The notes below the pieces were generated by a model. That model worked only from the letters and a program-made list of their open reading frames with translations. It was not told where the DNA came from and did no database searches. From Elusimicrobia bacterium CG_4_9_14_3_um_filter_62_55 (lineage in GTDB: Bacteria > Elusimicrobiota > Elusimicrobia > UBA1565): a DNA stretch of 38,145 nt. Shown here piece after piece: positions 1 through 38,145 of this stretch. The first letter of the stretch is position 1, and every line of letters starts with the position of its first letter. The stretch lies in assembly GCA_002790095.1 (NCBI GenBank), contig PFUL01000122.1, forward strand, positions 1-38,145, read 5' to 3'. A program made the position numbers and the translations under genes.

Positions 1-89
1 AGCCGTGTGAGTCGAATAGCTCATGCACGGTTAGAAAGGGGGGCTCAGGAAACCGGAGGCAGTGCGCCCACCGGCGCCTGAGCCCTACC
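1..89 (+). mobile_element. 3' end of a group II intron (domains V and VI)
   Basis: Positions 1-32 match a group II intron domain V: the AGC triad at 1-3, an outer helix AGCCGT (1-6) pairing with ACGGTT (27-32), a two-base bulge (GC, 25-26), then an inner stem (GTGAG, 7-11, with CTCAT, 20-24) and a GAA-containing loop. Domain VI follows as a 9-bp stem, GGGCTCAGG (41-49) with CCTGAGCCC (77-85). The intron should end at about CCCTAC or CCCTACC (88-89), one or two bases before the ATG at 91. The rest of the intron and any intron-encoded reverse transcriptase lie outside the window. The family is recognised from its conserved domain V pattern; the class cannot be assigned from this fragment. Confidence 0.8.
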
Positions 90-90
90 A

Positions 91-603
91 ATGAGCCTCA
101 AGCGCCTGCTCTTTTTGGCGGCGATCGCCGCCGTCTGCGCGGCCGGCCTGCGCGCGTTCGGCTTCGAGGGGATCTATGTCGCGACCGGTTCCATGGAGCC
201 GACGCTGAAGGTCGGGACGCATCTGATGCTGGACAAACTGACTTTGCTCGTGCACGATCCCCGGCGCGGGGACATCGTCGTCTTCGTCGCTCCGGTTCCG
301 CCGCACGAGGAGATGATCAAGCGCGTGATCGCCGTCGGCGGCGACCGGGTCGAGATGCGGAAGAAACGGGTGTTTCTCGACGGAACGGAACTCGACGAAC
401 CGTTCACGCAGCATACCCGCGGAAAGGAAGTGCTCCGCGGCGACAGTTTCGAGCCGGAAGCGGTTCCCGACGGCTATCTGTTCCTGCTCGGCGACAACCG
501 CGACGAAAGCAATGACGCCTCCGTTTGGCGCGATGAGGACGGCGACCCGATTCGTTTCGTGCGTTCGTCCCGCGTCCGAGGCCTGGTGAGAGGTTTCTAC
601 TGA
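91..603 (+). CDS. lepB: Signal peptidase I
   Basis: Membrane-anchored serine protease (170 aa) of the S26 family that removes signal peptides from exported preproteins. One N-terminal transmembrane segment (about residues 4-22) is followed by the catalytic SMEPTL box with nucleophile Ser34, the general-base lysine Lys77 in MIKRVIAVGGD, and the GDNRDES box at 134-140, so all core motifs are present. It is compact, near the small end of the family. The ATG at 91 gives a normal cytoplasmic tip plus membrane anchor, so the protein looks complete although a group II intron ends just before it. No Shine-Dalgarno sequence lies at a normal distance; a GGAGG at 55-59 is over 30 nt away, inside intron domain VI. 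The stop overlaps the next start (TGATG). Confidence 0.93.
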   Translation: MSLKRLLFLAAIAAVCAAGLRAFGFEGIYVATGSMEPTLKVGTHLMLDKLTLLVHDPRRGDIVVFVAPVPPHEEMIKRVIAVGGDRVEMRKKRVFLDGTELDEPFTQHTRGKEVLRGDSFEPEAVPDGYLFLLGDNRDESNDASVWRDEDGDPIRFVRSSRVRGLVRGFY

Positions 604-1094
604 TGGGGATCCGCATACTCGTGACGGGCGGCACCTTCGACAAGGAATACGACGAAATTCACGGGTCTTTGTATTTCCGGAAAACCCATGTCAAAGACAT
701 GCTCAAGCGGGCCCGCTGCCGCCTTTCGGTGCGGGTTTCGCCCCTGATGCTCAAGGACAGCCTCGACATGACCGAGGCCGACCGGCGCGCGGTTGTCGCC
801 GCGTGCCGAAACTCCCGGGAGAAGCGCATCGTGATCACCCACGGCACCGACACGATGGAGCATACCGCGCGGATGCTCGGAAAGGCGGGTCTCGCGAAGA
901 CGATCGTGCTGACCGGGGCGATGATTCCCTATAAATTCGGCGGCAGTTCCGACGGGCTGTTCAATCTGGGCAGCGCTCTGTCCTTCGCGCAGAGCCTGCC
1001 GCCGGGCGTGTTCGTCGCGATGAACGGCGAGGTCTTCGCCTGGGACCAGGTCCGCAAGAACCGCCGCTTGGGCCGCTTTGAGAGGAAACCCTAG
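603..1094 (+). CDS. Single-domain asparaginase-like protein
   Basis: This 163-aa protein matches only the N-terminal catalytic domain of type I/II L-asparaginases, which are normally about 330 aa. The nucleophile motif VTGGTF places Thr11 at the usual position. The second active-site motif HGTDTM (80-85) and the LTGAMIPYK segment with Lys111 are both present. The C-terminal domain that completes the active site between subunits is absent, and the reading frame ends cleanly at RKP, so this looks like a natural short version and not a frameshift. Activity on asparagine is plausible but unproven. It is translationally coupled to the signal peptidase (stop/start overlap) and is the last gene before the moxR promoter. 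Confidence 0.8.
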   Translation: MGIRILVTGGTFDKEYDEIHGSLYFRKTHVKDMLKRARCRLSVRVSPLMLKDSLDMTEADRRAVVAACRNSREKRIVITHGTDTMEHTARMLGKAGLAKTIVLTGAMIPYKFGGSSDGLFNLGSALSFAQSLPPGVFVAMNGEVFAWDQVRKNRRLGRFERKP

Positions 1095-1109
1095 AAAAGT
1101 CGTGTTTTT

Positions 1110-1118
1110 TGTTATCAT
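1110..1118 (+). promoter_or_regulatory. Extended -10 promoter for moxR, predicting a leaderless mRNA
   Basis: TGTTATCAT (a TGn extension plus the hexamer TATCAT at 1113-1118) ends exactly 6 nt before the moxR ATG at 1125. Transcription would therefore start at or next to the A of the ATG. There is no convincing -35 box and no Shine-Dalgarno sequence. Confidence 0.5.
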
Positions 1119-1124
1119 TCCAGC

Positions 1125-2131
<1,007 letters not shown>

Positions 2132-2132
<1 letters not shown>

Positions 2133-3019
2133 TGCGCGTTCTCACGCCGGAAGTCCTGACCCGCCTCAAGAACTTTAAATTCGATCTGCGCCGCCACCGC
2201 GTCGAAGGGCATCTGACCGGCCGGCACCGCAGCTTCAAACGGGGCTTTTCGCAGGAGTTCGCCCAGCACCGTTCCTACGTGACGGGCGACGACCTTAAGC
2301 ATCTCGACTGGAAGGTGTACGCGCGCAAGGACCGGTTCTACGTCAAGGAATTCCAGGAAGAGAAAAGCCTCAAGACCTATCTAATGCTCGACCGCTCCGG
2401 TTCGATGGGCTACCGCGGCGCCGGGGACGAGAGCAAATGGGAGTACGCGCGCAGGTTGACGATGAGCATGGCCTACCTGATTCTCTCGCAGGGCGACGCG
2501 GCGGGCCTTCTGACCTTCGACACCGAGCGGCGCGACTACCTCCCCCCCCGGCAGCGGATGACGCATTTGGAATTGATGGATGCGGCCCTCGCGGACTCCA
2601 AGCCCGCGGGAGAAACCGAACTTGCGGGCGTCTTGGGCGGGATCGTCGGGTCTCTCCCCCGGCGTTCGCTGATCGTGCTGATCTCCGATTTATTGGGAGA
2701 CGCCGAACGGATTTTGGAAACGCTGCGCGTGTACGGCGCGCGCCGCCATCGGCTGGTGGTGCTTCAGGTGCTCGACCCGACCGAGCGCGATCTGGACCTG
2801 GACGGTCCGGTTCTCTTCGAGGGGATGGAGGGCGGGGATTCGCTGCGCTGCGAAGTCGCTTTGCTGCGGGACGCCTATCGCGAGGCGTTCCACCGGCAGC
2901 AGAAGCGCTACGAGGCGTCCTTTCACGATACCGGCGTTCACCACGCGGTGTTCTACACCGACGAACCTTGGCACCGGGGACTGGCGCGGTTCCTTGCCCG
3001 ACAGAGCGCCCGCGGATAG
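2132..3019 (+). CDS. DUF58 domain protein with VWA-like fold
   Basis: DUF58 family protein of 295 aa, the usual partner of MoxR ATPases. The GTG at 2132 (TAGTG overlap with moxR) gives an N-terminus of family length; an in-frame open stretch further upstream lies over moxR and was not used. The DUF58 signature is clear: HLDWKVYARKDRFYVKEF near residues 57-74, followed by a metal-site-like DRSGSM at 87-92 that resembles the VWA MIDAS motif. No membrane segment is seen, so it is probably cytoplasmic and docks on the membrane-bound VWA proteins downstream. The exact function is unknown. Confidence 0.9.
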
Positions 3020-3022
3020 ACA

Positions 3023-5104
3023 ATGTCCTTTCTGAACCCCGCGCTGCTTTGGTGGCTTCCGGCGGCGGCCGCGCCGATCGTTTTGCACCTGATTTTCATG
3101 CGCCGCGCGCGCCGGGTTGAGTTCAGCGATCTCTCATTGCTTCGGGCCGCCTACGCGCGGTCGCTTCCGGCGACCCGGCTGCGCCATTGGCTGCTGCTCG
3201 CGCTGCGCTGCTTGATGCTCGCGCTGTTGATCCTCGCCTTCGCGCGTCCGGTCCTCCACCGCCGCGCCTCCGCCGCCGCCGGATCGGAGAAGGGGCTCGA
3301 GTTGATCGTTCTCGTCGACGTTTCCTGGTCGATGCGGGCCGGGGTGCGGGGAAAGCCGCGTTTCGAAACGGCTCGTGCGGCGGCCGTCGAACTCGTCGGC
3401 ACGCTGAAGCCGCCCGATCGCGTCGCCCTCGCGTCCTTCTCCGACCGGCTTGAGTCGCCGCTCGCTTGGTCCGATTCCCCCGAGGCGGCGCGCGCGTCCT
3501 TGAGCCGCCTTCAGCCCGGCTTCCGCGGGACCGACGCCGGCTCCGCTCTCGCGGCCGCCTACGCCTTGTTCGCCGAGGACGACGCGAAGGCTCCGGAACG
3601 CAGGCGCGTGATCGTCGTGGTCACGGACGGGGCGCGCAACGCGTTCTCCTCGCTTTCGGTCAAAGGTCTTGAGGCGCTCCCGGGATACGATTCGGAGGTG
3701 ACGGTGCTCGGGATGGGACTCGAAGGCTCGGCGCCCAACTCGGCCGTTCTCGACGCGCGGCCCGGCGCCGCGGGCGCCGAGGACCGGGTCGCCCTTTCCG
3801 TCCGCACCGCGGCCTACGGGGAAGACGCGCGCGCGGGGTCGCTCGATTTGTGGGTGCGGGACCGCCGCGTCGATCAGCGCGCGGCCTCCCCGGATCCGGA
3901 GCGTCCGGCGCTCTTCCGTCTTCCGGAGAGCCGGGATGCGGATCATTGGGGGCGTTTCTCGCTTCGGGAAGACGCGCTCGCGCTGGACGACGACTATTAT
4001 TTCGCGCTTCGCATGCGGCCGCGGCCGAAGGTTCTGCTGGTCTACGGAAACTCGCGCTATCTCGAAGCCGGGCGGGGCGGCTATTTCCTGAAGAAGCTGC
4101 TCTCCGACGGGAAGCGCCTCCCGTTCTTTCTGGACGCCGTCGACTTTGGGAAATTCGCGAGAATCGACCCCTTTGCGTACGGCGCGGTATTGCTCGCGGA
4201 TTTCGAGTCCCTGCCCGAAGGCGTCGCGGAGACCTTGGAGCGATACGTGCTCCGGGGAGGCGGGCTTTGGCTGCTCGCGGGCACCCAGGCCGACGCGAAA
4301 ACCTATCGCGATCTCAAGCGGGTTCTTCCCGCGGCGGTCGGCGACCCCCGCCAGGTCGGGCCGCGGGGCCGCGCGCTCCGCGCGGACGCCGTGCCGACGG
4401 ACGAGACCGTTCTTCCGGCGCGTTTCTCGTGGGACGATTTTGAGCTTCAAAACGCGGCGGCTGAACGGGCCTATACCCTGCGACCGCGCAAGGACGCCGC
4501 GGTCTGGTTCCGGGACGGAGAGGGCGAACCGCTGATGGTCGCCGGGGGTTTCGGTTTGGGACGAGTGCTCGTGTGGGGCTCCTCGCTCGACATCGAGTGG
4601 TCGAATCTCGCGCTCAAGCCCGTTTTCACCGCCTGGACCGATGTCGCCCTGCGCTGGCTTTCCCGCTACTCCGGACGCGAGCAGTGGCGCACGGTCTCCA
4701 TCGGCGAGCCGATCGAACGGAACTGGGACGGCGGGGAGCAGGCTCCGGTGAAGGTTCAGATCCGCGCGCCGGGCGGCCGCCGTTCTTCGCTGCTCGTGAA
4801 GGACCGCAAGATCGTTTTTTCAGACACGCGGGAACCGGGGCTGTATTTTCTCCAGCCCGTCGGAGGCGAAGGGGACTCCCCCACCGAGGCGTTTGCGGTG
4901 AACGCGGACCGTTCCTCCGGAGAGTCGGATCTTTCTCCCGCGCCGCGCATGCCGTTTCACGCCCTTCTCAACGCCGGTTCGGTGCGGGAGGATTTTCTCC
5001 GCGCGGTCTACGGGCGGGAAACGCGCACCGCCGCGCTGGGACTCGTCATGCTGCTCGCGCTGCTTGAGGCGGCTCTCGCGCGTCCGCGCAGGAGGGGCGC
5101 ATGA
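3023..5104 (+). CDS. BatA-like membrane protein with VWA domain
   Basis: A 693-aa protein with the BatA N-terminal module: two membrane segments (about 4-26, starting FLNPALLWWL, and 55-75), then a VWA domain with the intact MIDAS sequence DVSWS at 99-103 and a second acidic strand ending VIVVVTDGA. The middle part resembles the amidotransferase-like and beta-sandwich regions of related proteins (KVLLVYGNSRYLE; GFGLGRVLVWGS), and the C-terminus carries a last membrane helix (LGLVMLLALLEAALA). The VWA domain should face the periplasm or outside between helices 2 and 3. The gene starts 3 nt after the DUF58 stop and overlaps the next gene by ATGA. Confidence 0.87.
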   Translation: MSFLNPALLWWLPAAAAPIVLHLIFMRRARRVEFSDLSLLRAAYARSLPATRLRHWLLLALRCLMLALLILAFARPVLHRRASAAAGSEKGLELIVLVDVSWSMRAGVRGKPRFETARAAAVELVGTLKPPDRVALASFSDRLESPLAWSDSPEAARASLSRLQPGFRGTDAGSALAAAYALFAEDDAKAPERRRVIVVVTDGARNAFSSLSVKGLEALPGYDSEVTVLGMGLEGSAPNSAVLDARPGAAGAEDRVALSVRTAAYGEDARAGSLDLWVRDRRVDQRAASPDPERPALFRLPESRDADHWGRFSLREDALALDDDYYFALRMRPRPKVLLVYGNSRYLEAGRGGYFLKKLLSDGKRLPFFLDAVDFGKFARIDPFAYGAVLLADFESLPEGVAETLERYVLRGGGLWLLAGTQADAKTYRDLKRVLPAAVGDPRQVGPRGRALRADAVPTDETVLPARFSWDDFELQNAAAERAYTLRPRKDAAVWFRDGEGEPLMVAGGFGLGRVLVWGSSLDIEWSNLALKPVFTAWTDVALRWLSRYSGREQWRTVSIGEPIERNWDGGEQAPVKVQIRAPGGRRSSLLVKDRKIVFSDTREPGLYFLQPVGGEGDSPTEAFAVNADRSSGESDLSPAPRMPFHALLNAGSVREDFLRAVYGRETRTAALGLVMLLALLEAALARPRRRGA

Positions 5105-5859
5105 CGCACCGTTTCGCCGGGGCCGCGGCGCTGGCCGCCGCGTTGGGAATCTTCGCGGCGGCGCCCTCCCGGGCGCAGATCGGCGATAAATTCGTTTGGA
5201 GCCAACTGCGGATCGGCCCCGATTGGGATCCCTATCCCGGCGTGCACGCCGAGATTCTCAAGTTCGTCGTCGACACGACCAGCGTGCTGGTCATCCCCGA
5301 GCGGCGGACGCTTTCGCCGACCGATCCGGAATTGTTCGGGTCCCCCTTCGTGCTGCTCAGCGGAAAGCAGCCTCCCGCGCCGTTGAACACCGAAGAGATT
5401 GGTCGGCTTCGCGATTACCTGACCTCCGGCGGGTTCCTGTGGATCGAGGATTCCAGCGGACTGCCCGGCTCCCCCTTCGACGCGTGGGTGCGCAAGACGC
5501 TGAAAACCGTGCTGCCCGACGCGGATCTCAAGCCGCTCGCAAAAGATCACGTCCTGTTTAAAACCTTCTTTTTGATCCGCCGTCCCGGGGGCCGCGTGCT
5601 GGTGCCCGGGGGCGTCGAGGGCGCCGATTGGGCCGGAAAGACCGTCGTCGTCTACTCGCGAAACGACCTGATCGGCGCGTGGGCCCGGGATCCGCTCGGA
5701 AATTTTTTGTTCGCCTGCGTCCCGGGCGGGGAAGCGCAGCGGCTTGAGGCCAAGAAGCTGACCCTCAACATCGTGATGTACGCGCTCACGGGCTCCTACA
5801 AAGCGGACGCCGTCCATCAGCCGTTTATTTTGCAGAAAATGGGAGCCGGAGGGCCGTGA
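5101..5859 (+). CDS. DUF4159 secreted protein
   Basis: A 252-aa exported protein. It begins with a signal peptide (about 1-25, predicted cleavage after PSRA before QIGDK). The mature part matches DUF4159: GFLWIEDSSG after a LRDYLTSGG strand, and a C-terminal KKLTLNIVMYALTGSYK helix. The family has a flavodoxin- or amidotransferase-like fold and is almost always found beside MoxR, DUF58 and BatA-like genes, as here; its biochemical role is not established. The ATG at 5101 overlaps the previous stop, and its own stop overlaps the next GTG start, suggesting tightly coupled synthesis of the whole cluster. Confidence 0.85.
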   Translation: MTHRFAGAAALAAALGIFAAAPSRAQIGDKFVWSQLRIGPDWDPYPGVHAEILKFVVDTTSVLVIPERRTLSPTDPELFGSPFVLLSGKQPPAPLNTEEIGRLRDYLTSGGFLWIEDSSGLPGSPFDAWVRKTLKTVLPDADLKPLAKDHVLFKTFFLIRRPGGRVLVPGGVEGADWAGKTVVVYSRNDLIGAWARDPLGNFLFACVPGGEAQRLEAKKLTLNIVMYALTGSYKADAVHQPFILQKMGAGGP

Positions 5860-8057
5860 TCGGATCCGTGGGCGTCGAGTCGGTCCCGTTCGAGTGGGGC
5901 GCGGCCGCGCTGTTTCTGGCGGCGCTCGCCGCGGGATGGCGCTTCCTGAAGCCGCTTCCGGTTTCGATCCGTGTTCTGCGTCTGAGCACCGCCGCGGTGC
6001 TCGCGGGACTTCTGCTCAAGCCCGTCCTGAGTCGTTTCGAGGAGCGCTCGATTCGCCCGCGGCTCGCCGTCGTCGTGGACCGCGGGCCCAGCATGCGCGC
6101 TGAGGATGATTTCAAGCGCTCGCGGCTCGCGCGCGCCGTCGCCTGGCTGGAAGAGAACCGCGAGGTGCTCGAGCGCGCCGCCGACGTCTCGTTGTTCGCC
6201 GCGGCCGAAGGCGCCCGCCGTGTCGATTGGGAGGATTTGCGAAAACTCGAGCCCGACAACGCGGTGTTGGAACCCTCGTCGGTGTTCTCCGATTTGCTCG
6301 CGTCCGGGGCTCCGCCCCAGCGCGTCTGGCTGCTGTCGGACGGGGCGTTCGACGCGGGTGAGGCGCTCGCCCCCGCGCTCTCGCGCCTCGGCGTTCCCGT
6401 GGACGCGCTCGGCGTCGGTCCCAAACGCATCCCGCGTTCGTTGGTCGTGTCGCAGATTCAATCCCCTGATTTCGTCTTCATTCACGGACGCTTCGAGGCG
6501 TCCGCCGCGGTCGAAGCGAACCGGCTCGAAGGAGAGACCGTGCGTTTGGAACTGCGCCAAGGGGAGAGAATCGCGGCGTCGCGGACATTCTCCCCGCGCA
6601 AGGCGTTCGAAGTGTTTCACGCGACCTTTTCAGTCGACGCTTCGGCCTTGGGGACGCAGGCGTACACCCTTCGGGCGAGCGTCCCGCGGCGCGGGGCGTC
6701 CGCGGCGCTTGACGCGTCGCGTTCGTTTCGCGTTGAAGTCATCCGCCAGAAGTACCGGATCATGTATTTGGCGGGAAGGCCTAGTTTTGAATATACGCAT
6801 TTGCGCGCACAGTTGAAGGGCGACCCGAATCACGAACTGGTGTCGTTCGTCATTTTGCGCAATCCCGAGGACATCAGCCCGGTTGGGGACAATGAACTTT
6901 CGCTGATTCCGTTCCCCGCCACCGAGATCTTCGTCAAGAACCTGTTTCAGTTCGATTTGTTCATCCTTGAGAATTTCGCCTACGACCGCTTCAACCTCCC
7001 GACCTCCTACCTCCAGAATCTCAAGAGTTTCGTCGCGCAGGGCGGCGCCCTGCTGATCGTCGGAGGCGAAAACGCTTTCACGAAGGGAGGCTACCGCGGG
7101 ACGCCGCTGGAGGAGACCTTTCCGGTCTCGCTGCTTCCCGAGCAGGACGACTTCGTCGCGGAGCTTTTCAAGCCGACGGTCGCGGCCGCGGATCATCCCT
7201 TCCTGGCGCTCGGAGATACTCCCCAGGAGACGGCCGCGCTTTGGAATTCTCTCCCCCCGCTCGATGGATACGCCCGCTTTTCCGACGTGAAGCCGGGTTC
7301 CGACGTCCTTTTGGCGCATCCCACCGACAAGACCGTTTCGGGCCGCCCTCAGCCGGTGCTCGCCGTCCGGGAATTCGGCCGGGGAAAGGTCATGCTTGTG
7401 GGAACCGATTCGACCTGGCGCTGGAAACTGGCCGGCGGAAGGGACTGGCGGCTCGCCTCGTTCTACGCGCGCTTTTGGAGCCGGGCGGTTCAATATCTGA
7501 CCGGCAGCCTCGAGCTCAAGAAGGTCAAATTCAGTCCGCTGCCGGACCGGATGCCCGCCCGAGAACCCGCAGTGCTGTCCTTGCGCGTCTTCGACGAGCA
7601 TTTCAGGGCCGTGCCGGGAGTGGATGTGGATCTCAAGCTGGTTTGGAACCGCCCCGACGGAAGCACCGTCTCTCCGGCGACCTACGAGCGGGAGCCCGGC
7701 GTGTTTCAGATCGAATTGACCGAACTTGCGGAGGGCGTCCACAAGGTGCGGGCGATCGCCCGCTATCGCGGTCATGTCTGGGGAGAAGACTCGGTTGCGT
7801 TCCGCTGGGAGGGCCCGCGCGGGGACGCGCCGCTGGACCGGGGTCGCCTACAGGAAATTTCGGGCGCGACCCAAGGCGAGTTCCGCGACCTGCACCGGGC
7901 CGGTCTCGACGCGATGCTCGCGTCCTTGCCCCCCGTCCGAAAGGAACGGGCGGTGCGTTCGCGCGTGCACGCGTGGGATTGGAGCGGGTGGCTGGCCATC
8001 GGGGTGCTGCTGCTGCTCGCGGAATGGTTTTTGCGCAGGAGACTCGGCCATCTCTGA
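5856..8057 (+). CDS. Membrane protein with degenerate VWA and amidotransferase-like domains
   Basis: A 733-aa protein closing the MoxR cluster. It has two N-terminal membrane segments (about 14-30 and 42-58), a VWA-like domain whose metal motif reads DRGPSM instead of DxSxS, then a glutamine-amidotransferase-like domain (RIMYLAGRPSFEYTHLR; FVAQGGALLIVGGENAF; GRGKVMLVGTDSTWRW), an Ig-like stretch and a C-terminal helix (LAIGVLLLLAEWFL). The loss of the middle MIDAS serine suggests it no longer binds metal in the standard way, unlike the BatA-like protein upstream. The start is the GTG at 5856, overlapping the DUF4159 stop (GTGA). The product probably assembles with its neighbours in the membrane. 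Confidence 0.82.
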   Translation: MIGSVGVESVPFEWGAAALFLAALAAGWRFLKPLPVSIRVLRLSTAAVLAGLLLKPVLSRFEERSIRPRLAVVVDRGPSMRAEDDFKRSRLARAVAWLEENREVLERAADVSLFAAAEGARRVDWEDLRKLEPDNAVLEPSSVFSDLLASGAPPQRVWLLSDGAFDAGEALAPALSRLGVPVDALGVGPKRIPRSLVVSQIQSPDFVFIHGRFEASAAVEANRLEGETVRLELRQGERIAASRTFSPRKAFEVFHATFSVDASALGTQAYTLRASVPRRGASAALDASRSFRVEVIRQKYRIMYLAGRPSFEYTHLRAQLKGDPNHELVSFVILRNPEDISPVGDNELSLIPFPATEIFVKNLFQFDLFILENFAYDRFNLPTSYLQNLKSFVAQGGALLIVGGENAFTKGGYRGTPLEETFPVSLLPEQDDFVAELFKPTVAAADHPFLALGDTPQETAALWNSLPPLDGYARFSDVKPGSDVLLAHPTDKTVSGRPQPVLAVREFGRGKVMLVGTDSTWRWKLAGGRDWRLASFYARFWSRAVQYLTGSLELKKVKFSPLPDRMPAREPAVLSLRVFDEHFRAVPGVDVDLKLVWNRPDGSTVSPATYEREPGVFQIELTELAEGVHKVRAIARYRGHVWGEDSVAFRWEGPRGDAPLDRGRLQEISGATQGEFRDLHRAGLDAMLASLPPVRKERAVRSRVHAWDWSGWLAIGVLLLLAEWFLRRRLGHL

Positions 8058-8079
8058 ACGATCCGCCGTTTTCGCCTTT

Positions 8080-10146
8080 TTGCTGCTGCTCGGGCTGGCC
8101 GGGATGGCTCCCGGGGTGAGTTTCGGCGACGCCGGCGAATTCATCGCGGCGGCCGCTTCGCTTTCGATCGCGCACGCGCCGGGATACCCGTTGTTCTGTC
8201 TCGCCGCAAAAGCGTTCGGGACGGTATTCGCGTTCGGAACCTGGGCGCTGCGCGTCAATCTCTTTTCGGTGCTTTGCGGCGCCGGCGCCGGCGCGGTTTT
8301 TCTCGACGCGCTCGCACGCGCGGGACTCGGACGCGCGGGACGCCTGTTCGCGGTCGCGGCTTTGTGTCTCGCTCCGGTCTGGCTGCACAACACGCTGCAA
8401 ACCGAAGTTTTCGCGCTGAACGGCCTAATCGCCGCCGTCTGTCTGTGGATCGCGGTCCGCTGGCGCGAGCGCTTCTTCGAGCCCCGGCCGGCGGCTGCCT
8501 TCGGTTTGGCGCTCGGTCTCGGGGGCGCCAATCACCAAACCTTGATCTTTTTGCTTCCCCCGATTCTGATCGCAGCTTGGCTGGAAGAACGACGAAACTC
8601 GGGGAATCCGTCGCGGCTTCGCCTTGCGCGCTTCGCCTCGCATTTCCTCGGCTTCGGACTGTTGGGCTTGGCGGTCTATGCGTACCTTCCGATCCGCTCC
8701 CGCATCGGTCCCGCGTTGGACTGGGGGCATCCCGTCGATTTCCCCTCTTTTCTTCATGTGCTGCTCCGCCGGGACTACGGATCCTTCGCGCTGACCGTGC
8801 AGGGAGGCGAGACCGGCGGACTTCCCGCGCCGATTTCTCAGACGCTGCGGTTTCTCGCCGCGTCGTGGTCCGGTTTGGGTCCGGTCGCCGCGTCGGCCGC
8901 GCTTGCCGGGGCGGCGCTTTCCCGCGGCCGCGGCGCGGCGCTTCCGCTCGCCTTGCTGCTCGTCGCCGGTCCCGGCTTCCTCATCCTGGGCAATCCCCCC
9001 TTCGACCCGATTACCGCGGGCGCGCTGGAGCGTTTCTATCTGCTTCCGTGGTTCGGCGCGGCGTGGCTGGCCGGGCTGGCCGTACACGCGTTGGCGATGC
9101 GCGGGGTGTGGGCGCGGCGCGCCGCGTTCGCGCTGCTGCTCGCCCCCGTGTTGGGCGCCGCAGGGCGCCCCGCCGCGTGGGCGCAGCGCTGGGATTTGGC
9201 CGCGCACGATTACGGCCGGAACCTGACCCGGTCCCTCCCTCCCGGAGCGGTGCTGTTCATCGACGGGGGAGACGATTCTTTTTATACGCTCGCGAATCTG
9301 CTCTACGCCGAAAGACGGCGACCGGATCTCGAGGTGCACGACCGGGGCGGGTTGGTTTTTCCCAACGCCTACGGCACCCAATTCCGGAAACTTCCGAAAG
9401 AGGCCAAAGAGGCCCGCCGGCGTTTTGTCGAATCGGCGATGGCCGACTCAGGGCGGGCCGTTTTTTACGCGACGCTTAACCGAGGGCTGCTTCCGGACCG
9501 GGCGCTGCCCATAAGAGGACTGCTGCGCCGAATCGGTTCCGCCGGCGCCAACCCTGACGCCGACACCGAGGATCCGGAAGGCGCCGCCCTGTGGGCTGTG
9601 TATCCGCTTCGCCTTTCGAAGGCACGCGCAAAGCAATACTACCGCTACCGCGCGCTGATTCCGTTCTACGCGGTGATGCGGGCGCAGTCCGATGAGAGCG
9701 CCGGACGCTACGCGACGGCGCTCAAGCGCCTCGACGACGCCGCTGATCTCGGCGGTGACGCGGCGTGGCTGCGCTCGACCACGGCCGGCATCGCTGAGTG
9801 GATCGGCTTTCGCGCGTCCGGCGAGGCGCAATGGGCCGCCGCCGTCGCCGCCTACGGTCTTTCGGCGCGCGCGGTCGGGGACCGGCCCGATGGCTGGTTG
9901 AACCTGGGCGTCGCGTTGGAGCGGCTTGGAAGCAACCGCGAGGCGGAGCGCGCCTACCGCCGCGCGATCGCCGCCGACGACAAGTCCTATCGCGCTTGGT
10001 ACAATCTCGGCGCTTTGTATTGGAAAGAGGAGAATTGGCCCGCAGCCGCTTTGGCCTTTGACCGCGCGGTTGCCGCAGATCCCGCGCGCGCAGACGCCCG
10101 CGGCTATGCGCAGCGCGCTCGCGCGAACGCGCAGGCGGGTCGATGA
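8080..10146 (+). CDS. DUF2723 membrane glycosyltransferase-like protein with C-terminal TPRs (copy 1)
   Basis: A polytopic membrane protein of the DUF2723 family, whose human member TMEM260 is a protein O-mannosyltransferase. The signature FGDAGEFIAAA followed by AHAPGYPLF is clear, as are many hydrophobic helices up to about residue 340. The soluble C-terminal part ends in TPR units (GWLNLGVALERLGSNREAERAYRRAI and the next, WYNLGALYWKEENW). The start is uncertain: after the upstream stop at 8057 the first usable codons are TTG at 8080, used here because it keeps the first membrane helix, and ATG at 8104, which would remove it. No Shine-Dalgarno sequence is seen. It overlaps copy 2 by ATGA. 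Donor and acceptor are unknown. Confidence 0.83.
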   Translation: MLLLGLAGMAPGVSFGDAGEFIAAAASLSIAHAPGYPLFCLAAKAFGTVFAFGTWALRVNLFSVLCGAGAGAVFLDALARAGLGRAGRLFAVAALCLAPVWLHNTLQTEVFALNGLIAAVCLWIAVRWRERFFEPRPAAAFGLALGLGGANHQTLIFLLPPILIAAWLEERRNSGNPSRLRLARFASHFLGFGLLGLAVYAYLPIRSRIGPALDWGHPVDFPSFLHVLLRRDYGSFALTVQGGETGGLPAPISQTLRFLAASWSGLGPVAASAALAGAALSRGRGAALPLALLLVAGPGFLILGNPPFDPITAGALERFYLLPWFGAAWLAGLAVHALAMRGVWARRAAFALLLAPVLGAAGRPAAWAQRWDLAAHDYGRNLTRSLPPGAVLFIDGGDDSFYTLANLLYAERRRPDLEVHDRGGLVFPNAYGTQFRKLPKEAKEARRRFVESAMADSGRAVFYATLNRGLLPDRALPIRGLLRRIGSAGANPDADTEDPEGAALWAVYPLRLSKARAKQYYRYRALIPFYAVMRAQSDESAGRYATALKRLDDAADLGGDAAWLRSTTAGIAEWIGFRASGEAQWAAAVAAYGLSARAVGDRPDGWLNLGVALERLGSNREAERAYRRAIAADDKSYRAWYNLGALYWKEENWPAAALAFDRAVAADPARADARGYAQRARANAQAGR

Positions 10147-12272
10147 CGCCGGCCGGCGCAAGCGCGCGCCGTTGGCTGAGCGCCGGGCTGTTCGCGGCGG
10201 CGTTTTCGCTCTACCTTTGCTCCCGCGCGCCGGGCCTGGTCCCCTACCGCGATACCGGAGAGATGGCTCTCGCCGCGCATTCGCTCGGCGTCGCGCATCC
10301 GCCGAGCTATCCCCTTTACGCGGTCGCCGGGAGGCTGTTCGACGCGTTTGCGTTCGGGGACTCCCCTTCCCGGTTGAGTCTTCTGTCGGCGCTCAGTGCC
10401 GCCGCGGCGGTCGCGGGCGTCGGATTTGCGGCCGCGGGAATTTGGGGCCCGGCCGCGGCGCTGTTCGCCGCGCCTCTCTTGGCGACGAACGCGACGCTTT
10501 GGAGCGTTGCGACCGTCCAAGAAATGTACGCGCTGACCGTTTTGTTCGCGGTCTTGCTGTTCGCGCTGGGGATGCGGCTGCGGGAAACCGGCTCGACGAA
10601 GGGGTGGTACGGCGCCTGTCTGTTGTTCGGCCTTTTCCTCGGAAACCGGACGGATCTGCTGCTCTGGGCCCCGGGACTGATCGTGCTCGGGCTTCCGCGG
10701 GATTGGAAGCGGTCCTTGCCGCTCGCGGCCGCGTTCGGCCTGCTGGGACTGGCGATCTACCTCTATCTTCCGCTGCGTTCGGCGCAGGGGCCTTGGCTGG
10801 ATTGGAATCACCCTGCCGCGCTTTCCAACTTCTGGGGTTCGCTGACTCGCCGCGGCTACGGCGCGACTCTGGACCTGTTGTCGAAGAACTACCGCATGGG
10901 CGAGTTGTTTTTGCCGAATCTGAAGGTCTACGCCCTGCATGCGTGGAATTCCTTCGGTCTGCTTGGGCTTGCCGCCGTGTTGTTTGGCGCCGGCACCGCG
11001 TGGAAAGTCGACCGCCGCCGCGCGGCGGGAGGGCTGCTGCTTTGGGGCTTCAGCGGGCCGCTGTTCCTCTTCTTGGCGAATATGCCGCCGAATCCGCACG
11101 CGCTCGCGATCGTCGAGCCGCACTATCTCCTTTCGGACGTCGTGCTCGTTTTCTTCGCGGCCGAGGGCGCCGCGGCCGCGTTGGCGATCTCCGGCCTGAA
11201 ACCGCCCGCCGTCGTCTTGGGATCCTTGGCCGTGCTGGCGGCCGTCGTGCAGCCGGTCTTCGCGGGCCGCTTCGTGGAGATGAACCGCCGCTGGAACCTG
11301 TTCCTCTACGATTTTCAAGGGAACGCGCTCCGTTCGACGCCGAAGGACGGGATTTTGATCGCAAAAAAGGACGTGCAGCTGTTTTCTCTTTGGAGCGCGC
11401 AGCGCGTCTTAGGCCGCCGTCCGGATATCCGCTTGGTCGCCCAGGGCATCGCGCACAGTCCGTGGTACCGCGCCTCGCAGGCGCGGGACGGCTCTCCCCT
11501 GCAATTGGGTCCGCTGCGGAGTGCCGAGGATTTTCACCGGTTCTTCGCCGCCAACCCGGGGCCGGTGTTCGCGACGCCCGACGCCGAGATTCCGATCGAA
11601 CTCGAGCCGCTCGGCGTGCGCGGGGCGGCGGTCGCGCTGTCCTCGGCCGGCCTTCGCGAGCCGGATCCCTCCCCGTTTCTCGTCCATCGCGGCGACTATC
11701 GCTACGAGAAGCGCCCCGACTTTTTTACGGCGGATTTGACCGCCTCGCTCGCCTCGGTCCGCCAGCGCCGCGGCGCGGCCGCCGTCGCCGCAGGAGACTT
11801 GCCGCTCGCCGAGAGGGAACTCCTCGCGGCCTGGTCGATGAAGCGAAACTCCCCGCAGGTGGCCGCCTTCCTGGGCTTCGCGTACTTCCAGGCGAACGAT
11901 TTGAAGAGGGCGCGGGACGCCTACCTGTTGTCCACGCGATTATTCGATGAGACGCTCGCGCTGGCCGAGGAGTACCGCTCGTTGCCCGATCTCAAGGACA
12001 ATCTTCGCAAAGGCGCGGCCGACGCGTCGTTGAACCTTGGAGTCTGCCTTGAGAAACTGGGCGACCGTTCCGAGGCCGAACGGCTGTACCGCCGGGCGAT
12101 CGCGTTCAACCCGCGCTACGCGCGCGCCTACTTCAATATCGCGGTGCTCTACTGGAAGTCGAACCCGGCTCGGGCGGTGATCGAGCTGGAAGCGGCGCTG
12201 CGCGCCGATGCGAACTTCGTCGATGCGCAGAAGTACCTCGCGATCGCGAGGGCGCGGATGCAGGCGCGCTAA
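10143..12272 (+). CDS. DUF2723 membrane glycosyltransferase-like protein with C-terminal TPRs (copy 2)
   Basis: A 709-aa paralog of the preceding gene. It has the N-terminal helix, the acidic loop PYRDTGEMALAAHSLGVAHPPSYPLY that marks DUF2723, about ten further membrane helices, and a soluble C-terminal half with TPR units (ASLNLGVCLEKLGDRSEAERLYRRAI; YFNIAVLYWKSNP). The acidic DTGE in the first loop is the likely catalytic or metal site by analogy with GT-C enzymes. The ATG at 10143 overlaps the copy-1 stop, so the two are probably made together and may act on the same exported substrates. It is the last gene of the plus-strand operon; the toxin-antitoxin module begins 148 nt further on. Confidence 0.85.
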   Translation: MTPAGASARRWLSAGLFAAAFSLYLCSRAPGLVPYRDTGEMALAAHSLGVAHPPSYPLYAVAGRLFDAFAFGDSPSRLSLLSALSAAAAVAGVGFAAAGIWGPAAALFAAPLLATNATLWSVATVQEMYALTVLFAVLLFALGMRLRETGSTKGWYGACLLFGLFLGNRTDLLLWAPGLIVLGLPRDWKRSLPLAAAFGLLGLAIYLYLPLRSAQGPWLDWNHPAALSNFWGSLTRRGYGATLDLLSKNYRMGELFLPNLKVYALHAWNSFGLLGLAAVLFGAGTAWKVDRRRAAGGLLLWGFSGPLFLFLANMPPNPHALAIVEPHYLLSDVVLVFFAAEGAAAALAISGLKPPAVVLGSLAVLAAVVQPVFAGRFVEMNRRWNLFLYDFQGNALRSTPKDGILIAKKDVQLFSLWSAQRVLGRRPDIRLVAQGIAHSPWYRASQARDGSPLQLGPLRSAEDFHRFFAANPGPVFATPDAEIPIELEPLGVRGAAVALSSAGLREPDPSPFLVHRGDYRYEKRPDFFTADLTASLASVRQRRGAAAVAAGDLPLAERELLAAWSMKRNSPQVAAFLGFAYFQANDLKRARDAYLLSTRLFDETLALAEEYRSLPDLKDNLRKGAADASLNLGVCLEKLGDRSEAERLYRRAIAFNPRYARAYFNIAVLYWKSNPARAVIELEAALRADANFVDAQKYLAIARARMQAR

Positions 12273-12285
12273 GCCGTTTTTTCGA

Positions 12286-12311
12286 AAGCCGGAAAGCGGC
12301 GTGCCCGGCTT
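12286..12311 (+). terminator. Possible weak terminator hairpin after DUF2723 copy 2
   Basis: AAGCCGG (12286-12292) pairs perfectly with CCGGCTT (12305-12311) around a 12-nt loop, shortly after the stop of the long plus-strand operon. The tail is only TTGATT, so this is a poor intrinsic terminator. The remainder of 12273-12420 holds the palindrome listed next and no gene. Confidence 0.3.
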
Positions 12312-12339
12312 GATTCTAAACGGCAGCAGCTTCCCTAGT

Positions 12340-12367
12340 TAGTTTATATACAATCGCATATAAACTA
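12340..12367. repeat. AT-rich palindrome with a perfect 10-bp stem, dif-like in layout
   Basis: TAGTTTATAT (12340-12349) pairs with ATATAAACTA (12358-12367), separated by 8 nt (ACAATCGC). Read as 11-bp arms, AGTTTATATAC and GCATATAAACT flank a 4-bp centre. The right arm resembles Xer half-sites of the TTATGTAAACT kind at its last nine positions, though the centre is shorter than the usual 6-8 bp. It sits between the end of the plus-strand operon and the convergent toxin gene. It could be a recombination site, an operator, or a bidirectional hairpin. Confidence 0.55.
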
Positions 12368-12420
12368 TACAGGGTTTGATTTCGTTCGCCGGGCGCCGTT
12401 CTATCTGGTGGTTATGTGAT

Positions 12421-12900
12421 TTAATTATCACGGTCCTTCCACATCTGCTCGTCCCAGGCGAAGGCATCCGGTTTGTTGGTTCCTATCTTTTTGAACTCCG
12501 GGTGAGATGGGTTCAGGATGAAGTTGAATGAATTAGGAACGATTGCGGAAGGCACCCGCAATATCGCGGCGTGATTCGAGAGAATCCAGGCATTCCCCAA
12601 AGCCATGGTATCGGGGCCGTGCGGGACTTGATCCCAGTTTCTTGGAAGCGGCGCTTTAATGGAATCAACTCGCAAAGACTCGGGCCAGTGAATTCCGACC
12701 CGGACCAGCTTCACATGCTTAAAATCCCACTCGGCATGAACAAAAACCTCAAGCGTCGAGAGCGCGAGGGTTTCTGCGGTGTATACGGCGGGAGTGCCCT
12801 TTTCGTTCCAGCGGCCGCCGGTTTTTTGAGCCCCCATCCCGGACAAGGGACGGGTCGCGTACTTTGCCTTTAAGATGCGCCAAGCCTTAGGCGGGCTCAC
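12421..12900 (-). CDS. RES-domain toxin of a type II toxin-antitoxin system
   Basis: A 159-aa RES-domain protein. Characterised members either break down NAD+ (MbcT) or ADP-ribosylate host targets (ParT). The conserved features are visible: GGRWN with Arg30, Tyr40 in PAVYTAE, Glu51 in LSTLEVFVH, and the VPSAIVP...FNFILNPSHPEF segment with Ser118. The start is a GTG at 12900 whose GTGA overlaps the antitoxin stop, the usual antitoxin-first arrangement. Base composition looks lower in GC than the flanking operons, consistent with recent acquisition. The C-terminus is short but complete in motifs, so it is probably an intact toxin. Confidence 0.88.
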   Translation of the reverse strand: MSPPKAWRILKAKYATRPLSGMGAQKTGGRWNEKGTPAVYTAETLALSTLEVFVHAEWDFKHVKLVRVGIHWPESLRVDSIKAPLPRNWDQVPHGPDTMALGNAWILSNHAAILRVPSAIVPNSFNFILNPSHPEFKKIGTNKPDAFAWDEQMWKDRDN

Positions 12901-13334
12901 GCCAGTACGCCGTACTCTATTCGCTCGAGCAGATTCGAGACCTGCTCGATGCCGACCGTCGTATCAAGCATGAATAGCGGGGTACGGCCGCCTAGGGCTG
13001 CCTGGGGGCGACTGAGCCAATGGATCGCCGAATCCCGGTCTTCAAATACGCTTACGGCCAACGCGTAAATCTTGGCGCAGCGAAACAACCGATCACTGGC
13101 CGCCGGCGACAGCCGTTTGCGCGATCCGAGTTCGCGCGCTACCGAGCTCAGGCTGATGCCCAGTAGATCCGCGATTTCCTTTTGATGGAGAGAATATTCT
13201 GTTGCGAAATACTTGACCGCCGGCCACGGAATGCCCTCGCGAATCAGCTCGATTCGATCGGCCGGTCTGGGAAATCGGCGCCCGACCACCTTGGCCCCCC
13301 CGAGGGTTTTCAGAATCTGCGCGTCTATAGCCAT
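12897..13334 (-). CDS. Xre/MbcA/ParS-family antitoxin
   Basis: A 145-aa antitoxin for the RES toxin. It has an Xre-like helix-turn-helix (LHQKEIADLLGISLSSVARELG, about residues 49-70) and a C-terminal DUF2384-type toxin-binding region (AKIYALAVSVFEDRDSAIHWLSRPQAALGGRTPLFMLDT), which normally inserts into the toxin active-site cleft. The ATG at 13334 lies 6 nt downstream of a TAAGCT -10 element, predicting a leaderless transcript. It overlaps the toxin start by GTGA. The family normally represses its own promoter, and a TTGACA/TGTCAA inverted repeat overlaps the -35 box here. Confidence 0.88.
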   Translation of the reverse strand: MAIDAQILKTLGGAKVVGRRFPRPADRIELIREGIPWPAVKYFATEYSLHQKEIADLLGISLSSVARELGSRKRLSPAASDRLFRCAKIYALAVSVFEDRDSAIHWLSRPQAALGGRTPLFMLDTTVGIEQVSNLLERIEYGVLA

Positions 13335-13369
13335 ATTGACAGCTTAATAGTCATTTGACATTGTGTCAA
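13335..13369 (-). promoter_or_regulatory. Antitoxin-toxin promoter with overlapping operator palindrome
   Basis: On the minus strand TTGACA (13369-13364), a 17-nt spacer, TAAGCT (13346-13341) and 6 nt lead directly to the antitoxin ATG. The -35 box is one half of a perfect inverted repeat TTGACATTGTGTCAA at 13355-13369, and a further TTGACA half-site occurs on the plus strand at 13336-13341 beside the start codon. This layout suits autorepression by the Xre-like antitoxin. Confidence 0.6.
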
Positions 13370-13392
13370 GTGCCATTTGGCATACTTATTCT

Positions 13393-13449
13393 ATGACCAG
13401 AAGGACGATTACTCTTTCGGAAACGGCGACAAGATCAGCAGGCGCAAAA
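13393..13449 (+). pseudogene. Possible remnant of a ribbon-helix-helix antitoxin start
   Basis: The plus-strand ATG at 13393 opens with MTRRTITLSETATRSAGAK, which looks like the first beta-strand and turn of a small CopG/RHH antitoxin. A CATACT -10-like hexamer lies exactly 6 nt upstream. The frame then runs into sequence antisense to the POTRA gene, where it reads as low-complexity basic and proline-rich residues, so at most a broken N-terminal piece remains. The match is short and could be chance. Confidence 0.25.
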
Positions 13450-13452
13450 CGC

Positions 13453-14691
13453 CTACTTCTTAGGCCGCGGCCCCTTCCGGGGATACTGCGTGTACCTAAA
13501 CTGGAACTGCCCCAGCAAATCCCAGCCGCCGCGAAAGCGCAGATAGGACAGGTCGAAGTTCAATTTCAGGAAGTAGCCGACCTTGAAGTTCAGGAGAATC
13601 GGGTTTAGCGCCATTCCGTTGGGCTTCATGAACTCGACGGCCAGCGGGTAGTTCGGGTGGGGCAGCCACATCAGAGAGCCGAACAAAGTGGATTTCGAGG
13701 TCGCGTGCTGGTTCGGATGCCCCGCGAACGAAAGGGCTTGGTCGGTCAGGAACTCGGTCAACAGCGCGACGCGCTCGCCGTTATTGCCCAGCGCGTAGCC
13801 CAAGGACGAGCGAACGCCGAAGATCTTTTTCGACATGACCCAATACGCGTCGCTCAAGATGCGCGTCGAATCGTTGGAGACCTGCACCGTCACGACGGTC
13901 GGCTGCGGCGAATCGCGCGCGGTGAAGGTCCCTCGGCCGCCCACGGCCATCGCCGGACGCCAATCGCCCTCGCTCTGGATTTGAATCTTTCCGTCCGCCG
14001 AAAGAAAGACGACGCCGAGTCGGTCGAGATAGTTTGTTTGGTTGTTGGCCGAGAGGCTGTTTTTTCCGTAGAGGCGGCCGATGTAGTACGCGGTGTTGAT
14101 GTCCAGGCCGAGTCCGGGGCGGTTGAACTGGTCGAGGCCGCGGTAGGCCGTCGGCGTCATCACGACGCCCGAAACGGCCACCGGAGGCAGCGTCAGCTTC
14201 TTATCGGCGCCGGGTTCCGCTTGGCCCGTGGAAGGCTGGGTCAGGCCCGGGAGCAGCAGGGACTTTTCCTCGACGCGGTAGAGAATGCGGACCATCATCG
14301 TGGAGATCGCGATCGAGGCGTAGCGTTCCGGGACCGGTTGGTCGGCAATCGCGAACAATTCGGCCTTCGCGCCGACGACGGCGGGAATCTTCGTGATTTC
14401 CCCCAGATCGGCCTGGACGTCGCTCGGGGTGAACAGCGTCCCTCGCCGCGCGCGGATGCGGTCGCGCAGGGCGTATTCGCTGACCGAACGCAGGCCTTCG
14501 AAGAGGGCCTCGCCGATCACCCACGGCCCGGCGTCCTGGGACAACGGGATGCCGAGCGAGGGCGTGGAGGCGGCGACGGTCGTCGAGCTGGCCTCGGTTC
14601 CCGCGAAAGGGTCGAAATTCTGCGCGCGCGCGGGCGCCGCTCCCGCGAGGAGGGCGAAGACGGCGATCAGTAGAGGCAGCGCGTGGTTCAT
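13453..14691 (-). CDS. Outer-membrane-type protein with N-terminal POTRA-like domain
   Basis: A 412-aa exported protein. A signal peptide (about 1-23, cleavage after ARA before QNF) is followed by one POTRA-like domain at about 57-141 (IGEALFEGLRSVSEYALRDR, then LFTPSDVQADLGEI, then MMVRILYRVEE). The rest is rich in alternating polar and hydrophobic strands and ends FLKLNFDLSYLRFRGG...QFRYTQYP, as expected for a beta-barrel. It is smaller than BamA or TamA and has one POTRA unit. The ATG at 14691 overlaps the pgpA stop (ATGA); longer in-frame starts lie inside pgpA and lack a signal peptide. Being last in the lipid and envelope operon fits a role in outer-membrane assembly or transport, but this is inference. 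Confidence 0.7.
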   Translation of the reverse strand: MNHALPLLIAVFALLAGAAPARAQNFDPFAGTEASSTTVAASTPSLGIPLSQDAGPWVIGEALFEGLRSVSEYALRDRIRARRGTLFTPSDVQADLGEITKIPAVVGAKAELFAIADQPVPERYASIAISTMMVRILYRVEEKSLLLPGLTQPSTGQAEPGADKKLTLPPVAVSGVVMTPTAYRGLDQFNRPGLGLDINTAYYIGRLYGKNSLSANNQTNYLDRLGVVFLSADGKIQIQSEGDWRPAMAVGGRGTFTARDSPQPTVVTVQVSNDSTRILSDAYWVMSKKIFGVRSSLGYALGNNGERVALLTEFLTDQALSFAGHPNQHATSKSTLFGSLMWLPHPNYPLAVEFMKPNGMALNPILLNFKVGYFLKLNFDLSYLRFRGGWDLLGQFQFRYTQYPRKGPRPKK

Positions 14692-15182
14692 ACGGGACGG
14701 AAGTACAAAACGGATCGGACCAGCAAATTTGCGGCGATTCCGGCGCCGACGTCGTCCAACACGACTCCCCATCCTCCCGGAAGGCGCTCGAGACGCCGGT
14801 AAGGCTCGAATTTCATCGCGTCGAAAAATCGGAACAGCACGAACGCCCCGGCCAGCGTCCACGGATCACGCGGCAGCCAGGCGGCGGCGGTCCAAAATCC
14901 CACCGTCTCGTCGACGACGATCCGCGGATCGTCGTGGCTGCCGAGCACCCGGTCCGCCCGGCCGCTCGCCCAACTCGCGAAGACGGTCGCGAGGATCAAA
15001 CAGACGCCCAACGAAAGACCCGTCGGCAGCGCATAGAGCGAAATCCAGCCCAGCGCGGCGCCGACATGACCCGCCCCGGTCCAGCGCTTTCTTTGCAGGT
15101 CCGGAAAGCGTGCCGTCAGCCAAAAAGGAATATAACTTAAATGAAATCCGGTGGCAACCGCGAGACAAAAGCGGTCGATCAC
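14688..15182 (-). CDS. pgpA: Phosphatidylglycerophosphatase A-like protein
   Basis: A 164-aa membrane phosphatase that would convert phosphatidylglycerol phosphate, the product of the PgsA enzyme encoded upstream, to phosphatidylglycerol. Family motifs are present: DPRIVVDETVGFW (about 89-101) and FRFFDAMKFEP...GGWGVVLDDVGAG near the C-terminus. The usual N-terminal PGTxGS loop is not recognisable; TGAGHVGA occupies that place. The start is the GTG at 15182, overlapping the pgsA stop (GTGA), which gives the normal family length. The stop overlaps the POTRA protein start. The pairing with pgsA in one operon supports the call. Confidence 0.8.
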   Translation of the reverse strand: MIDRFCLAVATGFHLSYIPFWLTARFPDLQRKRWTGAGHVGAALGWISLYALPTGLSLGVCLILATVFASWASGRADRVLGSHDDPRIVVDETVGFWTAAAWLPRDPWTLAGAFVLFRFFDAMKFEPYRRLERLPGGWGVVLDDVGAGIAANLLVRSVLYFRPV

Positions 15183-15778
15183 GAGGGGTCCCCGCCGTTC
15201 TTGGGGGCGTTCCAGGTCTTTTTCAGCAGTTCGCGCGCATTCCATCCGTATTGGAGTCCGCTCAAGACCGCGACGATCGCGCTCAGAATCACCAGGGGCG
15301 CGGCGGTCTCCATCATCCAGCGCGGAACCGGCCATCCGATCGAAACCTCGGCGGTCAGCAGGACGAGGATCAAGATGACGACGACGCTCTGGATCGCCAT
15401 CTTCCACTTCCCCCCGCGGTCGGCCGGGATAATCACACCCTGCACGGCGGACAGACCCCGTATGCCGCCGACGAGCAATTCCCGGACGATGATCAAAAAG
15501 ACCGCCCAAAGCGGAATGACGACGCGGGGTTCCCGGACCAAGGCGACGAGCGCGCCGATCACCAGCACCTTGTCGGCGAGCGGATCGGCGATCTTTCCGA
15601 ACGGGCTGATCGACTTCGTCGCGCGAGCGATGTAGCCGTCCATCCAGTCGGTAATCGTCGCGACGACATAAAGCGCGAGCGCGGCCGCGTACGACCACGG
15701 GCGTTGAATCCACAAGCAGACGAACGCGGCCAGCGCCATCGCGAGCCGGGCGATCGTCAGCTTGTTGGCCAGCGTCAT
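15179..15778 (-). CDS. pgsA: CDP-diacylglycerol--glycerol-3-phosphate 3-phosphatidyltransferase
   Basis: A 199-aa polytopic CDP-alcohol phosphatidyltransferase, probably making phosphatidylglycerol phosphate from CDP-diacylglycerol and glycerol-3-phosphate. The full catalytic signature D-x2-DG-x2-AR-x8-G-x3-D-x3-D is present: Asp44, Asp47-Gly48, Ala51-Arg52, Gly61, Asp65 and Asp69 in DWMDGYIARATK...FGKIADPLADK. Five or six membrane helices and total length fit PgsA. Other members (cardiolipin or phosphatidylserine synthases) share the motif, but the next gene is PgpA-like, which favours PgsA. The ATG overlaps the rodZ-like stop (ATGA). Confidence 0.92.
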   Translation of the reverse strand: MTLANKLTIARLAMALAAFVCLWIQRPWSYAAALALYVVATITDWMDGYIARATKSISPFGKIADPLADKVLVIGALVALVREPRVVIPLWAVFLIIVRELLVGGIRGLSAVQGVIIPADRGGKWKMAIQSVVVILILVLLTAEVSIGWPVPRWMMETAAPLVILSAIVAVLSGLQYGWNARELLKKTWNAPKNGGDPS

Positions 15779-16509
15779 GGGCTCGGGAGCGTCAGGACCT
15801 TCGCGCCGTCGGCGGCATCGGGAAGATCGCTCCAGACGACGGGAGCGCCGCCGATGGAGATGCGAAGATGGTCCGGGTGCGGCGTTTTGATCGCGAAGTC
15901 GCGGCCTTTGAAGGAAGTCGTGTGTCCTGCGGGAAGGCGTCCTTCGAACACGGCTTCCCCGAGCGAGGTGAGCTCGAAGGTCGTCGTTTCAATCGCGGCG
16001 ATTTCGACCGTTATTTCCTGCGACGGCGCGGCCGCTTCCGAGACGGGCGCCGCGCGGAGCTCTTGCGCGGACGGCTGACGCTCCTTCAACGCCCACAGGA
16101 GTCCTCCCGCAAGCACGAGACCGCCGAGCAGCATCACCGGGATCAAGGTGGATTCCGAAACGGGAAGCCAAAACGGTTTCCCCCTTTGCGCGTCTCCCAG
16201 GGGCCGCAGATGCTTCGGTCCGGGCGTCGCCGGCGACGCGTTTTCCGCCGAGGCAAGCAGCGCGTCGCTGTCGAGGTCCAGATACTCGGCGTAGCTGCGC
16301 AGAAACCCGCGCATGTAGACGGTCGCCGGAAAGTGCTCGAAATGATTGGCTTCCAGCGCCTCCAAATATTCTTTGGGAATCCGGGTCTGCTGGTGTACGG
16401 CTTCGACGCTCTGACCGCGAAGGGTCCTGCGCCGCTTCAACTGCGAGCCGACGTCCGACGGAGCGTTATCGTCGGGGAATTGCGGGGCTGATTTCTTGGG
16501 GGGTGTCAT
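15775..16509 (-). CDS. RodZ-like protein: HTH, single membrane helix, DUF4115
   Basis: A 244-aa protein with RodZ architecture: a cytoplasmic Xre-type helix-turn-helix (about 19-80, with the RIPKEYLEALE and VYMRGFLRSYAEYLDLD helices typical of RodZ), a linker, one membrane segment at about 122-140 (LIPVMLLGGLVLAGGLLWA), and a periplasmic DUF4115 beta domain at the C-terminus (LTSLGEAVFEGRLPAGHTTSFKGRDFAIKT). In rod-shaped bacteria RodZ links MreB to the cell-wall machinery; no mreB gene is in this window. The ATG overlaps the lolA stop and its own stop overlaps pgsA. Confidence 0.87.
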   Translation of the reverse strand: MTPPKKSAPQFPDDNAPSDVGSQLKRRRTLRGQSVEAVHQQTRIPKEYLEALEANHFEHFPATVYMRGFLRSYAEYLDLDSDALLASAENASPATPGPKHLRPLGDAQRGKPFWLPVSESTLIPVMLLGGLVLAGGLLWALKERQPSAQELRAAPVSEAAAPSQEITVEIAAIETTTFELTSLGEAVFEGRLPAGHTTSFKGRDFAIKTPHPDHLRISIGGAPVVWSDLPDAADGAKVLTLPSP

Positions 16510-17318
16510 GGGGCGAAGCGCGGCGGTTTAAAATTCCGGAAAACGTCCGCGTCCGGAGGCGGTGTGAACGCGAAGGCGCCCGCTTCGATATCGGGGTTGA
16601 ACACGATCCTGGAGAATTCGGTGCGCATGCGCGCCGCGCCGGCGGTCAACTCGGCGGATTCCGGGAACAGCGTTGTGGACGAAAGCGACAGGATCAAAGA
16701 GAATGCGGGAGAGTCCGAATCCTTCGGCGTCAGCGTCAGGGCCGGACGCGCGCTCGCGGTGTCCAGGGCGACCGCGTAGGTTTCCAGCATTTCGGCGTAG
16801 CGGCCGAATCGCAAAAGATTGTCGAGGGTCGGGTCGGCCGCCCGCCAGTCGGAGAGCTTCGCCTGCACGACTTGCCGGCGGTCGTGCCGGTGAATCCAAA
16901 TGTCGAGCCCGTCCGAGACGACGGTCTGGCGCTCGGGTTTTTGATGCTCGATGCGCAAGCGATCGGGTTTGCGGTAGGAGATGGTCCCTTGAACTTTTTG
17001 CCGCATCGGAGAGTCGGTCATCTCCAGCGATTGGGCGAAGTCCGCGGTGAGCGTCAGGATCTTCGCGTCAAAACGCCGAAATTGCGCGAGCACGGCCTCG
17101 AGGGTCACCGGAACGGCGGCGTCGACGAGAAACGGCTCGGAAATCGCACCGGACGCCGCCTGAGCGTCCGGCACGGCGGTCCTGCCGGACCCGCCAGCAC
17201 CGGACGCCGCCTGAGCGTCCGGCACGGCGGTCCTGCCGGACCCGCCAGCGGCGGCGGCCGTAGACGCCGAAACCCCCGCGGAGGCCGCGAGCAGGACCGC
17301 GAGGACGGGGGCGGTCAT
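16506..17318 (-). CDS. lolA: Outer-membrane lipoprotein carrier protein LolA-like
   Basis: A 270-aa periplasmic lipoprotein-carrier-type protein. A signal peptide (about 1-24) is followed by two nearly identical 17-residue units beginning GGSGRTAVPDAQ (residues 25-41 and 42-58), then the LolA beta-barrel fold from about residue 70: ILTLTADFAQS, QGTISYRKPDRLRIEH, TVVSDGLDIWIH and IVFNPDIEAGAFAFTPP. LolA ferries lipoproteins from the inner to the outer membrane, so this supports a diderm cell. The tandem unit between signal peptide and domain is not a LolA feature and comes from a hairpin-rich DNA repeat at 17149-17250. The ATG overlaps the ftsK stop. Related LolA-like families without carrier function cannot be excluded. 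Confidence 0.85.
   Translation of the reverse strand: MTAPVLAVLLAASAGVSASTAAAAGGSGRTAVPDAQAASGAGGSGRTAVPDAQAASGAISEPFLVDAAVPVTLEAVLAQFRRFDAKILTLTADFAQSLEMTDSPMRQKVQGTISYRKPDRLRIEHQKPERQTVVSDGLDIWIHRHDRRQVVQAKLSDWRAADPTLDNLLRFGRYAEMLETYAVALDTASARPALTLTPKDSDSPAFSLILSLSSTTLFPESAELTAGAARMRTEFSRIVFNPDIEAGAFAFTPPPDADVFRNFKPPRFAP
17149..17250. repeat. Two tandem copies of a 51-bp hairpin-rich repeat inside lolA
   Basis: Units 17149-17199 and 17200-17250 differ only at their last base. Each unit contains two inverted repeats on the plus strand: GGACGC with GCGTCC (7-nt loop), and GTCCGGCA with TGCCGGAC (9-nt loop). The unit length is a multiple of three, so lolA stays in frame and gains 17 residues per copy directly after its signal peptide. 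Confidence 0.9.
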
Positions 17319-19609
17319 TCGAACGCCTTCTTCTCGAGGTTGACCTGGGGGTGGTTGTCGCTGAGGTAGTCTTCGATTTTGTCGAAGAGAATCTGCCAGC
17401 GGTTCGAACCCTCGGGCTTGCTGATGAAGCCCTTGACCTCGAGCGCGCTTAGAATGTTCGTCGCCCTCGCCGAGGACCCGAACTTGGCTTTGAGCAGGTC
17501 CTGGCTGACGCGTTTGCGCTCAAGCACGAGCTTAAGCGCCATCGTGAACTCGAGCGGTTCGATCCCGAACTCGGCCAAATCCGCGGCGTTCTCGCCGCCG
17601 GTCATCGTGTCGAGCCGCGGGTACTGCGGCGGGCCTTGGCTTCTCAGATAATCGACGAGGCGGCCGATTTCGTCGGTCGTGACGAAGCCGCCCTGGATGC
17701 GGGCGGGATCCTGGCCCGGAGAGAGGTAGAGGGCGTCGCCCTTGCCGAGCAGGGCTTCGGCGCCGTTGCCGTCGATGATGACCTTCGAGTCCACCTTCGA
17801 GGCGACCCGCATCGCGATGCGCGACGGCAGGTTCGCCTTGATGACCCCGGTCAACACGTCCACCGACGGCCGCTGGGTCGCGATCACCAGATGAATGCCG
17901 ACCGCGCGGCCCATCTGAGCGAGCCGCTGGATCGAATCTTCGACGACGTCGCGCGCGACGACGATAAGGTCGGCGAGTTCGTCGATGACGACGACGATGA
18001 AGAATTCCGGCGAGCCGCCGCGCTTGAGCGCCTCGCGGTTGTACTGCGCGATGTCGCGGACCCGATGCGCTTGAAATTTCTCAAGCCGGTCTTCCATCAC
18101 CCGAACCAGCGCCTTGAGGGCGCGGGAGGCGTCCTTCGCGTTCGTGATGACCTGGCACTCTTCCGGAGGGACCTTCGGGTCGTAGAGATGCGGGATTCCG
18201 TCGTAAAGCGTCAGTTCGATGCGTTTCGGGTCGATGAGAAGGAATTTCGCCCGGTCCGGAGGCATGCGCATCAGGATCGAGGCGATCATCGCGTGCACCA
18301 TCACGCTCTTGCCGCTGTTGGTCGCGCCGGCGACGAGCACGTGAGGCATCTTCTGAAGGTCCGCCGACAGCGGTGTTCCGTCGGAGGCCAGGCCGAGCCC
18401 GAAAGCCAAAGCGGAATCGTCGGTCGTCATCACGTCGGATTCGAGCAGTTCCCGGAGCGTGACCATCGTGCCCTTGGAATTGGGGATTTCGATGCCGATC
18501 GCCGCTTTCCCCGGGATCGGGGCGATCATGCGGATGCCGCGCGCCGCCATCGCCAGCGCGATGTCGTTGGCGCGGGCGACGATGGAATTGACGGTCACGC
18601 CGGATCCGGGGCTGACCTCGTAGCGCGTGATCACCGGGCCGGGGCTGATCCCCGAGACCTTCGCGTCGATCTGGAAGCTTTTCAGCGTGCCTTCGAGACT
18701 CGCGACGGAGTCGCGGATTTCCTCTTCGCCCGGGCGTCCGTCTCCGGCGTTCGGGTCCTTCGGGTTGAGAAGGTCGGTGTCGGGCAATCGGTAAGGAGTT
18801 TCCCCGTCGGCGGGGGCGGGGGCCGTTCCGTTTTCCGCCGAAGATTTTTTCGGTTTGGGTTTGGACGCCGGTTTCGGCGCAGCCAGAATCGGCGGAAGTG
18901 AGTCAGCGGCGGGCTCGGGGGCGGCGGCGGGTTCGGGTTCGGCGGGAGGCCGGGGCTCGCTGGATTTCGCCGCTTTTGGAACGGGAGCGAGACCCGGTTT
19001 CTCGCTTTTTGCGGGGAGCGTCTTTTTCGCGGCCTCGGCGATCAAAGATTTCAGCTCTTCGCGGCTTTTTTTCCAGCCGCGATAGTCTTCCACGAGCGCT
19101 TTTACAACGCGCCCGATGAGAGTGAGCCAGGAGATTTCAAAGAGAATCTGCAGGCCGAGCAGCGCCAGCGCGAGGGCGACGATGAAAGCCCCGATCCCGC
19201 CGACCGCCGCGATGAGGACTCCGCCGAGACGCGCGCCGAGACTACCCCCCCAGGCTTCCGCTTCCGTCGCCGCGGCCAAGACGCCGAGCCCGACGGAAGA
19301 GGATGCGAGCGTCAGGACGCCGCCCGCGGTCATCGTGAACAAGCCTTTCAGATCCTCGGCGCGCAGATGCCAGAGAGTCGCGTAGGCGATCCAGAACGGG
19401 ATGAGATAGGCCGCGAGTCCGAGCGCGCCGGTCAGCGAGGAATGCAGCAGGCGTCCGACCGAGCCGGAGGTTTCGGGGACGAAGAGAGACCACGAGATGA
19501 ACCCGGCGACGAGACCGATCACGAGCCAGCGGACGGCGGCGGCCAGGACGGGGCTGCCGCCCTTCTTGCCGCGCCGCTTCTTCTTAGAGGATCCGCGAAG
19601 TGAAGGCAC
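17315..19609 (-). CDS. ftsK: DNA translocase FtsK/SpoIIIE
   Basis: A 764-aa septal DNA pump that clears chromosomes from the closing septum. It begins with a basic tip (KKKRRGKKGG) and four or five membrane helices up to about residue 160, followed by an Ala/Pro-rich linker (about 200-270). The motor has Walker A GATNSGKS at 428-435, the typical FLLIDPKRIELTLYDGIPHL segment, and Walker B FFIVVVIDELADL. The C-terminus is a gamma winged helix (ARATNILSALEVKGFISKP) that recognises polar KOPS-like sequences. Length and order are normal. Only 6 nt separate it from the winged-helix gene upstream, and its stop overlaps lolA. Confidence 0.96.
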   Translation of the reverse strand: MPSLRGSSKKKRRGKKGGSPVLAAAVRWLVIGLVAGFISWSLFVPETSGSVGRLLHSSLTGALGLAAYLIPFWIAYATLWHLRAEDLKGLFTMTAGGVLTLASSSVGLGVLAAATEAEAWGGSLGARLGGVLIAAVGGIGAFIVALALALLGLQILFEISWLTLIGRVVKALVEDYRGWKKSREELKSLIAEAAKKTLPAKSEKPGLAPVPKAAKSSEPRPPAEPEPAAAPEPAADSLPPILAAPKPASKPKPKKSSAENGTAPAPADGETPYRLPDTDLLNPKDPNAGDGRPGEEEIRDSVASLEGTLKSFQIDAKVSGISPGPVITRYEVSPGSGVTVNSIVARANDIALAMAARGIRMIAPIPGKAAIGIEIPNSKGTMVTLRELLESDVMTTDDSALAFGLGLASDGTPLSADLQKMPHVLVAGATNSGKSVMVHAMIASILMRMPPDRAKFLLIDPKRIELTLYDGIPHLYDPKVPPEECQVITNAKDASRALKALVRVMEDRLEKFQAHRVRDIAQYNREALKRGGSPEFFIVVVIDELADLIVVARDVVEDSIQRLAQMGRAVGIHLVIATQRPSVDVLTGVIKANLPSRIAMRVASKVDSKVIIDGNGAEALLGKGDALYLSPGQDPARIQGGFVTTDEIGRLVDYLRSQGPPQYPRLDTMTGGENAADLAEFGIEPLEFTMALKLVLERKRVSQDLLKAKFGSSARATNILSALEVKGFISKPEGSNRWQILFDKIEDYLSDNHPQVNLEKKAFE

Positions 19610-19615
19610 TGCGGA

Positions 19616-19882
19616 TTATTGGGCGGCGATTCTGGGGCGGTCGGTGCGAAAAGGGATCGGCGCCGCTTCAGCTGGCTCGAGCGCTTCGATCCGGAGCGTT
19701 CCTTCGGCCGCGGACAGGGACACGCGGCCCCGTTCGACCAAGGCTCCGAGCGCCAGATGCAGCCGGGTATGGCTGATCTTCAGCGCCATTTTAAGGTCCC
19801 AGGCGGTATTAGCGCCGTTCTTGACGGCTTCCAGCGCGTTCTTCGCGTCGCCGTCGATTTGGGAACGAAGGTCTTCGGACAT
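19616..19882 (-). CDS. Small winged-helix protein (DUF2582-like)
   Basis: An 88-aa protein with one winged helix: IDGDAKNALEAVKNGANTAWDLKMALKISHTRLHLALGALVERGRVSLSA resembles the DUF2582-type winged-helix domain, ending in a beta wing and a short tail. It has no signal or membrane segment and may bind DNA, but its target is unknown. It lies between accB (7 nt gap) and ftsK (6 nt gap) in the same operon, so it may be a local regulator or simply a co-transcribed gene. Confidence 0.75.
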   Translation of the reverse strand: MSEDLRSQIDGDAKNALEAVKNGANTAWDLKMALKISHTRLHLALGALVERGRVSLSAAEGTLRIEALEPAEAAPIPFRTDRPRIAAQ

Positions 19883-19889
19883 GCGCCGT

Positions 19890-20471
19890 TTAAACCTTCT
19901 CGATCCAGAACATCGTCTGGCCGACCTTCACGGGCTTGCCGTTGTCGAGCAGGCACTTCACGACCTTGCCCGCGCTCTCGGCCTTCACGTCGTTGAAGAC
20001 CTTCATGGCCTCGATCAGTCCCAGCACGTCGCCGGGCTTCACGCGATCGCCTTCTTTGACGAACGGCGGACTCGACGGCGAGGAGGCGCGGTAGAACACG
20101 CCCATCATCGGGGATTTGATCTCGACGCAGTTCGCGGGGAGTCCGTCCGCGGCGTTCGCCGCCGCCGGGGGGCCGGACGGTGCCGCGGCCGCCGCAGGAG
20201 CGGCCGCGACGGCGCCTTGCGCGACGGCCACCGGGACGCCGACGGGCATCGTCGCGTGGCCTTTGCGCACCAGGCGCACGTAGTAATCCTTGCGGTCGAG
20301 TTCCAGAGATTGGAGGCCGTTGGCCTGCATGAATCCGTAGAGTTCCTGGAGATCCTTCAGCGGACCGGAACCCCCGGCGGATGCGGCTTTGCCGGATCCG
20401 TTTTGAGGAGAGGGCTTCGCCGCCTTCCTGCCCGCCTTCGGGGACTGCTTCGCGGCTTTCTTTTTTGCCAT
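19890..20471 (-). CDS. accB: Biotin carboxyl carrier protein of acetyl-CoA carboxylase
   Basis: A 193-aa BCCP that carries biotin for the first step of fatty-acid synthesis. The C-terminal biotinyl domain contains EAMKV with the biotin-accepting Lys157, and the BCCP thumb-like segment (SPSSPPFVKEGDRVKPGD) is present, which separates it from other biotinyl proteins. The middle is an Ala/Pro-rich hinge (about 75-110) and the region around 37-70 (LKDLQELYGFMQANGLQSLELDR) is the usual N-terminal domain. An additional lysine-rich leader of about 35 residues precedes it, beyond the normal start. The biotin carboxylase gene accC is not adjacent. An AAGGG 8 nt before the ATG may serve as ribosome binding site. 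Confidence 0.93.
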   Translation of the reverse strand: MAKKKAAKQSPKAGRKAAKPSPQNGSGKAASAGGSGPLKDLQELYGFMQANGLQSLELDRKDYYVRLVRKGHATMPVGVPVAVAQGAVAAAPAAAAAPSGPPAAANAADGLPANCVEIKSPMMGVFYRASSPSSPPFVKEGDRVKPGDVLGLIEAMKVFNDVKAESAGKVVKCLLDNGKPVKVGQTMFWIEKV

Positions 20472-20487
20472 CGGAGTACCCTTAAAT

Positions 20488-20518
20488 GTCCCCCGCCCGG
20501 GTTTTCCCGGGCGGGGAC
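20488..20518 (-). terminator. Terminator hairpin after pnp
   Basis: GTCCCCCGCCCGGG (20488-20501) pairs with CCCGGGCGGGGAC (20506-20518) around a TTTT loop with a single unpaired C, a very strong stem 18 nt past the pnp stop on the minus strand. The tail (ATTTAAG on the minus strand) is short in U, so read-through into accB is possible. Confidence 0.75.
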
Positions 20519-20536
20519 AGGAGTCGTTGCGTCTTC

Positions 20537-22795
20537 TTACCGGTGCGAGCGTTCACGGCGAGGACCGCGGTCGCGATCGCGTCCGCGATCGCCGCCTCGA
20601 TTGTCGCGGGGTCCGCGTCCGCCGCCGCCGCCGCGAGAGTCTCCTCCTTCATTCTCGGAGCCCGGCGCGATCACGGCTTTGCGGGAAAGACGAATCTTCC
20701 CTTCTTTCGAGACCTCGAGGCACTTCACCTCGACCTCTTCGCCCTCTTGGAGGACGTCGGTCACCTTCTCTACGCGCTTCACGTCGATCTGAGAGATGTG
20801 CAGCAGGCCTTCGCGGCCGGGCATGATCTCGACGAACGCGCCGAACTCTACGCAGGAGACCACGCGGCCTTTGTAGATCTTGCCGATCTCGGGCTCGGCC
20901 GTCATGCCCTCGATTTCCGCCTTCGCCTGGGCGACGCCGGTGGCGTCGGTTCCGCCGATGAAAACGCTGCCGTCGTCATCCACATCCACGTGGACCCCGT
21001 ACTCCTCGCTGATGCGGCGGATGTTCTTTCCTCCGGGTCCGATGAGCATGCCGATCTTATCCACCGGGATTGTGACCCGCTCGAGGCGCGGCGCGTTGGG
21101 CGAGAGTTCGGCCCGCGGCGACGCCATCACCGCGTCCATCTTCTCAAGGATGTGCAGCCGTCCCTTGCGGGCCTGTTCGAGCGCCGACTCAAGCACGCTG
21201 ATCGGGAGACCGTCGACCTTCATGTCCATTTGGATGGCGGTGACGCCGGTGCGGGTTCCCGCGACCTTGAAGTCCATGTCGCCGACGTGGTCTTCGAGTC
21301 CGGCGATGTCGGTGAGGACCTTGAACTTGCCGTCCTGGGAGATCAGTCCCATCGCGACGCCCGCGCAGGCGGCCTTCAGCGGAACGCCCGCGTCGTACAT
21401 CGACAACGAGGCGGCCGAGACGGTGGCCATCGAAGACGAGCCGTTGGACTCGAGGATTTCGGAGACCACCCGCATCGTGTACGGGAACTCTTCCTCGTTG
21501 GGCAAGAGCGGGATGATCGCGCGCTTGGCGAGCGTCCCATGTCCGATTTCGCGGCGGCCCGGTCCGCGCTCCGGCTTCACTTCACCGACCGAAAAGCCGG
21601 GGAAGTTGTAGTGCAGCAGGAAGCGGTCTTTCCAATCGCCTTCCAACTCGTCCATCACCTGCATGTCGCCCGGCGTGCCGAGCGTCGCGACGCCCAGAGC
21701 CTGGGTTTCGCCGCGGGTGAAGGTGGCCGAGCCGTGCGTCATCGGAAGCACTCCGGTTTCAATCGTGATCGGCCGGATCTCGTCGAGCGCCCGTCCATCG
21801 TGGCGCTTGTCTTCCTCGATGATGAGGTTGCGGCCTTCCGTGCCTTCGAGACCGTAGACGATCTCCCAGACATGCGCGTCCAACCCGGCCCACGCCGCGT
21901 CGGATTCGGCCTTCTTCTTGACCTCTTCTACGAGCGCGTCGGAGATTTCCTTGAGCTTCTCGTGAAGCGTGAACTTTTCCTTGTAGCCCTTGCGAAGCTC
22001 CTCGCGGACCTTCGGGCGGGCGGCGTCGAGCACGAAGCTCTTCACCGGCTCCGGGAAGTCGGGGGCGACGACCGAGAGCTTCTCGATCACGCGGCCGTCC
22101 TTCTTCGCTTCTTCGACGAGCTTCACCTGCAGCGCGCAAAGTTCCTTGATCGCGTCGTGCGCCCGGTTGAGCGCCTCGAGGAGCACGTCCTCGCCGACCT
22201 GGTTGGCGCCGCCTTCGACCATCAGGATCGCGTCGCTCTTTCCGGCGACGACCATCTCGACGTCGAGGGTTTCGCGCTCTTCAAAGGTCGGGAACAGCAC
22301 CCATTCCTTCGACTCGGCGAAGCGGCCGATGCGCACGCCGGCGACCGCGTCGTTGAACGGGGCGTTCGAGAGCAGCAAGGACGCCGAAGCGCCCGTCATG
22401 CTGAGCGGGCCCGCGTCGTTCTGGCCGTCCATCGACAGCAGAAGCGAGTAGATCATCGTCTCGTTGCGCCAGCCCTTCGGGAACAGCGGGCGGATCGGAC
22501 GGTCGGTCATCCGCGCGTTGAGGACTTCCTTGTCGCGGGGACGGGCCTCGCGCTTGAAGAAGCCGCCGGGGATCTTGCCCGCCGCGTAGGTGCGTTCGCG
22601 GTATTCGACGGTAAGCGGCATGAAGGGGAGGTTCTTCGGGTAGCTTGCGCAGGTCGAGGTCGTGAGCAGGACGGTCCCGCCTAGGTGGGTCGTCACGGAA
22701 CCACCGGCCTGTTTGGCGAGGGTTCCCGTTTGAATAGAAATTTCCTTTCCGCCTACCGTGGTCGATAGGCAGATCTTCTGGATCTTATCCGCCAT
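20537..22795 (-). CDS. pnp: Polyribonucleotide nucleotidyltransferase (PNPase)
   Basis: A 752-aa 3'-to-5' phosphorolytic exoribonuclease of RNA decay. It has two RNase PH domains (the second containing [17 protein letters not shown] and [32 protein letters not shown]), an intervening helical domain, a KH domain with the GxxG loop in [20 protein letters not shown], and an S1 domain ([20 protein letters not shown], cut here to family pattern). The tail is Gly/Arg/Asp-rich, like an RGG box, which may add RNA binding. It follows rpsO by 3 nt, the classic rpsO-pnp pair, and is closed by a strong hairpin. Confidence 0.97.
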
Positions 22796-22798
22796 GAG

Positions 22799-23065
22799 TT
22801 ATTTCCTAAGGTCGAGCTCTTTAATGAGCTTGCCGTATCCGTCGAGGTCGTGTTTCTTAATGTAGGCCAACAGACTGCGGCGCTGGCTCACCAGTTTCAG
22901 CAGGCCCACCTGGGACGCGTAGTCCTTCTTGTGGGTCTTCATGTGGTCGGAGATCTCGCGGATGCGCTGGGTCAGCATCGCGACCTGTATGGGCGAGCTG
23001 CCGACGTCCTTGGCGGACGCTTGGAACTTCTTGATGATGTCGGTTTTCTTTTCTTTCGTGATCAT
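22799..23065 (-). CDS. rpsO: Small ribosomal subunit protein uS15
   Basis: An 88-aa primary 16S rRNA-binding ribosomal protein. The family core is evident: VAMLTQRIREISDHMKTHKKD, then LLKLVSQRRSLLAYIKKHD, ending YGKLIKELDLRK. The start chosen is the ATG at 23065 (MITKEKK), which aligns with the usual S15 N-terminus. An in-frame ATG at 23080 overlaps the TATAAT -10 box and cannot be part of the transcript. The 5' UTR would then be only about 6-7 nt with no Shine-Dalgarno. It is followed after 3 nt by pnp. Confidence 0.96.
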   Translation of the reverse strand: MITKEKKTDIIKKFQASAKDVGSSPIQVAMLTQRIREISDHMKTHKKDYASQVGLLKLVSQRRSLLAYIKKHDLDGYGKLIKELDLRK

Positions 23066-23078
23066 AATTTCAAACACC

Positions 23079-23108
23079 ATTATACGACAGATCGACGTAG
23101 CCGGTCAA
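23079..23108 (-). promoter_or_regulatory. Near-consensus sigma-70-type promoter of rpsO-pnp
   Basis: On the minus strand TTGACC (23108-23103) immediately follows the cinA stop codon; an 18-nt spacer leads to TATAAT (23084-23079), a perfect -10 box. The predicted start of transcription is about 6-7 nt before the rpsO ATG at 23065. Confidence 0.8.
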
Positions 23109-24365
23109 CTAAGAAAGAACAGACAGGGCCAGCGCCGCGGCGGCGGATGCGGCTCGGGAGCGAACCTGGTCGCGGGTGCCGGGCAGGAGAATCCGCGCCG
23201 CGCGCGCCCGGGAAGGCGAGACGACCGCGACATGCACGAGTCCGACGGGCTTTTCGGGGGTTCCTCCCCCCGGGCCCGCGACCCCGGTGATCGCGATTCC
23301 CACGTCCGCCCCGGTGGCCGTGCGGACTCCTTGAGCCATCGCGCGGACGCAGGCGTCGGAGACCGCCCCGTGCTTCCGGAGCAGAGCCCGGGGAACGCCG
23401 AGGGCGGCGGTCTTGACCGTGTCCGCGTAGGCGATGATTCCGCCTAGAAAATAGGCAGAACTCCCGGGCGTTTCGCTCAGTCTCTGCCCGAGAAGGCCTC
23501 CCGTGCAGGATTCCGCGACGGCGGCCTTCCAGCGCCGGGCCTTGAGGCGTTTGCCGAGCGCGGATTCGAGCGTTTCCTCGTCGATTCCGTACAGCCGGGA
23601 TCCGAATTCCTTGCGGACCGCGTTCTCGATGGAACGTAGCCGCTTGCGCGCGGCGGCGGTCGAGGCGGCGTTCGCGGTGAGATGCAAGGATACCCGTCCC
23701 AGATCGGCAAGAATCGTCGCCTCGAGACCCTTCCCTTTCTTATAGAGGATGGGCTCCAAGCGGCGATCCGCTTCGGACTCGGAAACACCGTAGAGGCGCA
23801 GGACTCGGGCGGCGGTTCCGGAGCCCCGGCAAAAGCGCTTCTTCAGCGCGGGCAGCACGGCGCCGCGGAACATCGGGTCCAATTCCCGGAACGGCCCCGG
23901 CATCAAGACGACGACGGTTCCGTTTTCGAGCGTGATCCATTGGCCGGGGGCGGACCCGCGGGGGTTATCCAGCACCGCCGCGCCGTCGACGATCCAGGCC
24001 TGGCGCTTATTGTTGGATGGGACGCGCATCTTGAAGCGGCGGTACCGCTTTTGGATCCGCTCCCAAAGTTCCGGCTCGTACCGCAGGCGCCTCCCCAACG
24101 CGGCGGCGACCCCCTCGCGCGTGATGTCGTCGAAGGTCGGGCCGAGTCCGCCGCAAACCAGAACGATGTCGGCCCGCGCAACCGCCGCGGTCACCGCGTC
24201 CCGGATCTCCCCCTCATCGTCGATCATCGTGGATTCCCGTTCCGGCGCGACGCCCGCCGCACGGAGCGCGAGGGAGAGGTAGGCGGCGTGCGTGTTCACC
24301 TTGCCGGAAAGCAGTTCGCTTCCGACGCAAAGAATTTCCGCGCGCGCGCGCCGTGGGAGGGGCAT
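23109..24365 (-). CDS. cinA: CinA-family protein (MoCF domain plus PncC-type amidohydrolase)
   Basis: A 418-aa two-domain CinA protein. The N-terminal MoCF-like domain (RAEILCVGSELLSGKVNTHAAYL; VLVCGGLGPTFDDITREGVAAALG) is linked to ADP-ribose or CoA pyrophosphatase activity in characterised members. The C-terminal PncC domain (VAESCTGGLLGQRLSETPGS; GIAITGVAGPGGGTPEKPVG) deamidates nicotinamide mononucleotide and so recycles pyridine nucleotides. The ATG at 24365 gives the normal start; in-frame codons upstream lie inside the DUF3467 gene. It begins 4 nt after the DUF3467 stop, and its own stop touches the rpsO promoter. Confidence 0.93.
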   Translation of the reverse strand: MPLPRRARAEILCVGSELLSGKVNTHAAYLSLALRAAGVAPERESTMIDDEGEIRDAVTAAVARADIVLVCGGLGPTFDDITREGVAAALGRRLRYEPELWERIQKRYRRFKMRVPSNNKRQAWIVDGAAVLDNPRGSAPGQWITLENGTVVVLMPGPFRELDPMFRGAVLPALKKRFCRGSGTAARVLRLYGVSESEADRRLEPILYKKGKGLEATILADLGRVSLHLTANAASTAAARKRLRSIENAVRKEFGSRLYGIDEETLESALGKRLKARRWKAAVAESCTGGLLGQRLSETPGSSAYFLGGIIAYADTVKTAALGVPRALLRKHGAVSDACVRAMAQGVRTATGADVGIAITGVAGPGGGTPEKPVGLVHVAVVSPSRARAARILLPGTRDQVRSRAASAAAALALSVLS

Positions 24366-24369
24366 GCGA

Positions 24370-24687
24370 TTACTGGTAGAATCTCCCGGGATTTCCGTTC
24401 TCAGAGGCGTCCGCGCCGGGTTTGCGTCCGGCGGGGATCTCCCCGAAGCGTTCCTCAAACTTCGCGAGGTTGTCCTGGAGCGCCCACAGCAGCCGCTTCA
24501 GATGCACCGGCGATGAGATGATGCGCGTGTGCACCTTGGTTTTGCGCGGCTGCGGTTGGAGCATCGTGAAGTCGATGAGGAATTCGGTTTCGGAATGGCT
24601 GATTAGGGCGAGGTTGCTGTAGCGTCCCTTCGCGGTTTCATCGTCGATCTCGATCTCGATTTGAGGGTTTTGGGGTTGGTCGCTCAT
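24370..24687 (-). CDS. DUF3467 protein
   Basis: A 105-aa protein matching DUF3467: GRYSNLALISHSETEFLIDF, then a basic strand (KTKVHTRIISSPVHLKRLLWALQDNLAKFEERFGEI). The family is small, conserved and of unknown function, sometimes suggested to contact nucleic acid or nucleotides. The N-terminus is acidic and the C-terminal 20 residues look disordered. The ATG at 24687 lies exactly 6 nt after a TGGTATTAT extended -10, predicting a leaderless mRNA, and it is the first gene before cinA. It is divergent from gmk across 64 nt. Confidence 0.85.
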   Translation of the reverse strand: MSDQPQNPQIEIEIDDETAKGRYSNLALISHSETEFLIDFTMLQPQPRKTKVHTRIISSPVHLKRLLWALQDNLAKFEERFGEIPAGRKPGADASENGNPGRFYQ

Positions 24688-24693
24688 TCGGGG

Positions 24694-24702
24694 ATAATAC
24701 CA
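24694..24702 (-). promoter_or_regulatory. Extended -10 promoter for DUF3467-cinA (leaderless)
   Basis: On the minus strand TGG plus TATTAT (24702-24694) is followed by CCCCGA and the ATG at 24687, again a 6-nt gap. No good -35 box is seen at 17 nt, as expected for an extended -10 promoter. Confidence 0.55.
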
Positions 24703-24718
24703 AAGAGGCTGGATTTTA

Positions 24719-24727
24719 TGCTACAAT
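24719..24727 (+). promoter_or_regulatory. Extended -10 promoter for the gmk operon
   Basis: TGC plus TACAAT (24719-24727) stands 24 nt before the gmk ATG, giving a leader of about 18 nt that contains a GGAG at 24730-24733. It lies back to back with the divergent DUF3467 promoter, with the two -10 elements only 16 nt apart. Confidence 0.5.
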
Positions 24728-24751
24728 TCGGAGATTCCCAAAAAGCCCAGA

Positions 24752-25366
24752 ATGCAACCCGGTTTTCTCGTCATCATCTCGGCGCCCTCGGGCGGCGGTA
24801 AGTCCACCATATGCCGAAAACTCAGGCGCCGCGATGCGTCGCTTTTGTATTCAGTTTCGACGACGACGCGCGCCCCCCGCCCCAGTGAAATCGACGGGAA
24901 GCACTACCATTTCGTTTCCGAGCGGGAGTTTCATCGTCGGCAGCGGCGGGGGGCCTTTCTCGAATGGGCGAAGGTGCACGACAATTATTACGGGACTTCC
25001 AAAGCCTTCATTGACCGCGAAACCAAAACCGGCGGCGTCGTGCTGATGGACATCGACGTGCAGGGCGCGGCGACGATCCGCAGGCGACGCAAGGACGCCG
25101 TGACGATTTTTCTGATTCCACCGTCGATGCATTCGCTCCGCGAGCGCCTGCGCCTGCGCAAGGACACCGACACCATCGAGACCCGTATGGCCAACGCCCG
25201 CGCGGAACTGAAGCAGGCCAAGCACTACGACTATTGGGTTCTCAACGATTCCCTGAATACCGCCGTAAAGCAGGTCGAAGCCATTATACTCGCCGAGCGG
25301 CACCGCGCCGGACGGCAGGCCCCGAAGGGCCTGCGCGTCCCCGCGAAGACCGCCGTGCGCCCGTAA
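24752..25366 (+). CDS. gmk: Guanylate kinase
   Basis: A 204-aa nucleotide kinase that phosphorylates GMP to GDP with ATP. The P-loop SAPSGGGKST is at 10-19, the GMP-binding part contains SVSTTTRAPRPSEIDGKHYHFVS (cut into SVSTTTRAPR and GKHYHFVS) and EWAKVHDNYYGT, and the LMDIDVQGA strand and the lid RLRLRKDTDTIETRMANA follow. A basic tail of about 20 residues (GRQAPKGLRVPAKTAVRP) is extra. It heads the plus-strand housekeeping operon; rpoZ follows after 16 nt, the gmk-rpoZ order seen in many bacteria. Confidence 0.97.
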   Translation: MQPGFLVIISAPSGGGKSTICRKLRRRDASLLYSVSTTTRAPRPSEIDGKHYHFVSEREFHRRQRRGAFLEWAKVHDNYYGTSKAFIDRETKTGGVVLMDIDVQGAATIRRRRKDAVTIFLIPPSMHSLRERLRLRKDTDTIETRMANARAELKQAKHYDYWVLNDSLNTAVKQVEAIILAERHRAGRQAPKGLRVPAKTAVRP

Positions 25367-25382
25367 CCCGAGAGAGGACGTT

Positions 25383-25703
25383 ATGCCCCAGACCGCCCCG
25401 AAACCTATGAAAGAAGAAGAAGCCGCGGAATCCGAAGCCGTCGTCGAGGTCGAGCAGCCGTTGGAGCACTTGATTCTCGATAAGTCCGTCGGGAAGTACC
25501 AGGTCGTCGAGCTGATTTCTTTTCGCGCGAAGCATCTGCGCACGCTCGAGGAGTGCCGCCACCTGACTCAAACCGAGGTTCTGGAACTCGCCATGCGCGA
25601 GGTTCTCTCGGGAAAGCTCTCCGAAGACGAGTTGTATCAGGAATTGCTCGTCGCTCCCTCGTCCGTCGTGAAGAAGGACGACAAAGCCGCGAAGAAGAAG
25701 TAG
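25383..25703 (+). CDS. rpoZ: RNA polymerase omega subunit-like protein
   Basis: A 106-aa protein resembling the omega subunit, which helps fold and hold the beta' subunit. The omega-like core is LILDKSVGKYQVVELISFRAKHL...LTQTEVLELAMREVLSGKLSEDEL. It has an acidic N-terminal extension (KEEEAAESEAVVEVE) and a lysine-rich tail (KKDDKAAKKK). The match is modest by sequence but strongly supported by the gmk-rpoZ-coaBC order, which is common across bacteria. A good Shine-Dalgarno-like GAGAGGA lies just upstream of the ATG. Confidence 0.82.
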   Translation: MPQTAPKPMKEEEAAESEAVVEVEQPLEHLILDKSVGKYQVVELISFRAKHLRTLEECRHLTQTEVLELAMREVLSGKLSEDELYQELLVAPSSVVKKDDKAAKKK

Positions 25704-25709
25704 GCTCCA

Positions 25710-26240
25710 ATGTCAGCGGCTCGCAGCGTCGTCCTCTGCGTCTCGGGGTCGATCGCGGCTTATAAGGCGTGCGAGATCGTCCGCGCGTTCGGCCGCGCGG
25801 GGGCCGAGGTGCGCGTCGTGATGACCGCGTGTGCTTCGAAGTTCGTCTCCCCCCTGACTCTCGCGACTCTCTCGCGAGGGCCCGTCGTTGAGGATCTCTT
25901 CGATCCGAAGCATTGGGAGATGGCGCATCTATCCTTGGCGGGTTGGGCCGATCGCGTCGTCGTGGCCCCCGCCACCGCGGAGACGATGTCCCGCCTGGCC
26001 CGCGGAAGCGCCGCGGGACCCGTCGAGGCGACCGTGCTTTCGACGAAGGCTCCCGTGTTCATCGCTCCCGCGATGGACACGGAAATGTGGGAGCATCCCG
26101 CCACCCGGGCGAACGCCGAAACGCTCGTCGGCTACGGCTACCGGTTTCTCGGGCCGATCGAAGGCGAACTGGCCAGCGGCCGCGTGGGGATGGGCCGTCT
26201 GCTCGACCCCGAGGAAATCGCGGCGCAGGTCCTGGCGTGA
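25710..26240 (+). CDS. coaC: Phosphopantothenoylcysteine decarboxylase (flavoprotein) as a separate gene
   Basis: A 176-aa flavoprotein corresponding to the N-terminal half of CoaBC (Dfp), which decarboxylates phosphopantothenoylcysteine in coenzyme A synthesis. The flavin-binding start CVSGSIAAYKA, the catalytic-type His73 in EMAHLSL and the VVVAPATAETMSRLARG segment are present. The usual PxMNxxMW motif reads PAMDTEMW (120-127), with Asp123 in place of Asn, and the substrate-clamp region reads ELASGRVGMGRL with serine where many Dfp proteins have cysteine. The second half of the pathway step is encoded by the next gene, overlapping by GTGA, so the usual fused enzyme is split. Confidence 0.88.
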   Translation: MSAARSVVLCVSGSIAAYKACEIVRAFGRAGAEVRVVMTACASKFVSPLTLATLSRGPVVEDLFDPKHWEMAHLSLAGWADRVVVAPATAETMSRLARGSAAGPVEATVLSTKAPVFIAPAMDTEMWEHPATRANAETLVGYGYRFLGPIEGELASGRVGMGRLLDPEEIAAQVLA

Positions 26241-26884
26241 GCCTGCGCGGACTCCGCATTCTCATCACTTCCGGACCGACGCGGGAACCGCTCGATCCCG
26301 TCCGCTTTCTCTCCAACGGTTCCACCGGCGCGATGGGCTTCGCCCTCGCGCGGACCGCGCTGCGCCGCGGCGCGAAGGTTACCCTTGTTTCCGGGCCGGT
26401 GTGCGCCCGCCCTCCAAAAGGCGCCGTCGTCGTGCCGGTGACGACCGCGCTTGAGATGCGGCGCGAGACGCTTAAGCGTCTCGGAAAGTGCGACCTCTTG
26501 ATCGCCGCGGCGGCCGTCAGCGATTGGCGCGTCGCGGCTCCGGCGAAAAAAAAGCTTCCTAAGTCGGCCTTCGGCGCTTCGCTGCGGCTGATTCCCAACC
26601 CCGACATCGTCGCCGACGCCGCCCGCCGTCGGCGCCGCGGCCGCCCGCGGATCGCCGGATTCGCGCTGGAGACGCACGACTGGCTCGGCCGCGCGCGCGA
26701 AAAACTCGGGCGGAAAGGGCTCGATTGGATCGTCGCGAACCGGGTTTCTTCAATGGGAGGACCCGGCACGCGTTTCGCGCTGCTCGACCGCGCCGGGGGC
26801 CGGCGCGTTTTCCCGACGATGAGCAAGACCCGCGCCGCCGAAAAAATCCTCGCGGCGATCGGAGATCAATGCGCGACGAATTGA
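26237..26884 (+). CDS. coaB: Phosphopantothenate--cysteine ligase as a separate gene
   Basis: A 215-aa protein equal to the C-terminal half of CoaBC, joining cysteine to 4'-phosphopantothenate with nucleotide hydrolysis. The family start [27 protein letters not shown] is clear (seen as [17 protein letters not shown] and GSTGAMG), as are [10 protein letters not shown], the basic KKKLPKS loop, [15 protein letters not shown] and DWIVANRV. The start is the GTG at 26237 overlapping the coaC stop. The 3' end overlaps the uracil-DNA glycosylase start by 16 nt. The AVSDWR and K-rich loop suggest a standard catalytic mechanism. Confidence 0.9.
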
Positions 26885-27651
26885 GAGGCTTGATCGCGCA
26901 ATTGCGCGCGCGCGCCGAAATCTCCGATCCGGAGGATTGGAAAACCGACGGGTCCGGAGAAGGCTTCGCGGCTCCCCGCGTAGGGCTCGCCTGCGCCCCG
27001 GCTCCGACGCCCGCCCCCGAGTCTCCCCCCGCCGCCGCCCTCGAGACGCTCGCCGAGGCGGCCGCTCTGTCGTCGCTTCGGGCGGAGGTCCTTGCCTGCC
27101 GCGCCTGCCCGCTCGGGTTCCAGCGACTGAATCCAGCCTTCGGCGTGGGTTTTGAAGACGCCGAGGTGATGTTCATCGGCGAAGGTCCCGGATTCGAAGA
27201 GGATCGCCAAGGCGAGCCGTTCGTCGGGAAGGCCGGGCAGCTGCTGGACAATATTCTTGGGGCGATCCGACTTTCTCGAAAGTCGGTGTACCTCGCCAAC
27301 ATCGTCAAATGTCATCCGATGGTCGATCCCTCCGATCCCGGTCGCCGCGGCAACGACCGCCCTCCGACGCCCGAGGAGATGGCCGCGTGCCGCCGTTTTC
27401 TGGACGCGCAGATCGCGATCGTCAAGCCGCGCTTTCTCGTGGCGCTGGGCGGCGTCGCCGCGAAGGTGATGATCGGCACCGAAACAGGTATCATGAAGCT
27501 GCGGGGCCGCTGGCACGAGTACAATCCCGGCGAAATCCCGCTGCTGCCGACCTTCCATCCCGCGTTCCTCCTGCGTTCCCCGGAGCATAAGCGCGACGTT
27601 TGGGAGGACATGAAGGATCTGCGGCGGCGTCTGGACGCCGACGAAATTTAA
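26869..27651 (+). CDS. Uracil-DNA glycosylase, Fe-S type (family 4/5)
   Basis: A 260-aa DNA repair enzyme that removes uracil from DNA. An Ala/Pro-rich N-terminal stretch (about 25-60) precedes the catalytic domain. The four cluster cysteines are seen at 77, 80 (CRAC), 148 (VKCHP) and 174 (AACRRF). Active-site motif A is [17 protein letters not shown] (104-120) and motif B is HPAFLLRSP (230-238), the arrangement of family 4 enzymes. The start is the ATG at 26869, 16 nt before the coaB stop; upstream in-frame sequence lies within coaB. Confidence 0.93.
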
Positions 27652-27653
27652 CC

Positions 27654-27658
27654 AGGAG
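27654..27658 (+). promoter_or_regulatory. Clear Shine-Dalgarno sequence for the PmtA-like gene
   Basis: AGGAG with 9 nt to the ATG at 27668. It is one of the few canonical ribosome binding sites in the window and fixes that start. Confidence 0.7.
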
Positions 27659-27667
27659 AAGCTTCCG

Positions 27668-28513
27668 ATGACCCGAGCCGAGGCGAAAAAGAAAAAGGAG
27701 CTTAAAAAGGAGTTCAAGGATATTCTCGACCGTCTCGAATCTTTCTACGACGACAAGCTCGAAGCTCGCGTGAAGAACGGGATTCGCGACCTGGAAAAAG
27801 TGGGGAAGAAGGACGTGAAAGAGGTCTTCGACGAGTTGGAAAAGTTTTTCGACGATAAAGTCGAGCCGAAATTCAAGAAGGGATGGCGTGAAATCGAGAG
27901 GCTCATGAAGAAGGAAATCTCCCTCAAGGGCATCGACGGCGCGAAGCTTCTCGAGTACGACCCCGAAAGCCCTTTCTCCTACGTTTCGGCGTTTTTGCGG
28001 GACCGCGCCGTCGCCGCCGTTCACCCGAGTTCAAAGTACGTCGTCCGACGGGTGCTGAAGGCGCTCGCGCTCGATTCCGTGAAGGTCGTCGTGGAGTTCG
28101 GACCTGCCGAAGGCGTGATGACGCGGCAGATCCTCGCCGCGCTCGGACCCGACGCCGCGGTGATCGCGATCGAACTCAACGCGAATTTCGTAGGCGCCCT
28201 GCACCGCATCAAGGACAAGCGATTGCGCGTCGTGCACGGCGATGTCCAGGACGTCGACCGCATCGTCGCCGACAACGGCTTCGAGAAAGTGGACCGGGTC
28301 GTTTCCGGCATTCCGTTCTCCTTTTTCGACACCGCCGGCAGGCATCGCCTGCTCGACAAGATCAGCGGATTGCTGGCCCCGAAAGGCCGCTTCATCGCGT
28401 ATCAGTTCACGACTCATCTGATTCCGCTGCTCAAGCAGTATTTCCGCAAAGTCGAGCACGAACTCGAACTGCGCAATCTTCCTCCGCATTTCGTCTTCAC
28501 GTCTTATAAGTGA
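27668..28513 (+). CDS. PmtA/KsgA-like methyltransferase with amphipathic N-terminal repeats
   Basis: A 281-aa protein. Residues 100-281 form a class I methyltransferase like phospholipid N-methyltransferases (PmtA) and rRNA adenine dimethylases: SAM motif VVEFGPAEG (141-149), acidic end of strand 2 at AIELN (167-171), GDVQDV (191-196), and VVSGIPFSFF (211-220) in place of the NLPY-type motif, the PmtA pattern. Residues 1-90 are a charged helical region holding two imperfect copies of a 34-residue period: FYDDKLEARVKNGIRDLEKV (26-45) and FFDDKVEPKFKKGWREIERL (60-79). Such amphipathic helices could bind membranes. Substrate is unproven; lipid is favoured over rRNA. Confidence 0.75.
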   Translation: MTRAEAKKKKELKKEFKDILDRLESFYDDKLEARVKNGIRDLEKVGKKDVKEVFDELEKFFDDKVEPKFKKGWREIERLMKKEISLKGIDGAKLLEYDPESPFSYVSAFLRDRAVAAVHPSSKYVVRRVLKALALDSVKVVVEFGPAEGVMTRQILAALGPDAAVIAIELNANFVGALHRIKDKRLRVVHGDVQDVDRIVADNGFEKVDRVVSGIPFSFFDTAGRHRLLDKISGLLAPKGRFIAYQFTTHLIPLLKQYFRKVEHELELRNLPPHFVFTSYK

Positions 28514-28525
28514 CGGGGTGAGACG

Positions 28526-30577
28526 ATGCGTCTCGCCGAAGTCGTTTTCCCGGTTCCGGTCGACAAGGCCTTTTCCTACACGATCCCCGAAGCGCTGAGC
28601 GGGCGCGTGTGCGCCGGTGCGCGGGTGCGGGCCTCCTTCGGCCCCCGGCGGCTCACCGGAGTCGTTATGCGCGTCGTCGACGGAGAACCCCCTCCGAAGG
28701 TCAAGCCGCTGGAAGCCGTGCTCGACGAAGCGCCTTTGCTTTCCGAGGAAGGCTTGGGACTGCTTCGCTGGTTGTCGTCCCGCTATTGCGCCCCGCCCGG
28801 AGAGAGCTTGAAGCTGATGGTCCCGGCGAACCTTCGCGACGCCCGGAGGCCCATCGAGGGTCTCGCGCCGGAATCCGATTTCCCCGAACCGCCCGAAGCT
28901 CCGCCCAGCCGCTTCACGCTGACCGGGAGTCAGAGGGGCGCCGTCGAAACGCTTGGAGCCCTCGTGGACCGCCGGGAGTTCTCGGGGTCGCTCTTGTTCG
29001 GCGTTCCCGCTTCCGGAAAAACCGAGGTGTACTTGCGGCTGATCCGACGCGCCGTTCGCGACGGCGGACAGGCTTTGTTTTTGGTTCCGGAGATTTCGCT
29101 TTCCCGGCCGTTCTTTAAGGAGTTTTCGAAAGCCCTCGGGCTTCCGGTCGCGTTGTGGCACAGTCAGATCGGCGCGACAAAGCGCCGGGAAGCCTGGACG
29201 GGCCTTCGATCCGGACGCATCCGCGCCGTGGTCGGGGCGCGTTCCGCCGCGCTGCTCCCGTTTCGCGATTTGCGTCTGATCGTGATGGATGAAGAGCAGG
29301 ACGAGAGCTACAAACAGGACGATCAGCCGCCGTACTATCACGCGCGCGACGTCGTCGTCGAGCGCGCCAAGCGCTTCGGCGCGGCCGTCGTGCTGGGCAG
29401 CGCGACGCCCTCGATCGAGGCGTTTTCCGGAGCCGGCGGCGAGTCCTTCGCCGTCGTGCGCATGGACGAGCGCGTGTCGAAAACCACCGACCGGCCGCCC
29501 GTGCGGATTTTAGCGCGGCGGGACCTCGAGGCGTCGGTTCTTTCCGATGAACTCGTGGAGCAGATGAAGGACCGGCTTCAGCGGGGCGAGCAGGTGATCC
29601 TCCTGGTCAACCGGCGGGGCTTTTCGAATTTCATCATCTGCCGCAAGTGCGCGTGGGTGGCGCGCTGTCCGACCTGTGAGATCGCGTTCATCCACCACTC
29701 CGCTCCGAAGGAGCAGAAAGCCGCGACCGGATCGCTGTTCGGCGGGGAATCGGGATTTCACCTGCGCTGCCATCATTGCGACGCCACCGGTCCGGTCCCG
29801 CAGGTCTGCGGGCGCTGCGGCGGAGGACCGCTGCGTTTCGCCGGGATCGGGACGCAGAAAGTGGTTTCCGAACTTCACCGAGAGATGCCGTACGCGAAGG
29901 TTCTGCGCATGGACCGCGATACCGTTTCGAAGGAGAAGAGCGACGACGAGACGGGCGTGTATGAAGATTTTATGGCCGGCAAGGCCGACATCCTCGTCGG
30001 CACCAAACTCGTCGCGAAGGGTTTTCATTTTCCGAAGGTGACCTTGGTCGGGGTCGTCGACGCCGATACGATGCTGAACATGCCCGATTTCCGTTCCGCG
30101 GAGAGAACCGTGCAGCTGCTGATTCAGGCCGCGGGCCGCGCCGGGCGCGCCGAGCGTCCGGGGACGGTGCTGCTGCAGACCGCCCAACCGGAGCATTACG
30201 CGATCCAGGCCGTCGCGCGAGGGGATTACGACGCGTTCGCCCGCCTCGAGATGGGCTACCGGCGGGAATTGTCCTATCCCCCCGCGTCGACCTTGATCCG
30301 GCTGATCTTCGCGGGAAAAACCGAAAAACCGGTGGTGAAGGGCTCCAAGGACGCCGCCGCGCATTTGAGGATCGCCCTGCACGCCGACGACGAATTGGTC
30401 GGACCCGCGCCGGGCGTGCACGCGAAGCTGCACGGCCGGTTCCGCCATCATCTGCTTCTGAAGATCAAGGAGCGCTCCCGGATCCCGAAGGCGATCGAAG
30501 CGATCCGTTCGCTGGCCGGCGTGATTCCCTCGACGGTTCGCGTCAAGGTCAACGTGGACCCCTACGATTTCTTCTAA
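28526..30577 (+). CDS. priA: Primosomal protein N' (PriA helicase)
   Basis: A 683-aa replication-restart helicase. The N-terminal fork-binding domain (about 1-105) is followed by Walker A GVPASGKT (159-166), where most PriA have GVTGSGKT, and a Walker B of DEEQ (255-258) instead of the usual DEEH. All eight zinc cysteines are present (372, 375, 381, 384, 415, 418, 428, 431), but about 20 more residues (around 391-411, SAPKEQKAATGSLFGG) sit between the second and third pairs. Helicase motifs GTKLVAKGFHFPKVTLVGVVDAD and QAAGRAGRAERPG follow. Start ATG 28526 is 12 nt after the previous stop; the stop overlaps the next ATG (TAATG). Confidence 0.95.
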   Translation: MRLAEVVFPVPVDKAFSYTIPEALSGRVCAGARVRASFGPRRLTGVVMRVVDGEPPPKVKPLEAVLDEAPLLSEEGLGLLRWLSSRYCAPPGESLKLMVPANLRDARRPIEGLAPESDFPEPPEAPPSRFTLTGSQRGAVETLGALVDRREFSGSLLFGVPASGKTEVYLRLIRRAVRDGGQALFLVPEISLSRPFFKEFSKALGLPVALWHSQIGATKRREAWTGLRSGRIRAVVGARSAALLPFRDLRLIVMDEEQDESYKQDDQPPYYHARDVVVERAKRFGAAVVLGSATPSIEAFSGAGGESFAVVRMDERVSKTTDRPPVRILARRDLEASVLSDELVEQMKDRLQRGEQVILLVNRRGFSNFIICRKCAWVARCPTCEIAFIHHSAPKEQKAATGSLFGGESGFHLRCHHCDATGPVPQVCGRCGGGPLRFAGIGTQKVVSELHREMPYAKVLRMDRDTVSKEKSDDETGVYEDFMAGKADILVGTKLVAKGFHFPKVTLVGVVDADTMLNMPDFRSAERTVQLLIQAAGRAGRAERPGTVLLQTAQPEHYAIQAVARGDYDAFARLEMGYRRELSYPPASTLIRLIFAGKTEKPVVKGSKDAAAHLRIALHADDELVGPAPGVHAKLHGRFRHHLLLKIKERSRIPKAIEAIRSLAGVIPSTVRVKVNVDPYDFF

Positions 30578-32790
30578 TGCGCCGGGAACGACTCGCTCTC
30601 GCCTTCGGGGTTTTCGCGGCGGTCTTTCTCTTGTACCTGTACTGCGCGACCCCCGGCTTGTCCGCGTATCGCGATTCCGGGGACATGGCCGCCTCCGCCT
30701 GGACGCTCGGCGTCGCGCATCCTCCCGGATATCCCCTCTATCTTCTGCTCGGCCGTATTTGGACGGGTCTGCTCGCCTGGGGCGGCGTCGCCTACCGTCT
30801 GCACGCGCTCAGCGCGCTCGCGGGCGCCGCAGCCGCCGCGCTCGTCGCGTGGATCGTGGCCGGTTCGGGAACGGATCGGCCGTCGCTGTTCGCGGGCGCG
30901 GCGGCTGCGGCGCTGCTCGCGCTTTCCCCCGCGTTTTGGCATCTGTCCTTGGTTAGCGAGATGTACAGTCTCAACGGGCTCGTTGGGGCCGCGCTTCTCG
31001 CGATGCTGATCGGTCGGGGCCCGCGGGCCCCCGATCCCCGGCTTTTCGCGGGCGCCTTACTGTTCGCTTTGGGCTTGGGCAACCATCAAACCTTGGTCGC
31101 CGCGCTCCCGGGGCTTTTGGTCGCCGCAGGATTTCGATTCGAGCGCCGTCGCGTCATTTGGGTGTCGGGATTTTTTCTCCTGGGCCTCGCGCTGTACGCG
31201 TATCTGCCGCTGCGCTCGCTGGCCGATCCCGTCCTGAACTGGGGAGAACCCGACACGCTGCGGAAATTTCTGCGGCTCGTGACGCGCGGCGACTACGGCG
31301 GGGTTCGCCTGCACCCGGACCGCCCGGCCGGGCTGTTTTCCGCCTCCGCCTGGGGATCGGGTCTTCTGTATTCGCTGCAGCTCGCGCTGAGGGAGCTCGG
31401 CTGGTTCGGCGCCGCACTGGCCGTTTGGGGGTTGATCGTCGGGCGGGCCCGTCCCGAGGTTCGCGGCGCGGCGCTGGCCGCGTTCGCGTCCGGTCCCCTC
31501 TTCGTCGTGTGGGCCAATTTGGATCCGGCTCGGGCCGAAACCTACGCGATTTTGGAGCCCCACCTCGTGCTTCCCGTCGTCTTCACCGCGTGCTTGTCGG
31601 GCTGGGGCCTGATCGCGCTGGCGCGCGCGCTCACACCGCGGATGCGGGACTTTGCGATTCCCGCACTCGCCGCCGTGTTCGCGCTTTCGCACGCGGCGAC
31701 TCACGCGCAGGGCGCCGCCGCCCGGTTGGCCACGCGCTGGGATCTTTCCGCGTACGATTACGGAGGCGCGCTGGCCGCGGCGCTCCCGAAGGATGCGCTC
31801 CTCTACGATCCGGACGATCAGACCGCGTTTACGCTCAGCTATTTCCAGCTCGCACGCGGGGAGCGGCTCGACGTGATCCCCTTGCTGTACTTCCGGACCC
31901 GCTGGGGCTACGAGCAACTTCGCCGCAGGCGGCCGGAATTGCTTCCGGAGGGCGATCTCCTCTCGGGACAGGAACTCTCGTCCGCCTTGGTCGCGCGCGC
32001 GCTGGAGTCCGGCCGGCCGATCCACGTCGACCTGCCGCAGAAGGCCCCTCCCGGCACGCGGGCGATCCCGGCGGGGCTCTCCTACGCCTTGAGCCGCGGG
32101 CCTTCGTCTCCCGGGGAGGAGGGCCGTTCGTTTCTCTCCGCGCAGGCGCTGTCGAGCCTGCTGCGCGTGCGTCCCGTCCCCGAGGGCGCGGGTTTTTTCT
32201 CTCGGCATGCCGGGGAGTACTACTCGAGCGCTTTAAACAATCTCGGGATCACGGCCCAGAACCTTGGGCGCGTCGAGGACTCCGCGCGGCTATACCGGCG
32301 GGCCCTGGATCGCAGCCGCGATCTTCCGCAGGCGTGGAACAATTTAGGAAACGTCTTGTCCCGGCTCGGCGACGCCGCCGGAGCGGAAGGCGCCTATCGC
32401 GCCGCGCTGCGCGCCGATCCCTCCCCGCGCGTGCGCTACAACCTCGGACGCGCGCTGTTGATCGGCGGGCGCTTCGCGGAGGCCGAGCGCGAACTGCGCC
32501 GGTCCATCGCCGACGGGGGCGGACCCGAGGCGAAAAACGACTTGGGTCTCGCGCTGCTTCGCACGGAGCGTCCGCGCGAAGCCGTCGATCTATGGGTATC
32601 TTTGCTGCGGGAAACCCCGTCGTTCGCTCCGGCGTATTACAATCTCGGACTCGGTTTTCAGGCCTTGGGTGATCTGCCGCGCGCGCGCGCCGCCGTGAGG
32701 GCCTATCGGGAGGTCGTGTCCGACCCCGCCGAGAAGGCCGAGGCGACGCGCTGGTTGGGCCGCATGGGCCCCCCCCCGACGCCCGGTTGA
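30577..32790 (+). CDS. DUF2723 membrane glycosyltransferase-like protein with C-terminal TPRs (copy 3)
   Basis: A 737-aa paralog of the tandem pair at 8080-12272. The N-terminal helix LALAFGVFAAVFLLYLY and the acidic loop AYRDSGDMAASAWTLGVAHPPGYPLY are the DUF2723 mark; here the glutamate of DxGE is aspartate. Eight to ten more helices run to about residue 380. The soluble C-terminal third has at least four TPR-like units (ALNNLGITAQNLGRVEDSARLYRRAL; AWNNLGNVLSRLG; VRYNLGRALLIGG; AYYNLGLGFQALGD). It is translationally coupled to priA by TAATG, an unexpected partner. Acceptors are unknown; protein O-glycosylation is inferred from the family. Confidence 0.85.
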   Translation: MRRERLALAFGVFAAVFLLYLYCATPGLSAYRDSGDMAASAWTLGVAHPPGYPLYLLLGRIWTGLLAWGGVAYRLHALSALAGAAAAALVAWIVAGSGTDRPSLFAGAAAAALLALSPAFWHLSLVSEMYSLNGLVGAALLAMLIGRGPRAPDPRLFAGALLFALGLGNHQTLVAALPGLLVAAGFRFERRRVIWVSGFFLLGLALYAYLPLRSLADPVLNWGEPDTLRKFLRLVTRGDYGGVRLHPDRPAGLFSASAWGSGLLYSLQLALRELGWFGAALAVWGLIVGRARPEVRGAALAAFASGPLFVVWANLDPARAETYAILEPHLVLPVVFTACLSGWGLIALARALTPRMRDFAIPALAAVFALSHAATHAQGAAARLATRWDLSAYDYGGALAAALPKDALLYDPDDQTAFTLSYFQLARGERLDVIPLLYFRTRWGYEQLRRRRPELLPEGDLLSGQELSSALVARALESGRPIHVDLPQKAPPGTRAIPAGLSYALSRGPSSPGEEGRSFLSAQALSSLLRVRPVPEGAGFFSRHAGEYYSSALNNLGITAQNLGRVEDSARLYRRALDRSRDLPQAWNNLGNVLSRLGDAAGAEGAYRAALRADPSPRVRYNLGRALLIGGRFAEAERELRRSIADGGGPEAKNDLGLALLRTERPREAVDLWVSLLRETPSFAPAYYNLGLGFQALGDLPRARAAVRAYREVVSDPAEKAEATRWLGRMGPPPTPG

Positions 32791-32796
32791 AATTAG

Positions 32797-32802
32797 TAGA
32801 CT
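32797..32802 (+). promoter_or_regulatory. -10 element of tyrS predicting a leaderless mRNA
   Basis: TAGACT (32797-32802) is followed by CTCGCC and the tyrS ATG at 32809, the same 6-nt spacing seen at moxR, DUF3467 and the antitoxin gene. No Shine-Dalgarno sequence and no clear -35 box are present. Confidence 0.45.
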
Positions 32803-32808
32803 CTCGCC

Positions 32809-33996
32809 ATGACCGTCGCAGACCAAATGAAAATCTTGGAACGGGGAGCCGTCGAACTCGTTAGCCCCAAGGAACTTAAAGAGAGGCTCGCCTCGGGGCG
32901 GAGGCTGCGCGTGAAGCTCGGCGTGGATCCGACCTCTCCGGATCTGCATCTCGGGCATTCGGTGCCGCTTCAAAAGCTTCGGGCGTTTCAGGACCTCGGG
33001 CATGAGGCCGTCCTGATCATCGGCGACTTCACGACTCGCGTCGGAGATCCCTCCGGCCGCGACGGGACGCGCCCGGTGCTTTCCAAGGAACAGATTGCCG
33101 AGAACGCGAAAACCTACACCGAGCAAGCCTTCAAGGTTCTGGATCCCAAGAGCACCGAGGTCGTGTACAACTCCCGGTGGCTGGAACCCTTCATGGAGAA
33201 GGAACTTCTGTCGACGCTCCGCTCGCACACCGTTCAGCAAATTCTCGCCCGCGAGGACTTCCAGAAGCGCATGGAGTCCAACAGCCCGATCACGATGCTC
33301 GAACTGCTGTATCCGCTGCTGCAGGGCTATGACTCCGTTGCGGTCCAGGCCGATGTGGAACTCGGCGGCAACGACCAGTTGTTCAATCTATTGATGGGCC
33401 GCGAGATGCAAAAGGATGCGGGACAGGACCCGCAGGTGGCTCTGACGCTGCCGCTGTTGGTCGGTCTGGACGGCGAGAAGAAGATGTCGAAGTCCTACGA
33501 CAACTACATCGGCTTGACCGAGTCTCCGCGCGATATCTTCGGGAAAGTGATGCGCGTTTCCGACGAGGCGATGTGGACGTACTACGAATTGCTGACCACC
33601 GAGGATGTCCGGGCGCTGAAATCCCTGCATCCGATGGAAGCGAAAAAGCGACTGGCTCAAACGCTCGTCGCGCGATTCCACTCGAAGGAAATTTCCGACG
33701 CGGAGAGGACGTTCTTCGATGACACGTTCTCGAAGCGCCAGGCCCCGCAGGACGTCCCCGAGGTGCATGTGACCAGGGCCCAATTGGATTCCCCGTGGTT
33801 CGAGTTCTTGGTCGAGATCGACGCCGTGAAGTCCAAGAACGAGGCGCGGCGTCTGCTCAAGCAGGGCGCGGTGAAGCTCGGGGAACTGAAGGTTTCCGAA
33901 GACGCCCGAGTCGGGATATTGAAAGAGGCGGGCTGCAATCCTGTCTCGCTGAAAGTCGGCAAGCACCGCTTCTACAACCTTTCTCTTCCCGGCTAG
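32809..33996 (+). CDS. tyrS: Tyrosyl-tRNA synthetase
   Basis: A 395-aa class Ic aminoacyl-tRNA synthetase. The class I signature appears as DPTSPDLHLGH (HLGH at 47-50) and the second as KKMSKS (KMSKS at 225-229). The Rossmann core has GDFTTRVGDPSG and the tyrosine-site YDSVAVQADVELGGNDQLFN (seen as VQADVELGGNDQLFN). A C-terminal S4-like RNA-binding domain runs from about 335 (SKNEARRLLKQGAVKL). The sequence style and length fit the TyrZ-type branch (about 400 aa). It appears to be a single-gene unit between the DUF2723 gene and the inverted repeat. Confidence 0.96.
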   Translation: MTVADQMKILERGAVELVSPKELKERLASGRRLRVKLGVDPTSPDLHLGHSVPLQKLRAFQDLGHEAVLIIGDFTTRVGDPSGRDGTRPVLSKEQIAENAKTYTEQAFKVLDPKSTEVVYNSRWLEPFMEKELLSTLRSHTVQQILAREDFQKRMESNSPITMLELLYPLLQGYDSVAVQADVELGGNDQLFNLLMGREMQKDAGQDPQVALTLPLLVGLDGEKKMSKSYDNYIGLTESPRDIFGKVMRVSDEAMWTYYELLTTEDVRALKSLHPMEAKKRLAQTLVARFHSKEISDAERTFFDDTFSKRQAPQDVPEVHVTRAQLDSPWFEFLVEIDAVKSKNEARRLLKQGAVKLGELKVSEDARVGILKEAGCNPVSLKVGKHRFYNLSLPG

Positions 33997-34000
33997 CGTA

Positions 34001-34074
34001 GGGTGTCAGGCCGTCACTTTGTCACTTTCGCATCGACGAGCTCCCGAAAGTGACAAAGTGACGGCCTGACACCC
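34001..34074. repeat. Perfect 30-bp inverted repeat (REP/MITE-like or very strong hairpin)
   Basis: The left arm 34001-34030 (starting GGGTGTCAGGCCGTC) and right arm 34045-34074 (ending GACGGCCTGACACCC) are exact reverse complements over 30 bp, with a 14-nt loop (CATCGACGAGCTCC). Each arm contains the directly repeated octamer GTCACTTT or its complement. A further TGACACCC copy follows at 34080-34087. It begins 4 nt after the tyrS stop, lacks a T-tract, and resembles the short palindromes spread by REP-associated Y1 transposases. Confidence 0.93.
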
Positions 34075-34114
34075 ATGTTGACACCCCATAACGATCGGGA
34101 TATTCTTTTTAAGC

Positions 34115-35032
34115 ATGAGCATCACCGCGTTCTTCCTGGCCTTCCTTCTAACGGGTTCCCCCTTCGCTTCCGCCCAAGGCGAAACCGGCGAGTCCTGGGA
34201 AGCGCGCATTACCGCGGTGGAGGGTGAGGTGGTTGTTTTCCCCCGCGGCAGCGAAGAAGGAATTTTCGCCGAAGTGGATACCCCCCTCGAGTCCGGCGAT
34301 CGCGTCGAGACCGGCGCGAACAGCCGGGTGGAGATCGCGCTCGAGGCCGAGAGCGTGATGGATCTCGGACCCGATTCCGTTCTCGACGTTGAAAGCATGA
34401 GCGTCGAGCGCAGCGTTTTCGAGCTTTCGCTCGGAAGTTTGGTCGCGAAGATCAAATCTCTTGTTTCCCGGCGCGGCGGACTGAGCATCCGCACGCCGAC
34501 CGCGGTTGCCGCGGTGCGGGGCACGGAATTCGGCGTTGAGGTCGAAGCGAGCGGCGCATCTCAGATCGGCGTGTTCGACGAGGGCCGCGTCTCGGTTCTT
34601 CCGGTCGCGGAAGGTTCCGAGGAAGCCGTGCTTTCGGCGCAGGACGAGACCCGCGTTGAAAAGGGTTCGCGCCGCGCCCGGATCGGAAAACTCAAACGAT
34701 TCTTGGCGCATCACTCCCGGATGAAGCGTCTCCGCGGGCGGCGCGCGGAACTGCGCAAGCGCTGGAAGGCGATGCCGCCCGAGGCTCGCGAGAAGATGCG
34801 GTCCGAGTGGAAGGCCCGCTTCTCCCAAAAACTCGAACGACTCTCCCCGGCCAAACGAAAGGCCCTTCTGGAGGGATTGAAGCGCAAATCCCGCCAGGCC
34901 CGGCGAGCGGCCGGCCGCAAAGCGATTCAGAAGAAGATCCGTCAAAAGTTCAAAAACGGCGGCAGGCCCCAGCGGCCGCGCCCGGGTCGGCGGGATGGAG
35001 GACGCCGGCGCGGCGCTCCGAAAAAGCCATAA
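34115..35032 (+). CDS. Secreted FecR-domain protein with long basic tail
   Basis: A 305-aa protein. A signal peptide (about 1-20, cleavage near FASA/QGE) precedes a FecR-type beta domain (about 31-165): WEARITAVEGEVVVFPRG, LESGDRVETGANSRVEIAL and IRTPTAVAAVRGTEFGVEV carry the family pattern. From about residue 185 the chain becomes extremely basic and helical (KLKRFLAHHSRMKRLRG; RKRWKAMPPEAREKMRSEW), ending in a Gly/Arg/Lys stretch. There is no adjacent sigma factor or TonB receptor gene, so it is unlikely to be a classic iron-sensing anti-sigma factor. A TATTCT hexamer 8 nt upstream of the ATG could give a very short leader. Confidence 0.8.
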   Translation: MSITAFFLAFLLTGSPFASAQGETGESWEARITAVEGEVVVFPRGSEEGIFAEVDTPLESGDRVETGANSRVEIALEAESVMDLGPDSVLDVESMSVERSVFELSLGSLVAKIKSLVSRRGGLSIRTPTAVAAVRGTEFGVEVEASGASQIGVFDEGRVSVLPVAEGSEEAVLSAQDETRVEKGSRRARIGKLKRFLAHHSRMKRLRGRRAELRKRWKAMPPEAREKMRSEWKARFSQKLERLSPAKRKALLEGLKRKSRQARRAAGRKAIQKKIRQKFKNGGRPQRPRPGRRDGGRRRGAPKKP

Positions 35033-35039
35033 AAATTTG

Positions 35040-35050
35040 TAAACTATAGT
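35040..35050 (+). promoter_or_regulatory. Candidate -10 region for the acyl-CoA mutase gene
   Basis: TAAACTATAGT holds two overlapping -10-like hexamers, TAAACT (35040-35045) and TATAGT (35045-35050), ending 8 and 3 nt before the ATG at 35054. Either would give an mRNA with almost no leader. No Shine-Dalgarno sequence is seen. Confidence 0.4.
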
Positions 35051-35053
35051 TCC

Positions 35054-36679
35054 ATGGCTAGCGCCTCAAATCCGCGTCAACGGGCGGGTCGCGAGTCGTC
35101 TTCAGCGGAGCCGACCACGCTGTCCGAAATTCCCGTAAAGCGGGAATATACGGCGGACGACCTGCGGGATTTCGACCCCGCCGAGCAGCTCGGAACCCCG
35201 GGCAATTTCCCCTACACGCGCGGGATCAAATCCTCCGGTTATCGTCAAACCCGGTGGACGATGCGGCAATTCGCCGGGTTTAAAACCGCCAAAGACACCA
35301 ACGAACGCTTTAAGTATCTTCTCGAGCACGGCCAAACCGGTCTCTCCACGGCGTTCGATCTGCCGACTTTGATGGGGGTCGACTCCGATGACGCGATGGC
35401 GGAGGGCGAGGTCGGCCGCGAGGGCGTCGCGATCGACTCGCTCGCCGATTTCGAGATTCTTTTCAAGGGGATCGATCTCGCGAAGGCCTCGACCTCGATG
35501 ACGATCAATCTCCCGGCGCCGATTCTGTTGGCGATGTACTTGTCGGTGGCCGATCAGCAGGGCGTTCCCTACAAACGCGTGCGCGGAACGCTGCAGCTCG
35601 ACATTCTCAAGGAATACATCGCGCAAAACGAGTATCTCTACCCCCCCGAGCCGTCCATGCGGCTGGTGCTCGATACGATCGAGTTCTGCACCAAGGAAGT
35701 GCCCCGCTACTACCCGATTTCGATTTCCGGCTACCACATCCGCGAAGCCGGCGCGGACGCGGTGCAGGAGTTGGCGTTTACGCTCGCGGACGGCGTCGAT
35801 TACGTCGAACGCATGGTCGCCCGCGGCCACGATGTGGACGCCTTCGCGCGCCGCCTGTCCTTCTTCTTCGACGTTCACAACAATTTCTTCGAGGAAATCG
35901 CGAAGCTCCGCGCGGGCCGCCGCATCTGGGCGCGCTTCATGCGCGACACGATGGGCGCGAAGAACCCCATGTCCTGGATGCTTCCGATGCATTGCCAAAC
36001 GGCGGGGGTTTCTCTGACGGCGCAGCAGCCCCTGAACAATCTCGCGCGAGTCAGCTGGCAGGCGCTCGCGGGCGTGCTCGGCGGGACCCAGAGCCTACAT
36101 ACCAATTCCTTCGATGAGGCGCTTGCGCTACCGACCGACGAGGCTGTGCGCTTGGCCCTGCGCACCCAGCAGGTCATCGGCGAAGAAAGCGGCGTCTGCG
36201 ATACCGTCGATCCGTTCGGCGGATCCTTTTTCGTCGAAGCGCTCACCAACGAGATCGAGTCGCGCGCGCTCGACATCATGAAGAAGATCAAGGACCTCGG
36301 CGGCGTCGTACCCGCGATCGAGAAGGGCTACTTCCACCGTGAGATCGCGGAAACCGCGTACCGCTTCGAGGTGGATCTCGGCAAGCGGCGGCGCAAGATC
36401 GTAGGGGTCAACATCCACGCGGTCGAGGGCGACAAGCCGGAGATCATGAAGATCGACAACGAGGTCGAGGCCGGACAGGTGCGCGCACTCAAGAAACTTC
36501 GTCGAGACCGCGACAACGCCGCGGTGGAGGCCGCGCTCGCGAAAGTCCGCGAAACCGCCCGCGGCGACTCGAATCTGCTCCCCCCCATCCTCACGGCGGT
36601 AAAAGCCTACGCGACGGTCGGGGAAGTGACGAACGCGCTGAAAGAAGTTTTTGGAGAACTCCCCGCGTTTCGGGGTTGA
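35054..36679 (+). CDS. Cobalamin-dependent acyl-CoA mutase, large (substrate-binding) subunit
   Basis: A 541-aa subunit of the methylmalonyl-CoA mutase superfamily, which rearranges acyl-CoA carbon skeletons by a radical mechanism with adenosylcobalamin. The TIM-barrel hallmarks are present: NFPYTRGI (51-58), RWTMRQFAGFKTAKDTNERFKYLL (in part), GLSTAFDLPTLMG, SISGYHIREAG with His228, and GGTQSLHTNSFDEAL. The B12-binding domain is missing, so a separate small subunit is needed and is not in this window. The usual YPTMY segment after TRGI reads KSSGY, so Lys59 replaces the substrate-lining tyrosine of methylmalonyl-CoA mutases; the true substrate may differ. The response regulator gene follows after 3 nt. 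Confidence 0.88.
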   Translation: MASASNPRQRAGRESSSAEPTTLSEIPVKREYTADDLRDFDPAEQLGTPGNFPYTRGIKSSGYRQTRWTMRQFAGFKTAKDTNERFKYLLEHGQTGLSTAFDLPTLMGVDSDDAMAEGEVGREGVAIDSLADFEILFKGIDLAKASTSMTINLPAPILLAMYLSVADQQGVPYKRVRGTLQLDILKEYIAQNEYLYPPEPSMRLVLDTIEFCTKEVPRYYPISISGYHIREAGADAVQELAFTLADGVDYVERMVARGHDVDAFARRLSFFFDVHNNFFEEIAKLRAGRRIWARFMRDTMGAKNPMSWMLPMHCQTAGVSLTAQQPLNNLARVSWQALAGVLGGTQSLHTNSFDEALALPTDEAVRLALRTQQVIGEESGVCDTVDPFGGSFFVEALTNEIESRALDIMKKIKDLGGVVPAIEKGYFHREIAETAYRFEVDLGKRRRKIVGVNIHAVEGDKPEIMKIDNEVEAGQVRALKKLRRDRDNAAVEAALAKVRETARGDSNLLPPILTAVKAYATVGEVTNALKEVFGELPAFRG

Positions 36680-36682
36680 GCG

Positions 36683-37405
36683 ATGATCATCGCACTGGTC
36701 GGCCAAGACTCGAAATTCTGCCTGGAGCTTAAGGACCTGCTCCAATCCCAGGGCCACCGCGTGAACCTCGTTCCCGACCTCGCGAAAGCCTCGTCGCGGC
36801 TGCAGGACGACCCGCCGCATATGATCGTTATCGACGGGGTTCCGAGCGTCGACGACGCGCTGGAGTTGATCCGCACGCTGCGCAGCCATCAGCCGACGCG
36901 CGGGCTTCCGATTCTCCGCGTGGACCCGAAGGGCACGCCGAAGGACGTCGTCAAGGTGCTCGACGCGGGGGCCGACGATTTTCTGGTGCGCCCGTTCAAC
37001 GGGCAGATCTTCCTCGCGCGCGTGCGGACCTTGCTGCGCCGCCAGATGTGGAGCGGGGCCATCCCCGCCGAAGCCGAGCCGGCCGTCACCCGCTTGTCGG
37101 CCGCGGGTTTGGAATTGAGGCTCGTGGAGCGTCTCGTCTTTGTGGACGGAAACGAGGTGCTGTTGACGCGTTTGGAATTCGATCTGCTGGCGTATCTGAT
37201 GAAGCATCCCGATGAGGTGCTCAAGCGCGAGACGCTTCTCGAGGCGGTGTGGAAGTACCCCGAGAGCGTCGAGACCCGCACCTTGGCCAAGCACGTCGAA
37301 ACCCTGCGCAAAAAGCTCGACAAGGCGGGCGGATCTATTCGCACCGTGCACGGCGTCGGCTACCGCTTTTTCGGCTCGGATGCGGCGCCGCGCGCGGCCC
37401 GCTGA
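36683..37405 (+). CDS. OmpR/PhoB-type response regulator with a degenerate receiver
   Basis: A 240-aa transcription regulator. The C-terminal winged helix (about 140-232) is canonical: LTRLEFDLLAYLMKHPDEVLKR, LLEAVW, TLAKHVETLRKKLD and IRTVHGVGYRF. The receiver (1-120) keeps the fold and an Asp at 51 (MIVIDGVPS) but has lost other phosphorylation residues: the acidic pair after strand 1 reads GQD, the switch Thr/Ser position falls in LRVDPKG, and the conserved lysine before Pro-Phe is arginine (FLVRPF). It may act without phosphorylation. No sensor kinase is adjacent, and it lies 3 nt after the mutase gene, suggesting joint transcription. Confidence 0.87.
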   Translation: MIIALVGQDSKFCLELKDLLQSQGHRVNLVPDLAKASSRLQDDPPHMIVIDGVPSVDDALELIRTLRSHQPTRGLPILRVDPKGTPKDVVKVLDAGADDFLVRPFNGQIFLARVRTLLRRQMWSGAIPAEAEPAVTRLSAAGLELRLVERLVFVDGNEVLLTRLEFDLLAYLMKHPDEVLKRETLLEAVWKYPESVETRTLAKHVETLRKKLDKAGGSIRTVHGVGYRFFGSDAAPRAAR

Positions 37406-37418
37406 CGGCATCCCCCCG

Positions 37419-37483
37419 TTTGCGAAGTTTTCGCGAAAGCTTTTTCGCAAAGGGAGTGCGGAAAACGCGGGCGATTTTCCGCA
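37419..37483. terminator. Two tandem inverted repeats after the response regulator
   Basis: TTTGCGAA (37419-37426) pairs with TTCGCAAA (37444-37451), with the palindrome TTTCGCGAAA (37429-37438) nested in the loop. Directly after it, TGCGGAAAA (37457-37465) pairs perfectly with TTTTCCGCA (37475-37483). Either could end the upstream transcript; neither has a long T-tract. A TACACT -10-like hexamer follows at 37492-37497, before the next gene. Confidence 0.45.
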
Positions 37484-37533
37484 ATCGGAGCTACACTCTC
37501 CTACGCGCGTACGGGCGGGCGACGGCGCGCGGC

Positions 37534-38076
37534 ATGCCGATGGAACCGAACGGTCGTTTTAAACACTCGTGCCGGACGCTGCTCTGCGCCGCGGCCGCGC
37601 TTTTCGCGGCCCCGCACTCGGCCTTTGCGCTCACCGCGACGAAGGCCTCCGACGACGCCGTCAGTATCGCGGGAACCAACTGGACCACCCCCACCAACAT
37701 CCAGACCGATAACGGGATCTACGCGATTTTCGCCGGGACCACCCAGGACTGGCTGACGGTCAAGACCTTCGGCTTCGCGATCCCGACGAGTTCGCTGATC
37801 GACGGCATCGAGATCTCCGTCAACGGAAACGGCGAGGGGAACTCGACGGGCCAGCGGACCTTCGACATGTCGCTGACCAAGGACGGCTCGACCCCGACGG
37901 GGTTGCTGGTCAGCGCGGCGCTCGATAAAACCACCGACGCCGACGTCGCGCTCAGCACCGCCGGCGCCGGTTGGGACACGACCTGGACCGCCGCGGAGAT
38001 CAACAGCGCGAACTTCGGCGTCATGATCCGCGACAACGACAATAAAAATCGGGTCTTCGTCCCGGCGAGTGGGTGA
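37534..38076 (+). CDS. Small secreted beta-rich protein of unknown function
   Basis: A 180-aa protein with a signal peptide (RTLLCAAAALFAAPHSAFA, cleavage before LTATKA) and a beta-sandwich-like mature part: WLTVKTFGFAIPTSSLIDGIEISV, FDMSLTKDGSTPTG, then WTAAEINSANFGVMIRDNDN. This looks like one of the repeated surface domains that usually end in a last strand with aromatic residues (such as VTVYY); here the frame stops at RVFVPASG, so the domain seems cut short. Two ATGs, 37534 and 37540, are possible. The family is not recognised with certainty and no function is assigned. A GGTGA/TCACC hairpin (38072-38084) overlaps the stop. Confidence 0.65.
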   Translation: MPMEPNGRFKHSCRTLLCAAAALFAAPHSAFALTATKASDDAVSIAGTNWTTPTNIQTDNGIYAIFAGTTQDWLTVKTFGFAIPTSSLIDGIEISVNGNGEGNSTGQRTFDMSLTKDGSTPTGLLVSAALDKTTDADVALSTAGAGWDTTWTAAEINSANFGVMIRDNDNKNRVFVPASG

Positions 38077-38089
38077 TTTTCACCTGATT

Positions 38090-38143
38090 TCAGATCGGAT
38101 CGAGCATGCAGGTGAGGACCTTGAGGCGCAGATGCTCCTCGTT
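38090..38143 (-). CDS. C-terminal end of a minus-strand gene (partial)
   Basis: Read on the minus strand from the window edge, the frame gives NEEHLRLKVLTCMLDPI and then TGA (38092-38090). Codon choice is the GC-rich third-position style of the other genes here. Only 17 residues are visible, so no function is proposed; it would converge with the secreted protein gene. Confidence 0.4.
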   Translation of the reverse strand, partial: NEEHLRLKVLTCMLDPI

Positions 38144-38145
38144 TC

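Follow-up and report, generated by a model that had tools for sequence, protein, structure and literature searches.

The window, the whole 38,145-nt stretch of Elusimicrobia DNA analysed here, is contig C160 of a genome bin of 4.31 Mb in 202 contigs, and it opens, on the forward strand, with the 3′ end (domains V and VI; positions 1–92 or 1–93) of a group II intron. Domain V (1–32) lacks its 5′ side at the contig edge and is identified by its fold, by sub-threshold Rfam matches and by relatives that score above threshold; its AGC triad at positions 1–3 is predicted to pair with the GUU end. The domain VI stem (38–89), an architecture common to all relatives, carries a bulged branch-point A at position 87 in the predicted fold. 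The 3′ junction AATG (90–93), which does not vary among the eight host copies or the tabulated relatives, places the intron end at 92 (AAT|G) or 93 and includes the ATG (91–93) of a signal peptidase I-like gene on the same strand (91–603, 170 aa; TIGR02227, PF10502). The first residue of the encoded protein aligns with the first residue of an orthologue from the same genus.

As RNA, positions 1–92 fold with −47.5 kcal/mol (z = −5.4), an energy equalled by none of the shuffled sequences. The initial annotation had proposed a covariance search as a check; group II models match the window at scores below gathering (23.8 bits for RF00029 and 27.5 bits for the plastid group II D5 model), because the contig begins within domain V. 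Complete relatives exceed the gathering score for both RF02003 (domain I) and RF00029. Together with eight copies at 100% identity, these relatives confirm that the hairpin is not a chance fold, and the view that a group II intron adjoins the signal peptidase start codon is borne out by the fold, the host copies and the complete relatives alike.

Multiple copies in the host genome and complete relatives

The first 77–93 bases of the window have eight copies in the host genome, each at a contig edge, as is usual for repeats that an assembler fails to cross. All eight copies read TACCAATG, end in AATG and continue into differing sequence. Since they are identical through the AATG (position 93), the intron most likely ends at 92 (AAT|G) or 93 (AATG|) rather than at CCCTACC, where it had been placed at first. 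In six of the eight the junction ATG opens a recognisable gene, namely the signal peptidase, an S1-like protein, a sodium:solute symporter, a NAD-dependent epimerase, a Crp-like regulator and an aldo/keto reductase; at the other two, on C141 and C105, the frames are 32 and 48 codons long and belong to no recognised family. At the 5′ side, seven contig edges carry the same intron start, ATG|TCGTGCCCTGAAAGCTG, which aligns with domain I of the complete relatives. An RVT_1 profile search of the host genome found no reverse transcriptase in the assembly; most likely the assembly has a gap where a multicopy element lies, rather than the intron being protein-less. The same bin contains at least two other types of group II domain V, on contigs C4, C43, C73 and C89 (L009, L010, L011 and L014).

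A search for DNA similarity covering 196 genomes detected the element in the host and in five further genomes, with AATG at the end of every match. A domain VI pattern from which the ATG had been left out, scanned through the species genomes, identified eight loci that all end in TACCAATG, some of them additional to the earlier matches, in Omnitrophota and in a bin called Desulfomonile, and protein and plasmid searches added the Elusimicrobiota genomes G021, G056, G124 and G171 and the actinomycete Embleya sp. NBC_00896. The relatives thus span other Elusimicrobiota, Omnitrophota, Desulfobacterota and Streptomycetaceae; in viral contigs the 3′ pattern had no match, and the one reverse transcriptase that turned up is distant. 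Domain I (RF02003, 52–85 bits) and a group II reverse transcriptase/maturase (TIGR04416, RVT_1, GIIM) are present in the complete relatives L041, L050, L113 and L027, so that the intron 5′ end, domain I and reverse transcriptase for which a search had been proposed all exist in the family. The reverse transcriptases of L041, L050 and L113 are intact, and these three introns measure 1942–2004 nt from ATG to ATG; the reverse transcriptase gene in L027 has two in-frame stops. The proteins of L041 and L113, the two that were scanned, have RVT_1 and GIIM and no Pfam match to an HNH endonuclease. RNAalifold gave no reliable global model of domain I. In the protein tree, the start-codon members require at least two label changes, a number compatible with both a single origin followed by losses and repeated gains.

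The tabulated relatives read AATG at their 3′ junctions throughout, and an open reading frame of at least 60 codons begins at the ATG in 21 of the 24 tabulated junctions. Among the genes are gatB (in G068), a gene that is normally essential, a small F0F1-ATPase gene before ATP synthase subunit a, an RDD protein and BrnT. More distant intron relatives have different ends. One of these, L051 (G124:C35, 1175–1476), ends in CCAACG (AACG instead of AATG), with a 2dG-II riboswitch about 120 nt downstream; this intron perhaps sits at a transcription start that lacks a start codon. The sister introns L054, L055 and L056 (Elusimicrobiota G107, G252 and G011) lie directly after the stop codons of open reading frames, with the junctions ...VVR-TGA|GTGCC, ...VIK-TGA|GTGCC and ...VIK-TAA|GTGCC, respectively; two neighbouring intron lineages are thus found at opposite translation signals, start and stop. 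Streptomyces plasmid introns that at first seemed to be ATG insertions proved to begin before that point, at GTACGTCC, and were left out.

Start codons preceded by a −10 box

The 5′ junctions were pooled from 32 distinct loci, 31 of which are readable for the full −10 pattern; G068 contributes five, with ATG|GCGCGCCCAG, and G171 twelve, from two intron types. All 32 have an ATG at the junction, followed by GTGCG, GCGCG or TCGYG, the intron end being AAT or AATG according to the boundary chosen. Upstream, T−12 (26/31), A−11 (27/31) and T−7 (30/32) are strongly favoured, with a trend towards T−15 G−14, and most of the six bases before the ATG carry no information. The exact pattern TANNNT-N6-ATG is found at 24 of the 31 readable junctions, against a background of 0.69% of ATGs in 438 kb of host genome (p ~3e-46); this value gauges the pattern, not independent inventions, because the introns are related though their sites are distinct. 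The signature is that of a putative sigma-70 −10 element with a TG extension, with the A of the ATG as the expected transcription start. A −10 box six nucleotides before the ATG predicts that transcription starts at the A, i.e. that the target genes are leaderless. L035, L069 and L153 are exceptions, with a weak or shifted −10 box. A related 5′ fragment on a Streptomyces scopuliridis plasmid (L156, 3001–3350) follows a long palindrome (...GGTTCAGGCATG|GTGCG) and not a −10 box.

Zheng et al. (2011, PMC3160421) take a TANNNT whose first T lies some 12 bp ahead of the start codon as marking leaderless genes, a reading that experiments in Deinococcus support (PMC12340547). In the host genome, TANNNT occurs 55 times at a spacing of 6 from an ATG, compared with a mean of 28 at other spacings (p = 3.5e-6), and the ATGs so placed open frames of at least 100 codons in 65% of cases versus 38%. 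Intron-free homologues were found for the Embleya target (L113, gene at 2971–3405). When the flanks of the Embleya intron are joined, the site reads TACGGT-gcgtcc-ATGACCGAAACC (TACGGT-N6-ATG); an intron-free Nonomuraea homologue has TACGCT-cggccgc-ATGACCGAGACC (TACGCT-N7-ATG) and an intron-free Streptomyces homologue TACGCT-cgcacc-GTGACT (TACGCT-N6-GTG). The insertion lies exactly at the start codon, and the homologues imply that −10 box and start codon both predate it. The signal peptidase orthologue of the same genus has a −10-like TAAACT 9 nt, not 6, before its ATG, which makes it near-leaderless but inexact, and orthologues of the S1-like protein in related genera appear to be SD-led with GTG starts; both observations count against leaderless targets.

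These observations bear on what the insertion does to the gene. The initial annotation had supposed that the insertion would sever the signal peptidase gene from its leader, so that translation may need either splicing, to bring back the ribosome binding site, or an intron-borne signal, which could make an essential export enzyme dependent on splicing. In the targets of the family a −10 box precedes the ATG by 6 nt (24/31), and a lost leader is unlikely to matter because the typical target is predicted to have almost none. The sole intron-borne translation signal noticed is the AU(G) at the intron 3′ end; a GGAGG at 55–59, tried as a Shine–Dalgarno sequence, is misplaced, lying some 30 nt off within the domain VI stem, is not kept in relatives and was rejected. 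That the enzyme is essential is doubtful, since a second, better-scoring signal peptidase gene is located on contig C110.

Proposed splicing boundary and choice of site

The element is very probably a group II intron retroelement that lacks an endonuclease and inserts at the start codon of leaderless genes, the site being TANNNT, six bases, A(+1)TG. Its position, its multicopy nature, its recurrence in four phyla, the −10/ATG signature, the anatomy of the complete relatives and the intron-free homologues of one target are established as far as sequences can establish them. The intron would lie between AU and G, or just after AUG. As it begins with G (or with the base after it) and ends in AAU or AAUG, AUG is spelled at both junctions. 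The host promoter would transcribe the intron from a start at or beside the AUG, and splicing would rejoin the AUG to the gene and restore the native leaderless mRNA (N6-ATG-gene); an unspliced transcript would still keep an in-frame AUG at the 3′ junction.

An empty site has one ATG and an occupied site two, which means that the boundary can be read as AT|G or as ATG|. The former keeps G1 and an AY ending, the latter the GUGYG register and the usual branch distance. In every sequence read, the probable γ position in J2/3 is occupied by A, which mildly favours a final U, i.e. AT|G. It is important to point out that the 5′ exon would be only 2–3 nt long if transcription starts at the A; this is unusual for splicing and counts against the model. 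When EBS1/EBS2 pairing was compared between own and swapped exons, neither a preference for the own exon nor a consistent EBS2 pairing emerged. Most domain I sequences keep AACAU(A/G)A, with CAU in the probable EBS1 loop, and CATTATA, the loop sequence in L041, is complementary to TATAATG.

The intron might read essentially the start codon alone, through the CAU of the probable EBS1 loop against AUG, with the −10 signature arising by selection if insertions into leaderless genes are tolerated better than insertions between SD and AUG. The ATG at every one of the 32 5′ junctions and the conserved AACAU(A/G)A speak for such a reading, which we regard as possible rather than probable: splicing would restore both kinds of gene equally, so that a near-absolute filter lacks a clear reason, and information resides at the promoter positions −12, −11 and −7 and in the TG extension.

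The alternative, which we put forward tentatively and with somewhat greater doubt, is that reverse splicing of the intron particle takes place into the non-template strand where it is single-stranded within the RNA polymerase open complex. This complex melts the non-template strand from about −11 to +2/+3. At a leaderless promoter the melted DNA, from the −10 box to the ATG, would be the very stretch that marks the intron sites, and the promoter bubble would supply the single-stranded DNA for an endonuclease-minus intron. The element would then always land where it is transcribed, its terminal AU recreating the start codon. The promoter-bubble idea fits the polymerase-like information pattern of the aligned sites and the absence of consistent EBS2 pairing. 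Introns without an endonuclease do need single-stranded DNA (PMC8914252).

It is improbable that the insertions are dead or unspliced, with the downstream genes silent or expressed from promoters in the intron end. The reverse transcriptase missing from the host assembly and the stops in that of L027 could be taken this way, as could the 5′-truncated copy L028, but the identical host copies imply recent spread, the reverse transcriptases of L041, L050 and L113 are intact, and insertions sit at gatB and in the ATP synthase operon. L028 itself (G161:C31, ~3385–4662) still adjoins the start codon of the small gene before ATP synthase subunit a; without its 5′ part splicing should be impossible there, so that this locus could show, as a natural experiment, if the 3′ AUG suffices by itself. 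Bacterial group II introns are often intergenic, but that an ordinary intergenic intron abuts start codons by mere coincidence is scarcely credible given 24 tabulated 3′ and 32 5′ junctions at ATG, in distinct sites and genomes, and the different ends of more distant relatives.

Comparison with known introns and significance

Three insertion specificities of bacterial group II introns were distinguished in a 2015 review: homing sites, terminators and attC (PMC4424553). The introns with start-codon junctions share domains I, V and VI, the branch-point A and the reverse transcriptase/maturase with mobile introns that have IIB-like ribozymes (RF02003, group-II-D1D4-4; TIGR04416), but their insertion at a −10 box and start codon falls outside the three specificities of that review. 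Class C (IIC) introns likewise use a functional DNA motif that recurs, not a single homing site, and likewise have no endonuclease domain. The present family differs in its AGC triad, its IIB-like domain I and its motif, a promoter plus start codon; its junctions show a promoter −10 box plus ATG and not the terminators or attC of class C, apart from the fragment L156, which follows a palindrome. The stop-codon introns of Azotobacter groEL (Michel et al. 2007 as cited in PMC4465626) resemble the family in inserting at a translation signal and leaving the protein intact, and the sister introns in this phylum likewise sit at TGA/TAA, whereas the present family lies on the start-codon and promoter side. 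RmInt1-like introns (PMC8914252) also encode a protein without an endonuclease domain, so that single-stranded DNA is expected to be needed in both cases; the homing target of RmInt1 is an IS at replication forks, whereas the present sites coincide with the predicted promoter bubble. No description of start-codon or leaderless targeting was found in the literature searched, a body that excluded most subscription literature, Michel et al. included.

Insertion at the −10 box and AUG of leaderless genes, if true, would add a fourth specificity to those named for bacterial group II introns. The family suggests a way for a retroelement to multiply while leaving genes intact, and a source of open DNA for an endonuclease-minus intron; its predicted 5′ exon, only two or three bases long, poses a sharp question about splicing. 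With a member in Embleya, a sequenced relative of the streptomycetes, splicing, transcription start and targeting are directly testable. In uncultured phyla, intron insertions may mark leaderless promoters.
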